DNA of 48,141 nucleotides, from positions 1-48,141 of the forward strand of contig JAKLKA010000042.1 in assembly GCA_023150915.1 (NCBI GenBank), given 5' to 3'. Position numbers and translations under genes: made by a program. Under the pieces are notes generated by a model. It did not search any database. It worked only from the letters and a program-made list of their open reading frames with translations, and was not told the origin of the DNA. This stretch comes from Polyangiaceae bacterium (GTDB lineage: Bacteria; Myxococcota_A; Polyangia; Polyangiales; Polyangiaceae). This document shows, in pieces, positions 1-48,141 of this stretch (positions are counted from its first letter, which is position 1; the number at the start of each line of letters is the position of its first letter).

Positions 1-696
1 GCGGGCGGTAGCGGCGCCGCAGGCGGCGCGGGTGGCAGCGGCGGCGCGGGCGGCAGCGGCGCCACGGGCGGCGGCGGCAGCGGGGGCAGCGGCAACTGCA
101 CGCCCCCGGTATCGGGCGGCCAGTGTGACACCTCGCCCCAGTGCGGTTGCACTGGCGCGCAGGCTTGCCAGGTGACCAGCGAGGCGGGGACGACCCAGTG
201 CGTGGCGGCCGGTTCGACGCAGCCGTATTACGCCTGCACCTATTCGACCGACTGCACCAAGGGGTACTCGTGCGTCGGCGGCGCCTGCAAGCTCTACTGC
301 GAAACCAACACCGACTGCAGCGCGACCGCGGGCACCTGCAACCAGGTGATGAAGTCGCCGGCGAACACGCCGATCCCCGGTTGGAAGATCTGCTCGAAGA
401 AGTGCGAGCTTCACAACCCGGCCAGCGCCTGCGGTCCGCTCTTGACGTGCATCCCGATGACCAAGGCGACGCCGCCGTCGAGCGACTGCGGAAAAGCCGG
501 CACCGCCACCACCGCCGGCGCCTGCCTGAACGACAGCTCGGCCTGCGCCCCTGGATATGCCTGCCTGACCAACGGGGATTGCCGCAAATGGTGCCGGGTG
601 ATGTTCAACGACTGTGGCGGAAAGACCTGCCAGGGCTTCTCGACGGGGAATGAAATCGTGATCGACGGAATTACCTACGGAGTGTGCGCCCCGTGA
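1..696 (+). CDS. Cys-rich secreted protein or lipoprotein, C-terminal part (5' end outside window)
   Basis: The frame is open from base 1, so the start and any signal peptide lie upstream. The first ~30 visible residues are an almost pure Gly/Ser/Ala linker, followed by ~200 residues with about 24 cysteines in short CxxxxxC spacings such as CTYSTDC and CETNTDC. This is the style of extracellular disulfide-rich modules common in myxobacterial surface proteins, usually placed after a lipobox and a Gly-rich spacer. No catalytic motif is visible. The stop overlaps the likely start of the cyclic-nucleotide-binding gene downstream, so the two are probably cotranscribed. I cannot assign a function; a cell-surface or secreted location is inferred from the cysteines and linker. 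Confidence 0.75.
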   Translation, partial: AGGSGAAGGAGGSGGAGGSGATGGGGSGGSGNCTPPVSGGQCDTSPQCGCTGAQACQVTSEAGTTQCVAAGSTQPYYACTYSTDCTKGYSCVGGACKLYCETNTDCSATAGTCNQVMKSPANTPIPGWKICSKKCELHNPASACGPLLTCIPMTKATPPSSDCGKAGTATTAGACLNDSSACAPGYACLTNGDCRKWCRVMFNDCGGKTCQGFSTGNEIVIDGITYGVCAP

Positions 697-1205
697 CCGG
701 ACTCCCCAGCAGCGTGGACGTCACCGAGCTGCGCAACATCGGCCTGTTCGGCGCCCTCAGCGACGAGGTGCTCGCGCACCTGGCGGCGTCGCTCACCGTC
801 AGCACGCCCCCGGCCGGGACGGTGGTTTTTCGCGAAGGGGACGACGCACGAGACATGTTCGTGCTCGTCAACGGCGAGCTCGAGGTGCTCAAGCGCAGCC
901 ACCGCGGCATCGACGCCAGGGTGGCCATGCTGGGTCCGGGCGACTGGTTCGGCGAGATGAGCGTGGTCGACGTACAGGCTCGCTCGGCCACCGTGCGCAC
1001 CCTGGCCCCCTCGCGCCTGGTCCGGATCACCACTGCCGATCTCGACGCGCTGTACCGCTACGACGTGAAGTCGTACGCCATCATCGTGCTGAACCTGGCG
1101 CGCGAGCTGAGCCGCCGCTTGCGGGTGGCAGACGGCATCTTGGCTGACTTCATCGCCAACGTGCTCGACAGCTATCTGGTGCGCCGCAGCCCGGCAGCGG
1201 GCTGA
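693..1205 (+). CDS. Cyclic-nucleotide-binding (CRP-type cNMP) domain protein
   Basis: A 170-residue protein made of one cNMP-binding beta-roll. Around residues 45-110 it has the family landmarks: a VVFREGD strand, MFVLVNGELEV, a GDWFGEMSVVD phosphate-binding-cassette-like stretch, and RSATVRT. No helix-turn-helix follows, so this is a stand-alone sensor rather than a CRP-like transcription factor; the C-terminal helix (residues ~125-160) may mediate contacts. GTG at 693 is preferred: it gives a 4-base GTGA overlap with the preceding gene and has GGAG about 10 bases upstream. GTG at 684 is the alternative. Coupling to a Cys-rich exported protein is unusual; whether the ligand is cAMP, cGMP or none cannot be read from sequence alone. 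Confidence 0.85.
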   Translation: MTGLPSSVDVTELRNIGLFGALSDEVLAHLAASLTVSTPPAGTVVFREGDDARDMFVLVNGELEVLKRSHRGIDARVAMLGPGDWFGEMSVVDVQARSATVRTLAPSRLVRITTADLDALYRYDVKSYAIIVLNLARELSRRLRVADGILADFIANVLDSYLVRRSPAAG

Positions 1206-1207
1206 CC

Positions 1208-1606
1208 TCAGTCAGCGGCGCCATCCCCGAGCGGGCCGTCGTCGCTGGCGTCGCTGCCCGCGTCCGGATCGGCGTCGGTGTCGCCGTCGGGCGAAGCGTC
1301 GCCGGCATCGCCCGCATCGCCGGCGTCGCCCGGAGCACCGCCGCTGCCGCCGGTGCCGCTTCCGCCCGCCCCGCCAGAGCCACTTCCGCCCGCCCCGGCG
1401 GCGCCACCGCCCCCGGCGGCCCCGGACCATCCGCCCGCGCCCGCACCCGCGGCCGACCCGCCGCTGCCACCGCTCAGAGAGCCCCCGCTGCCGCCGGACG
1501 CGCCACCGGCGTCTCCGTCGCCCGAGGGGACCTCGGGCTGGGGGTTCAAGTCACAAGCCGCGAACAGCGCCGCGACCCCGAGCAACACGAGCCAGCGATG
1601 GGCCAT
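1208..1606 (-). CDS. Small lipoprotein with CDLNPQP motif and Gly/Asp-rich tail
   Basis: A 132-residue predicted lipoprotein. The N-terminus is a short signal peptide ending in a lipobox-like FAAC, with the lipidated Cys followed by DLNPQPEVP. The rest is low complexity: Gly/Ser/Ala repeats, then an acidic tail of DAGDAGDAGDA type. No folded domain is visible. It shares the Cys-start motif with the neighbouring gene at 1734-2036, so the two are paralogues or draw on a common signal module. A TACGCT box 9 bases before the ATG suggests its own leaderless promoter. Function unknown. Confidence 0.8.
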   Translation of the reverse strand: MAHRWLVLLGVAALFAACDLNPQPEVPSGDGDAGGASGGSGGSLSGGSGGSAAGAGAGGWSGAAGGGGAAGAGGSGSGGAGGSGTGGSGGAPGDAGDAGDAGDASPDGDTDADPDAGSDASDDGPLGDGAAD

Positions 1607-1615
1607 GTGTCAAAC

Positions 1616-1621
1616 AGCGTA
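1616..1621 (-). promoter_or_regulatory. -10-like box TACGCT, extended TGc, 9 nt before the lipoprotein start
   Basis: On the minus strand TGCTACGCT lies with 9 bases between the hexamer and ATG 1606. No Shine-Dalgarno fits in that space, so transcription would begin at or next to the start codon. Confidence 0.45.
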
Positions 1622-1677
1622 GCACGACCTGCGCCAACGAACATCATCTACACAGCCATGTGAGTAGGGCTGCCGGC

Positions 1678-1691
1678 GGCACAGTTGTGCC
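1678..1691. promoter_or_regulatory. Perfect palindrome GGCACAGTTGTGCC upstream of the lipoprotein gene
   Basis: Two 6-base arms around a 2-base centre, lying ~75 bases upstream of the start at 1606 in the gap between the two lipoprotein genes. It could be an operator; it lacks a U-run and is short for a terminator. Confidence 0.25.
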
Positions 1692-1733
1692 ACGCTGCGC
1701 CGCCCGAGCGATCGCAGGCGGCACATGTTCAGG

Positions 1734-2036
1734 TCAGTCGCCGGCGTCCGCGGCGTCGTGCGCGGCGTCCGCGTCGGCCGCCGCGTCGGCATCGTGGCTA
1801 GCGTCCCCGTCCAGCGCCGGGTTGGCCTCGCCGTCGACGCTGCTGTCCGACGCGCCCTGGAAGACGCCGCCGCCGCCGGCGTCTCCGCCGAGACCCGCGG
1901 CGCCACCCAAACCGCCGCCCCCTCCCGCGCCGCCGACCCCGGACGAGGCCGGCAAGTCGGGCTGCGGGTTCAGGTCACAGCCCGCGATGACCAACAGCCC
2001 GAGGGCCGCCCATCCGATCCATCGCCGCACGCTCAC
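1734..2036 (-). CDS. Small lipoprotein paralogue with CDLNPQP motif
   Basis: About 100 residues. A hydrophobic signal (WIGWAALGLLVIAGC) ends in a lipobox, and the Cys is followed by DLNPQPDLP, nearly identical to the next gene downstream. A Gly-rich spacer then leads to an Ala/Asp/His-rich tail. GTG at 2036 lies 5 bases after the tyrA stop; GTG at 2030 is equally possible. It appears to be the third gene of the DAHPS-like/tyrA operon by position, though no functional link is evident. Likely outer-membrane or periplasmic lipoprotein; function unknown. Confidence 0.72.
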   Translation of the reverse strand: MSVRRWIGWAALGLLVIAGCDLNPQPDLPASSGVGGAGGGGGLGGAAGLGGDAGGGGVFQGASDSSVDGEANPALDGDASHDADAAADADAAHDAADAGD

Positions 2037-2041
2037 CAGTA

Positions 2042-2869
2042 TCACCCAGATCGCGCGCGCCGGCGAGCGGCATCGAGCAGCGCCAGCGCCGCGCCAGGTT
2101 GCGACGCCTCGAGATCCGATGCGACCAGTTCGAGCTCGCCGCAGAGCTCGCGCAGCGCGGCGGCGACCTGGTCCGCGTTGGACTCGAAGATGTCCCCCCA
2201 GATCGCCGGGTTGCCCCCCGCCGTGCGCGTGGCGCTCTCGAAGCCCGGGCCCTGGGCGGCCTCGGCGCCTCGGCGCTCGGACAGCACCACCAGGGCGCTG
2301 GCCAAGAGCTGCGGCACGTGACTGGTGAGCGCCACGGCCCGGTCGTGCTGCTCGGCGGTCATGGCCACCACCCGGGCGCCCAGGCTCGCCACCAGCGCGC
2401 GCACCGCCGCCCGGGCCGCCTCGCCCGAGCCCTGCTCGCACACGATCCAGGTCTTGCCGTCGAACAGGTCGGCGCGAGCTTCATCCGCGCCCGCGCTCGG
2501 GCCCCCGGCCAGCGGGTGGCCCAGCACCAGGCGCTCTCGATGCGGCGAGCCCAGGGCACGCGCCGCGATCGCGCGCTTGGTGGACCCGCAGTCGGTCACC
2601 ACACGGGCCCGCTCGAGCACGCGCTCGATCATGCCCGCAATCACGGACACCGGCGCAGCGAGCACCACCAAGTCGGCACTGGAAAGCTCCCGGTCGACCC
2701 CCGGCTCGTCGTCGCTGGCCACCCGCACGTCGGCCAGGGCGCGCACGACCTGGGTGTCGATGATCGCGCTCCGGTCGATGGCGACGACCACCGAGCCTTC
2801 GGTCCGGGCCTTGAGCGCTGCCGCGATCGACGCCCCGATCAGCCCAAAACCGACGATACACAGCCTCAT
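2042..2869 (-). CDS. tyrA: Prephenate (or arogenate) dehydrogenase, TyrA family
   Basis: 275 residues. Oxidative decarboxylation of prephenate or arogenate in tyrosine synthesis, cytoplasmic, NAD(P)-dependent. The N-terminal Rossmann motif GFGLIGAS is at residues ~7-14. GSTKR and the catalytic HPLAGG, then LTSHVPQLLA, match the prephenate-dehydrogenase core, and TAGGNPAIWGDIF matches the C-terminal helical dimerisation domain. The true start is ATG 2869, immediately before the Rossmann strand; it overlaps the preceding gene's stop (ATGA). The upstream coupled partner is a degenerate DAHP synthase homologue, which makes a regulatory pairing plausible. No ACT domain is present in TyrA itself. 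Confidence 0.9.
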   Translation of the reverse strand: MRLCIVGFGLIGASIAAALKARTEGSVVVAIDRSAIIDTQVVRALADVRVASDDEPGVDRELSSADLVVLAAPVSVIAGMIERVLERARVVTDCGSTKRAIAARALGSPHRERLVLGHPLAGGPSAGADEARADLFDGKTWIVCEQGSGEAARAAVRALVASLGARVVAMTAEQHDRAVALTSHVPQLLASALVVLSERRGAEAAQGPGFESATRTAGGNPAIWGDIFESNADQVAAALRELCGELELVASDLEASQPGAALALLDAARRRARSG

Positions 2870-3744
2870 CGCCGTACGGCCGCACCCACTTCGCGCAGTC
2901 GATCGGCCAGGGTCACGGCGTCGTCCCAGCGCAGCGTGGCCGGCACCGAGCTGGGCGCGTCCGCCTTGCCCACCCACACCCGCAAGATCACGCCGTCGGC
3001 GCCCGCGCCGATGGCTGCGCAGGCCACGGCAGCCGAATACCGGGTGCGCTGCGCGATGCTCGCCACGTCGACCACGATCGGAAGATGGGTGCGGATCTTG
3101 GCGCGGGCAATCGCCGCCACTTCGAGGGTGCGCGCGCCGTTCGGATACTCGCCCCCGGCCTCGAGCAGCACCACGCCCGCTTCACGACGCTCCAGCTCGC
3201 GCTCGGCAGCGCCGATCCACTTGTTGGCGCCCCAGCTGGGCGAGCGCTCGACGAACTTGACCTGGCTTGGCGTCGCCGCATGCACGCTGAGTGGAAGACA
3301 GCTCAACGACCCGACGCTCTCGGGCACCACGCGCGCGCGACTGACCGCCGCGTCGAACGGTCGCCCGGCGGCGATGGCATAGCCGTTCTCGCTCGACGCC
3401 GGACCGTCGACCGGGCCGCCGTCGTCGCCACCCAGACCGATGGGCTCGATGGCGATCCACGGCCGCTCGCCGCCGATGATGCCCCACGGCCCTTCGACCA
3501 CGCTGGACGCCTCGCGGAAGCGACGCGAGGCGAGCCGGAACGGCTCACTGACACGCACCACGTCGGCGACCCACTCGAGATCTTTGGCGACTGCCACGTG
3601 CTCTTGCGTCACGTCGCCCACCACGCCCAGCAACGTTCGCGTCTGACCGCTGGAACGGTGAACGTCGAACCCCGCGCCGACCAGAAACGAGATGACCGCT
3701 TCGACAGCGGGCTCGGGAGCATTCGGCTCCATGACGATGACCAT
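2866..3744 (-). CDS. DAHP-synthase-like protein (type I-beta fold, catalytic residues lost)
   Basis: 292 residues. Residues 1-75 match the ferredoxin-like regulatory domain of AroF/AroG I-beta enzymes: MVIVM start, GFDVHRS, LLGVVGD, then SEPFRLASR where the family has PYKLxSR. The barrel keeps spacing landmarks (IGAAERELERR, VVLLEAG, LPIVVD, IGAGADGVILRV), but key residues are replaced: GPCSVE by IEPIGL (~100), the lysine of PVLLKRG by glutamate (~195), the metal His of DPSH by DVASI (~226), and the metal Glu of MIEVH by Arg (~255). It should not be able to bind Mn/Fe in the usual way or make DAHP. ATGA overlap with tyrA. Start at 3744 matches the family N-terminus. Confidence 0.75.
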   Translation of the reverse strand: MVIVMEPNAPEPAVEAVISFLVGAGFDVHRSSGQTRTLLGVVGDVTQEHVAVAKDLEWVADVVRVSEPFRLASRRFREASSVVEGPWGIIGGERPWIAIEPIGLGGDDGGPVDGPASSENGYAIAAGRPFDAAVSRARVVPESVGSLSCLPLSVHAATPSQVKFVERSPSWGANKWIGAAERELERREAGVVLLEAGGEYPNGARTLEVAAIARAKIRTHLPIVVDVASIAQRTRYSAAVACAAIGAGADGVILRVWVGKADAPSSVPATLRWDDAVTLADRLREVGAAVRR

Positions 3745-3753
3745 GGACGAGTC

Positions 3754-3759
3754 AGCGTA
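3754..3759 (-). promoter_or_regulatory. -10-like box TACGCT, extended TGc, 9 nt before the DAHPS-like start
   Basis: TTGCTACGCT followed by 9 bases and ATG 3744 on the minus strand. Same hexamer and spacing as at 1616-1621, with no Shine-Dalgarno. Confidence 0.45.
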
Positions 3760-3866
3760 GCAAATCGCCGCGTCGTCAGGCGGGCGTTCTCCCGTGGCGT
3801 CCGGCGAGCCCGGACGCTATGGTTTCGCCAGCCCCAGTGGACGGCCAAAGTACAGGGCGGGTGCCC

Positions 3867-5453
3867 ATGGCGAGCCAGCCGGACGACCTGATCGGGCAGG
3901 TGGTCGCGGGGCGCTACCGCGTGCTCGGCCGCCTGGGCCAGGGCGGCATGGGGACCGTCTACCTGGCCGAGCACGAGGCAATCGAGAAGAAGGTCGCGCT
4001 CAAGGTGCTCCGCCCCGAGTACTCGGCCAAGCCCGACCTGGTCACGCGCTTCCAGCGCGAGGCCATCAGCGCTTCGCGCATCAAGCACCCGAACGTGCTC
4101 GACGTGTTCGACTTCGGGCAGCTCGACAACGGCTGCTTCTTCTTGGCGATGGAGTTCCTCGAGGGCCGTGACCTCGCCGACGAGCTGGAGAAGAGTCGCG
4201 TGCTCGGCGCCGAGCGCGCCCTGCGGGTGATTCTGCAGGTGTGCAAGGCGCTGGCGGTGGCCCACGGCAAGGGCGTGGTGCACCGGGACCTGAAACCGGA
4301 GAACGTGTTCCTGCAGCTGACGGCCGACGGAGAAGAGACCGTCAAGATCGTGGACTTCGGCATCGCGCAGCTGCGCTCGACCGAAGAGGCGGCGGCCACG
4401 GAGACCTCGCGGCGACGCCTGACCCGCACTGGCATGATCTTCGGCACCCCAGAGTACATGTCGCCCGAGCAGGCCGCGGGCAAGCAGGCCGATCTGCGCG
4501 TGGACATCTACGCCACCGGCATCATTCTCTTCGAGATGCTGACCGGCGCGGTGCCGTTCACCGGCGACACCTTCTTCGCGGTGCTCAACTCGCACATGAA
4601 CAGCCCGCTGCCGCCCATGCGCGCGCTCAACCCCGAGGTGTCCGTCTCGCCCGAGCTCGAGGCCATCATCGGGCGGGCCCTGGCCAAGAACCCGGACCAG
4701 CGTTTCCAGTCGATGCGCGAGCTGGCGGCGGCGCTGATGACCACGCCCGAGGCGGCAGCGCTCGACCCGCTGGCGCGCAAGAGCGCCATCCCCGGCGTCT
4801 CGCTGGCTGAGTTCCAGCGGGCGGAAATGCCCTCGACTCCCGATCTGGGCGCCGATCCCCAGGCCCCGGCGGCCGCCCCCACGGCCCTGCGCGAGAAAGA
4901 TCGCACCGCGCGGGCCGACACCTTGCCCGCGGGCGTGACCCAGGTCGAGGTGCCGCTTCGCCCCGCGAGCAAGGGGATCTGGATCGGGGCCGCCCTGGTG
5001 GTCCTGGTCGGCGGCGGCACGGCTCTGGCGCTCAAGCTGCTTCCGGGCAGCGGGCCCGAGATGTCCGGCGAGCACCAATCCACCTTGCTGGCGAGCGCGC
5101 GCCCGGTCGACAGCGCCACGCCGAGCCCGTCGGTGGTCCCGAGCGCAGCCATCGTGCCCGCCACCACCGCGCACATCACCATCGTCACCGATCCGCCGGG
5201 CGCGGTCGTGACCAAAGAGGGCTTTCAGATCTGCGACACCACCCCGTGCGAGATCGACGTGCAGCGGGACGATCGGCTGACGCTGGAAGCCAAGAAAGAC
5301 AAGCTCAAGGGGAGCGCCAAGGTCCTGGCCAACAACGATCAAACCGTGAACATCAAGCTGACCGCGCCGACCAACGGCAAGGCGGCGCAGCCCTGCTACC
5401 AAGAAGTGATCGAGGGCGAGCTCAAGGTGATGAAGCCCGTTCCGTGCAAGTGA
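3867..5453 (+). CDS. Hanks-type Ser/Thr protein kinase with TM segment and PEGA-like domain
   Basis: 528 residues, membrane-anchored signalling kinase. Kinase domain ~15-290: Gly loop GQGGMG (~24-29), Lys46 in [14 protein letters not shown] with catalytic Asp141, DFG 163-165, [10 protein letters not shown], all intact. A Pro/Ala-rich juxtamembrane stretch precedes one TM helix (~371-391). Outside it lies a PEGA-like beta domain ([12 protein letters not shown]) with two Cys pairs in the last ~80 residues, which may sense envelope ligands. ATG 3867 has an AGGGCGG Shine-Dalgarno 6 bases upstream; ATG 3819 is an alternative without one. The stop overlaps the methyltransferase start (GTGA), so the two are translationally coupled. 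Confidence 0.92.
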
Positions 5454-6652
5454 AAGCTGGCGCCGGCCGCTTCACCTTTCGCGGCAACCTGCGGGACACC
5501 CGCCACGGTTGGCTGCGGCTGACACCAGCATATTCCCTGCACCTGGTGCGCGAGCTGGTCGCGCGGCGAACGCGAGCCGATCTGCCGGTGCTCGATCCGT
5601 TCTGCGGCACCGGCACGACCCTGCTGGCGTGCAGCGAGCTCGGCGTGCCCTGCGACACGCTGGAGCTGAATCCCTTTCTGGTGTGGCTGGCCCGCGCCAA
5701 GGTTGCCCGCTACGACCCGGCCGCCGTGCGGCAGGCCCAGGCGCTGCTCGAAACCGCCGCCCGCCGGGCCCTGGCGAGCCGCGCCAGCTGTGAGTGGACC
5801 CCGCCGCTCCACAACATCGAGCGCTGGTGGGACCGCGCCACGCTGTGCGCGCTGTCCCGCGCGTGGACGGCGATCCAGGGCGGGGACCTTTCGCCTCGCG
5901 CCCGCGATCTGTGCCGGCTCGCGTTCTGCCGATCGCTGGTCGGGGTCTCGAGTGCCAGCTTTCGCCACCAGTCGATGTCCTTCGCGAAGCCCGTCACCCC
6001 GACCGCAGCCCGCGCCCGGGCGCGGGTGGCCAGCCTGCTCGGCGAGAGCATGGCTTCGCTGGCCCGGGGCGCGGCCTTGCCCCTGCCCAGCACGCGCCGC
6101 CGCGTGGTGCAGGGCGACGCTCGGGCCGTTGCGCAGGCGCTGGGCGGCCGATCCTACGGCACGGTGATCACCTCGCCACCATACGCCAACCGCATGTCGT
6201 ACATCCGCGAGCTTCGCCCTTACATGTACTGGCTTGGCCACCTGAGCGACGGCCGCAGCGCCGGTGAGCTCGACTGGAGGGCGATCGGCGGGACGTGGGG
6301 GCAAGCCACCAGCAACCTGGTCCACTGGCGTGCGCCCGCGGCCGCTCGCCGCGGCTTGTCGAGCCTGGTCCGCAGCATCGCGCAAGAGAGCGCCGTGCTG
6401 TCGCGCTACGTCGAGCGCTACTTCGTGGACATGGCCCAGCACCTCGCGAGCCTGCGCCAGCTGGTGGCCGACGGGGGCTCGATTCACTATGTGGTGGGCA
6501 ACTCGAAGTTCTTCGACGTGGTGGTGCCGGTGGAAGAGCTGCTGGCCGCCGAGATGAAGGCGGCGGGGTTCTCGCGACCCCGCATCGAGCGGCTGCGGAA
6601 GCGCACCAGCAAGAAAGAGCTGTACGAGTTCGCGGTCAGCGCAGCCGGCTGA
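5450..6652 (+). CDS. Solitary DNA methyltransferase (N4-cytosine/N6-adenine type)
   Basis: 400 residues. SAM-binding motif I DPFCGTGTT (49-57) precedes, by ~185 residues, catalytic motif IV TSPPY (241-245), followed by ANRMSYIRELRPY; SPPY is typical of amino-methyltransferases that act on DNA bases. The order (I, long middle segment, IV) resembles the alpha arrangement with the target-recognition region between. No restriction endonuclease is adjacent, so this is an orphan or regulatory methylase. GTG 5450 overlaps the kinase stop. An RNA guanine methylase is a less likely alternative because no THUMP domain is present. The substrate cannot be told from sequence. Confidence 0.8.
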   Translation: MKAGAGRFTFRGNLRDTRHGWLRLTPAYSLHLVRELVARRTRADLPVLDPFCGTGTTLLACSELGVPCDTLELNPFLVWLARAKVARYDPAAVRQAQALLETAARRALASRASCEWTPPLHNIERWWDRATLCALSRAWTAIQGGDLSPRARDLCRLAFCRSLVGVSSASFRHQSMSFAKPVTPTAARARARVASLLGESMASLARGAALPLPSTRRRVVQGDARAVAQALGGRSYGTVITSPPYANRMSYIRELRPYMYWLGHLSDGRSAGELDWRAIGGTWGQATSNLVHWRAPAAARRGLSSLVRSIAQESAVLSRYVERYFVDMAQHLASLRQLVADGGSIHYVVGNSKFFDVVVPVEELLAAEMKAAGFSRPRIERLRKRTSKKELYEFAVSAAG

Positions 6653-6653
6653 C

Positions 6654-7259
6654 TCAGGCGGCTTCGGCCAGAAGCCCGAAGGCGGCCACCCCGAAACGCC
6701 GAAGCTCGCGCCGGATCTCACCCGCGCGGCTGGGCATTCCAGAGAGCGCTGCCACCAGGTCGGCGCACCACGTATCCAGCGTCTCGTCGCAACCCGAGAG
6801 GTCGTCGGATCCCCCGGAAAGCACGGCGCGCCACGCGTTGATCGTCGCCGCCATCGGCGCGCTGACGGTGACCCCCGATCCAGAGCGGGCGGCGTGACCA
6901 CTGGCCACGAGCGCGGCGCACAGCGTCTCTCCGAGGCGGGCGGTGTCGACCACCTGACCGGTCACGAAGTCGGCGAGCACGGCCGCGGCGCGGGTCGCCC
7001 CCGCCCCCAGGGCGACCTTGCCGAGCAGGGCCAGGAGTTGCGCGAAGGCGTCGGGCTCGGCCGCGGTGACCACCGCCTGCGGCACGACGACTTCCACGGG
7101 CGCGAGCGGGGGCGCCGGCTCAGGCGCGGTCGCGACCACCGGCGGGCGCGCCACTGCCCGCGGCCGCCCGGTCGGCGACATCGACACCCACACGGCGCCG
7201 TCGTGCAGCAGCGGGTTGTCGTTGGGCAGCTCCGAGCAAGCGCTTCTCATGCCGCGCAT
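6654..7259 (-). CDS. Hypothetical protein, 201 residues
   Basis: Not recognised. Residues ~30-65 are a Pro/Ala/Val-rich linker; residues ~70-200 look like an all-helical domain with short amphipathic segments (FAQLLALLGKVALG, LADFVTGQVVD, WCADLVAALSG). No signal peptide, TM helix or catalytic motif. ATG 7259 and ATG 7250 are both possible starts; neither has a clear Shine-Dalgarno. It converges with the DNA methyltransferase with a one-base gap, leaving no room for a terminator between them. Codon use is like that of its neighbours, supporting a real gene. Confidence 0.65.
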   Translation of the reverse strand: MRGMRSACSELPNDNPLLHDGAVWVSMSPTGRPRAVARPPVVATAPEPAPPLAPVEVVVPQAVVTAAEPDAFAQLLALLGKVALGAGATRAAAVLADFVTGQVVDTARLGETLCAALVASGHAARSGSGVTVSAPMAATINAWRAVLSGGSDDLSGCDETLDTWCADLVAALSGMPSRAGEIRRELRRFGVAAFGLLAEAA

Positions 7260-7326
7260 TTCAGGCGCCCGCGGCCGGTTCGGCCAACAAACCCGGGGCG
7301 CGCGAGCGTCCAGCGCCGACCCACGC

Positions 7327-7332
7327 TATCCT
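7327..7332 (+). promoter_or_regulatory. -10-like box TATCCT 7 nt before the lipoprotein start
   Basis: CTATCCTCGCCCGC leads straight into ATG 7340. No Shine-Dalgarno lies between, consistent with a leaderless transcript. Confidence 0.45.
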
Positions 7333-7339
7333 CGCCCGC

Positions 7340-7870
7340 ATGCGTATCGTCTCCGTGTTGGTCGCCGTGTGCGCCCTGGGGTGCTCGGCGAACCCTCCCC
7401 CGCGCTGGCAAGAAGGCGGGTCCCCGCTGGTGATCAGCCCTGCGCGGTGGGATCGCCCCGACGACGACTCGATCCAGATCCACGCCGATGGCAAGGTCAC
7501 CGAAGACGGCTCGCTCTTGTTCGTGATCGACCGCGCCGGGCGCGTGGTGGACAAGGACTACGAGCCACTGGCCATCGTGCTGCCCGACGGTCACGTTGGC
7601 GGCCCCGACAACACCCTGCTCGGGCGCATCGGGCACTCGAACGCCGCCCCGCCGGGGTCGGCGGCGGCGTGGCTCGCGGTCATGCCGAACGGCCAGGTGG
7701 TGCGCTTCGACGAAGAGGGCGACCGCCACGACGCCGGCGTCTGGTACGGCTGTGAAGGCCCGCAGAAACGCACCTGCACGCTGGTTTCGCACGTGCTCTG
7801 GGTGCAAGACTGGGCGCGCCGTTCGCGCGGGGGCGTCTCGGTCGGCGTGGGCGTGATGATGACGCCCTGA
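7340..7870 (+). CDS. Putative lipoprotein, 176 residues
   Basis: The N-terminus MRIVSVLVAVCALGCS is a short signal peptide with lipobox ALGC, so the mature protein should start at Cys15. The mature part is hydrophilic, with repeated beta-like strands carrying G-D-G turns (IHADGKVTEDGSLLF, VMPNGQVVRF) and two Cys near the C-terminus (YGCEGPQKRTC), possibly disulfide-bonded. No known domain recognised. It stands alone in front of serS, 26 bases away, so read-through is possible. Role unknown; envelope location inferred from the lipobox. Confidence 0.75.
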   Translation: MRIVSVLVAVCALGCSANPPPRWQEGGSPLVISPARWDRPDDDSIQIHADGKVTEDGSLLFVIDRAGRVVDKDYEPLAIVLPDGHVGGPDNTLLGRIGHSNAAPPGSAAAWLAVMPNGQVVRFDEEGDRHDAGVWYGCEGPQKRTCTLVSHVLWVQDWARRSRGGVSVGVGVMMTP

Positions 7871-7896
7871 GCCGAATTGGTTAGAACCCCGGCACC

Positions 7897-9201
7897 ATGT
7901 TGGACGGACGCTGGGTCGCAGACCACCTCGACGAAGCACGCAAGGGGCTCGCACGCCGGTCCCCCGAGACCAGCGCGCTCTTGGACGCCGCAGGGCCGCT
8001 GTTCGAACGGCGGCGCGAGCTGATCGGCAAGACCGAGGCGCTGCAAGCCCGCCGCAACGCCGCCAACGAAGAGATGAGCAAGCTGGCGAAGGGCGGCGAC
8101 AAGGCCACCTTCGCAGCGCGGCGCGACGAGCTGAAAGAGCTGTCGGGGCAGATCAAGACGCTGGAAGACGAGCTGGGCAAGGTCGAGCGCGAGGTCGAAG
8201 AGCGCCTGCTCTCGATCCCCAACCTGCCCCACGCCACCACCCCGGACGGTCAGAGCTCGGACGACAATCCGGTGCAGCGCACCTGGGGCGAGCAGCCCAG
8301 CTACGACTTCGAGCCCAAGCCCCACTGGGAGATCGGGGCGGCCCTGGGGATCCTGGATTTCGAGCGTGCCTCGAAGCTCTCGGGCGCGCGCTTCAGCGTG
8401 CTCTGGGGCATGGGCGCGCGGCTCGAGCGCGCGCTGGTGGCGTTCATGCTCGACCTGCACACCCGCGAACACGGGTACACCGAGGTCTATCCGCCGTTCA
8501 TGGTCAAGGCCGCGGCGCTGCGCGGCACGGGCCAGCTGCCCAAGTTCGAGGCCGATCTGTTCAAGACCTTCCGCAACGATCCCGAAGATCCCGACGCGCT
8601 CTACCTGATCCCCACCGCCGAGGTGCCGGTCACCAACCTGCATGCGGACGAGATCCTCGAGGGCGACCAGCTGCCGCTGGCCTACACGGCGTACACCCCG
8701 TGCTTCCGCAGCGAGGCCGGCTCGTACGGCAAAGACGTCCGCGGGCTCATCCGCCAGCACCAGTTCGACAAGGTCGAAGTGGTGCGCTTCGTTCCGCCCG
8801 AGCAGGGCGCCCAGCAGCTCGAGCTGCTCACCGGCCACGCCGAGAAGGTGCTGCAGCGCCTGGGCCTGCACTACCGCGTGGTCGCGCTGTGCGCCGGCGA
8901 TCTGGGCTTCAGCTCGGTGAAGACCTACGACCTCGAGGTCTGGCTACCGTCGCAGAATGCCTACCGCGAGATCTCGAGCTGCTCGTGGTTCACGGACTAT
9001 CAGGCGCGCCGGGCCAAGATCCGCTTCCGCGCCGAGCCCAAGGGCAAGCCGCGCCTGGTGCACACCCTGAACGGCTCGGGCCTGGCGGTGGGCCGCACGC
9101 TGGTGGCTATCCTCGAGCAGTTCCAGCAGGAAGACGGCAGCGTGATCGTGCCCGAGGCGCTGCGCGCCTTCATGGGAACCGATCGCCTGTCGGCGCGCTG
9201 A
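7897..9201 (+). CDS. serS: Seryl-tRNA synthetase
   Basis: 434 residues, normal length for bacterial SerRS; charges tRNA-Ser in the cytoplasm. An N-terminal coiled-coil arm (~25-110, rich in Glu/Lys/Arg heptads) binds the long variable arm of tRNA-Ser. The class II core has motif 1 near YTEVYPPFM, the TAEVP serine/ATP loop, motif 2 [12 protein letters not shown] with RQHQFDKVE (~270), and motif 3 [15 protein letters not shown] near the C-terminus. All are intact. The start [10 protein letters not shown] fits the family (MLD..). It converges on rnr with only two bases between the stops. A tRNA-Ser(TGA) gene lies at 29825. Confidence 0.97.
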
Positions 9202-9203
9202 GC

Positions 9204-11540
9204 TCAGCGGCGCCGCCCGCCCTGCTTCTTGCCGCGACCGCCGCTGCGTTTCGGCGGCGCGCCGCGCTTCGCCGGCCCGGCTCGGCCCCCGCGGGCATCC
9301 CGCGCGCCGGGCTTGCCGCGTTCGCCGCGACCCGGCGCCGCCTGCGCCCGGCCCCGGGGTCCGCGATCGCCCGCGCGCCCCAGCCCGCGCAGCGCACGCT
9401 CGGGCACCACGCGCCGCGCCAGCGTCATGCGCCTGAGCACGGCCACGTCCTCGATCTCCACCAGCATGCGGTCGCCCAGGGTGATGCGATCGCCCGAGCG
9501 CAGGCCCACCACCGAGAGCTCGTCTTCGGTGGCTTCATAGTGGTCCGGGCCGAGCACCTCGAACCGCACCAGCACATCCACGAAAGGCGCGTCGAGCGCC
9601 ACGAACAGCCCGCTGCCCACGATGGCGGTCACCGTGCCCTCGAGCACGTCGCCGATGCGCGTGCGCATGTGCAGCGCGCGGTACAGATCCACCACCTCGC
9701 GCTCGACCTCCATCGCGGCGCGCTCGCGGGTGCTGGCCGAGGTCGCCGCCATGCGCAGGTCTTCCACCGCATTGGGCGAAATGTCGATCTTGCCGCCGCG
9801 CAGCACGTGCTTCACCGCGCGGTGCACCACCAGATCCGGGTAGCGGCGGATGGGCGAGGTGAAATGCAGATAGGCCGACGACGCCAGACCAAAGTGCCCG
9901 ATGTTGGCGATGTCGTATTGCGCTTGCTTCATCGAGCGCAGCATCAACATCTCGAGCACCTGCTTCTTCTCGTGCCCCTGGACCTGCGCCAGAAACGCGC
10001 TCACGCCGCGGGGCTCGAGCAGCTCTTCCACCGCCAGATCCAGCCCAATGGTCTCGGCGCAGGCGCCCAGCCGGGCCAGCTTCTGCTCGTCGGGTTTGTC
10101 GTGCACACGATAGATCGCCGGGCAGCGCTTCTTGCCCAACCATTCGGCCACCAGCTCGTTGGCCAAGAGCATCAGCTCTTCGATCATCTGGTAGGCACGC
10201 TTGATGCCCGGGTCTTGCGCGCGTCGCACCACGTCCAGGGGCTCGCCGGTCTGCTCGTCGAGCACGACCTTGGCCTCGGGCAGATCCATGTCCAGCGCAC
10301 CCCGCGCCATGCGCCGCTTGCGCAGCTTGCGGGCCAGCTCGTCCAGGACCTTCAGGTCCTTCTTCATGTGCTCGGCCTGGGCGCTCTTGGGCGGCGCCTC
10401 GGTGAAGCCCAGCGCGCGGGCCACCCCCGGATAGGTCAGCATGGCCTGCGAGCGCATCAGGCCCTCGACGATCTCGAACTTCTTCACCACGCCGCCGCGA
10501 TCGAGCTCGGCGATCACGCACAGGCACAGGCGCTCGGCCTCGGGCATGAGCGAGCACAGATCCGCGGCCAGCGCCGCGGGCAGCATCGGAATGGCGCGAT
10601 CGGGCAGATAGATGGTGCAGCCCCGGGCCCGCGCCTCGGCGTCCAGCTCGCTGCCGGGTTGAACGTATTCGCTGACGTCGGCAATGGCCACCCAGGCGCG
10701 ATAGCCGTCCCCGGCACGCTCGACCCAGACCGCGTCGTCGTGATCGCGCGCATCTTCCGGGTCGATGGTCGGCAGCGGAACGTGGCGCAGGTCCACGCGC
10801 CCGTCGGCATGCAGGCGTGACAGCTTGGCCGCCATGGCCTCGGCCTCGCGCAGCGCGGCGTCGGGGTGCTCTTCTTGGATCTGCTCGCGCAGCAAGATCT
10901 TCTCGACCTCGACCACCGGGTCCCCGGGCGCGCCCAGCACGGCCACCAGATCGGCCTCTGCGTTCTCATTGGCGTAGGCCGGAAAGCGCGTGATGCTGAC
11001 CACGGCCGCGTCGCCGTCGTTGCCCACCTTGGCGTGCGCCGAGACCACGATCGGACCACGGACCCGCGCGTCGTCGGGCTCGAGCCACACGCTCTTGCCC
11101 TTGCGCCGCAGCACCCCGGCCAGGCGCGGGCTACGCCGGGCCACGATCGACTCGATGCGACCCTCGACCCCGCGTGACGTGCGCCCGATGGGCGTCACCT
11201 GCACCCGATCGCCGTGCATCGCACCGCCGATGCCGTCGGGCGCGATGTACACGTCGTCGTGACCCACCGCGGCGACGAAGCCGAAGCCCCGGGGGTGGAC
11301 GCTGAGCATGCCCTCCCAGGTGCTGCCGCCGCTCTCGGGCCGCTTCTGCGCCTTGAAGCGTTGCCCCGAAATCGGCTTGACCGTCCCGTCGAGGCTCAGC
11401 TGATCGAGCAGCGTGAGCAGCCGCGAGTACGAAGCCTCGTCCACGCCCAGCCGGGTCGCGAGCTCACGCGCGTGCAGCGGCCGCTGGGCCTCTTCCAAGC
11501 AGCGCGCGATCTCACCGCGCGCGGGCAGGGGTTTTGCCAT
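9204..11540 (-). CDS. rnr: Ribonuclease R, 3'-5' exoribonuclease
   Basis: 778 residues. An N-terminal winged-helix-like part (~8-60) and cold-shock/OB domains (~75-180) are followed by the RNB nuclease domain (~250-590), with metal-binding aspartates in IDPEDARDHDDA (259-270) and FTSPIRRYPDL. An S1 domain (GTVTAIVGSGLFVAL) and a Lys/Arg/Gly-rich tail of ~70 residues come last. The enzyme degrades structured RNA in a processive manner and acts in RNA quality control. ATG 11540 begins MAKPLPARGE; an upstream in-frame start at 11594 would add 18 atypical residues and run into the divergent promoter region. Confidence 0.95.
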   Translation of the reverse strand: MAKPLPARGEIARCLEEAQRPLHARELATRLGVDEASYSRLLTLLDQLSLDGTVKPISGQRFKAQKRPESGGSTWEGMLSVHPRGFGFVAAVGHDDVYIAPDGIGGAMHGDRVQVTPIGRTSRGVEGRIESIVARRSPRLAGVLRRKGKSVWLEPDDARVRGPIVVSAHAKVGNDGDAAVVSITRFPAYANENAEADLVAVLGAPGDPVVEVEKILLREQIQEEHPDAALREAEAMAAKLSRLHADGRVDLRHVPLPTIDPEDARDHDDAVWVERAGDGYRAWVAIADVSEYVQPGSELDAEARARGCTIYLPDRAIPMLPAALAADLCSLMPEAERLCLCVIAELDRGGVVKKFEIVEGLMRSQAMLTYPGVARALGFTEAPPKSAQAEHMKKDLKVLDELARKLRKRRMARGALDMDLPEAKVVLDEQTGEPLDVVRRAQDPGIKRAYQMIEELMLLANELVAEWLGKKRCPAIYRVHDKPDEQKLARLGACAETIGLDLAVEELLEPRGVSAFLAQVQGHEKKQVLEMLMLRSMKQAQYDIANIGHFGLASSAYLHFTSPIRRYPDLVVHRAVKHVLRGGKIDISPNAVEDLRMAATSASTRERAAMEVEREVVDLYRALHMRTRIGDVLEGTVTAIVGSGLFVALDAPFVDVLVRFEVLGPDHYEATEDELSVVGLRSGDRITLGDRMLVEIEDVAVLRRMTLARRVVPERALRGLGRAGDRGPRGRAQAAPGRGERGKPGARDARGGRAGPAKRGAPPKRSGGRGKKQGGRRR

Positions 11541-11610
11541 GCGCCGGGCATAGCCCGGGCCGCCTCGGCCGTCGCTGGCAAAACGCCGCTCCATCGCCGG
11601 CCGTCCCGAG

Positions 11611-11616
11611 TACTAT
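11611..11616 (+). promoter_or_regulatory. -10-like box TACTAT 9 nt before the VKOR-DsbA start
   Basis: TACTAT followed by GGCCCGACC and GTG 11626. No Shine-Dalgarno in the interval. Confidence 0.45.
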
Positions 11617-11625
11617 GGCCCGACC

Positions 11626-12828
11626 GTGCGCTTCGCCTTCTGGCTCGTCGTTCTGCGCGTCCTTTCGCTGGTCGCTCTCGGGGTGAGTGGCGCGCTCTTG
11701 ATCGACTACGTGAGCTTCAACCCTTCGTTCTGCAGCCCGGGCTCGGGGTGCTCGGCGGTGCGCGCCAGCGGCTGGGGCTACTTGTTCGGGGGCAAGCTGC
11801 CGGTGCCCGCCCTCGGCATCGCGGGGTTCGCGGGCCTGTTCGTGGTCTCGCTCTCGAAAGACCTGCGCAAATGGGTCTTCCCCATGGCCGCCGTGGGCGG
11901 GGTGATGGCCGCGATCTTCATCGCCGTGCAGGCGATCGTGATCCGGGAGTTTTGCACGCTGTGCGTCGCGGTCGACGTGGCGGGCATCGGCGCCGCGCTG
12001 GCGGCCTACTTCAATTCGCGCCAGCCGAGCGCGCGCGACCCCTTCGCCGGGTGGGCCTGGGTCTGCTTCGCGGTGGCCGCGGTGGGCGCCCCGCTGATCT
12101 GGCCCAGCTTCCGCCCCGAAGCGCCGATCCCGCCGGGCATCGTCAGCTACTACCAGAAGGGCAAGATCAACGTCGTCGAGTTCGCCGACTTCGAGTGCCC
12201 GTTCTGCCGGGCGTTGCACCCTTTGCTGAAGAAGCTGGTCGCCGAGAACCCTGGCCGCGTGAACTTCGTGCGGCTCAACATGCCGCTGCCCCGCCATGCC
12301 CGGGCCCTGGACGCCGCCAAAGCCTCGGTCTGCGCCGAGACGCAGGCCAAGGGCGACCCGATGGCCGACAAGCTGTTCGACGACGACAACCTGTCGCGCA
12401 CGAACATCCGTCGCATCGCCGTCGAGCTGGGGCTCGACGCCAAGGCGTTCGATGCGTGCATGGAGGCGCCCACCACCGCCGAGCGCATCGCGCGCGAGTC
12501 GAAGATCTTGCGCGACGCGGGCTTTCAGGGCCTGCCCACCACCTGGGTCGGGGCACGGCAGATCATCGGTCTCCAGTCCGAAGAGGCGTTTCGCGAGGCG
12601 TTCCAGCAGGCGGCCCGCGGTGAAGAGGTCAAGGGCCTTCCCGCCGGGGTGTTCGCGGCGATCGTCGCGGCGGCCGTCGGTGCGGTGGCGTTCCTCGGCC
12701 GGCGGGACGACGACGACGAGGAGCCGGCCCCGCCCGCACGCCACGCCGCAGCCGCCGGCGGCGCCGACGACGACCCGAGCGACACCGGCCGCGGCGCCCA
12801 TGAGTCGGACGACGACGACGACACCTGA
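11626..12828 (+). CDS. Vitamin K epoxide reductase-DsbA fusion, disulfide-forming membrane protein
   Basis: 400 residues. The N-terminal VKOR domain (~1-160) has several TM helices with the loop cysteines Cys36 and Cys42 and the quinone-side CTLC (110-113). It is followed by a periplasmic DsbA/thioredoxin domain with CPFC (191-194) and a GLPTTW cis-proline loop (~325). An additional TM helix (~350-368) and a strongly acidic Asp/Glu-rich tail end the protein. VKOR passes electrons from the DsbA-like domain to quinone, replacing DsbB in oxidative folding; this fits the many Cys-rich exported proteins in the window. Start GTG 11626 is set by the hydrophobic N-terminus and the adjacent promoter box. 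Confidence 0.9.
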   Translation: MRFAFWLVVLRVLSLVALGVSGALLIDYVSFNPSFCSPGSGCSAVRASGWGYLFGGKLPVPALGIAGFAGLFVVSLSKDLRKWVFPMAAVGGVMAAIFIAVQAIVIREFCTLCVAVDVAGIGAALAAYFNSRQPSARDPFAGWAWVCFAVAAVGAPLIWPSFRPEAPIPPGIVSYYQKGKINVVEFADFECPFCRALHPLLKKLVAENPGRVNFVRLNMPLPRHARALDAAKASVCAETQAKGDPMADKLFDDDNLSRTNIRRIAVELGLDAKAFDACMEAPTTAERIARESKILRDAGFQGLPTTWVGARQIIGLQSEEAFREAFQQAARGEEVKGLPAGVFAAIVAAAVGAVAFLGRRDDDDEEPAPPARHAAAAGGADDDPSDTGRGAHESDDDDDT

Positions 12829-12866
12829 ACCCGAGAGGCCCTAGCCGAGCCCGCCGTCCGTTGTGG

Positions 12867-12872
12867 TACACT
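12867..12872 (+). promoter_or_regulatory. -10-like box TACACT, extended TGg, 5 nt before the add start
   Basis: TGGTACACT followed by 5 bases and ATG 12878. It lies downstream of the alternative GTG at 12863, so it argues for the ATG start. Confidence 0.4.
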
Positions 12873-12877
12873 CGGAT

Positions 12878-14038
12878 ATGGCAAAGCAAGATGACCCGGC
12901 GCCCTCCGGAGATGGCGCCATCGTCCCCCTCGAAGTCTTCGAGGCCCTTCCGAAAACCGATCTTCACGTACACCTCGATGGCTCGCTGCGGCTCGAGACC
13001 ATTCTCGACATCGCCAAGGCAGAGCGCATCGAGCTGCCTTCCACCAGCGCCGAGGGCCTGCACGCCGCCATCGGCTGCGGCAAGAACTTCGGCTCACTGG
13101 TCGACTATCTCAAGGGCTTCGACATCACGCTGCGCGTGATGCAAACCGAAGAGTCCCTCGAGCGCATCGCCTTCGAGCTGGCCGAAGACGCCCAGCGCGA
13201 GAACGTCCGCTACATGGAGGTGCGCTATGCGCCCATGCTGCACACCCGCCGCGGCCTGAAGCTGACCAAGGTGGTCGAGGCAGTGCTCGACGGGCTGCGC
13301 CGCGCGCGCGAGACGTACGGCATCAAAGCCAACGTCATCATCTGCGGCATCCGCAACATCTCGCCGGAAAGCTCGTACGAAATGGCCGAGCTGGCCGTGG
13401 CCTACAAGGGCCGCGGGGTGGTCGGCTTCGATCTGGCAGGGGCCGAGGCCGAGTTCCCCGCCAAGCACCATCGCGACTCGTTCCAGCTGGTGCGTGACAA
13501 CAACATCAACTGCACCATCCACGCCGGCGAGGCCTACGGTCCCGAGTCCATCGCGCAAGCCATTCACGTGTGCGGCGCGCACCGCATCGGGCACGGCTGC
13601 CGCCTGCGCGAGAACGGCGACCTCTTGCACTACCTGAACGATCACCGCATCCCGCTCGAGTGCTGCCCGTCCAGCAACGTGCAGACCGGCGCCGTGCGCG
13701 ACGTCGCGAGCCACCCGCTGAAGCTGTATTACGACCTGGGCCTGCGTGTGACGGTGAACACCGACAACCGCCTGATCACCGACACCACGGTGTCGAAAGA
13801 GTTGTGGCTGTGCCACGCCAAGATGGGGCTGTCGTTCTCGGACGTGAAGAGCATCATCGTGGCCGGTTTCAAGTCCAGCTTCCGCCCGTTCCACGAGAAG
13901 CAGGCGGCGTTGCGTCGGGTCACACAAGAGCTGGCGCGCTATGACGAATCCGGCGCGCTCAAGTCCAGCCCGCCGGTCGCCGTCGAATCCCGCCGCGCCC
14001 GCGGCAGCGCCGAGCTGCCCGCCGAACCGCACTCCTGA
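12878..14038 (+). CDS. add: Adenosine deaminase
   Basis: 386 residues, metal-dependent hydrolase converting adenosine to inosine (purine salvage). Zn ligands and catalytic residues are visible: HVHLDGS (His30, His32), HAGEA (His215, Glu218), GHG (His239) and NTDN (Asp296). The NTDNRLITDT form at the last site resembles the actinobacterial-type enzymes rather than the SLNTDDP form. Residues after ~360 are a variable Ser/Pro/Ala tail. ATG 12878 is chosen over GTG 12863 because a -10-like box sits between them. The gene is monocistronic: 49 bases from the VKOR gene and followed by a repeat-containing gap. Confidence 0.92.
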   Translation: MAKQDDPAPSGDGAIVPLEVFEALPKTDLHVHLDGSLRLETILDIAKAERIELPSTSAEGLHAAIGCGKNFGSLVDYLKGFDITLRVMQTEESLERIAFELAEDAQRENVRYMEVRYAPMLHTRRGLKLTKVVEAVLDGLRRARETYGIKANVIICGIRNISPESSYEMAELAVAYKGRGVVGFDLAGAEAEFPAKHHRDSFQLVRDNNINCTIHAGEAYGPESIAQAIHVCGAHRIGHGCRLRENGDLLHYLNDHRIPLECCPSSNVQTGAVRDVASHPLKLYYDLGLRVTVNTDNRLITDTTVSKELWLCHAKMGLSFSDVKSIIVAGFKSSFRPFHEKQAALRRVTQELARYDESGALKSSPPVAVESRRARGSAELPAEPHS

Positions 14039-14074
14039 GGCGGCGTGAAGCACGCTTGCCGGGGAGAGGGAACC

Positions 14075-14094
14075 AACCGCCAAGGTCGCCAAGG
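14075..14094. repeat. Short tandem repeat with ~9-base period (core GCCAAGGTC)
   Basis: ACCGCCAAGGTCGCCAAGGC: two copies of a GCCAAGG unit in the 110-base gap between add and dnaJ. A related array occurs in opposite orientation at 30837-30865. The rest of the 14039-14148 gap shows no gene. Confidence 0.5.
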
Positions 14095-14148
14095 CAAAAT
14101 CAACCGCAGACGCCGACTTCTGCAACGACCTCGAACTTCTTCTTGGCG

Positions 14149-15087
14149 TCAGAATCGGATCGCGGCCCGAACGTCGGTGATGGTGGCCGCCTGCAGCGAG
14201 TCGACCGCGCGTTCGAGCTCGTCGGACTCGAGCTCGGGCAACATCACCATGAAGCGCACGTACAGATCGCCGTGCTGGCTGCCGCGGCGGACCCCCTTCT
14301 TGCTCAGGCGCACCACCTTGCCGCTGTTGGCGTGCTTGGGCACGGTCAGGCTGACCTCACCGTCGGGCGTGGGCACCCGCACCTTGGCGCCGCGATACGC
14401 CTCGCCCACGGTGATGGGCAGATCGAGGTGCAGATCGAGCCCCCGTCGCTCGAACACCGGGTGCGGCGTGACGCGGATGGTCAGCACCAGATCACCGGGC
14501 TTGCCACCCGGGCCGGGCGAGCCGTGGCCCGCGACCCGCACCTTGTCCCCGTCGCCGGCGCCCGGCGGCACGCGCACGGTCACGTCCTCGCCGCCCTCTT
14601 GCACGCGCAGGCTCAGGCTGGCGCCGCGGATCGCGCTGGCAAAGTCCACGGTCACCTCGGCCGCCACGTCAGAGCCCCGCGCCTGCCGCGCGCGGCCGCG
14701 CCCCGGCCCGAAGATGTCGCCGAACAGGTCGCCGAAGCCGCCGCCGTTGCCGCTGCCACCGCTCAAGATGTCGTCCAGCGAGAAGCCCTGGCCCGCGCGC
14801 CCCCGGGCCCCACCGCCCCGGCTGGCCCGCCGATAGGCCCGCGCGGCGTTGGGGTTGAAGCCCTCGCGCAGGCCCTCTTCCCCGAACTCGTCGTACAGCT
14901 TGCGCAGCTTCGGATCGCTGAGCACCTGATAGGCCCGGTTCACCGACTTGAAGCGGCTCTCGATCTTCTTGTCCCCGGGGTGGCGGTCGGGGTGCAGCTT
15001 GGCGGCGAGCTTGCGGTAAGCCTTCTTGATCTCTTCGGCGTCTGCGCCCTTCTCGACGCCGAGCTCGGAATAGAAGTCCGCTGCCAT
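14149..15087 (-). CDS. DnaJ-family co-chaperone without zinc finger (CbpA-like)
   Basis: 312 residues. The J domain (~1-70) has the HPD tripeptide (LHPDRHPGDK, ~32-40), a Gly/Phe-rich linker (~85-130, ending GDLFGDIFGPG), and two C-terminal substrate-binding beta domains (~140-300: VTVDFASAIRG, VRVPPGAGDGDKVRVAG, YRGAKVRVPTPDGEV). The CxxCxGxG zinc region is absent, so this is a type II/CbpA-like partner of DnaK. It is the last gene of a minus-strand set with a methyltransferase and rpoZ; 18 bases separate it from the methyltransferase. No dnaK or grpE is nearby. Confidence 0.92.
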   Translation of the reverse strand: MAADFYSELGVEKGADAEEIKKAYRKLAAKLHPDRHPGDKKIESRFKSVNRAYQVLSDPKLRKLYDEFGEEGLREGFNPNAARAYRRASRGGGARGRAGQGFSLDDILSGGSGNGGGFGDLFGDIFGPGRGRARQARGSDVAAEVTVDFASAIRGASLSLRVQEGGEDVTVRVPPGAGDGDKVRVAGHGSPGPGGKPGDLVLTIRVTPHPVFERRGLDLHLDLPITVGEAYRGAKVRVPTPDGEVSLTVPKHANSGKVVRLSKKGVRRGSQHGDLYVRFMVMLPELESDELERAVDSLQAATITDVRAAIRF

Positions 15088-15105
15088 GAGCTGACGCCTC
15101 TGAAC

Positions 15106-15942
15106 CTACGCCCGCGATCGCGGCTTCGCAACGGGGCGGCGGGTGCGCGCGACCGTGGCGCTGGCCACCAGCGAGTCGGTGTCGGGTCCCGGCTCCTGAT
15201 CCGAGAAGTCGGCGCTGAACTGGATGTCCGAGAACCCGTTGTAGTGCAGCAGTGCTTCCATCTCTCGCGGGAAGAATTGGCGGTGCGACAGCGGAATGCT
15301 GAAGGCTTCGCCCCCCTTGGGCGTCATGTCCATCCAGATCACCAAGAGCTGGCGCAGTGGGTGGTACTCGAAACGCTCGCGGTAGCTCGTGCGCTCGCCG
15401 GTGGTGGGGTGGCGGAAAGCAGGCGCGCTGAACGACCGGTTCGGATCCAGCGCCAGATCGGCGGGCGAGGGCAGCGAGAAATCGAAGACGAAGCGCCCGC
15501 CCGGGGCCAGGTGCTCGCGAACCCGGCTGAAGAAGGCCTCGATGTCGGGCCGCTCGTACAGGTGAAGCACGGTGTTGAACGGCGCGATGACCAGGGGGAA
15601 GCGCCGGCGCAGGCGCACGCTGCGCATGTCGCCGAGCACGGTCTCGACCGCGGCGCCCCCGCGGGCTCGCTTCTGGGCCAGGCTGGCGAGCATGCGCTCG
15701 GACAGGTCGACGCCCACCACGTCGAAGCCGGCGCGGGCCAGCGCGAGGGCCACGCGACCGTTGCCGACGCCGTACTCGAGCACCGGACCGCCGTAGCGCT
15801 TCGCGAGCGCGACGTAGTACGCAACGTCGCGCTTGCGCGCTCGATACGCCAGGTCGTAGTACGCCGGGTCGTCGTAGTGCGCGCGCGCGCCGGCGTCGCG
15901 CACGGCGTCGACGTCGTCGATCACCGGCCCGCGCCCGCCCAT
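15106..15942 (-). CDS. SAM-dependent class I methyltransferase
   Basis: 278 residues. SAM-binding motif I VLEYGVGNGRVALALA at ~residues 55-70 is followed by an acidic strand end (VVGVDLS), GDMR, and motif IV-like PFNTVLHL, all diagnostic of a class I Rossmann methyltransferase. The C-terminal part has LSHRQFFPREMEALLHYNGF, common in small-molecule methyltransferases. ATG 15942 has AAGG 5 bases upstream; GTG 15954, overlapping the rpoZ stop as GTGA, is an alternative. It is cotranscribed between rpoZ and dnaJ. The substrate is unknown. Confidence 0.85.
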   Translation of the reverse strand: MGGRGPVIDDVDAVRDAGARAHYDDPAYYDLAYRARKRDVAYYVALAKRYGGPVLEYGVGNGRVALALARAGFDVVGVDLSERMLASLAQKRARGGAAVETVLGDMRSVRLRRRFPLVIAPFNTVLHLYERPDIEAFFSRVREHLAPGGRFVFDFSLPSPADLALDPNRSFSAPAFRHPTTGERTSYRERFEYHPLRQLLVIWMDMTPKGGEAFSIPLSHRQFFPREMEALLHYNGFSDIQFSADFSDQEPGPDTDSLVASATVARTRRPVAKPRSRA

Positions 15943-15950
15943 GCTCGCCT

Positions 15951-16196
15951 TCACAGCGTGCGGTCGAACTGGATGCACTCCGCGATGTACTCGCGGACGA
16001 CGTCGTCAGCGGTGCGGTGGAAGCGCACGCGACCCTTGGCGATCTCGCGCAGGCTGACCACCGCAGGCTTGTTCTTGGCGTTGACGAGCTGCGGGGCGCC
16101 CTTCATCAGCTGGCGGCAGCGAGTGGCAGCGAGCACCACCAGGGCGAAGCGGTTCTCTTCTTGCTCCAGGCAGTCCTCGACGGTGACGCGGGCCAT
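15951..16196 (-). CDS. rpoZ: RNA polymerase omega subunit
   Basis: 81 residues, the usual size. [30 protein letters not shown] and [15 protein letters not shown] match the omega fold that clamps the beta' C-terminus. A predicted sigma-70 promoter (TTGCGC, 17 bases, TATGGT) and an AAGGAG-type site precede it. It heads an operon with a methyltransferase and a DnaJ homologue rather than with gmk or relA/spoT, the common neighbours in proteobacteria. Confidence 0.93.
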
Positions 16197-16228
16197 TCTC
16201 GATGTCGCTCCTTCTAAAGGGGGCGCGG

Positions 16229-16257
16229 ACCATAGCCAAGGGCACCCGCCCGCGCAA
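16229..16257 (-). promoter_or_regulatory. Sigma-70-like promoter of rpoZ (TTGCGC-17-TATGGT)
   Basis: On the minus strand TTGCGC (16257-16252) and TATGGT (16234-16229) are 17 bases apart. AGAAGGAGC near 16207-16215 provides a ribosome-binding site, about 11 bases from the ATG, so this transcript should have a leader. Confidence 0.5.
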
Positions 16258-16288
16258 CCTTCAGAAAAACTCGTGGATTAGCAGGCGG

Positions 16289-17992
16289 TTACAGCCGCCC
16301 AGCCTGGATGTCGGCGAGCAGCTCGCCGGCGGCGCGGATGCCAGAGGTCAGGGCGCCCTCCATGAAGCCTTGGTAGTTGTAGAAGCTGTCGGCGTGCTCG
16401 CCGGCGAACTTCAAGAGGCCGGCGGGCACTGACTCGAGCCCGCAGATCGAGGTGAACTGCCCGGGCAGGTAACAGGTGTACGACCCGCGCGAGCTCGACT
16501 GCCGGAGCCAGTGAGCGAAGTGCGCCTTGTATGCGCCGCTGACGCTGCGGCTCGCGGCGGCCTTCACCCCCGGATAGACCACGTCGAGATCGGTCAAGAA
16601 GGCCTCGACCTGGCCCTGGATGACGGTCTGGTCGATCACCTTCGCAGACGGCGAACCGATGTGACAGGTCGAGCAGCCGGTGATCGGGGTGCCGCCGGGC
16701 GGGGTCACCACCGGATACTGCAGCGCCTGGCCGCGCGCACCGCCGCTGTAGTCGGTGAGGATCGCCGTCGGACCCGCCAGGCTGTAGTTGGTCTCCCAGA
16801 CGTTCTGCACGTTGGCCTGATCCGAATAGACCGTGCCGTTGCTCCCGTAGAGCGTGGCCCACGGCCGGCTGTCGAACTGGATCATGGTCTTGGCGTTGTA
16901 GCCGTAGCCCAGGCCGTTGATGGCGCGCAGTTGGTCGGGCGACAGACCCAGGCTGGGGTCGAGCACGATGTTGCGCAGCACCGAGAACGGCAGCGCGATC
17001 ACCAGGGCGTCGGCCAGCTCTTCCACGGCGGCACCACTCAGGGTCAGGGCATACTGCCCGAACGCGTTCTTGCGGATGTGGGTCACGCGCGCGCCGTGGA
17101 CGATGGGTCCCGGCAGGCGATCGGCGATCCCGGTGGCGATGGCGTCGTTGCCGCCCACCAGGTGAAAGCGCTCGTCGCTGGTCGCGAAGGGGTCGAAGCT
17201 CGAGCGCCGATCGAGGTGGAAGAACAGCAGCATGTTGAGGCAGCTCTGCTCGCTGGGCTCGCGGCCATATTCGGCCACATAGGCCTCTTTCATGGCGGCG
17301 GTGGCCAGGGGAAGATCCGGGCCGCGGGTCGCCAGGTACTCCTCGAGGCTGGTGTGGTCGAGCAGCAGATCCGACGCGCTGTGACTGAAGAAGCTGGGTG
17401 CGCTGGAGAGCGATTGCAGATCGGGCCGCATGCGCGCCACCAGCACGCGCATCTGATCGACCACGTCCTCTTCGGACCAGCTCTGACCGAAGAAGCGGTA
17501 CGCCGTCTCGCCCGGCGCCTTGACCAGATCTTCGCGCGCGAGGCCGAACTCCTGGGCGTAGCCCAGCATCAGCTTGTGCTGGTTGTCGATCAGCTCGCCG
17601 CCGTTCTCGGCGACCTGCGCGCCGAAGCTTCGGTTCGAGTACACGCGCCCGCCGACTCGGCTGGCGTGTGCTTCGTAGATGGTCGCGGTCACACCCTGCG
17701 CGCGAAGCGCGTCGGCGCACGCGAGACCTGCCAGGCCGCCGCCCAGGATGGCGATGCGCGCGTTGGTGGAGTACTTCCCCGCGGCACGCGCCCGGGGCAC
17801 GACCCCGAGCAGCACGCCGGCACCCGCGGCCGCGCCGCCGAGGAACAGGCGGCGTGAGAGGGTGCTCTGGGCGGCGCTCTCGTGCTCGTCGCGAAGCGCC
17901 CGCGCGCTCGCGGTCGACAGCTGCTTCTCTTCAGCGACGCGGGTCAGTCGAAGTGCGCGCCGGAGTGCATCGAACTTGCGTGATCGTGCCAT
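16289..17992 (-). CDS. Tat-exported flavin amine oxidase with internal CxxCH motif
   Basis: 567 residues. A long n-region leads to a twin-arginine signal SRRLFLGGAAAG (46-57) and probable cleavage after ARA (~70). The mature protein starts with the FAD dinucleotide motif ILGGGLAGLACA (~82-93) and GGRVYS, and ends with a typical C-terminal FAD-contact block (FAGEHADSFYNYQGFMEGALTSG). It should oxidise an amine or related compound in the periplasm; the substrate is unknown. At residues 440-444 is CSTCH, the spacing of a haem-c attachment site, in a Gly/Pro-rich insertion not usual for this family. GGGAGAG about 4 bases before ATG 17992 serves as Shine-Dalgarno. Confidence 0.85.
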   Translation of the reverse strand: MARSRKFDALRRALRLTRVAEEKQLSTASARALRDEHESAAQSTLSRRLFLGGAAAGAGVLLGVVPRARAAGKYSTNARIAILGGGLAGLACADALRAQGVTATIYEAHASRVGGRVYSNRSFGAQVAENGGELIDNQHKLMLGYAQEFGLAREDLVKAPGETAYRFFGQSWSEEDVVDQMRVLVARMRPDLQSLSSAPSFFSHSASDLLLDHTSLEEYLATRGPDLPLATAAMKEAYVAEYGREPSEQSCLNMLLFFHLDRRSSFDPFATSDERFHLVGGNDAIATGIADRLPGPIVHGARVTHIRKNAFGQYALTLSGAAVEELADALVIALPFSVLRNIVLDPSLGLSPDQLRAINGLGYGYNAKTMIQFDSRPWATLYGSNGTVYSDQANVQNVWETNYSLAGPTAILTDYSGGARGQALQYPVVTPPGGTPITGCSTCHIGSPSAKVIDQTVIQGQVEAFLTDLDVVYPGVKAAASRSVSGAYKAHFAHWLRQSSSRGSYTCYLPGQFTSICGLESVPAGLLKFAGEHADSFYNYQGFMEGALTSGIRAAGELLADIQAGRL

Positions 17993-18064
17993 GGTTTCTC
18001 TCCCGTCCCGCCCAACACTTACATCAACCTACAGCCCGCGTATCGGTAATTCTCCTGAGCGCAC

Positions 18065-18098
18065 GCGCGGCCGCAGCGATCGCGCGGCCGCAGCGATC
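18065..18098. repeat. Perfect tandem duplication of a 17-base unit
   Basis: GCGCGGCCGCAGCGATC occurs at 18065-18081 and again at 18082-18098, head to tail, in the 240-base divergent region between the amine oxidase and the hydrolase. No gene is seen in the rest of that region (18003-18232). The repeats could be paired regulator sites or a recent slippage event. Confidence 0.6.
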
Positions 18099-18232
18099 AG
18101 CGCGCGCGTCACGCTCTGCCCGTTCGGCGCGATGACCTGCCGTTGACGACATCGCGGTGCGCTCGGGTGAGCGCGCGCCGCGCGTCGACCGGACAGCGCG
18201 CGCCCGTTGCGCGCGACGTGGAGGAGATCGTG

Positions 18233-19117
18233 ATGCGTGCGTGTCGTCGCCGTGTGTGGCGCGTGGGTGCAGGGGTGTGTTCGCTGGCGGGTGTGATGAC
18301 GCTGATCGCGTCGTCGGGGAGCGTGCGCGTGGCGGCGGCGAAGAGCGCCGCGGCAAGAACCATCGCGACCGAGGCGCCCGCGAAGCGCGCGCCGGCGGCG
18401 AAGCCCGAAGCGCCGCCGCTGCCAACAGGTCCTGTGGTCTTGAACGACGAGCGCGGCACCGCGAACGTGCTCGCCTATCCCGCGCGCCGCGCCACGCCTG
18501 CGCCGCGCGCGCCGGTGGTGATGCTGCACGGCATGTGCGACGAGCCCGAGTGGGAGTGCCCGCACTTCGCCAGCTCCACCACCGACCGCGGCTTCTTGGT
18601 GTGCCCGCGGGCGAACCTGCGCTGCGACGGTGGCGGGTCCATCTGGTCGGGCGACGCGCGCTTCAAGGCGTCGATCGAAGCCAGCATCGCGCGGGTCGCC
18701 GCCGAGTACCCGGCGCACGTGGATGCCGGCGCCAGCCGCACGCTGATCGGCTTTTCACTGGGCGCGATCCGCGCGGTGGAGCTGGCGAACAGCGGCCAGG
18801 GTCGCTGGCGCAGCGTGATCGCCATCGGTGCGAAGGTTCACCCGAACGCCGATCAGCTGCGCCGAGCGGGCGTCGAGCGCGTGGTGCTCGCCGCGGGCGA
18901 TCACGACATGATGAAGTGGCACATGGTGGGCGAGGCCAGGCGCCTGGCCCGGGCGGGCTTTCCGGTGGCCTTCATGAGCATGGGCAAGATCGGCCACACC
19001 TTTCCCCGGGACATCGAGGCCCGGATGAAGCGCGCACTTTCCTGGGCCGACGGCGACGACGGCGCGTTCGTGCCCAGCGCCCTCGGAGAGATGGCGTTCG
19101 TGCCGGAGGCGAAGTGA
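18233..19117 (+). CDS. Exported alpha/beta hydrolase
   Basis: 294 residues. The N-terminus is basic then hydrophobic (VGAGVCSLAGVMTLIASSG), consistent with a signal peptide or anchor, then an Ala/Pro linker to ~65. The fold carries VVMLHGMCDEP (oxyanion region, ~95-105), the nucleophile elbow GFSLGA (Ser175), an acidic residue in LAAGDHDMM (~223-225) and His255 in KIGHTFP, a full Ser-Asp-His triad. Substrate unknown (esterase or peptidase-like). ATG 18233 has GGAGGA 7 bases upstream, unusually strong for this window. It is divergent from the amine oxidase. Confidence 0.85.
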   Translation: MRACRRRVWRVGAGVCSLAGVMTLIASSGSVRVAAAKSAAARTIATEAPAKRAPAAKPEAPPLPTGPVVLNDERGTANVLAYPARRATPAPRAPVVMLHGMCDEPEWECPHFASSTTDRGFLVCPRANLRCDGGGSIWSGDARFKASIEASIARVAAEYPAHVDAGASRTLIGFSLGAIRAVELANSGQGRWRSVIAIGAKVHPNADQLRRAGVERVVLAAGDHDMMKWHMVGEARRLARAGFPVAFMSMGKIGHTFPRDIEARMKRALSWADGDDGAFVPSALGEMAFVPEAK

Positions 19118-19129
19118 GCCGAGCTGACT

Positions 19130-19135
19130 TACGCT
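19130..19135 (+). promoter_or_regulatory. -10-like box TACGCT 9 nt before the DUF938 gene
   Basis: TTACGCTTCGGCCCGC then ATG 19145. Same hexamer and spacing as upstream of 1606 and 3744. Confidence 0.45.
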
Positions 19136-19144
19136 TCGGCCCGC

Positions 19145-19744
19145 ATGGACGCGCGTCGCTCCGCCCCCGCCACCCTGCGCAACCGCGAGCCCATCCTCGA
19201 GGTGCTGCGCCGGTTCGTGCCGTCCGGCGCGCGCGTGCTCGAGATCGCCGCGGGCAGTGGCGAGCACGCTTGCTTCTTCGCGGCGCGACTGCCCGTCGCT
19301 GAGTGGCAACCCACCGATCCGGATCCGGACAGCCGCGCCAGCATCGACGCCTGGCGCACCCAATCCGGCGTCGCGGCGCTGCGGCCCGCGCTCGCGCTGG
19401 ACGTGACCGCCGACCCCTGGCCCGTTGCGCACGCCGATGCCGTGGTGTGCATCAACATGATCCACATCTCGCCGTGGGCAGCCACGCAGAGCCTGATGCG
19501 CGGCGCAGCGCGCGTGCTCGAGCCCCGCGGCGCGTTGTTCCTCTACGGACCCTATCGGCGCTTCGGCGCGCACACCTCGGCCAGCAACGAAGCGTTCGAC
19601 GCTTCACTGCGCGCGCGCGATCCGCTCTGGGGCGTCCGCGATCTGGAAGAAGTCACACGCGTCGCCGAGGGTGCCGGGTTGATGCTCGAAGAGCTGGTGG
19701 CGATGCCCGCCAACAACTTCTCGGTGGTGTTCCGGCAGCCCTAG
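19145..19744 (+). CDS. DUF938-family SAM-dependent methyltransferase
   Basis: 199 residues. RSAPATLRNREPILEVLR at the N-terminus and VLEIAAGSGEHACFFA (motif I, ~35-50) are the signature of DUF938 proteins, which lack an established substrate. WQPTDPDP, INMIHISPW and LYGPYRRFGAHTS complete the family pattern. A soluble cytoplasmic enzyme is expected. It follows the hydrolase by 27 bases but has its own promoter-like box. No Shine-Dalgarno. Confidence 0.88.
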   Translation: MDARRSAPATLRNREPILEVLRRFVPSGARVLEIAAGSGEHACFFAARLPVAEWQPTDPDPDSRASIDAWRTQSGVAALRPALALDVTADPWPVAHADAVVCINMIHISPWAATQSLMRGAARVLEPRGALFLYGPYRRFGAHTSASNEAFDASLRARDPLWGVRDLEEVTRVAEGAGLMLEELVAMPANNFSVVFRQP

Positions 19745-19760
19745 CGGCGACGCGGCGATC

Positions 19761-20009
19761 TCACTTCTTGCCTTCGGCAGCCGGAGCGGGCGCGCCTTCG
19801 GCGGCCGGAGCGGGCGCGCCTTCGGCGGCCGGAGCCGCGGGGGCGTCGACGGCGGGGGCCTCGGGGGCCTCGGCGGACGGAGCGGCGGGGGTCGCGGGGG
19901 CCTCGGCACCCGGAGCCGGCGCACCGCCGCAGGCAGCAATGCTGCCCAGCGAGGAAGCGAGGGAGAGAGTCAGAGCAGCGGCGTAGAACTTGTCGCGGTC
20001 GATTCGCAT
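19761..20009 (-). CDS. Small Ala/Pro-rich lipoprotein
   Basis: 82 residues. MRIDRDKFYAAALTLSLASS leads to a lipobox-like SIAAC at ~26-30; the rest is Ala/Pro/Glu with two copies of APAPAAEG. ATG 20009 has AAAGGGCGG just upstream. The first eight residues (M-R-I-D-R-D-K-F) closely match those of the divergent gene at 20097 (M-K-L-N-R-E-Q-F). No folded domain; role unknown, envelope inferred. Confidence 0.75.
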   Translation of the reverse strand: MRIDRDKFYAAALTLSLASSLGSIAACGGAPAPGAEAPATPAAPSAEAPEAPAVDAPAAPAAEGAPAPAAEGAPAPAAEGKK

Positions 20010-20069
20010 GGCCGCCCTTTTACCCAATCTTCGCGTCGACCGCCACTATCCACGCTCGAACGGGCCCGG

Positions 20070-20075
20070 TACCCT
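20070..20075 (+). promoter_or_regulatory. -10-like box TACCCT upstream of the PTKE-repeat lipoprotein
   Basis: 21 bases before ATG 20097, leaving room for a GAGG Shine-Dalgarno; a leadered counterpart of the close-spaced boxes elsewhere. Confidence 0.3.
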
Positions 20076-20096
20076 GGGGCGTCAGCCGAGGATCCC

Positions 20097-20591
20097 ATGA
20101 AGTTGAACCGTGAACAGTTCCTGGTAGCGGCGTTCGCGCTCGCGACGTCGGCGGGCGGCTGCAAACTGGGCGCCAAGAGCGACGACGTGGCGGCCCAGGC
20201 GTCCCCCGAGTCTCCGCAAGCGGGCCAGGCCCAACCCGCCGTGCCCGGCGCGGCCGTCCAGCCCTCACCCGGCTCGGCCGAAGATCCGGAGGCCAACAAG
20301 GCCCGGGACCAGGCCGGCGCCAACGAGAAGGGCACGCCCGGCTCGGCGCTCCCGAGCAAGGGGTTGGTCGCAGGCCAGGCCAAGAACGTGTCGCCGACCA
20401 AAGAGGTCGGGGTGTCACCGACCAAAGAGGCCGGGGTGTCGCCGACCAAAGAGGTCGGGGTGTCGCCGACCAAAGAGGCGGGCGTCTCGCCGACCAAAGA
20501 GGCGCTGCCGCCACCCACCAAGGAAGCGCTGCCCCCGCCGACCAAAGAGGCGCCGTACAAGAAGCCGCCGGCGCCGACCAAAGAGCTGTAG
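20097..20591 (+). CDS. Lipoprotein with PTKE octapeptide repeats
   Basis: 164 residues. MKLNREQFLVAAFALATSAGGC is a signal peptide ending in the lipobox AGGC. After a Gln/Ala/Pro-rich spacer the C-terminal ~67 residues hold eight PTKE units, five of them GVSPTKE(V/A) and the last ones richer in proline. The sequence is extended and charged, like a spacer or wall-spanning stalk rather than a globular domain. N-terminal octet shared with the divergent lipoprotein at 19761. Function unknown. Confidence 0.82.
   Translation: MKLNREQFLVAAFALATSAGGCKLGAKSDDVAAQASPESPQAGQAQPAVPGAAVQPSPGSAEDPEANKARDQAGANEKGTPGSALPSKGLVAGQAKNVSPTKEVGVSPTKEAGVSPTKEVGVSPTKEAGVSPTKEALPPPTKEALPPPTKEAPYKKPPAPTKEL
20388..20588 (+). 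repeat. In-frame 24-base tandem repeats encoding VSPTKExG / LPPPTKEA
   Basis: Units begin at 20388, 20412, 20436, 20460 and 20484, followed by two PPPTKEA units and a final APTKEL. Length of the tract probably varies between strains by slippage (inference). Confidence 0.8.
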
Positions 20592-20703
20592 GGCGGGGCG
20601 GCTCGTTCCGCGGGGAATGCTCACGCGACGCGACGCCGCTCGCTGCCGCTCGCGACGGCCGCGGGAGGGGTGCGACCGGATACGTCGTCGTGACTCGCCA
20701 TCG

Positions 20704-22251
20704 CTACTTCACTTCGAACGCGTTCTGCGCCACGCCGTCGATCCCGTCGTTGCTGCCAGCCTTGCCGCCCGCGCCCTTGTTGCCCTGCTTGCCCAGCGTG
20801 ATCTTCGCCGAGCCGTCGACCGTGGGCTGAGTGCCCTTCCACAGTACCGCGACGCTGATGCCACCGGCGCCGCCGCCACCGGCACCGCCGTCGGCTCCCT
20901 TGCCGCCCGCGCCGCCGGGACACGCGCCGACGGCCTGGATTCCCCCGAACCCGACATCCGTCTGCCCCGCCTGCCCGGCTGCGCCGCTCCCGCCGTTGCC
21001 CGCGTCCGCGGTCACCAGCTCGCTGCCCGCGTCCAGCGTCACCGTCGAGCCCACCGCGACCAGCGCGATGCTCGCGCCGCCGCCGCCACCACCCGGACCG
21101 CCGGCTCCGCCGCAGCCCCCACAGCCGCCACCGCCACCGCCACCCGACGCCGAGCTCGCGCCACCGCCGCCGCCTTGACCGGGACCTCCCGCGGAAGCGT
21201 TCGGGGCCTTGGTTGGGGTCCAGGTGGCGTTCGCCAGGGTGCCGAGGGTCGACGCGCCCGCTCCGGCGGTGGGGGGGGTGGCGGGGGAGCCGTTAGCGCC
21301 GCTGCCAGGACCTGCGCACACGGCTGTCGCCTTCCCCCCCTGCCCGCCGCCAAGGTTCGGCAGGCCGGGGTTACCGTCCTGAGGCGTCGGGCCGCTGCCC
21401 GCGGCCCCCCCGATGCTCTGGTCCCCCGCGGGACACGCGCAGGACTTCACTGCCCCCCCAGCCAGCCCGCTCGCACTATTCCCATTCAACGCGCTCTGCG
21501 CCGGGTACGTGTACGCCGTCAGCGTGCCGTTCGCTCCCGCTTGTCCCTTCCCCGCTACCAGCTTCACGCGCCGCAGCTTCACGTCACTGCTCGTCGCGAT
21601 CGTCGCCGCCACGCTGCTCTCTCCCGCTCCGCTCGCGTCCGCCGACGCGAGCTCCAGATCCTCGATCACCACGCTCGCGCTCACCCCCGTGATCTCCAGC
21701 GCCACACCCTTCTTCGGCTTCACCACCGCTCGCTTGCCTGTCTCGTACGACCAGTCGCTGCACGCGAAGCCGCCGAAGACCTTGGCGCCAGAGGTGAGCG
21801 TGAGCTGTTCGTCGTAGGTGGTGTCGCAAACCAGAATGAGCTTGCTGCCCGCCGCGGTGATCGCTTCGCTGATGGTCTTGTACGGGCTTGCCTTGGTGCC
21901 GGTGCCGGTTGTTGCGGCGAGGCCGTTCACGAAGACTGCGTGCTGGTCATCCACCAGGCACGACTCCTCGCCGGGTGACTTCGTCGTGTCGCAGGTGCTC
22001 GCGTCGCCGCCGGCTCCGCCGCCGCCCGACGCGCCGCCGCTGCCCGCGGTGCCTCCCGTTCCCGACGTGCCACCGGTGCCCGACGTGCCACCGGTGCCGC
22101 CTGATGCTCCCGTGCCACCCGTGCCACCCGACTGCGCGCACGAGTTGGTGTCCTCGCACGACGACGAACCCCCACACGCCGGCGCCACGAGGGCAGCCAG
22201 AACAGCACCGCAACCAGCCACCACCGCGCCCGCACGTTTCCGCAAAGCCAT
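20704..22251 (-). CDS. Gly-rich PGRS-like lipoprotein (parallel-beta-helix type)
   Basis: 515 residues. Signal peptide with lipobox APAC (~23-26), a Gly/Thr/Ser linker (GGTGGTSGTGG), then ~100 residues with DDQHAVFVNG and KASPYKTISEAI that resemble the start of DUF1565/right-handed beta-helix domains. The remainder alternates beta-strand-like stretches with Gly-rich loops, like myxobacterial PGRS proteins. Ten or more cysteines may form disulfides. ATG 22251 has an AAGGAG site 6 bases upstream. It is the third gene of a minus-strand operon with a TPR-PEGA protein and a Pro-rich membrane protein. Confidence 0.83.
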   Translation of the reverse strand: MALRKRAGAVVAGCGAVLAALVAPACGGSSSCEDTNSCAQSGGTGGTGASGGTGGTSGTGGTSGTGGTAGSGGASGGGGAGGDASTCDTTKSPGEESCLVDDQHAVFVNGLAATTGTGTKASPYKTISEAITAAGSKLILVCDTTYDEQLTLTSGAKVFGGFACSDWSYETGKRAVVKPKKGVALEITGVSASVVIEDLELASADASGAGESSVAATIATSSDVKLRRVKLVAGKGQAGANGTLTAYTYPAQSALNGNSASGLAGGAVKSCACPAGDQSIGGAAGSGPTPQDGNPGLPNLGGGQGGKATAVCAGPGSGANGSPATPPTAGAGASTLGTLANATWTPTKAPNASAGGPGQGGGGGASSASGGGGGGGCGGCGGAGGPGGGGGGASIALVAVGSTVTLDAGSELVTADAGNGGSGAAGQAGQTDVGFGGIQAVGACPGGAGGKGADGGAGGGGAGGISVAVLWKGTQPTVDGSAKITLGKQGNKGAGGKAGSNDGIDGVAQNAFEVK

Positions 22252-22275
22252 CTTCGTCTCCTTGAAGCTTGAAGC

Positions 22276-23394
22276 TCAAAACTGTCCCGTCACCATCACA
22301 CTTCGCCGCATCGGATCGACCGCCACGCGCGGTTTGCCACTCTTCGGCGATGGCCAGAGCAACCACGTCGCGCCCAGGCCGATCACCGCCACACCAGCGC
22401 CCACGAAACCGACGGTGCTGAGGGTGGCGTTCTTGCGCGCGCGATCGGCCGCGTCCTCGAGGTCGACGCACACCGAGGCTTCGGGCTGACTCGCGCAACC
22501 GTTGGCCCCGACCTCTGCGATGGACCGTTGCTTGAGCCGATCGCGATCGTCCTCCGCAGAGCTCTTCGCGAACAGGTACCCGACCCCGACCCCGAGTCCG
22601 ACTGCCGCGACCACACCCTCCGCGATCAACACCGTGGTTCGCGCGCTCGACTCATCCGGCTTGTCCCCGCTGGCCGCGCCCCCCGGGGGTGGCCCTTGCT
22701 CCGAGCCAGTCGGAACGGGCGCCGCGCCACCCTCGCCGCCCGCGGGCGCCTTGGCTTTCTGCAACCTGAACGCGAGCCGTCGGTCCCCGCCTTTGACCGC
22801 CACGACCTTCTCGCGCTTCGTCTCGAATCCTTCCGCCCGCGCCTCGATGGTGTGCTCGCCCGGCTCCAAGAAGACCGCGTCGAGCGGTTGGGGCGTTCCG
22901 TCCACCAGCACTCGCGCGTCCGCGGGCTCGACCGTCACCGAGACGGCCGTGACTTCCTTCTTCGCTTCCTCGAACGCGCGCTCCACCGCCGCCTTGCGCT
23001 TCGGTGGCTCGCTGGTGGGCATCATGCGAAGCGCCACGCTGAAGTACTGCGCGGCAACGGCGAACCGGTTCAGCTTGAACGCCGCCTGCGCGAGGTTGGC
23101 GGCGGCATCGTGCGACGCGCGCTGCGCGAACGATTCGTCGAAGGCTTGGTAAGCGGTCGCCCAATCCTTCTTCTGCATGGCCGCCACGCCCCTTGCGAAG
23201 AGCTGCTCGGCTTTCTGGCGGGTTGCGTCGCTCGCGCTCGCGCCGGGCCCTTGCGACTGCGGCTGCGACTGCGGCTGCGACTGCGGTCGCGCGTGCGCGT
23301 GCGCGTCCGAGCACAACGCCGTGATCAGGATCGCCAACGGCGTGGCGCAGGCGAACCCGCCCGAAAGAAAGCGTCGGAAGCAGATCGTTGTCAT
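22276..23394 (-). CDS. Exported TPR and PEGA-domain membrane protein
   Basis: 372 residues. Signal peptide (~10-32, ending AHAHA), three PQSQ repeats, then TPR-like helices (~58-125: AEQLFARGVAAMQKKDWATAYQAFDESF). A PEGA domain follows (~150-212: VTVEPADARVLVDG, FLEPGEHTIEARAEGF). Two TM segments (~248-270 and ~330-350) flank a charged stretch with a Cys pair. PEGA domains bind surface or peptidoglycan components in related proteins. ATG 23394 overlaps the upstream stop (ATGA), so it is coupled to the Pro-rich membrane protein. Confidence 0.85.
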   Translation of the reverse strand: MTTICFRRFLSGGFACATPLAILITALCSDAHAHARPQSQPQSQPQSQGPGASASDATRQKAEQLFARGVAAMQKKDWATAYQAFDESFAQRASHDAAANLAQAAFKLNRFAVAAQYFSVALRMMPTSEPPKRKAAVERAFEEAKKEVTAVSVTVEPADARVLVDGTPQPLDAVFLEPGEHTIEARAEGFETKREKVVAVKGGDRRLAFRLQKAKAPAGGEGGAAPVPTGSEQGPPPGGAASGDKPDESSARTTVLIAEGVVAAVGLGVGVGYLFAKSSAEDDRDRLKQRSIAEVGANGCASQPEASVCVDLEDAADRARKNATLSTVGFVGAGVAVIGLGATWLLWPSPKSGKPRVAVDPMRRSVMVTGQF

Positions 23395-24335
23395 GGGTAG
23401 AGCGGTTCGTCGGGTACGCGCGGCGGGGGCGGCGCCTTCCCACTGGGCACCGGGGCAGGTGCGGCTTGGGGTGCGAGGGGCTTCGCCTTCGGCTTCGCCG
23501 CCGATGGCTCCGGCGTGGTCGCCGGCAAGGGCGGTGCGGTCGCGGTCACTTCGGGTACGGGCGAGGCTTTGGCCGAAGGTGGCGGCGGAGGTGATGGCGG
23601 CGTCGCCCCGCTCGACGCGGTGACGGTCGGCGCCGCCGCTGCGGACTCGGGTGCGCGCGAGCGCAGCGCGACCAGCGCGATCACGATCGCGAGCGCCGCC
23701 GCGGCCAGGATGAGTCCCACCCGACCCGCACCCCCCCACGATTGCGGGAGCGGGGTCACGACCGGATCGACCAGCGTGGTGTCGTCGGCGGGCGCTTCGA
23801 CCGGCGGAACCACGACCGCCGTGAACCCCGTGCTCGGCGGTGCGTCGTCGGCTCCGGGCGCCCCCGCGTGCAGCCCGCGGAGCGTGGGCTCGCGGCGGGT
23901 CAGGTCGGGGATCGTGTCCTTCTCGACCACCGGGCTCTTCAGCTTGCGCTGGGTCGGAGCCTTGCGAGCATCGTCCGCCGCGATGGATTCAGGGTCGGGG
24001 ATCGGGTTGGACGCGGGCGCCACCGCCACCGCCACGGTCTGCATCTCGAAGGTGTCGTGGGCGGTTCGGCTCGGGAGGTCGTGGGGGCCTTGGTACGCGG
24101 CGGCGTGGTTCGCAGGGGCGATCGGGGTCCCGTCAGTGGCGGTGACGGCGCTCGCGTTCGCCGCGCCGCCTGCCGCGGGCGCGGGACTTCGGGGGGCCAA
24201 GCGCTCGCCGCGCTTCAGACGCTCGATGTCCTCGGGCGACAGGTCGTCGAGCATCCCGGGCTCGAACTCCGCCGTCTCCAGGCGCGACGCGGCTCCGGCG
24301 CCCGATTCGCTTGGCTTCGAGGCTCGTTCGGTCAT
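23391..24335 (-). CDS. Pro-rich single-pass membrane protein of the kinase locus
   Basis: 314 residues. The N-terminal ~225 residues are hydrophilic and disordered-looking, with an acidic patch (EFEPGMLDDLSPEDIERLKRG) and many Thr/Ser next to Pro or Arg, attractive as kinase substrate sites (inference). A TM helix (VGLILAAAALAIVIALVAL, ~232-250) is followed by a Pro/Ala/Lys-rich tail. This topology (cytoplasmic Ser/Thr-rich part, extracytoplasmic Pro-rich part) with the divergent kinases suggests a phosphorylated envelope adaptor. ATG 24335 has GGGGAG 8 bases upstream. Confidence 0.75.
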   Translation of the reverse strand: MTERASKPSESGAGAASRLETAEFEPGMLDDLSPEDIERLKRGERLAPRSPAPAAGGAANASAVTATDGTPIAPANHAAAYQGPHDLPSRTAHDTFEMQTVAVAVAPASNPIPDPESIAADDARKAPTQRKLKSPVVEKDTIPDLTRREPTLRGLHAGAPGADDAPPSTGFTAVVVPPVEAPADDTTLVDPVVTPLPQSWGGAGRVGLILAAAALAIVIALVALRSRAPESAAAAPTVTASSGATPPSPPPPPSAKASPVPEVTATAPPLPATTPEPSAAKPKAKPLAPQAAPAPVPSGKAPPPPRVPDEPLYP

Positions 24336-24478
24336 TCGCCCGCTCCCCGTGCTCCCGGACGGAGGAGTACCGCGACCTCGGCGCTTAGCCAAGAAGTGGG
24401 GGTCCGGTCTGGATTGGTTCACTGGCCGGGGCGCGTTTCGCTCGATGAACCGCCCCATCGGGCCGAGCGCTGTCCTGG

Positions 24479-24496
24479 TTGCCAAGAAAATGGCAA
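24479..24496. promoter_or_regulatory. Palindrome TTGCCA-6-TGGCAA in the divergent kinase/envelope promoter region
   Basis: Perfect 6-base arms around AGAAAA, 37 bases before the kinase start and 143 bases before the minus-strand operon. Candidate operator controlling both directions; nothing else is seen in 24336-24532. Confidence 0.4.
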
Positions 24497-24532
24497 GGCG
24501 CTGCGAGTAGACTCGCCGCTGCCGCGATCGCC

Positions 24533-25858
24533 ATGCGTCCGAGCGAGCCCAACCCCTTCGAAGGCACCCCGTATCGCGCCTTGCGCCGGCTCGGGGCGGG
24601 GGGCATGGGCGAGGTCTACGAAGTCGAGCACGAGATCGTCGGCAAGCGGATGGTCGCCAAGGTGTTGCGGGCCGAGCTCGCCACCGATCCGGGGACGGTC
24701 GACCGCATGCGGGTCGAAGCGCAGGCGCTCGCGCGGCTCGATCACCCGAACATCGTCAGCGTGAGCGACTTCCGAGCCACCGGTGATGGCCGTCCCTTCT
24801 TCGTGATGGAGCGCCTGGACGGCTGCACGCTGGGGCAAGAGCTGAGGCGGCGCGGCGCCTTCACTGTCGAACAGGCCATCGACATCGCGCGCCAGGTGCT
24901 CAGGGCGCTCACCGCGGCGCACGGTCTGGGTCTGGTGCACCGCGACATCAAGCTCGACAACGTGTTCTTGCACCGGACGCCTGCGGGCGATCGGATCGTG
25001 AAGGTGCTGGACTTCGGCGTCGCCAAGGTGCTCGGCGGGCACGGTGGCCGCGGGCCAGCGCCGCCGTCACTGCCGACCGCAGAGGGCGTGATCGTCGGCA
25101 CGCCGCGCTACGTGAGCCCCGAGCAGGTGCGCGGCAAGAACGTCGATCATCGCGCCGACATCTACGGTGTCGGGCTGATGCTCTACACGCTCATCGCCGG
25201 CCGTGGACCGTTCGATCACGTCGACGGTCGCAAAGATCTCTTTCTGGCCCACCTGACCGAAGAGCCCGACCCGCCTTCGAAGCTCGCCCAGCAGCCGGTC
25301 CCGAACGAGCTCGATACCGCCATTCTGCGCGCCATCCAGAAGTCCCCCGACGACCGCTACCAGACCGCAGAGTCGTTCGAGGTCGCGCTGGCGTCGATCG
25401 CTTCGCGACGCAAGGCACCCATCGGCTGGCTCGAGACCGAGCCCAGCCCCGCACCAGGGCCCGCGAAGGTCGCCGTGCCGTCGGTGACCGTGCGCACGGG
25501 CGCGCCCGTGTTCGACGAGACGACGAATGATCGGCCCGGGCCGCGGCGCGTGATCCCGACGGAGGTCCTGGATGAGCTCGCGCCGCTGCGCGAGCCGGAG
25601 CTCTCGACGCGAACCTCGCGAGCTGCCGATGCGGCAGGTGACGGCGCGCGAGCTCCTGACGCCCCGCCGCCCGCACCTGACCATGCGAGCACGTCCGGCG
25701 TGACCTACGTCGCGGGCATTGGCGCGGCGATCGCGACCTCGCTCGCGGGCATCCTGCTGGTGAAGGCCGCGTCCCCGGCCATGGTCGCCGGCTTGATTGG
25801 CGCGAGCGTGGTCGCGGCGGCGATCGCGGCAACCATCGCGTCACGCGTCGCGCGCTGA
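24533..25858 (+). CDS. Hanks-type Ser/Thr kinase with two C-terminal TM helices
   Basis: 441 residues. Kinase domain ~14-285: Gly loop GAGGMGEVY (21-29), Lys43 (MVAKVL), HRDIKLDN with Asp138, DFG 160-162, GTPRYVSPEQ. All catalytic residues are intact. A ~110-residue Pro/Arg/Asp-rich juxtamembrane stretch follows. Two adjacent hydrophobic helices (~395-413, 417-437) end the protein, so there is no extracytoplasmic sensor. ATG 24533 fits the family start; an upstream ATG at 24491 is out of this frame and lies inside a palindrome. Divergent from the Pro-rich/TPR-PEGA/PGRS operon. Confidence 0.92.
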   Translation: MRPSEPNPFEGTPYRALRRLGAGGMGEVYEVEHEIVGKRMVAKVLRAELATDPGTVDRMRVEAQALARLDHPNIVSVSDFRATGDGRPFFVMERLDGCTLGQELRRRGAFTVEQAIDIARQVLRALTAAHGLGLVHRDIKLDNVFLHRTPAGDRIVKVLDFGVAKVLGGHGGRGPAPPSLPTAEGVIVGTPRYVSPEQVRGKNVDHRADIYGVGLMLYTLIAGRGPFDHVDGRKDLFLAHLTEEPDPPSKLAQQPVPNELDTAILRAIQKSPDDRYQTAESFEVALASIASRRKAPIGWLETEPSPAPGPAKVAVPSVTVRTGAPVFDETTNDRPGPRRVIPTEVLDELAPLREPELSTRTSRAADAAGDGARAPDAPPPAPDHASTSGVTYVAGIGAAIATSLAGILLVKAASPAMVAGLIGASVVAAAIAATIASRVAR

Positions 25859-25880
25859 TTGTTCCGCGGCTGCTCCGGAG

Positions 25881-25886
25881 TATGCT
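25881..25886 (+). promoter_or_regulatory. -10-like box TATGCT upstream of the third kinase
   Basis: 50 bases before ATG 25937; the leader carries GGGA close to the start codon. A promoter inside the kinase pair, so the two kinases may be separately expressed. Confidence 0.25.
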
Positions 25887-25936
25887 GGCGCCGCCCGAGT
25901 GAGGGCGACTGGGGCCGTGGCTGGGCAGTGGGAACG

Positions 25937-28192
25937 ATGAACGCGAGCGGGTTTTCCGACCGAGACGATCCGTTCGCGCCGGGGGACCTGGTCGAGGGTC
26001 GCTACCGCGTGATCCGGCGGCTCAGCGCCGGCGGGGTCGGCGCGGTGTACGAGGCCGAGCACGCATTCACCGGCCTGCACGTCGCGCTGAAGGCACTCCA
26101 CAACCAGAGCGGCGACAACCCCGAGCGCATGCGGGCCGAGGCGCGCACGCTGGCCGAGATGCGCCACCCGAACATCGTTCAGATCACCGACGGCGGCGTC
26201 ACCGATCGGACCGTGTGGTTCACGATGGAGCTGCTCGAGGGCCGCACGCTGCGCGAAGAGATCTTGCGGGCGGGCCCCCTGGGCATCAGCCGCTCGCTGC
26301 GCTTCGCCTTGCAGATCGCCGAGGGCGTGGGCGCCGCGCACGCCGCGCAGGTGATTCATCGCGACCTGAAGCCCGAGAACATCTTCGTGGTGGCCGAGAC
26401 GGACGCCATCAAGATCTTGGACTTTGGCACCAGCAAGATCACCAGCAAGCAACGTCGCTCCGCCATGCTGAAGACGACGGACCGCTTCCGCCTCATCGGC
26501 ACTCAGGCGTACATGCCGCCCGAGCGCCTGCGCGCGGGCATGGCCGATGCGCGGGCCGACGTCTATGCCATCGGTCACATCTTGTACGAGATGATCGCCG
26601 GCCGGCACTGCTGGAGCGAGGGCCCGGGTCCCCTCGATCTGCCACCCCCGCAAGAGCTCGGTCTGCGCCAGATCTACACGACGCCGCGGCCGCTGCGCGA
26701 GCACGCGCCGGACGTGCCCGAGTGGCTGGAGCTGCTGGTGCTCACCGCGCTGGCGAAGGATCCCGAGCACCGCCAGCAGTCCATGCCCGAGCTCGCGAGC
26801 GCGCTGCGCACTGCGCTCGACAGATACACGAGCGAGCACCCCGTCGAGGCTCCGCGGGCACGCCCGCGCCCATCGCGTTCGCCCGCTCCGACCGCGGCGC
26901 CGCCCGCAGCGACCACCACGACCACCACGACCACCACGACCACCACGACCACCACGCGCGAGCAGCCGCTGTGGGCGATGCAAGCCCCGCCGGTTCAGGC
27001 CGCCGAGGACCGCGCGCGCATCGACGCGCTTCTGGTCTGTGGTGCCGCCCGTTTCGCCGCGGGGTCCACCGCGCTGGACGACCTCGAGAAGGGGCTCCGC
27101 GCGCTGGCCGACGGCGAGCGCCACGATCCGGCGCGCCGTGGAATGGTGCGCGCCCTCGCGCACAGCGCCCAGCAAGCCACCGAGCCGGTCCGCGTGTCCG
27201 TGCGAAAGCTGCTCGGGTGGATCGGGAGCACCACGGGCGACGAGCGAGAGGACGCGATCGGGCACTTGCTCCGATCGATGTCCAAGCGGGGGTGGAACCC
27301 GGACGGCGACCGCATCGAACCGCTGCCGCACCCCGACCTCGCGATCGGCGCCGCCATGCTGATCGCGCCCGACCGGCGCCTCGACTCGGCCGAGAACGCG
27401 CTGGTCCGCCTGCGCGATCACGCAATCGACGTGCAGAGCCTGGCCGTCTCGGTGATGGTGGCGTTCGCGCGCACCCCGGTCGCTCACCACCCCGCGCCGC
27501 GCGGCGCCCTGCTCGCGCTGCTGCTGGGCGGCGCCGAGGACTCGGAGCTCGCCCACACCGAGCTTGCGCAGTTCGTGCTCGGCGCGGCCGCCCTGAGCGA
27601 TCCCGAGCCCCCCAGGTTGCACCCCGCACCGAAGCCCGTCGCGCCGGAGCCGATGCCGCGGACGCCCGTCGCGCCGGAGCCGATGCCGCGGACGCCCATC
27701 GCGCCGGAATCGATGCCGCCGACGCCCATCGCGCCGACGCCGCGAGCAGGCGGTTCGCCAACCCCGCCCGCGGTCTCGAGCTCTCGCCGCCCGCCCGAGG
27801 TCGTCGCCAGGCCCGCGCACCCGCCACCGGCGCGATCACCCGCGAAGCTGGTGTGGGTGATCGGGCTCAGCGCAGTCGCGTCCAGCGCGGTGGTGATCGG
27901 CGGGTTCGCGCTGCGATCGCCGGGCGCGCCGGCGCCGACACCGGACCCTCCGCGCATAGCGGCCGTGGCTCCCGAGCCCAGCGTCGCTCCCACCGAAGCC
28001 CCGCTGCCGAGCGCGGTAGCAGCGGCGCCTGCACCCGCGCCTGCGCCTGCACCCGCGCCCGCACCCGCGCCTGCACTCACGCCTGCACCCAGCGCCTCCG
28101 CGACGCCCACGCGCGCGACCAGCGCGACGCCGAAGTCCCAGAAGCCGGGCGCGCCGGCGGACAAGCCGGTGTTGCCCGCGTCGGGGTTGTGA
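25937..28192 (+). CDS. Hanks-type Ser/Thr kinase with poly-Thr linker, helical domain and Ala-Pro tail
   Basis: 751 residues. Kinase domain ~20-305: the Gly loop is SAGGVG (first Gly replaced by Ser30), Lys52, HRDLKPEN with Asp143, DFG 162-164, and PPE (194-196) in place of APE. Residues 326-340 are fifteen threonines. A ~210-residue helical region (~345-560) follows, without a recognised family. Then come three ten-residue APEPMPRTP-type repeats, a TM helix (~638-659) and an (AP)n tail that may cross the periplasm or wall. ATG 25937 has GGGA upstream. Activity is likely but the Gly loop is non-standard. Confidence 0.9.
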   Translation: MNASGFSDRDDPFAPGDLVEGRYRVIRRLSAGGVGAVYEAEHAFTGLHVALKALHNQSGDNPERMRAEARTLAEMRHPNIVQITDGGVTDRTVWFTMELLEGRTLREEILRAGPLGISRSLRFALQIAEGVGAAHAAQVIHRDLKPENIFVVAETDAIKILDFGTSKITSKQRRSAMLKTTDRFRLIGTQAYMPPERLRAGMADARADVYAIGHILYEMIAGRHCWSEGPGPLDLPPPQELGLRQIYTTPRPLREHAPDVPEWLELLVLTALAKDPEHRQQSMPELASALRTALDRYTSEHPVEAPRARPRPSRSPAPTAAPPAATTTTTTTTTTTTTTTREQPLWAMQAPPVQAAEDRARIDALLVCGAARFAAGSTALDDLEKGLRALADGERHDPARRGMVRALAHSAQQATEPVRVSVRKLLGWIGSTTGDEREDAIGHLLRSMSKRGWNPDGDRIEPLPHPDLAIGAAMLIAPDRRLDSAENALVRLRDHAIDVQSLAVSVMVAFARTPVAHHPAPRGALLALLLGGAEDSELAHTELAQFVLGAAALSDPEPPRLHPAPKPVAPEPMPRTPVAPEPMPRTPIAPESMPPTPIAPTPRAGGSPTPPAVSSSRRPPEVVARPAHPPPARSPAKLVWVIGLSAVASSAVVIGGFALRSPGAPAPTPDPPRIAAVAPEPSVAPTEAPLPSAVAAAPAPAPAPAPAPAPAPALTPAPSASATPTRATSATPKSQKPGAPADKPVLPASGL
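26912..26956 (+). repeat. Microsatellite (ACCACCACG)x5 encoding poly-Thr
   Basis: Five exact 9-base copies inside the kinase gene, giving Thr15. Because the unit is a multiple of three, length changes would keep the frame. Confidence 0.85.
27635..27724 (+). repeat. Three 30-base in-frame repeats (VAPEPMPRTP type)
   Basis: Copies at 27635, 27665 and 27695 with a partial fourth from 27725; the first two are identical and the third diverged. They lie in the linker before the TM helix. Confidence 0.75.
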
Positions 28193-28226
28193 GCGGGGGC
28201 GGAGCAGGGCCTCGAGCGCCGCGCTG

Positions 28227-28841
28227 CTACACCACCAGGTAGCCGAGCGTGTTCGCAGCGGCGCTGATCCGGTCACCCAAGGTCGGGTCAACGAGGGCAC
28301 GATGGAATGTGGGAGCCGTCGGCAGCGCCGAAGACGCGCGTTCGTAGAGCGCAACGCAGGGCTTGTTGGCGTGCATCGACGAGCCGTACCAGAGCCCCTC
28401 CACCGCCGGGTAAGCGGCGTATATCGCTCGGGACCACCTTCGCGCGCGAGGTCGCGGCCCCGACGCGATGGCCATCGAGGCGCCTGCCCGCGTTGGCCAA
28501 GGGCCGGTCAAGTCGAGCAGGGTCAGGTCTCGCACAGTCTCGAATGCGACCAGCCACGGCGCGCGTGACGTTCGATCGACCACGCGCGTCGCTTGGAACA
28601 CCTCGGCGAGACAGGTTGTCGGCTCGCTGCAAGCGTACACGATGCCCTTCGCCTGGCCTCGCGGTGGGGGGTCATGATGGTCGAATCGAGCACACGTCGG
28701 CCCGTGAGCGCGGAAAGCGTTCCAAGTGGTCGAGTGGGCACCAGCAGAGAAGTACACGCGCCACAGGCGAGTCCGGGCACTCAGGACCTTGGTGATCGCC
28801 GCCGTGGACAGCGGGTTCGGCGGTTCGGGGAACTTCGCCAC
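28227..28841 (-). CDS. RES-domain toxin
   Basis: 204 residues, normal for RES toxins, which degrade NAD+. The conserved Arg, Glu and Ser that name the family are visible: LWRVY (Arg28), CLAEVF (Glu80) and YGSS (Ser154/155), with GIVYACSEPTTC and VALYER between and after them. The gene follows the Xre-type antitoxin by 6 bases in the same direction, the usual antitoxin-first order. Codon third positions look less GC-rich than in flanking genes, suggesting acquisition. ATG 28841 is the only good start. Confidence 0.88.
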   Translation of the reverse strand: MAKFPEPPNPLSTAAITKVLSARTRLWRVYFSAGAHSTTWNAFRAHGPTCARFDHHDPPPRGQAKGIVYACSEPTTCLAEVFQATRVVDRTSRAPWLVAFETVRDLTLLDLTGPWPTRAGASMAIASGPRPRARRWSRAIYAAYPAVEGLWYGSSMHANKPCVALYERASSALPTAPTFHRALVDPTLGDRISAAANTLGYLVV

Positions 28842-28847
28842 TGCGGA

Positions 28848-29603
28848 TCAGATCTCTTCGGCGAGACTCGCCACGGCATCCGCGTCGCGCCCTGCAGACA
28901 GCCATTGCGTCGGTGTCACGGGTCTCTCGTCTTCCCCGACGACCAGGTCCGGATTGGGTGTCATGAACCAGCGCGCGACAGCCAGGGGATGTGCGTCGCG
29001 CCTCACGCGGGGCAGGACCCGTTCGAGCCCCCGGATGAGCTTCCGACCACCCTTTTGAAACTGAAACAACGGAATGCGCCACGAGCGGCCCTCCTTGACT
29101 CCGAAGAGCGTTCGTTCACTCGGGCCCAGCCGCTGCCGGAGGCGCGCGGCGCTCACGCCCAGCGCTTTCGCAGCCTCCGCCAAGGTCATGCTCTCCGCCA
29201 TGAGAAGCTCGAGCTCGATTCTCGCGCGGTCCATCGCAGTCGGCGCGTCGGGATCGCCGGCCTTGAAGCCGGCACCGTCGAGGAGCGACGCTTCGGCGTC
29301 CGTGAGCTGCGGCACCGCAAGCGGCCCCGCCCCGGCGACGTGATCCACCGCAGCCTCGGCAGCCGCAAGACTGAGGCGCAGGCGTCGCATTTCAGCTCCG
29401 CCCGCGCGGCCTCGCTGGCGACTCACGATTGCCTGGCGTCGAGTCAACACCAGGACGACGAGCTCGTCCTCCCCCACGATCGCCTCGCTCTTGGAAAGGG
29501 CAATCTCCACCGGGCCCGAGCCAGCGTGCGCTCTCTCGACGTCGCGCCCGATGCCTTGCCAGACCCGCTGAGCGGCGGTCGATCGTGCTCTTGCGGTCGT
29601 CAT
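28848..29603 (-). CDS. Xre/MbcA-type antitoxin partner of RES toxin
   Basis: 251 residues, longer than the usual 110-170. A helix-turn-helix lies at ~139-160 (TLAEAAKALGVSAARLRQRLG). The following segment (SWRIPLFQF, VTPTQWLSAGRDADAVASLAEEI) matches the toxin-binding C-terminus of RES-associated antitoxins. The first ~125 residues are an additional region of unknown fold. It should neutralise the downstream RES toxin and repress the operon. A near-adjacent palindrome at 29624-29638 is a plausible operator. Start ATG 29603 has no Shine-Dalgarno. Confidence 0.82.
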   Translation of the reverse strand: MTTARARSTAAQRVWQGIGRDVERAHAGSGPVEIALSKSEAIVGEDELVVLVLTRRQAIVSRQRGRAGGAEMRRLRLSLAAAEAAVDHVAGAGPLAVPQLTDAEASLLDGAGFKAGDPDAPTAMDRARIELELLMAESMTLAEAAKALGVSAARLRQRLGPSERTLFGVKEGRSWRIPLFQFQKGGRKLIRGLERVLPRVRRDAHPLAVARWFMTPNPDLVVGEDERPVTPTQWLSAGRDADAVASLAEEI

Positions 29604-29623
29604 CTTGGCTAACGCAAGCTAGC

Positions 29624-29638
29624 ACCGAAATGTTCGGT
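29624..29638. promoter_or_regulatory. Operator candidate ACCGAA-ATG-TTCGGT upstream of the RES-Xre operon
   Basis: Perfect 6-base arms with 3-base centre, 21 bases from the antitoxin start. An outer inverted repeat GGCTAAC (29607-29613) and GTTAGCC (29637-29643) encloses it. Toxin-antitoxin promoters are typically autorepressed through such sites. Confidence 0.5.
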
Positions 29639-29656
29639 TAGCCACAGCGCCCGCCT

Positions 29657-29673
29657 TCCCCGATCGTCGGGGA
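29657..29673. terminator. GC hairpin TCCCCGA-TCG-TCGGGGA in the gap between tRNA-Ser and the antitoxin
   Basis: Seven perfect pairs with a 3-base loop, no U-run. It lies downstream of tRNA-Ser on the minus strand and upstream of the antitoxin promoter, so it may separate the two units. A second small hairpin ACACC-AGA-GGTGT is at 29710-29722. The rest of 29604-29824 has no gene. Confidence 0.35.
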
Positions 29674-29824
29674 CGCCACGCAGCGGGACCGCGCCGGCCG
29701 GGGCGTCCGACACCAGAGGTGTTGTGCTGCGGCGGCGAGCAATGGCTGAAGCGCGCCTTGCCGAGCGGCCGGCTCCGCCGCGCACACTGCGCTCCTTGCC
29801 CTCGGCAATCACAGAAACTTTCGG

Positions 29825-29911
29825 CGGAGGAGAAGGGATTCGAACCCCTGGTACCCTCACGGGTACGGCGGTTTTCAAAACCGCTGCCTTAGACCACTCG
29901 GCCACTCCTCC
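29825..29911 (-). tRNA. tRNA-Ser (anticodon TGA)
   Basis: 87 bases on the minus strand. Acceptor arms GGAGGAG and CTCCTCC pair perfectly, discriminator G. The anticodon arm is GCGGT-TTTGAAA-ACCGC, giving anticodon TGA. A long variable arm (GTACCC-GTGA-GGGTAC) and GGTTCGAATCC in the T arm are diagnostic of tRNA-Ser. CCA is not encoded (GCCG follows). Confidence 0.97.
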
Positions 29912-29976
29912 GGGATGTACTTCAAGACGTTGTAAGCGAGACGGATTCAAGCACGGGTTGCGCCGCAGAGTACGCC

Positions 29977-30477
29977 CTACGGGAACATGGCATCAAACTG
30001 TTGCTCCAGGAGCTCGGCAAACCTGAAGACACGCGGCGCAAGACCTCGCCTCGGATCGCCGAGGGCCCGGGCGACTTGAAGGTCGCGCTCGGGCCATCGG
30101 ATCGCCCCGTGGACATCTTCCCAAGGGTACTCCAGCTGAGGACCGTGGGCGGGCGCGAGCTGAGGATGAGCGCTCTCGAGCGCACCGACCACCCAGAGCA
30201 CATCCTCCCAGACCTGCGTTCCACCGAGCGGAGCGACGAGCCTCCTTTGGCGGCGGAGCACGAGAAGTAGACGCGAGGCGGCCCGGTGGCTGCCTTGGAC
30301 CGCGGCCAAAGACGCCGCACCTTGGCGCAGGAGCGCGGCCTTTGCGAGCTTCTCGAAGACCATCTGGCAGATCATCGCGAGCGCCGAAGGCGACACGGAG
30401 CCCATCGCCCTCATGCCGCGGAAGTCCGCACGGGCCTGCTCGAGGTAGCCCAGTGCCCAGTCGCGGTCCGTCGCCAC
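29977..30477 (-). CDS. HEPN-domain protein
   Basis: 166 residues. The N-terminus DWALGYLEQARADFRGM and the following AMICQMVFEKLAKAALLRQG match the first two helices of HEPN proteins, which often act with nucleotidyltransferases or as RNases. The typical RxxxxH ribonuclease motif is not evident, so it may be a binding or sensing version. It starts 3 bases after the stop of a 103-residue gene, so the two form an operon. No nucleotidyltransferase partner is nearby. The ATG at 30477 is the natural start. Confidence 0.7.
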   Translation of the reverse strand: MATDRDWALGYLEQARADFRGMRAMGSVSPSALAMICQMVFEKLAKAALLRQGAASLAAVQGSHRAASRLLLVLRRQRRLVAPLGGTQVWEDVLWVVGALESAHPQLAPAHGPQLEYPWEDVHGAIRWPERDLQVARALGDPRRGLAPRVFRFAELLEQQFDAMFP

Positions 30478-30480
30478 TGG

Positions 30481-30792
30481 CTAGACGACCTTCTTCAGCC
30501 TGGACTTCTCCCAGCCGGGCGGGAGTTTCAGTGTGTCGTTCGCGACCGACTCCCACTCCGAAGGGCTCAAGAGCACGACTATGGATGGATAGGGAACGCC
30601 TTCGCCCGGATGCGCTTCGAAACGAACGGGAAACACTTCGCCAGGTCCGCCGTTTCCGAGCGAGCCGGAGACTTCAACCAGGCGCACCTCATCGTCGACA
30701 CCCTCGACGAAGTACACGTCGGTGGTCTCCGGGTCCTCCTGGACGTGAGCCCTGGCGAGCTCTTCGGCGACCTGCGGCACGGTCTTCTTCAT
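30481..30792 (-). CDS. Hypothetical 103-residue partner of the HEPN gene
   Basis: Not a family I can name. MKKTVPQVAEELARAHVQEDPETTDVYF forms an amphipathic helix plus strand; then come acidic strands (VRLVEVSGSLGN, VFPVRFEAHP) and IVVLLSPSEWESV. No Cys, TM or signal peptide. The strong sequence organisation and the 3-base gap to the HEPN gene support a real two-gene unit. A TATCCT box 9 bases before ATG 30792 gives it a likely leaderless promoter. It may be the antitoxin or regulatory half of a toxin-antitoxin-like pair (inference). Confidence 0.7.
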   Translation of the reverse strand: MKKTVPQVAEELARAHVQEDPETTDVYFVEGVDDEVRLVEVSGSLGNGGPGEVFPVRFEAHPGEGVPYPSIVVLLSPSEWESVANDTLKLPPGWEKSRLKKVV

Positions 30793-30801
30793 CGCACGTG
30801 G

Positions 30802-30807
30802 AGGATA
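30802..30807 (-). promoter_or_regulatory. -10-like box TATCCT, extended TGc, 9 nt before the HEPN-partner start
   Basis: TGCTATCCT, nine bases, then ATG 30792 on the minus strand; no Shine-Dalgarno. Confidence 0.45.
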
Positions 30808-30836
30808 GCACGCTCACCCCGACAGCGAGGAGGGGC

Positions 30837-30865
30837 GCGACCTTGGCAACCTTGCGACCTTGCCC
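30837..30865. repeat. Short ~9-base-period repeat (GCAAGGTC/GCCAAGGTC on the minus strand)
   Basis: Read on the minus strand, three imperfect units of the core seen at 14075-14094. It lies in the 202-base gap between the HEPN operon and the zinc-ribbon gene, which otherwise holds only promoter-like boxes. Confidence 0.5.
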
Positions 30866-30981
30866 TTCCGCCCGGGCGCACGACGGCCCTATCCTCCCGC
30901 GCATGCGGTGGATCCCATTGCCTGGCCGAGGGCTGCGCGGACACGCTGAAGGCCATCTGGGAAGCCGGAGCGCGTTGACGC

Positions 30982-30987
30982 TACTCT
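30982..30987 (+). promoter_or_regulatory. -10-like box TACTCT 7 nt before the zinc-ribbon gene
   Basis: GCTACTCTGTCGGCC then ATG 30995; no Shine-Dalgarno. Confidence 0.45.
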
Positions 30988-30994
30988 GTCGGCC

Positions 30995-31771
30995 ATGAGC
31001 CAGTGCGACCACTGCGGCGCGCCCCTGGAGCGTGACTTCGAACGTCAGGCCACCTGTACCTTTTGCGACCGCGTCAACGCGCCCCTGCAGCGCGAGGTCG
31101 AGGTGGCGGTGCCGGTGCAGGTCGTGCAGAAGGTGGTGCAGGTCGTGGGGGTGGGAGCGGCCGTGCCCGAGGCGGTGGAGCTGCGCTGCCCGCATTGCCG
31201 CAAGCGGCTGGTCAGCGTGGTGGCGAAGGGGGTCGAGCTCGCGGGCTGTGGCGGGTGCGGCGGGATCTGGATCGACAACGCGAGCGCACGCGCCGTGCTG
31301 AGCGCGCCGGAATCGGTGTTCGCCGATCTGGCCCGGCGCGCCGGCAGCAACGCGCGGGATCGCAGCGTGCGCGGCCTGCGCGCGAGCTGTCCGGTGTGCA
31401 CGGCCGTGCTCGACCGCGCGGTGATGAAGGGCATCGAGCTCGACGTGTGCGACGATCACGGGACCTGGTTCGACCCCTTCGAGCTGGCGGTGCTGGTCGA
31501 CGTGCTCACCGGGCGCGCGCCGACGAAGATGCCGCTGGGCGACACGCGTGCGATCCGCTGCGCGAGCTGCAAGGCACAGATCAGCGCAGACCGCGCCAAC
31601 ATCACCGAAGACGGCCTGTGTTGCGAGGGCTGCTGGCGCAGCAAGCAAGCCGTAGTGCTCGCCGCGGCCGACCGCGAGGCGCAGCAGTCCGGCGCACTCG
31701 CCGTGGGCGGCGTGCTGCTCGGCGTGGCGGCGGTGATGCTGGGCGCCGCCGGTTCGTCGAGGAGGCCGTGA
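30995..31771 (+). CDS. Zinc-ribbon protein with two TFIIB-type ribbons and C-terminal TM helix
   Basis: 258 residues. A C4 knuckle (CDHC...CTFC, 4-24) is followed by a TFIIB-type ribbon (CPHC...CGGCGGIWID, 65-93), a second one (CPVC...CDDHGTWFD, 133-160) in which the last pair is Cys/His, and a further CASC...CCEGC pair (~189-217). The protein ends in a hydrophobic helix (~229-250). The CxGCxGxWxD pattern is common in bacterial zf-TFIIB proteins of unknown function. It is followed by the glycosidase-like lipoprotein, whose Shine-Dalgarno lies in its last codons, so translation is coupled. Confidence 0.82.
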   Translation: MSQCDHCGAPLERDFERQATCTFCDRVNAPLQREVEVAVPVQVVQKVVQVVGVGAAVPEAVELRCPHCRKRLVSVVAKGVELAGCGGCGGIWIDNASARAVLSAPESVFADLARRAGSNARDRSVRGLRASCPVCTAVLDRAVMKGIELDVCDDHGTWFDPFELAVLVDVLTGRAPTKMPLGDTRAIRCASCKAQISADRANITEDGLCCEGCWRSKQAVVLAAADREAQQSGALAVGGVLLGVAAVMLGAAGSSRRP

Positions 31772-31773
31772 AG

Positions 31774-33414
31774 ATGACGCTCAACTCGCTCTGCATGGTG
31801 ATGGTCCTGTCTGGATTGGCGCTGGCTGGCGCCTGCGCAGCGAATGAGACCGCGGGTTCTTCCAGCGAAAGCGGCGGCCAGACCGGCTCCGGCGGTGCCG
31901 GCAGTTCGGGCGGCGCCGCGGTGGGCGGGCAAGGCGCCGAGGGTGGGGCCAGCGGCGCCGGGGCCGGTGCTGGGGCCGGCGGTGCCGGCGGCGGGGCGGG
32001 CGGGGCCGGTGGCACGGGAAGCACCGGCGGGGCGGCGGCCGACGCAGGTCCCGACGCCGCCAAGCCGCAGAGCTGCACCAGCGACGCCGAGTGCGGCGGC
32101 GCTGGCTACGGCTGCTTTGCAGGCCTGTGTCGCGACAAGTGCGTGCCTTACCTGCAACCCTGCAACTGGAAGCCATCCGGCAACGTGTGCACGCTGGGGG
32201 GCCACTGCGTACAGTGCCAGAAGGACGCGGACTGTCCGGGAACCCGCTACCGGTGCGACCTGCCCACGTACACCTGCGTGGACAAGCCGTTCGATCCCAA
32301 GCTCACCAAGATCGGCGTCTTCTATCACACGTGGCACTGCCCCTCTGCCAGCGCCGTCCACGACGTCTCGAAGTGCTTGGCGGGACAGCAGCCGTGGCCG
32401 CCGTGGCCGTCGGATCCGAACGCGCAGACCTCATTCTGGTGGGGCGAGCCGGCGGCCGGGTACTACTGCCTGACGAACAACGTGGCGCTGCTGACTCAGC
32501 ACGCCCAGATGCTGCGGGACATGGGGGCAGATTTCGTGTTCGTGGACGTGACCAACCACAACTACAACACCAGCGCGCTGTGCGACAAACCAGAAGACAT
32601 GATCGTCAAGCCGTTCACCTCGATGGTCAACGTGTGGAAGACGATCCCGGGCGCACCCAAGATCGTTCCTTGGGTGCCGGTGTCCGACTGCCCGACCTAC
32701 CTGTCGCCCAGCGCCTGCAAGCAGCCCGACAGCAAGTACATCGTCTACACCTTGCTCGACCTGCTGGCGGGGACCAACCTGACGTTCCAGTACCAGGGCA
32801 AGCCGTTGCTGCTCGTCACCGAGAACAGCACGTATCCGGTCAGCAGCACCAAGTTGGCGGCGCTGGCGGCCAGCTACACCGTTCGCAAGATGTGGGCCTT
32901 CGAGCCCGAGGGCACCGAGAAGTGGAGCTACATCGAGAAGTGCGATGCGAGCCCCCTTGGAAGCCAGCCCTGCGGGCAGCGCTTTGCGGCCAAAGGTGGG
33001 GTGACCGAGCAGTTCCCGATCTCGCTGGCGTACGGGGCGGACTACATGAGTCACAAGACCACGGCGACCCCCAAGCACTACGGCAAGACGTTCCGCAAGC
33101 AGTTCGAGACGCTACTGAACAACCCCGAGACACCCATCGCCACGATCACGGGGTGGAACGAGTGGGTGGTGGGCCGCTGGGCCTGCGGCTCGCCGGCATG
33201 CGACTGCAACAACGCGTTCGACAAGGCCTACGGTTGCTTTCTGGATCAGTTCACCCACGAGTACAACCGTGACATCGAGCCAGCCAAGAACGCCACCGGC
33301 GACTACTACTATCGGCTCGTTCAGAGCTGCATCAAGTTGTTCCGCGCAGGCAAGCGCTGCACGCCCGACAACGCCGGCGAGCTCTGCTGTCAGGACTACG
33401 CCGGCCCCAAATAG
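31774..33414 (+). CDS. Secreted lipoprotein with Gly-rich linker, Cys module and glycosidase-like domain
   Basis: 546 residues. Signal peptide with lipobox LAGAC (~17-21), a ~70-residue Gly/Ala linker, a Cys-rich module (~100-170, CTSDAECGGAGYGC type), then a ~370-residue domain. That domain has KIGVFYHTWHC near its start, LLTQHAQMLRDMGADFVFVDVTNH, and TITGWNEWVVGRW, reminiscent of TIM-barrel glycosidases of the GH71/GH99/DUF5010 kind. Acidic catalytic residues could be Asp in FVDVTN and Glu in GWNEW (inference). ATG 31774 has GGAGG 8 bases upstream; GTG 31768, overlapping the previous stop, is less well spaced. Confidence 0.8.
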   Translation: MTLNSLCMVMVLSGLALAGACAANETAGSSSESGGQTGSGGAGSSGGAAVGGQGAEGGASGAGAGAGAGGAGGGAGGAGGTGSTGGAAADAGPDAAKPQSCTSDAECGGAGYGCFAGLCRDKCVPYLQPCNWKPSGNVCTLGGHCVQCQKDADCPGTRYRCDLPTYTCVDKPFDPKLTKIGVFYHTWHCPSASAVHDVSKCLAGQQPWPPWPSDPNAQTSFWWGEPAAGYYCLTNNVALLTQHAQMLRDMGADFVFVDVTNHNYNTSALCDKPEDMIVKPFTSMVNVWKTIPGAPKIVPWVPVSDCPTYLSPSACKQPDSKYIVYTLLDLLAGTNLTFQYQGKPLLLVTENSTYPVSSTKLAALAASYTVRKMWAFEPEGTEKWSYIEKCDASPLGSQPCGQRFAAKGGVTEQFPISLAYGADYMSHKTTATPKHYGKTFRKQFETLLNNPETPIATITGWNEWVVGRWACGSPACDCNNAFDKAYGCFLDQFTHEYNRDIEPAKNATGDYYYRLVQSCIKLFRAGKRCTPDNAGELCCQDYAGPK

Positions 33415-33452
33415 CTGGGGCGCCGGTCTGTCTCAGCTCGCGGCGTGAGCCG

Positions 33453-35276
33453 TCACTGGATCAGCCCGCTCACATCCACCCGCCCCGTTGCCTTCTTCTT
33501 CATCCGGGCCTCGAGCTCGGTGGCGAAGGCGTGATCGGGATCGATGGCGCGCAGATCGGCCACCAGCTCGCCCACGCTGTCGCGGTCGCCCAGGGCGGCC
33601 AGGGCAATGGCCTGCTCTTGCGTGCGCACGCTGAGCATGGTGATGGTGGCCTGATCCTTGTGCTCGGCCGTCTGCGCTGCGTCGAGCACGCGCTTGAAGG
33701 GGCGGCGGCCCTTCTCCAGGGCCAGGGTGCGATCGGACCGGCCATAGGCGTGGGGCGCGAAGTGCAGCCAGAAGGGCTTGGGGATCAGGTGATCGACCAG
33801 GCGCTTGTCCCAGCTCGGATCGAGCTCGACATACAGCGGGCGCGCGTCGGCCAGGCTCGAGAGCGCGCTCTCGCTGGGCTGGCCGCTGACCGCCATGTCG
33901 CGGATCAAGGGGGCCAGGGCCGGCTCGACCGCGAGCAACTTGGTCGCGACCGAGCCCTTGCCGATCAGCGGCAGCGGGACCACCACCACGTCGGGGCGCT
34001 CGCCGCGAGCGACGCGCGCCGCCCACAGGCGCCAGGCCACGGTCTCGGAGCGAACCAGGAGCAAGCTGCGGGGGGGCAGGCCACCCAGCGCCTCGTCGGT
34101 CCAGACCTCGGCCGCGTTCTGGCTGGTGCGGTCGGCGGGGAAGCCCGAGTCCTCGCCGGTGACCAGCACCAGCGTGAAGTCGAAGGCCACGAGCAGCGCC
34201 GCGGCGGTGCGAGCGAAGGGCAGGTCGGAGCGCTGCAAGGCGACCGCCGCGGTGTGCACGCCGAGGGCGGCAGCGGCAGCCAAGGCCACCAGCGCGAGCA
34301 AGCGGACGGGGGCCAGGGCGTCCGCCGAGAGCAGGCCGCCACGCGTGGCCGGGAAGACCACGTCGGCCACCACCAGGATCGCCAGCGGAACGGCGACCCA
34401 GCGGGTTTTGCCGCGGATCAGGCCCCACCCCAGGCCGCCCAGCGCCAGCACGCAGGCGATGATGCCGACCTCGGCGAACCAGGTGGTCAAGATGCCCGAG
34501 CGCGCCGCGGCGACGTCGGCGCCCGCCACGCTGGCCGACGAGAGGGTGATTCCCAGGTGCACCCACGCGCGGGCGGCCAGCGGCCGAACGGCGATGGGAA
34601 TGGCGCAGAGCAGACCTGTCACCAGCGCTCCGCTGGCGGCAAGAGCGAGGCCGCGCTTCGGAGGGATCTCGCCGATGGCGAAGACCTGCGCCGCGAGCGC
34701 CACCAGCAGCGCAGCACCGGCCGCGTGGCTCTCCATGCTGGTCAGACCCACGAACGCGCCGAACGCGAGCCACACCCGCGCGTCCCGGGCGCTGGCGCTG
34801 GGTCGCAGCAAGAGCCCGGCGAGCACCAGCGCCGCGGCCAGCGTGGCACCGCCGGCGATGGTGCCCTCGAGCTGCCAGGTGGGCGCGAGCGTTGCGGTCA
34901 GCGCAGCGGCCAGCGCCAGAAAGGGCGTGAGCCGCGGCGTGAACGCGTTCTGCTCGAGCAGGCGCGCGGTGAGGGAATATGCCAGGCGCGAAGCCAGCGC
35001 GAGGCAGAGGGCGCTGGGCAGGGCAGCGCGCAGCACGCGCCCACCGATGGGCAAGAGCGACGCGGCCTGGATCAGCACGCTCGAGAGCGTGCCCTCGCCG
35101 CCGATGGGGACGAGCCCCAGCGCGCGTACGATCGGCAAGTCGTCGCGCCACTGGGTGAAGGCGCTGGTGCGCAGCAAGGTGACGACCAGCGGCACGGCGA
35201 GGGCCAGCCACCCGCACAGCGGGTAGAGCCAGTGCCGCTCGGGGCGTAGCAGCGGGGGCGGGGGGCGGGCGCTCAC
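33453..35276 (-). CDS. Polytopic membrane protein, DUF2723/O-mannosyltransferase-like
   Basis: 607 residues with ~10-11 TM helices in the first ~410, beginning just after a Pro-rich cytoplasmic start. The stretch FTQWRDDLPIVRALG ... SLLPIGGRVLRAALPSAL resembles the first loop of DUF2723 proteins, relatives of protein O-mannosyltransferases and other lipid-sugar-dependent transferases. The ~190-residue C-terminal soluble part has PRSLLLVRSETVAWRLWAARV. GTG 35276 is preferred; a longer reading would overlap the aspS start and adds Pro/Arg-rich noise. Donor and target are unknown. It converges on the glycosidase-like gene. Confidence 0.65.
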   Translation of the reverse strand: MSARPPPPLLRPERHWLYPLCGWLALAVPLVVTLLRTSAFTQWRDDLPIVRALGLVPIGGEGTLSSVLIQAASLLPIGGRVLRAALPSALCLALASRLAYSLTARLLEQNAFTPRLTPFLALAAALTATLAPTWQLEGTIAGGATLAAALVLAGLLLRPSASARDARVWLAFGAFVGLTSMESHAAGAALLVALAAQVFAIGEIPPKRGLALAASGALVTGLLCAIPIAVRPLAARAWVHLGITLSSASVAGADVAAARSGILTTWFAEVGIIACVLALGGLGWGLIRGKTRWVAVPLAILVVADVVFPATRGGLLSADALAPVRLLALVALAAAAALGVHTAAVALQRSDLPFARTAAALLVAFDFTLVLVTGEDSGFPADRTSQNAAEVWTDEALGGLPPRSLLLVRSETVAWRLWAARVARGERPDVVVVPLPLIGKGSVATKLLAVEPALAPLIRDMAVSGQPSESALSSLADARPLYVELDPSWDKRLVDHLIPKPFWLHFAPHAYGRSDRTLALEKGRRPFKRVLDAAQTAEHKDQATITMLSVRTQEQAIALAALGDRDSVGELVADLRAIDPDHAFATELEARMKKKATGRVDVSGLIQ

Positions 35277-35380
35277 CCCCGAGAGCGTTACGATCTGCTG
35301 GGAATTCGGCCCAGTTTCCGGGAGACGCCGGCCCGGGGTTTGGGCCTTGGGCCGCGGGCGCGCTAAAAGCGGTGCCCCCC

Positions 35381-35387
35381 GAAAGGA
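35381..35387 (+). promoter_or_regulatory. Ribosome-binding site GAAAGGA that decides the TTG start of aspS
   Basis: Seven bases separate it from TTG 35395; no ATG in frame lies nearby. Confidence 0.6.
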
Positions 35388-35394
35388 CACCCCC

Positions 35395-37287
35395 TTGGCC
35401 CGGTTCATCGACGAGCTCAAGCGCACTCACGACAACGGCGCCCTGCGCGCCTCGAACCTCGACGAAGAGGTGGTCCTCTTCGGCTGGGTCGACAGCCGCC
35501 GCGACCATGGCTCGCTGATCTTCATCGATCTGCGGGATCGAGAGGGTCTGACCCAGGTGGTGTTCGACCCCGACGCCTCGCAAGAGGCCCACGACCTGGC
35601 CGAGCAGGTGCGCGGCGAATGGGTGATCGGCATCCGGGGCCGCGTGCGCTCCCGGGGCGAGCAGTTCAGTAAGAAGGAGAACAAGATGGTCTCCGCCGCC
35701 AACCCGAATCTGGCCACCGGCGAGATCGAGGTGGTGGTGACCGAGGCGACCATCTTCAACAAGGCCGAGACGCCGCCCTTCGAGATCACCGACCAGATCG
35801 ACACCCGCGAAGAGGTGCGGCTCCAGTACCGCTACCTGGACCTCCGGCGGCGGCCGCTTCAGCGCGCGCTGCGCATGCGCCACACCATCAACCAGGCCAC
35901 CCGCAACTACCTGGCTGGCCAGGGCTGCTTGGAGATCGAGACCCCGTTCCTGGTGAAGTACACCCCGGGCGGCGCGCGCAACTTCCTGGTGCCGGCGCGG
36001 CTGCACGCCGGGAAGTTCTATGCCCTGGCCGAGAGCCCGCAGATCTTCAAGCAGCTGTTCATGGTGGCGGGGTACGAGCGCTACTTCCAGATCGTGCGCT
36101 GCTTCCGCGACGAAGATCTGCGCCTGGACCGCCAGCCCGAGTTCACCCAGATCGACATCGAGATGAGCTTCGTCAACCAGGACGACATCTTCTCGCTGGT
36201 CGAGGGCCTGGTCTTCACCATCTGGAAAGAGGGCCTGGGCATCGATCTGAAGAAGCTCTACCCCGACGGTCATTTCCCGCGCATGAAGTTCGACGACTCG
36301 ATGCGCGACTACGGCAACGACAAGCCGGATCTGCGCTTCGGCATGAAGCACGTGGACCTGACCGATCTGGTGGTCGAGCATGGCGGCGGCGGCGTGCCCT
36401 TCTGGCAGCCGATCGCCGACAAGTTCCGCTCGGGCGTGCACCGTCGCGATCTGCCCGCCGAGATCGTCAAGTGCATGGTGGTGCCCGGCGACGCCGGCCT
36501 GTCACGCTCCGACACCGACAAGCTCGAGCAGCTGGCCAAGAGCATGGGCGCCGCAGGCCTGGCCCGCGCCAAGGTGGGGGCCGACGGCAGCTGGACGCAG
36601 TCGCCCTTCGCCAAGACCATTGACGCCAACCTGCGCGACGCCATCAACGCCCACTGCCGCGCCAAAGAGAACGACCTTCTGCTCTTCCAGTTCGGCAAGG
36701 CCAGCATGGTGCACACCGTGCTCGCCAACCTGCGGGTGCACGTGGCCAAGAAGCTGGGCCTCATTCCCGAGGTGGGTCACGGCGACCACTGGAACTTCTT
36801 GTGGGTGGTCGACCCGCCGCTGTTCGAGTGGGACGACGAACAGAAGCGCTGGGCCGCGGCGCACCACGCCTTCACCCGGCCGCACGACGACAGCGTGCCC
36901 TTGCTGGAGAAGGATCCGGGCAAGGTGCTGTGCCACCGCTACGACCTGGTGCTGAACGGCTTCGAGATCGCGGGCGGCAGCATTCGGCTCCACGACCCCG
37001 AGGTGCAGCAGCGGGTGTTCTCGGCGCTGGGCATCGCCGACCAGGACGCCCAGGAGAAGTTCGGGTTCTTGCTCAGCGCCCTGCGCTATGGCGCGCCGCC
37101 CCACGGCGGCATCGCCCTGGGCATGGACCGGCTGGCCATGCTGGCCGCCGGCAGCGACAGCATCCGGGACGTGATCGCCTTCCCCAAGACCCAAAAGGGC
37201 ACCGATGTGATGAGCGACGCCCCGAACCCGGTCAGCCCGCAGCAGCTCGCCGACCTGCACATCCGGACGGCTACCGAAGGCAGCTGA
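35395..37287 (+). CDS. aspS: Aspartyl-tRNA synthetase (bacterial type, TTG start)
   Basis: 630 residues, bacterial length with the GAD insertion. The N-terminal anticodon-binding OB fold (~20-110; VVLFGWVDSRRDHGSLIFIDLRD) is followed by class II motif 1, GGARNFLVPARLHAGKFYALAESPQ, motif 2 RCFRDEDLRLDRQPEFTQIDIE, and motif 3 GGIALGMDRLAML. All intact. No ATG or GTG is suitably placed; TTG 35395 has GAAAGGA 7 bases upstream and gives LARFIDELKRTH, the family-like start. Whether it also charges tRNA-Asn cannot be judged here because gatCAB and asnS are outside the window. Confidence 0.95.
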   Translation: MARFIDELKRTHDNGALRASNLDEEVVLFGWVDSRRDHGSLIFIDLRDREGLTQVVFDPDASQEAHDLAEQVRGEWVIGIRGRVRSRGEQFSKKENKMVSAANPNLATGEIEVVVTEATIFNKAETPPFEITDQIDTREEVRLQYRYLDLRRRPLQRALRMRHTINQATRNYLAGQGCLEIETPFLVKYTPGGARNFLVPARLHAGKFYALAESPQIFKQLFMVAGYERYFQIVRCFRDEDLRLDRQPEFTQIDIEMSFVNQDDIFSLVEGLVFTIWKEGLGIDLKKLYPDGHFPRMKFDDSMRDYGNDKPDLRFGMKHVDLTDLVVEHGGGGVPFWQPIADKFRSGVHRRDLPAEIVKCMVVPGDAGLSRSDTDKLEQLAKSMGAAGLARAKVGADGSWTQSPFAKTIDANLRDAINAHCRAKENDLLLFQFGKASMVHTVLANLRVHVAKKLGLIPEVGHGDHWNFLWVVDPPLFEWDDEQKRWAAAHHAFTRPHDDSVPLLEKDPGKVLCHRYDLVLNGFEIAGGSIRLHDPEVQQRVFSALGIADQDAQEKFGFLLSALRYGAPPHGGIALGMDRLAMLAAGSDSIRDVIAFPKTQKGTDVMSDAPNPVSPQQLADLHIRTATEGS

Positions 37288-37309
37288 GCGCCAGGCCAAG
37301 GCGATTCTT

Positions 37310-37328
37310 GGTCGTGCTCAGCACGACC
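37310..37328 (+). terminator. Hairpin GGTCGTGC-TCA-GCACGACC after aspS
   Basis: Eight perfect pairs and a 3-base loop, 22 bases after the aspS stop, followed by CGCTTACAATGG without a long U-run. Likely rho-independent-like or processing hairpin, placed just before the promoter of the chemosensory operon. Confidence 0.4.
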
Positions 37329-37332
37329 CGCT

Positions 37333-37338
37333 TACAAT
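37333..37338 (+). promoter_or_regulatory. -10 box TACAAT of the chemosensory operon, 10 nt before the start
   Basis: TACAAT matches the sigma-70 consensus at 5 of 6 positions. Its last two bases overlap the ATG at 37337, so only ATG 37349 can be the translation start of a transcript made from it. Confidence 0.5.
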
Positions 37339-37348
37339 GGCGCCCCCA

Positions 37349-38746
37349 ATGGGCGCCCGAATCCTCGTGGTCGACGACAGCCCCACGATCCGCAAGGTCG
37401 TGGCGTCGATCTTGGCGTCGCAAGACTACGACCCGGTCACGGCCGAAGACGGGCAAGACGCCCTGCTGAAGATCAAGAGCGGCATCGAGATCGACTTGGT
37501 GCTGCTCGACTTCGTGATGCCGCGCATGAACGGCTATCAGTTCTGTCGCGAGCTGAGGGCCAACCCCGACCGGGCGAACACGCCGGTGGTGCTGATGAGC
37601 GCCAAGGGCGACAAGATCCGCGGCCAGTTCGTCCAGCAGACCGGCGCCATCGACGCCATCACCAAGCCCTTCGACGCGCGCGGCCTGATCGCGGTGGTCG
37701 AGGGCGCGCTGAAGAAGCACCAAGAGGGGCGTGGTCCGGCGGTGCCCGAGCCGAACACCATGCCCGACGAGTCGACCATCGCCGAGCCGGTGAGCGCCAG
37801 TCAGGTGGCGGCCAGCGACGACCCGGCGCTGCGTCGCGTGCAGACCGCGGTGGTGTTCGCGGCGAACCTGGTCAAGCTGGTGACGCCCGAGCTGGCGTCC
37901 ACCTCGGGGGTCTCGCCCGACATGGTGGCCAAGCTGAACGACGCGGTGAAGCGCGCCATCACGCCCGAGAACATGGGCTCGCTGACCAGCCTGCTGCGCA
38001 CCCTGGATTTCGGCGAGAACACCCAAGAAGTGCTGGCCGGCGACGTGTCGGTCATCTCCATTGCCGAGATTTTGCAGCTCTTGCACCTGCAGCACCAGAC
38101 CGGGGGCCTGGTGATCTCGAACGCCAAGAGCGAGATCACGCTGTTCGTGCGCGAGGGCAACATCGACTTCGCCCGCTCGCGGGGGGTGCGCGACGAGTTC
38201 TTGCTCGGTCGCTACCTGGTCGAGTCGGGCGCCATCAGCCGCGAAGATCTGGACACCGTGCTCGGCCAACGCTCGGGCTCGCGCCGGCTGCTCGGCGACG
38301 TGCTCAAAGAGCTGGGGCTGGTCGAGCCCGAAGCCATCACCCACGCCATCACCCGCCAGGCGTCCGAGCTGGTGTACGAGGTGGTGCGGTGGAAGACGGG
38401 TCGCTTCACCTTCACGGTCGGCATCCCGCCCGAGGTGTCCACCGTTCGCCTGGGGCTGTCGACCAGCGCGCTGGTGATGGAGGGGTTCCGACGGGTGGAC
38501 GAGTGGCGGCTGATCGAGGGCACCTTCGACTTCGAAGAGGTGATCGCCCAGGACGAGGGCGCCATCGAGCGTCACGGCGACGAGTCGAAGCTCACCAAGC
38601 GCGAGCTGGCGGTGCTCGAGGCCATCGACGGCCAGCGCACGGTGCGCGAGGTGGTCGACTTCATGGAAGGCAGCTCGTTCGAGGTGTGCAAGATCATCTA
38701 CCAGTTCTTGAACTCGCGGCTGGTGCGGCGGCGGAGCGCGAACTGA
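37349..38746 (+). CDS. Response regulator with N-terminal REC and C-terminal PATAN (DUF4388) domain
   Basis: 465 residues. REC domain 1-120: DD acidic pocket (9-10), phosphoacceptor Asp54 in VLLDFVMPRMNG, Ser/Thr in VLMSAKG, and Lys in ITKPFD. After a linker with a helix (~155-225), a PATAN/DUF4388 domain (~230-460) has ISIAEILQLLHLQHQTGGLVI and LFVREGNIDFARSRG. PATAN regulators in cyanobacteria (PixG/PixE, PatA) act with CheA-type kinases to control pili. The stop overlaps the next ATG (TGATG). It is the probable output of the operon; no DNA-binding domain is present. Confidence 0.88.
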   Translation: MGARILVVDDSPTIRKVVASILASQDYDPVTAEDGQDALLKIKSGIEIDLVLLDFVMPRMNGYQFCRELRANPDRANTPVVLMSAKGDKIRGQFVQQTGAIDAITKPFDARGLIAVVEGALKKHQEGRGPAVPEPNTMPDESTIAEPVSASQVAASDDPALRRVQTAVVFAANLVKLVTPELASTSGVSPDMVAKLNDAVKRAITPENMGSLTSLLRTLDFGENTQEVLAGDVSVISIAEILQLLHLQHQTGGLVISNAKSEITLFVREGNIDFARSRGVRDEFLLGRYLVESGAISREDLDTVLGQRSGSRRLLGDVLKELGLVEPEAITHAITRQASELVYEVVRWKTGRFTFTVGIPPEVSTVRLGLSTSALVMEGFRRVDEWRLIEGTFDFEEVIAQDEGAIERHGDESKLTKRELAVLEAIDGQRTVREVVDFMEGSSFEVCKIIYQFLNSRLVRRRSAN

Positions 38747-39096
38747 TGGGCAGCGGCGCCGGCATGATCGTGTCGGTGCGGGGCGAACCGCGGTTCCTTC
38801 CCGCGCTGGTGGTGCACAGCGTGCACGCCCGCCCGCGCTTGTCGGCCGTGCCGGGCAGCCCCCTGGCCCTGGCCTGGGTCGCGGGCAAGGTGGTGCCGGT
38901 GGCGCGCCTGGGCGAGGCGGGCCCGCACCTGGTGGTGTGCCTGAGCGGGGGCGAGGTGGTGGGCCTGTGGGGGGTCGAGGTGCTCGACACCGGCTTCTTC
39001 CAGAAGAGCGAGCACGGCGTCGAGCACGCGGGCCAGCCGGTGGCACCGCTGGACGTGGCGCTGGAAATCGAGAAAGCACTGGAGGCCAGCGCATGA
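38746..39096 (+). CDS. Short CheW-like adaptor
   Basis: 116 residues, smaller than typical CheW (~150). The profile LPALVVHSVHARPRLSAVPG, LAWVAGKVVPVARLGE and VVCLSGGEVVGLWGVEVLDTG follows the CheW/SH3-like strand pattern (promotes a PLP/ALP-like turn, lrGxvvPvvdL, and GlxVdxV). It should bridge the receptor-like protein and CheA. Starts inside the previous stop (TGATG), and its own stop overlaps the next start (ATGA). Identity is moderate because of the short length and weak similarity. Confidence 0.65.
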   Translation: MGSGAGMIVSVRGEPRFLPALVVHSVHARPRLSAVPGSPLALAWVAGKVVPVARLGEAGPHLVVCLSGGEVVGLWGVEVLDTGFFQKSEHGVEHAGQPVAPLDVALEIEKALEASA

Positions 39097-39866
39097 AGCT
39101 CGGACGCTTGATCGGCGGTCTGCGCGAAACATTCAGCGGCGAGCGGGCCGCCGAGCAGAGTCGCGGAGTCGACGACGCGCTCTTGTTCCGCGCGGCCGAG
39201 AACGCCGAGCACGCCGCCGAAACCGCGCTCTCGGCCAGTCAGGCCGCCGGCGCCAGCGCCGCACAGCAACGCACGCTGCTCGACGCCGCGGTCGACGCGG
39301 TGAAGCTGCTGTTTTCGCGCGCGCGCGAGGCACGCACCAGCCTGGCGGCGGCGCGAGAGTCGCTGGAGCAGATCCGGCTCACGGCGCTCAACGCCGGGCT
39401 GGAAGGCGCGCGGCTGGGCGACCCGGCCGGCAAGCCGCTGGTGCTGGTCGCCGAAGACGTGCGCAGCCACGCGGGCCGTGCCCTGGGCGCCCTCGAGCGG
39501 CACGGCGCGCTGTTCGATCAGATGGACAAGGACCGCGACAAGCTGCGAGAGCAGGTCGAGAGCGCCCAGGCGCGCACCGCCGACGTGGCCCGCGACATCT
39601 TGCAGCTGCAGGCGGTGCAGCGCGACGTCTCGACCGCGCTCTCCGACGTGTCGGCGCGGGTCAAGCACATCACGCGCACCGACCCCGAGAGCGCGCGCAT
39701 CGTGGCGGAAGCCGCCGACCACGCCCGCGCGTTGCTCGACGCGCTGACCGCGCTGTCGGCGCGACCCCAGAACAAGTCGCTGCTTGGCTCCCTCGGGCCC
39801 ACGCTGGGGCCCCTGATCGAGCTGATACGCGATCAGTACCGCGACGAGTCGGACGAAAGCCCGTGA
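39093..39866 (+). CDS. Soluble MCP-like signalling protein
   Basis: 257 residues, almost entirely alpha-helical and coiled-coil. The core LTALNAGLEGARLGDPAGKPLVLVAEDVR (97-125) is written here only by its key residues: the LNA-x3-GARLG turn and the VAEDVR that correspond to the receptor hairpin tip. There is no TM helix, HAMP, sensor domain or C-terminal CheR tether, so it is a minimal cytoplasmic receptor. It should form a trimer-of-dimers-like bundle and control CheA through the CheW-like partner. Coupled by ATGA on the left and GTGA on the right. Confidence 0.78.
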   Translation: MKLGRLIGGLRETFSGERAAEQSRGVDDALLFRAAENAEHAAETALSASQAAGASAAQQRTLLDAAVDAVKLLFSRAREARTSLAAARESLEQIRLTALNAGLEGARLGDPAGKPLVLVAEDVRSHAGRALGALERHGALFDQMDKDRDKLREQVESAQARTADVARDILQLQAVQRDVSTALSDVSARVKHITRTDPESARIVAEAADHARALLDALTALSARPQNKSLLGSLGPTLGPLIELIRDQYRDESDESP

Positions 39867-41818
39867 GCCAGGCCGAGCTCGACGCCCTCTTGGCCGACGA
39901 GATCGAGAAGCGCTCGGCGGTGTTCGACGACCCAACGGCCGACCCGCGCGAAGTGCGCGCCGCGCTGCACACCTTCCGCGGCTCGGCGGCCATGGCCGGC
40001 CACACCGATCTCTCGCTGGTGATCGCCCAGCTTTCGGCGCGCCTGCGCCGGGGTGAGACCGGCGCGCGCCACGACGCTGCACGACTCTTGCGCGCAGCAA
40101 TGGGCCGCCTGCGCGGGGGCCGCCCGGTGTTCGACACCGAGTGGCCCGAGCCGCCCCCGGGCCTCGGGCCGTCGAGCGTCGATCCGGCCTACCGCGCCGA
40201 GTACCAGGCCACGGTGCGCGAGCGCGTGGCCGAGCTCGAGGCCCTGCTCGAGCGCCCCGAGGACCCGAGCGCGCTCACCGACGCCATCCGCGCCGTGCAC
40301 TCGGTGAAGGGCGCCGCTGCGGCCATCGGCGACGACCTGACCACGTGGTACTGCCATGGCCTCGAAGCCGCGCTCAAGCAGCCCGGCTTCGATCGGCGCC
40401 GGCTTTCGGCGGATCTGCCGCGGCACATCAGCGTGCTGATCACCTTGGTCGACGACCCAACCAGCGCGCTCGACACGCTGCGCCCCCGCGAACGGCGCAC
40501 CTCGGCCGCACCCAGCCGCCGCGCCTCGGTACCGCCGGAAGAAGACACCGGCGAGCAGATGGTACGCGTGCACGGGGTGTCGCTCGAACGCGTGCTCGAG
40601 CGGGTCGAGCTGATCCGTTTGGCGCAAGACGAGGTCTCGGGCGCGGCGGCCGTGGCCGAGCACGAGGTTTCGCGGCTGCGCGACCAGCAAGCGGCACTGG
40701 CCGAGGCGCTGCGCCTCTTGGGGCCACCACGACCCTGGGGCCCCCCGGCCAAGGCGCTGGCCACGCTGGACGCCGTGGGAAGGTCCTTGGCGGCCGCAGC
40801 GGACGACCTGGAGTACGGCAGCGCACTGGGGCGAAAGGGGGCAGACCGTCTCAAGGGCGCCGCCCACGACGTGCGCCGCGAGATCGCGCTGGTCCGCCGC
40901 ACCTCGCTCTCTTCCATGTTGAACAAGATCGGCGCGGCGGTGGAGCGCCTGGCAGCCCGGGAAGATCGCCCGGTGCGCGTGCTGATCCGCGCCGGCGACG
41001 CGCCCCTGGACCGCGAGATCGCCGAGCGCCTGGTCGACCCACTGATGCAGCTGGCACGCAACGCCCTGGCTCACGGGTTCGAGGCCGCCGACGAGCGCGT
41101 GGCGCTGGGAAAAGACCCCGTGGGCACGCTCGCGCTCTCGGCCGAACGCATCGGAGACTCGCTCTCGATCGTGTGTGAAGACGACGGCCGCGGCGTCGAC
41201 ATCGAGTCCGTGCGCCGCTCGGCGGTCCTGCGCGGCTCGATCAGCGCCGAAGCGGCCCGCGCCGCGGGCGACGACGACTTGCTCTCGCTGTTGTTCGTGC
41301 CGGGGCTGACCACCAAGCGCGAGGCCGATCTCTTGGCCGGTCGCGGCGTGGGCCTCGATCTCGCCCTGAACACCGTGCGGCGCCTGGGCGGAACCATTCG
41401 CCTCGAACGGCGGCCCGGCAGCGGCCTTCGTGCCACGCTCGAAGTGCCCAGCGAGCGCTTCACCACCGACGTGATCTGGCTCGAGGCCGGCGCTTTTCGG
41501 CTGGCGCTGCCGGTGAGCTTCGCCGGGAAGGTCGAGCTGACGGCGCCGGAAGAGCCGGTGGTGCCGCTGCTGCGCTGCCTGGGCGAGCCGTCCGAAGCCG
41601 CCTGCGCTCTTTCCATCGAGCTCGCGCTCCGCGGCATCCCCGCCGTCCGCGTGGGGGTCGACGCCGTGGGCGAGGTAGAAGAGTGCAACCTGCGACCGTT
41701 GCCGACCTTGCTGGCAGAGAGCGGCCCCTACAGCGGCGCCATCTTGCGCGGCGACGGCTCGCTCTTGCTCTCGCTCGACGCCGCGCTGCTCGCCGTGCGC
41801 GCCTGGGCCCTGTCATGA
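39863..41818 (+). CDS. CheA-type histidine kinase with two HPt domains
   Basis: 651 residues. Two HPt domains: His36 in LHTFRGSA (Lys of the HxxKG motif replaced by Arg) and His146 in VHSVKGAA. No P2 domain is visible. Dimerisation helices (~235-345) precede the ATPase domain: N box LARNALAHG (Asn400), G1 DGRG (441-444), GLTTKREADLLAGRGVGLDL (481-500). A CheW-like domain ends the protein (~520-651). Start GTG 39863 overlaps the preceding stop. No CheR, CheB or stand-alone CheY is present in the window. Confidence 0.92.
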   Translation: MSQAELDALLADEIEKRSAVFDDPTADPREVRAALHTFRGSAAMAGHTDLSLVIAQLSARLRRGETGARHDAARLLRAAMGRLRGGRPVFDTEWPEPPPGLGPSSVDPAYRAEYQATVRERVAELEALLERPEDPSALTDAIRAVHSVKGAAAAIGDDLTTWYCHGLEAALKQPGFDRRRLSADLPRHISVLITLVDDPTSALDTLRPRERRTSAAPSRRASVPPEEDTGEQMVRVHGVSLERVLERVELIRLAQDEVSGAAAVAEHEVSRLRDQQAALAEALRLLGPPRPWGPPAKALATLDAVGRSLAAAADDLEYGSALGRKGADRLKGAAHDVRREIALVRRTSLSSMLNKIGAAVERLAAREDRPVRVLIRAGDAPLDREIAERLVDPLMQLARNALAHGFEAADERVALGKDPVGTLALSAERIGDSLSIVCEDDGRGVDIESVRRSAVLRGSISAEAARAAGDDDLLSLLFVPGLTTKREADLLAGRGVGLDLALNTVRRLGGTIRLERRPGSGLRATLEVPSERFTTDVIWLEAGAFRLALPVSFAGKVELTAPEEPVVPLLRCLGEPSEAACALSIELALRGIPAVRVGVDAVGEVEECNLRPLPTLLAESGPYSGAILRGDGSLLLSLDAALLAVRAWALS

Positions 41819-42294
41819 GGGTGGAAGCAATGACCCCGGCCGATCGCTCGCGAGTGGTCGAGATCGCCGCGCTCACCCAGCAGACCATCGACCTCGAGGC
41901 AGAGCTGGCCAAGACCTGGGCGAGCCTGACCGTCGCGCGCGAGACGCCGGCTGCGCCCGCGTGGGCGGTTCTCTTGACCTGGTCGGTGGCCGACGAGCTG
42001 CACGTGATCAACGTGGCGACCCACCCCGATTTCCGCCGCCGCGGCGCGGCCCGGGCGCTGCTTTCCGAGGCCCTGGCGCGAGCCATACGCGACCGGAAGC
42101 GTCTCGTGCTACTGGAGGTGCGCCGCTCGAATCTGGCGGCGATCAGCCTGTACCGATCGCTGGGTTTCACCACCCACCTGGTCCGTCGCGGCTACTACGC
42201 GGACAACTCCGAGGACGCCATCGAGATGAAGCTGTGCATCGACCCGGGCACCGGGCAGATCCTCGCGGGCAGCGACGAAGCGGAGGTCGACTGA
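41815..42294 (+). CDS. rimI: GNAT acetyltransferase, RimI-like
   Basis: 159 residues. Acetyl-CoA-binding loop HPDFRRRGAARALL (~73-86) and the C-terminal RRSNLAAISLYRSLGF are the classical GNAT/RimI pattern; RimI acetylates the N-terminus of ribosomal protein S18. The last ~20 residues (SEDAIEMKL...) are typical of RimI. ATG 41815 overlaps the CheA stop. The gene may be transcribed from the chemosensory operon promoter. A broader GNAT function is possible, so the symbol is tentative. Confidence 0.75.
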   Translation: MRVEAMTPADRSRVVEIAALTQQTIDLEAELAKTWASLTVARETPAAPAWAVLLTWSVADELHVINVATHPDFRRRGAARALLSEALARAIRDRKRLVLLEVRRSNLAAISLYRSLGFTTHLVRRGYYADNSEDAIEMKLCIDPGTGQILAGSDEAEVD

Positions 42295-42295
42295 G

Positions 42296-43105
42296 ATGGC
42301 GCCCCATCGCGCTCAGGTCGTCGCGCCGCTGCTCAGACGCGAGAGCATGGGCAACGCCTACCAGGTGCTCACCTTCGACGTGGGTCGCGACCTGGGCGCG
42401 CTGCCCGGTCAGTTCCTGATGGTGCGCGGCGCCGAGTGGGGCGACGCCCCGCTCTTGCCGCGCCCGATGAGCTACCTGAGCGGCGGCGCCACGCCCACCA
42501 TCTTGGTGAAGGTGGTGGGTGAGGGCACCACGCGCATGGCGCGCGCCGAGCCGGGCGAGCCGTTCTCGCTGATCGGCCCGCTGGGGGTTCCGTGGCGCGC
42601 CCCCACGCCAGGTCGGCGTGCCGTGCTGGTGGCGGGTGGGGTCGGCGTGGCACCGCTGTTGTTCCTGGCCCGCACGCTCTCGGCCACGGGCCAGCGCCCC
42701 ATCGCCTTGTATGGCGGGCGTACCAAGAAAGACCTTCCGCTGGACGACGACCTGGCGCTGATCACCGACCTTCACCTCACCACCGAAGACGGCTCGCGCG
42801 GGCAGAAGGGCCGCGTCACCGACGCGCTCGGCGCACTCTTGGCCGAAGACGTCGAGGTCTTCACCTGCGGGCCCGATCGGATGATGGCCGCGGTGGCCGA
42901 GATGTGCGCGCGGCGCGACGTGCCGTGCGAGGTGTCGGTCGAGACGCCCATGGCCTGCGGTTATGGCGTGTGCCTGGGCTGCCCTCTGCCAGCCGCCGGG
43001 GGCGGCTACATCTATGCCTGCACCGAAGGCCCGTGCATCGACGCGCGGCGCATCGACTGGAGCCGCGCCGAGCGCGCGCCAAGCGCCGGAGGGGCGGCGT
43101 CGTGA
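42296..43105 (+). CDS. pyrK: Dihydroorotate dehydrogenase electron transfer subunit (PyrK)
   Basis: 269 residues, family length. FAD-binding RPMSYLS (~56-62), NAD-binding GGVGVAPLLFL (~114-124) and CGPDRMM, then a C-terminal [2Fe-2S] site with Cys221, Cys226, Cys229 and Cys242 (CGYGVCLGC...YACTEGP). PyrK passes electrons from PyrD to NAD+ in class 1B enzymes of pyrimidine synthesis. One base separates it from rimI (TGAGATG), and its stop overlaps the pyrD start. Confidence 0.93.
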   Translation: MAPHRAQVVAPLLRRESMGNAYQVLTFDVGRDLGALPGQFLMVRGAEWGDAPLLPRPMSYLSGGATPTILVKVVGEGTTRMARAEPGEPFSLIGPLGVPWRAPTPGRRAVLVAGGVGVAPLLFLARTLSATGQRPIALYGGRTKKDLPLDDDLALITDLHLTTEDGSRGQKGRVTDALGALLAEDVEVFTCGPDRMMAAVAEMCARRDVPCEVSVETPMACGYGVCLGCPLPAAGGGYIYACTEGPCIDARRIDWSRAERAPSAGGAAS

Positions 43106-44010
43106 ACCGGCTCGCGGTCCAGATCGGCTCGCTCGAGCTCGAGAACCCGGTGCTCACCGCGTCGGGCACGTTCGGCTACGGGCTCGAGTACGACGACTTC
43201 TTCGACGTGGCCACGCTGGGCGGCATCTGCACCAAAGGCCTGAGCCGCGAGCCACGGGCCGGCAACCCGCCCGAGCGCATCTGCGAGACCCCGGCCAGCA
43301 TGCTCAACGCCATTGGCCTGGCCAACGTCGGCGTCGAGGCGTTCTGCCGGGACAAGCTGCCGATCTTGCGAGAGCGCGGGGTGACGGTGATCGCCAACAT
43401 CTTCGCCAGCAGCACCGACGACTTCGTGGCCATCGCCGAGCGCCTGGGTGGCGAGCCAGGCGTCCACGCGCTCGAGCTCAACGTCTCGTGCCCGAACGTG
43501 TCCCACGGCGGCATCGAGTTCGGCAAAGACCCCACCCTGGCGGCCCAGGTCACCGGTGCGGTGCGCCGGGCGGTGAAGCTGCCGCTCTGGGTGAAGATGA
43601 GCCCCGAGGCCGGAGACATCGTCGCGGTGGCCAAGGCCTGTGAAGACGCCGGCGCCGACGCCCTGACCGCGATCAACACCATTCGCGGCATGACCATCGA
43701 CGTGGACGCCGAACGCCAGCGCCTGGCCAATCGCACCGGCGGGTTCAGCGGGCCGGCGCTTCGGCCCATCGCGCTGCGCATCGTCTGGGATCTGGTGGGC
43801 GCGGTGAAGATCCCGGTGATCGGCATCGGCGGCATCTCGACCTGGCGCGACGCGCTCGAGTTCTTGCTGGCAGGCGCCCGCGCCATTCAGGTGGGCACGG
43901 CCAGCTTCGCCGACCCGTGCGCCGCCCAGAAGGTGCTGGCAGGCATCGCCGCGCACTGCGAGCGGCACGGCACGACCGTGACCGAGCTGATCGGTCGGGC
44001 GCGACGGTGA
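43102..44010 (+). CDS. pyrD: Dihydroorotate dehydrogenase class 1B catalytic subunit
   Basis: 302 residues. FMN barrel with NPVLTASGTFGYG (~15-27), the catalytic Cys130 in NVSCPN (Ser would indicate class 2), KMSPEAGDIVAVAKACEDAGADALTAINT in the phosphate/FMN region and IGIGGISTW. Cys and the adjacent PyrK identify class 1B, which uses NAD+. GTG 43102 overlaps the pyrK stop (GTGA), with GGAGGGG about 8 bases upstream. It ends the seven-gene run that began with the chemosensory genes. Confidence 0.95.
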   Translation: MNRLAVQIGSLELENPVLTASGTFGYGLEYDDFFDVATLGGICTKGLSREPRAGNPPERICETPASMLNAIGLANVGVEAFCRDKLPILRERGVTVIANIFASSTDDFVAIAERLGGEPGVHALELNVSCPNVSHGGIEFGKDPTLAAQVTGAVRRAVKLPLWVKMSPEAGDIVAVAKACEDAGADALTAINTIRGMTIDVDAERQRLANRTGGFSGPALRPIALRIVWDLVGAVKIPVIGIGGISTWRDALEFLLAGARAIQVGTASFADPCAAQKVLAGIAAHCERHGTTVTELIGRARR

Positions 44011-44014
44011 GGCC

Positions 44015-45310
44015 ATGATCACGAGAGCCGCCTTCGTCTCCGCGTGCCTGCTGGTCTCGGGTTGCCCCTCGCAGGGTGCCAGCGGCAGCCAAGAAAACCA
44101 GAATCAACCCAGCCCCAACGCCAGCATCCTGCCCGCACCGCTGCTCTCGGCCGATCCCGCGCCGGCGGTCAAGGCCGACGCCGGGCGCGGCGGCATCCCG
44201 GCGGACTCGGCCGGGCGGCTGATCGTCCCCGAGGCCGGGCCTCCCGAGCCCACGGCGTTCCGTGACGACGCAGCCCTGCCGCGCGACACGCTGACCATCA
44301 AAGACGGCACCGGCGTCACGCTCGAGGCCGCGTTCAAGTGGCTCGACGTGCCCGGACCGAACGCCACGCCCGAGCTGTCGAACGACGCGCTGAAGAAGGC
44401 GCGCGAGAAGACCGCGCTGCGGGTCAGCGTCGACCTGGCTCCGATCGGGCGCATGCGCTTCGCCTTCGCCTCGCCCAGCTTTCCGGTGCCTCAGAACGCC
44501 GAGCTGCGGGCGCAGTCCGAGCACCACGGCCACGTCTTGGTCTGGCCCGACGGAAACGCCTACCGCGTGCTGCGCGCCGGCACGCTGCGCGCCCTCTTGT
44601 CCGAGGGGCGCGCCGACGCGCTGCCGCTCACTCAGGTCAAGGCCGAGCGCCGGGGCAAGGGTCAGCTGCTCGGCCTCGAGACCAGCAAGCTCGAGATCGC
44701 CGCGCCCATGGGAGACGTGTCGCTCGAGAGCGGCAACGTGCCCAATCTGGGGCGCGCCGGCGATCTCTTGTGTCGCCTGATCCTGGATCTGGTGGCGGTG
44801 GACCCGGCCAGCAAGATCTGCGACGACGGGCTGACCCCGCTCAAGGCGGAGCTGCGCTGGCCCAAGGGCGGCAAGCTGGCCTTCGAGGTCTCGGCGATCG
44901 CCCGCAAGGCCGAGCTGCCATTCGGGCAGCTCTTCATTCCGCCTGCAGGCGCCACGTTCCGCTCGGGCGAGCTGCCCCCCCAAGCTGCCGGCGTGCTGCT
45001 CACGCGCGACGACCTCGGCGCCTTCCACACCAAGGCAGTGACCACCGAGCCGGCGGACAAGGCCGCGCCCGGCGAGGGCCTCTTGGCGGTGAACAAGAGT
45101 GACTCGATCCGATACGTGCTGATCGACGGCGTGGCGGTGGCGTGGATCCGGCCGCAGTCCGAGCAGCTCTTGATTGGCCCGCTGCCGGGCCGCTACTCGG
45201 TGTCCTTTCGTGACTTTCTGGGCAGCACCATCGAGCCCCCGCAGGTGGTGGCCTTGCCCGCCCGCGTGACCGTCGGCGGGCCCCCCGACGCCGGCGCACC
45301 ACCGAAGTAG
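44015..45310 (+). CDS. Putative lipoprotein, 431 residues
   Basis: MITRAAFVSACLLVSGC is a signal peptide with lipobox VSGC. A disordered Pro/Ala/Asn linker (~20-80) leads to ~340 residues of mixed beta-rich sequence with a pair of Cys (LLC...KICDDG). No family recognised. It begins 4 bases after pyrD, with GGTGAGG overlapping the stop as a possible Shine-Dalgarno, so may be part of the same transcript. An envelope location is inferred; function unknown. Confidence 0.75.
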   Translation: MITRAAFVSACLLVSGCPSQGASGSQENQNQPSPNASILPAPLLSADPAPAVKADAGRGGIPADSAGRLIVPEAGPPEPTAFRDDAALPRDTLTIKDGTGVTLEAAFKWLDVPGPNATPELSNDALKKAREKTALRVSVDLAPIGRMRFAFASPSFPVPQNAELRAQSEHHGHVLVWPDGNAYRVLRAGTLRALLSEGRADALPLTQVKAERRGKGQLLGLETSKLEIAAPMGDVSLESGNVPNLGRAGDLLCRLILDLVAVDPASKICDDGLTPLKAELRWPKGGKLAFEVSAIARKAELPFGQLFIPPAGATFRSGELPPQAAGVLLTRDDLGAFHTKAVTTEPADKAAPGEGLLAVNKSDSIRYVLIDGVAVAWIRPQSEQLLIGPLPGRYSVSFRDFLGSTIEPPQVVALPARVTVGGPPDAGAPPK

Positions 45311-45330
45311 CGCCGCGCGATCGGAGCGAG

Positions 45331-45336
45331 TACCGT
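45331..45336 (+). promoter_or_regulatory. -10-like box TACCGT upstream of the 291-residue lipoprotein
   Basis: 25 bases before ATG 45362, leaving space for the strong Shine-Dalgarno at 45348; contrasts with the close-spaced leaderless boxes. Confidence 0.35.
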
Positions 45337-45347
45337 CGCGGTTCCCG

Positions 45348-45354
45348 AAGGAGG
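45348..45354 (+). promoter_or_regulatory. Consensus ribosome-binding site AAGGAGG
   Basis: Perfect anti-16S match 7 bases before ATG 45362, the strongest in the window; suggests high translation. Confidence 0.75.
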
Positions 45355-45361
45355 AATCGTC

Positions 45362-46237
45362 ATGCGGGCTCGTACGCTGTTTCCGGCTGCAATCGTCATC
45401 ACCGCGGCTCTCTTGGCCTGCAAGCAGGGCGAGAAGGCCCAGCAAGAGTCGCAACCCGGCGCCAACCCCTTGGCCGCGCCGGCCACGCCGACCAGCAACG
45501 ACGTGACCTTTCAGCGGCTGGTGCCCAAGTCGGGCGCCCGCGCCACCGTCACCCGCAAGACGACCTCGAAGTTCACCTTCCAGGGCAAGACGTTCCGCGA
45601 GACCTCGACCTTCGAGGGCAAGTACACCGTCAAGTCGTCGGACGAGCACCGCATGACCAAGGCCGACGTCGAGGTGAAGGACCTGCACAGCACCTCGCAA
45701 GAGGGCACCGCCGCCGAGAAGAAGACAGTCAGCCCGCTCTCGGGCTCGACGTACACCATCACTCGCTACGACGACGGCAAGCTCGGCGCCACCGACACCG
45801 GCGGGACGAAGGTGCCCGATGCGACGCTGAAGCTGATCAAGGACGAGTTCAAGAGCATGTTCGAGAAGAACAACGACGGCGCGTTCTTGCCCGATCGCCC
45901 GGTCAAGATCGAAGAAAAGTTCATGCCGGCCAACGACGCCATGCTCAAGCTCTTCGGCAGCAAGGACGACGGCAAGACCACGTTCGACGGCGCCGAGTTC
46001 ATCTTGAAGAAGTCCACCGGCTCGACCGCCTCGTTCGACGCGTCGGTGACCATGACCCAGAACCTGGGCAACGGCATGCGGCTGCGGGTCAAATTCAAGG
46101 GAACCATGGACTTCGCGCCCCACGGCACCTGGGCCACGGCGGCCGATCTCAAGGGCCCAATGGCGGTGCTCGACGGGAAGGGCGACGAGAAGGGCAACGG
46201 CGACCTGACCTTCGCGTTCACCCAGGTCTTCGAGTGA
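45362..46237 (+). CDS. Putative lipoprotein, 291 residues
   Basis: Signal peptide (MRARTLFPAAIVITAALLAC) with lipobox LLAC (~17-20), then KQGEKAQQ and a Pro/Ala linker. The mature part is beta-rich and polar, with repeated strands such as TTSKFTFQGKTFRETSTFEGKY and ASFDASVTMTQNLGNGMRLRVKF, suggesting a beta-sandwich or lipocalin-like fold. No Cys beyond the lipid one. Strong ribosome-binding site; probably abundant. No family recognised. Confidence 0.8.
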   Translation: MRARTLFPAAIVITAALLACKQGEKAQQESQPGANPLAAPATPTSNDVTFQRLVPKSGARATVTRKTTSKFTFQGKTFRETSTFEGKYTVKSSDEHRMTKADVEVKDLHSTSQEGTAAEKKTVSPLSGSTYTITRYDDGKLGATDTGGTKVPDATLKLIKDEFKSMFEKNNDGAFLPDRPVKIEEKFMPANDAMLKLFGSKDDGKTTFDGAEFILKKSTGSTASFDASVTMTQNLGNGMRLRVKFKGTMDFAPHGTWATAADLKGPMAVLDGKGDEKGNGDLTFAFTQVFE

Positions 46238-46243
46238 CCGCGC

Positions 46244-46858
46244 TCACGCCTGGCCAATGGGGCTGATCGTCGGCTCGTAGTCGGCGGGCCCGTACTCCAC
46301 GTGGGCAAGCCCCGCGCGCGTCAGGCCCAGGCGGGCTTGATCGGCAGCCATCTCCACGACCTCGAAGCGGGTCGAGAGCAACCAGTATTCCGATTCGCTG
46401 ACCGGTGGCAGGGCCGCCAGCCGCTGCTCCAGGGCCTCGCGATCTTCGCGATCGAGCACCAGCTCGGACGACGGACCGTCGTGGTCGGCCGACTCGAACA
46501 GCGCGTCCCAGGCAAACGCCGTGGGGTTGAACGCCAAGAACACTTGCTCGAAGCACAGCTGCCAGCTCCGAGCGTCGCTCGAGGGCAGCCGCCAGAAGCA
46601 CGGGAGCGTGCGCCGCACCACCTCTCCGAAATAGGCGCCCACGCTGCGCGTCAAGAGCTCGGCCAGCTCGGGCCGCTCGCGAACGCTCTCGCTGGACTGC
46701 CGGATGTAGTGATCGAGCAGCGGCAGGGTCTCGGGGGTGTAGTCGAGCTCGGTCCCGACGGCGGTGAGCACGTACTGCCGCGCCGCCTCGGCCAGCTCGA
46801 CGATCTCGATCGGGGGGAGCGTGATGCCCAAGTCCTCGGGTCCGCCGGCGGTCGCCAC
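46244..46858 (-). CDS. Hypothetical protein, 204 residues
   Basis: Helical, acidic protein without signal peptide: ELAEAARQYVLTAVG, LLDHYIRQSSESV, GAYFGEVVRRTLPCFWRL, then VFLAFNPTAFAWDALFES. The GAYFGEVVRR element appears in several bacterial families of unknown role. The start GTG 46858 is preceded by a TAAGCT box 6 bases away. It converges with the lipoprotein gene, six bases apart. Cytoplasmic; function unknown. Confidence 0.75.
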   Translation of the reverse strand: MATAGGPEDLGITLPPIEIVELAEAARQYVLTAVGTELDYTPETLPLLDHYIRQSSESVRERPELAELLTRSVGAYFGEVVRRTLPCFWRLPSSDARSWQLCFEQVFLAFNPTAFAWDALFESADHDGPSSELVLDREDREALEQRLAALPPVSESEYWLLSTRFEVVEMAADQARLGLTRAGLAHVEYGPADYEPTISPIGQA

Positions 46859-46864
46859 CGGGCG

Positions 46865-46870
46865 AGCTTA
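46865..46870 (-). promoter_or_regulatory. -10-like box TAAGCT 6 nt before GTG 46858
   Basis: Minus-strand TAAGCTCGCCCG then GTG; no Shine-Dalgarno. Confidence 0.35.
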
Positions 46871-46958
46871 GCCCCAAAATGGGCGGTTTCGTCCCCGCGT
46901 CGCCCGGGCCCAGGCAAAACCCTGGACACCTGACGTGCACTCTGGCCTTGCCTGCCAG

Positions 46959-46980
46959 GGCGGATGACGACATATCCGCC
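46959..46980. promoter_or_regulatory. Inverted repeat GGCGGAT-8-ATCCGCC in a divergent intergenic region
   Basis: Seven perfect pairs, 51 bases before the phosphoesterase start. Overlapping TGCCAGGGCGG (46953-46963) also has a perfect complement CCGCCCTGGCA at 47015-47025, just before the start codon. Either could regulate the phosphoesterase. Confidence 0.35.
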
Positions 46981-47030
46981 GAACGGCCGGGCCCGCCGTG
47001 TTAGATTCGGCGTCCCGCCCTGGCACCCCG

Positions 47031-47768
47031 ATGCGCCTCGGAATCCTCAGCGACATCCACGCCAACTACGAAGCGCTCAGCGCTGCCGTCGAGGCGTTCA
47101 AGAGCGAGAGCATCAGGGAGTACTACTGCCTGGGCGACACCGTGGGGTACGGCGGCTCGCCGAACGAGTGCGCCGACGTGGTGCGCGACCTGGTCAAGTC
47201 GACCATCTTGGGCAACCACGACGCCGCCGTCGCGGGGCGCATGGACTACTCGTACTACTACGAGGCGGCGCGCCACGCGCTGGACACCCACGCGCAGCTC
47301 TTGTCGAAAGAGAACACCGACTGGCTGCGGGGGCTGCCCTATCAGATCCGCCTCGAAGCGGTGAACGTGCTCTTGTGCCACGGCTCGCCCGTGCGCCTGG
47401 AAGAGTTCGAGTACATCTTCGCTCCCGAGCAAGCGCGCGAGTGCTTGCCCATCTACGACGAGCTGGCGCACCTGACGCTGATCGGACACTCGCACCTGTG
47501 CAAGGTGTTCGCGCTCACCCGCACCAGCGTGGAAGAGCTGCCGCCGGTCGACTTCGATCTGGAGCCGGGCAAGAAGTACATCGTCTCGGTCGGCTCCATC
47601 GGCCAGCCGCGCGACTACGACAACCGCGCCAGCTACACCGTGTACGACACCGACAAGAAGCGGTTCGAGTTCAAGCGCGTGGAGTACGACATCGAGACGG
47701 CCGCAGAAAAAGTGCTGCGCGCCAAGCTCGAGCGCAACTTCGCGCACCGCTTGTTCATCGGTGTTTGA
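47031..47768 (+). CDS. Metallophosphoesterase (YfcE/MJ0936-like)
   Basis: 245 residues. Calcineurin-like metal motifs: Asp8 and His10 in SDIHAN, Asp36 in GDTVGYG, Asn62-His63 in GNHD, His in CHGSP and GHSHL. The family hydrolyses phosphodiesters or phosphomonoesters; the substrate is unknown. The start MRLGILSDIHANYEAL matches the family. An AT-rich TAGATT (47002-47007) may be its -10 element. Downstream the gene is followed by a 262-base gap. Confidence 0.92.
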   Translation: MRLGILSDIHANYEALSAAVEAFKSESIREYYCLGDTVGYGGSPNECADVVRDLVKSTILGNHDAAVAGRMDYSYYYEAARHALDTHAQLLSKENTDWLRGLPYQIRLEAVNVLLCHGSPVRLEEFEYIFAPEQARECLPIYDELAHLTLIGHSHLCKVFALTRTSVEELPPVDFDLEPGKKYIVSVGSIGQPRDYDNRASYTVYDTDKKRFEFKRVEYDIETAAEKVLRAKLERNFAHRLFIGV

Positions 47769-47996
47769 GCGGCGCGCACCGCCAGCGGTCGCCAGGCGCC
47801 GCCATGCGAGCGGCTTGACAGGCCCCCCCCCGGGGCATCAAGGGCGTGAGCAGTCAAGAGAGGGACGGCGGATGGCACTCCGGATCGGTTCTCGTCAGGG
47901 CGACCTGCAGCGTCCGGCTCAGGAGCGAGGCGACCGGACCGGGGCCGAGGCGCGAGGCCCGTCTCTTGCCGCCATGGGCGCATCACGCCGCGGCCA

Positions 47997-48017
47997 CACC
48001 CCCTTTGTGTGGGGGTG
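47997..48017 (-). terminator. Hairpin CACCCCC-7-GGGGGTG downstream of the ruvA-like gene
   Basis: Seven perfect pairs, 14 bases after the minus-strand stop at 48031. No U-run. Elsewhere in the 47769-48030 gap is a run of nine C (47823-47831) within an inverted CTTGA/TCAAG (47814-47818, 47838-47842); no gene is visible. Confidence 0.4.
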
Positions 48018-48030
48018 GGCTCGAAGCGTC

Positions 48031-48141
48031 TCAGGGCGTGAGCACCGCGATTGCGGCGCGGAGCAGCGGCTCGGGTCGAGGCTCCACTCCACGCGCGCGC
48101 ACCTGCCGGACGGCTTGCTCGGCCTGGGCTCGCTTGAACCC
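48031..48141 (-). CDS. ruvA: RuvA C-terminal fragment (start beyond window edge)
   Basis: 36 residues and a stop, open to the window edge. GFKRAQAEQAVRQVRARG followed by PLLRAAIAVLTP matches domain III of RuvA, the small UBA-like domain that contacts RuvB during Holliday junction branch migration. The Gly-Phe-Lys/x-Ala-Glu-Ala-Val pattern and the terminal LIRxALxxL-like helix are the reasons for the call. Too short to exclude another UBA-like protein. Confidence 0.65.
   Translation of the reverse strand, partial: GFKRAQAEQAVRQVRARGVEPRPEPLLRAAIAVLTP

Follow-up and report, generated by a model that had tools for sequence, protein, structure and literature searches.

The locus described here raises the question of how a chemosensory receptor can be stimulated when it has no sensor, no membrane anchor and no co-encoded adaptation enzymes, and of what the array around it might control. 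It lies at positions 37349-41818 of the 48,141-nt contig JAKLKA010000042.1 from a Polyangiaceae bacterium (assembly GCA_023150915.1), the whole of which is called the window below. According to the ORF calls, the four genes for the array and its regulator overlap end to start across this region, and the ORFs and the TGATG, ATGA and GTGA overlaps given in an earlier note on this DNA were confirmed. The chain of overlaps, which the note ends at four genes, runs on into a fifth, rimI-like gene:

35401..37287, + strand: aspS, a recurrent upstream neighbour (context, outside the system)
37349..38746, + strand: REC-PATAN response regulator, 465 aa (ORF call and Pfam)
38746..39096, + strand: short divergent CheW, 116 aa (TGATG overlap with the REC-PATAN gene)
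39093..39866, + strand: soluble MCP-like receptor, 257 aa (ATGA overlap with the CheW-like gene)
39863..41818, + strand: CheA, 651 aa (GTGA overlap with the MCP-like gene)
41815..42294, + strand: rimI-like GNAT N-acetyltransferase (ATGA overlap with the CheA gene)
42296..44010, + strand: pyrK-like gene and pyrD, downstream housekeeping neighbours (context)

The rimI-like protein scores 81.8 bits against NCBIfam rimI, slightly below the cut-off of 86.4, and its gene follows CheA in 18 of the 22 CheA-bearing loci (window counted). The REC-PATAN gene might instead begin at an in-frame ATG at 37337.

Components of the array and its regulator

With respect to the regulator, Pfam finds a receiver (Response_reg, 6e-25; residues 5-117) followed by DUF4388 (3.4e-29; residues 230-387), which we take to be the PATAN domain, and the receiver has D9, D10, D54, S84 and K106 as its phospho-site residues. 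The C-terminal part (388-465) is conserved and has no Pfam match, and the Pfam scan found no second receiver in the operon.

Profile similarity of the next two proteins to CheW and MCP had been set beforehand as the test on which the earlier reading could fail, and it is present in both. Taken alone, the 116-aa CheW-like protein gives a sub-threshold Pfam CheW match (E 0.031, 14.4 of 23.5 bits), but when its aligned relatives are scanned with a lax limit of E 1, Pfam CheW is matched by 12 of the 16 (window protein counted; best 2.7e-8), the family profile has four matches among solved CheW-type sequences (9.9e-5 to 0.0038), and G76, G83 and F85 are invariant in all 16. The MCP-like protein matches Pfam MCPsignal (4.8e-10; 40.0 bits, cut-off 34.6) and solved MCPs at 3e-14; its matches to unrelated NCBIfam families (E 0.02-0.8) were set aside as coiled-coil chance. 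It consists of a short N-terminal helix and an antiparallel hairpin, whose tip lies at about 99-113 and whose turn has one residue more than that of the canonical MCPs compared, and of a conserved C-terminal part (D197, H210, P236). The CheW-like and MCP-like proteins were modelled from two-sequence alignments, with mean pLDDT values of 48.7 and 55.5, respectively, and the low-confidence MCP-like model was used for its helix pattern only. In part of the family the N-terminal helix is strongly amphipathic.

That the receptor is membrane-free, without sensor, TM or HAMP, was borne out by the profile scan, which found neither HAMP nor a known sensor domain in the window protein, and by the hydropathy of 19 MCP-like proteins, none of which has a TM-like stretch (highest 19-residue Kyte-Doolittle mean 1.50). 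The methylation consensus occurs in five of these 19, at scattered places. The stated absence of CheR and CheB is correct for the operon, which has neither cheR nor cheB, but not for the genome, where two CheB matches and, in the loci scanned, at least two CheR were found outside the operon; therefore, methylation-based adaptation may still be provided in trans.

In CheA, the order is HPt1 (H36), HPt2 (H146, K149), a dimerisation-like region, HATPase_c (Pfam 5.9e-10) and a C-terminal CheW-like part (P5), with Pfam Hpt matched in two stretches (3.8e-12) and no REC domain found by the Pfam scan; the family profile matches P4-P5 of Thermotoga maritima CheA at 3.6e-67. Each of the 21 CheA proteins compared has H146 and K149 in HPt2 and both the DDGxG and the GRGxGL motif; H36 of HPt1 occurs in 20. 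The Arg at the HPt1 motif position, in which the earlier note had seen a hint at different roles of the two HPt domains, is indeed present in the window protein; as a mark of a separate role it was rejected, because Arg (seven proteins) and Lys (14) alternate even within the genus. The N-box is altered (QLARNALAHG), having Gln in place of the canonical His in 19 of 21 proteins and Ala in place of Asp in 18, and owing to this departure from canonical CheA, kinase activity is not assured.

Patchy presence of the array

A full-length CheA relative was found in 22 of 37 genomes of the same family, and all four genes in 17 of these 22. Conservation of the gene order, a check that the earlier note had proposed, is likewise seen in 17 genomes. 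The distribution in the class comes from a single-protein CheA search covering 144 of its genomes, with 8 candidates scored per genome.

In turn, the regulator is more widespread than the array, as 17 of the relatives examined have REC-PATAN without it; in five of these, REC-PATAN is followed directly by rimI at an empty site, and one further relative has, beside REC-PATAN, a CheA remnant that matches neither HPt nor kinase. Within this one family, the array is present in twenty genera, and in ten there is REC-PATAN without an intact array, frequently at the same site. The starred branches of a tree force a minimum of six changes between presence and absence of the array. The trees of REC-PATAN and of CheA (the latter a quick tree) have the groups {G000, G001, G002, G008, G022, G029}, {G031, G005, G015} and {G024, G017} in common. 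Conversely, five of the 22 array-bearing genomes have no REC-PATAN match at 1e-50, so that the partnership of array and regulator is not strict; one such contig begins at the MCP gene, and G013, G016 and G026 have CheW-MCP-CheA without a REC-PATAN match.

The CheW-MCP-CheA trio is thus separable from REC-PATAN, which, like rimI, had been missed in the earlier note, and given the several relatives with the regulator only, the array seems to be an optional input to the system and not its core. The orphan regulators have the receiver residues D, D, D, S and K in 17 of 17 cases, and the mean pairwise identity of REC is 64% in nine same-family orphans versus 66% in the 17 regulators accompanied by the trio; judged by the phosphorylation residues that they keep, the orphans would remain phosphorylation-competent. 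What is new is that REC-PATAN forms the wider-spread part and that the trio is absent from several relatives that have it, which lets the family serve as a natural experiment on the attachment of chemosensory arrays to a response regulator and on their detachment from it. As a tentative proposal, which we consider rather doubtful, the trio between REC-PATAN and rimI might be ancestral in the family and might have been lost, instead of gained, about half a dozen times, the regulator being rewired to another kinase, while the receptor, having no ligand domain, might sense an internal state, for example occupancy of the membrane or of a pole, via its N-terminal helix and the C-terminal part with the three conserved residues.

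Proposed phosphate route and output

The reading that we prefer, and in which we place middling confidence, is a compact chemosensory phosphorelay in which an optional array feeds REC-PATAN with a motility or polarity output. The array, cytoplasmic or peripherally bound, would be built from the soluble receptor together with the short CheW and the P5 region of CheA, and would respond to an intracellular stimulus; CheA would autophosphorylate through its HPt domains and pass the phosphate to the REC of the co-encoded REC-PATAN, the sole response regulator of the operon, whose PATAN part would act on a machine for surface motility or polarity. The likeliest target would be the assembly ATPase of the type IVa pilus, or its polar regulators. 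Where relatives have no array, another kinase would presumably phosphorylate REC-PATAN.

The motility or pilus switch suggested earlier stands in part. In its favour, binding of PATAN to PilB has been reported in Synechocystis (PMC10519157), the host genome has T4aP genes, and the presence of a FrzS-like gene up to about 2 kb upstream of the locus in five genomes favours surface motility, although these all belong to one clade and hence count as one arrangement and not as five. Against a strict pilus switch, G021, a single contig of 12.24 Mb, keeps the full operon without PilB or PilM over the cut-off, its weaker PilB and PilM matches falling in its T2SS cluster, and the draft genome G006 keeps REC-PATAN and the FrzS-like gene, again without PilB or PilM over the cut-off. 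Co-occurrence with T4aP genes was discarded as a test of function, as PilB, PilM and PilT are near-universal (of 59 genomes, PilB is over the cut-off in 54, regardless of the operon, PilM in 55 and PilT in 57) and only the few genomes that lack them are informative.

The same phosphorelay might therefore have another output, such as secretion, exopolysaccharide, gene expression or development, with a PATAN partner other than PilB. It would fit G021, G006 and the uninformative spread of PilB, as well as the action of M. xanthus FrzS on exopolysaccharide too (PMC3158785), but is opposed by the FrzS-like neighbour, by the reported PilB binding, by the PATAN regulators in all three Synechocystis tax operons (PMC5812497) and by a STRING search in which the pilus regulator SgmX co-occurs with two PATAN proteins of M. 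xanthus (PMC11580455). Since the FrzS neighbours come from a single clade and from a distance of up to about 2 kb, our confidence in the preferred phosphorelay is kept at its middling level, and a non-pilus output is regarded as a lesser but serious contender.

It is improbable, in our estimation, that the array is decaying or only marginally active, with CheW, receptor tip and N-box under relaxed constraint and other kinases serving REC-PATAN. Such decay would agree with the repeated changes of array presence, with the CheA remnant of one lineage and with the low CheW score of the window protein, but the HPt2 His and Lys, the DDGxG and GRGxGL motifs and the three CheW residues are invariant, and no internal stop was found among the full-length CheA matches listed. 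Very improbable is a CheA that also serves others, e.g., a stand-alone CheY or, by contact, the FrzS-like protein, so that REC-PATAN would be a neighbour and not the main target: this would account for the trio without a REC-PATAN match in three genomes, two of which (G013 and G026) have the FrzS-like gene upstream, but REC-PATAN is adjacent in most loci and follows the same tree, and all five FrzS-like receivers have Ala or Ser where the phosphorylatable Asp would be, as published for FrzS itself (PMC1974792). The single-contig genome G021, with its operon but no PilB or PilM over the cut-off, makes it directly testable whether PATAN regulators act on pili in bacteria other than cyanobacteria.

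Relation to known chemosensory systems

No paper in the literature searched pairs DUF4388 with 'response regulator', and the operon was not found in the literature searched on myxobacterial chemosensory systems, the main comparative paper (reference 13 of PMC6194562) lying outside that search. The earlier claim that the gene set is Pix-like and its receptor membrane-free is supported by the profiles, and the set recurs in relatives. The order of the genes is that of the Pix locus as well, and PixL, the Pix CheA, has a C-terminal REC, which CheA here lacks. In Synechocystis, Pix/Tax1 (PixG, PixH, PixI, PixJ1, PixL) shares with the operon a PATAN regulator, CheW, MCP and CheA encoded together (PMC5812497), but PATAN is N-terminal in PixG (PMC10519157) whereas REC precedes it here. 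Pix also has a second CheY, which the operon does not, and a receptor with a photosensor in place of a soluble one without.

The Frz system of M. xanthus has CheR and CheB and a CheA-CheY fusion, neither of which occurs in the operon, and FrzCD is longer than the MCP-like receptor, the output here being a PATAN regulator. Frz (FrzCD, FrzA, FrzB, FrzE, FrzS) nevertheless resembles the locus in having a cytoplasmic receptor in a myxobacterium; five relatives also have a FrzS-like gene close to the locus, and a shortened CheW has a precedent in FrzB (PMC6952110). Pil-Chp of Pseudomonas likewise has more than one HPt in its CheA, ChpA, and a pilus-type output is conceivable here, but the CheA described here has only two HPt domains and no REC, and is joined to a soluble receptor and a PATAN regulator; PilG of P. 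aeruginosa has no PATAN (PMC10519157). The multi-HPt architecture is shared with the Tfp and ACF classes, to which about 93% of multi-HPt CheAs belong, and over 90% of multi-HPt CheAs have a C-terminal REC, which is missing here (both figures from PMC10542144). Taken together, the locus is best read as a variant of Pix/Frz-like systems with an optional cytoplasmic input.

The four-gene operon and its distribution

The four open reading frames at 37349-41818 (+) and their overlaps were borne out as the earlier note had described them, and the operon is real and conserved, its anatomy having been interpreted correctly. According to Pfam, the first protein comprises Response_reg (6e-25) and DUF4388 (3.4e-29), which we take to be the PATAN domain, the third matches MCPsignal above cut-off (4.8e-10), and the fourth carries two Hpt stretches and HATPase_c. 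The second protein by itself reaches only E 0.031 for CheW; it can be considered a CheW because the alignment of its family matches both Pfam CheW, hit by 12 of 16 members under a permissive E limit of 1 (best 2.7e-8), and four CheW-type sequences of solved structure (9.9e-5 to 0.0038, with a single chance match at 0.84). Solved MCPs are matched at 3e-14 by the MCP-like family profile, and P4-P5 of Thermotoga maritima CheA at 3.6e-67 by the CheA profile. The operon is preceded by aspS, and the rimI-like gene overlapping its end is followed by a pyrK-like gene and pyrD. Besides the rimI-like gene, whose acetyltransferase product might have the regulator or ribosomal S18 as targets, two flanking proteins are found again next to the locus in several relatives:

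33453-35426 (-): 657-aa protein, no Pfam match
41815-42294 (+): rimI-like gene, ATGA overlap with the CheA gene, 81.8 bits (cut-off 86.4)
44015-45310 (+): 431-aa protein, no Pfam match, lipoprotein-like start

With respect to distribution, relatives of the window CheA were searched in 59 genomes, 37 from the family of the window genome and 22 from other families of the order. With a best piece of at least 212 bits taken as full-length (two pieces being combined in G003, G005, G029 and G030), relatives were found in 22 of the 37 family genomes, the window genome included, and in none of the 22 others; the remaining matches, at best 149 bits among those listed, fall mostly in the kinase and P5 parts. 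In a class sample of 144 genomes, in which eight CheA candidates per genome were scored, at least nine genomes reached 1e-40: six of the family, G183, G041 and G143. The CheA of G183 is a full-length relative from outside the family (33%), and the HPt part is absent from the G041 and G143 matches.

REC-PATAN, CheW-like and MCP-like genes accompany CheA in 17 of the 22 family genomes (the CheW-like gene of G029 being assigned by position and alignment), 14 times in one run, once with a gap of 3.8 kb between REC-PATAN and CheW (G012), and twice split between contigs (G005, G030). In the other five, REC-PATAN was not found at 1e-50: G013, G016 and G026 have the trio of CheW-like, MCP-like and CheA genes, G032 has MCP-like and CheA genes with no CheW-like gene found, and in G036 the contig starts at the MCP-like gene. 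G183 has REC-PATAN, MCP-like and CheA genes, and its intervening frame is CheW-like by eye, with a profile match short of 1e-3. With starts close to the preceding stop preferred, 15 of 20 loci show a four-base overlap of the MCP and CheA genes. CheA has a rimI-like gene after it in 18 of 22 loci, counting that of the window.

The window corresponds to contig C260 in a host genome of 8.0 Mb and 295 contigs, and its CheA is 86% identical in one relative of the same genus. The host genome has two further CheA genes, two CheB, 13 DUF4388 and three MCPsignal matches, the low MCP number agreeing with the 2-5 per genome given for Sorangiineae and Nannocystineae in an excerpt of PMC6194562.

REC-PATAN in genomes lacking the trio

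REC-PATAN is the wider-spread part of the system, being found at 1e-50 in 39 of the 59 genomes with a single match in each. Of these, 17 have the trio, one has a decayed trio (G004), 17 lack it by neighbourhood (nine of the family and eight from elsewhere in the order), and four lie outside the neighbourhood counts (G019, G041, G044, G054); for G025, G042 and G058, where the contig ends soon past REC-PATAN, trio absence is taken from the whole-genome CheA search. In five trio-less genomes the rimI-like gene comes next after REC-PATAN, which represents the empty site; the distance is 12 to 52 bases in G023, G034, G009 and G011, and in G006 the frame of the rimI-like gene, its start not being called, opens 9 bases past REC-PATAN. 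Eight loci lacking an intact trio resemble the window in that aspS lies upstream of REC-PATAN at a distance of no more than about 1.3 kb. G004 has, in this order, REC-PATAN, CheW-like and MCP-like genes, a CheA remnant and rimI; the remnant matches P5 (60 bits) and, weakly, the dimerisation part, with HPt and kinase unmatched, and at the MCP tip LS replaces LN.

On a tree of 36 REC-PATAN proteins the presence of the trio requires 8 changes, and at least 6, gains and losses taken together, are forced by starred branches; the main groups of a quick CheA tree are the same. Given the shared site and the agreement of the trees, repeated loss from a trio-bearing ancestor is the simplest reading; repeated transfer of the trio into this site would be a less simple alternative.

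Residues D9, D10, D54, S84 and K106 are kept in 17 of 17 orphan REC-PATANs (the trio-bearing locus L044 has its start cut off by the contig). Mean pairwise identity of REC is 64% among the nine same-family orphans versus 66% among the 17 with trio, and that of PATAN is lower, at 45% versus 49%. Judging by the retained residues and the conserved REC, phosphorylation of the regulator seems to take place even in the absence of its own CheA. Unexpectedly, the array is separable and its regulator persists without it. In two loci of another family (L092 in G038, L093 in G058), the gene immediately before REC-PATAN encodes a very large protein, a possible partner, which in L092 has 1587 aa and many TPR repeats.

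Pili, FrzS-like neighbours and output

The motility or pilus switch proposed in the earlier note gains partial support from the literature and from gene neighbourhoods. The PATAN domains of PixG, PilG and TaxP2 are said to mediate interaction with PilB (excerpt of PMC10519157, citing other work), and two Myxococcus xanthus PATAN proteins co-occur with SgmX (excerpt of PMC11580455). Upstream of the locus, FrzS-like genes are present in five genomes, 91 bases from REC-PATAN in G006, 1.3-1.6 kb from it in G027 and G030, and, in G013 and G026, separated from CheW by 1.5-2.1 kb that include one or two genes on the opposite strand:

L046, 615-2867: FrzS-like gene
L053, 1091-3415: FrzS-like gene
L050, 9856-12000 (-): FrzS-like gene
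L088, 4825-7179 (-): FrzS-like gene
L091, 2614-4677: FrzS-like gene

In the receiver of all five proteins Ala or Ser replaces the phosphorylatable Asp. They share a long low-complexity and coiled-coil part and similar C-terminal ends, and for the two tested the FrzS receiver is the best solved relative (5e-21 and 9.6e-21). Because the five genomes fall in one clade, these neighbours represent one arrangement; the same scan, which covered the window as its part of the host genome, found no FrzS-like frame there. FrzS moves between poles in the social, pilus-driven motility of M. xanthus (excerpt of PMC1974792).

PilB and PilM are above cut-off in 54 and 55 of the 59 genomes, so that co-occurrence cannot discriminate. 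In G021 (one contig, 12.24 Mb) neither is above cut-off; its weaker matches sit in a T2SS cluster with GspE (650.9 bits) and GspD (470.7 bits) above their cut-offs, and its one PilT-family match (1.9e-101) falls short of the top match in most genomes. Neither is above cut-off in the draft of G006 (110 contigs), where a GspE-like protein, called short, reaches 593 of 630 bits. Both genomes belong to the family, have a T2SS-type cluster (L095, L096) and have apparently lost type IVa pili. As G021 keeps the complete operon (L041) and G006 its FrzS-like and REC-PATAN genes, strict dependence on these pili is unlikely, and a broader surface-motility or polarity output is the best guess.

Kinase, receptor and known systems

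The Arg in the first HPt domain, previously seen as a hint of different HPt roles, carries little weight: of 21 CheAs, 14 have Lys and seven Arg at position 39, and even within the genus the third genome has Lys. H36 of HPt1 is present in 20 of the 21, H146 and K149 of HPt2 are invariant, and by these residues both domains look usable. The N-box, whose His matters for CheA activity, departs from that of canonical CheA: the window CheA reads QLARNALAHG versus HLLRNAIDHG in T. maritima. Among 21 operon-type CheAs, 19 have Gln at the His position and 18 have Ala at the Asp position, and the two other CheAs of the host genome have the canonical His and Asp.

The receptor tip LNxxLx[G/A]xR is common to the 20 same-family proteins compared, and their turn, E/D-x-x-G, is one residue longer than the E-x-G of a T. 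maritima MCP and an ordinary MCP of G041; the G183 receptor differs at the turn. The MCP-like proteins contain no TM-like stretch, and 19 of them yield five methylation-consensus hits, none conserved. Candidates for signal input are the short N-terminal segment, which in some family members is basic and strongly amphipathic (hydrophobic moment at least 0.9 in 8 of 20 receptors, 0.56 in the window protein), and the C-terminal part, in which D197 and P236 are invariant and H210 nearly so among 19 proteins. A low-confidence structure model predicts helices at 24-51, 56-108, 114-193, 198-222 and 229-250.

According to an excerpt of PMC10542144, 18% of CheAs have at least two HPt domains, and of such multi-HPt CheAs more than 90% carry a C-terminal REC and about 93% belong to the Tfp and ACF classes; the window CheA, in contrast, has no REC. 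The window system does not fully match the definition of Pix; it resembles Pix- and Frz-like systems and is new as a variant.
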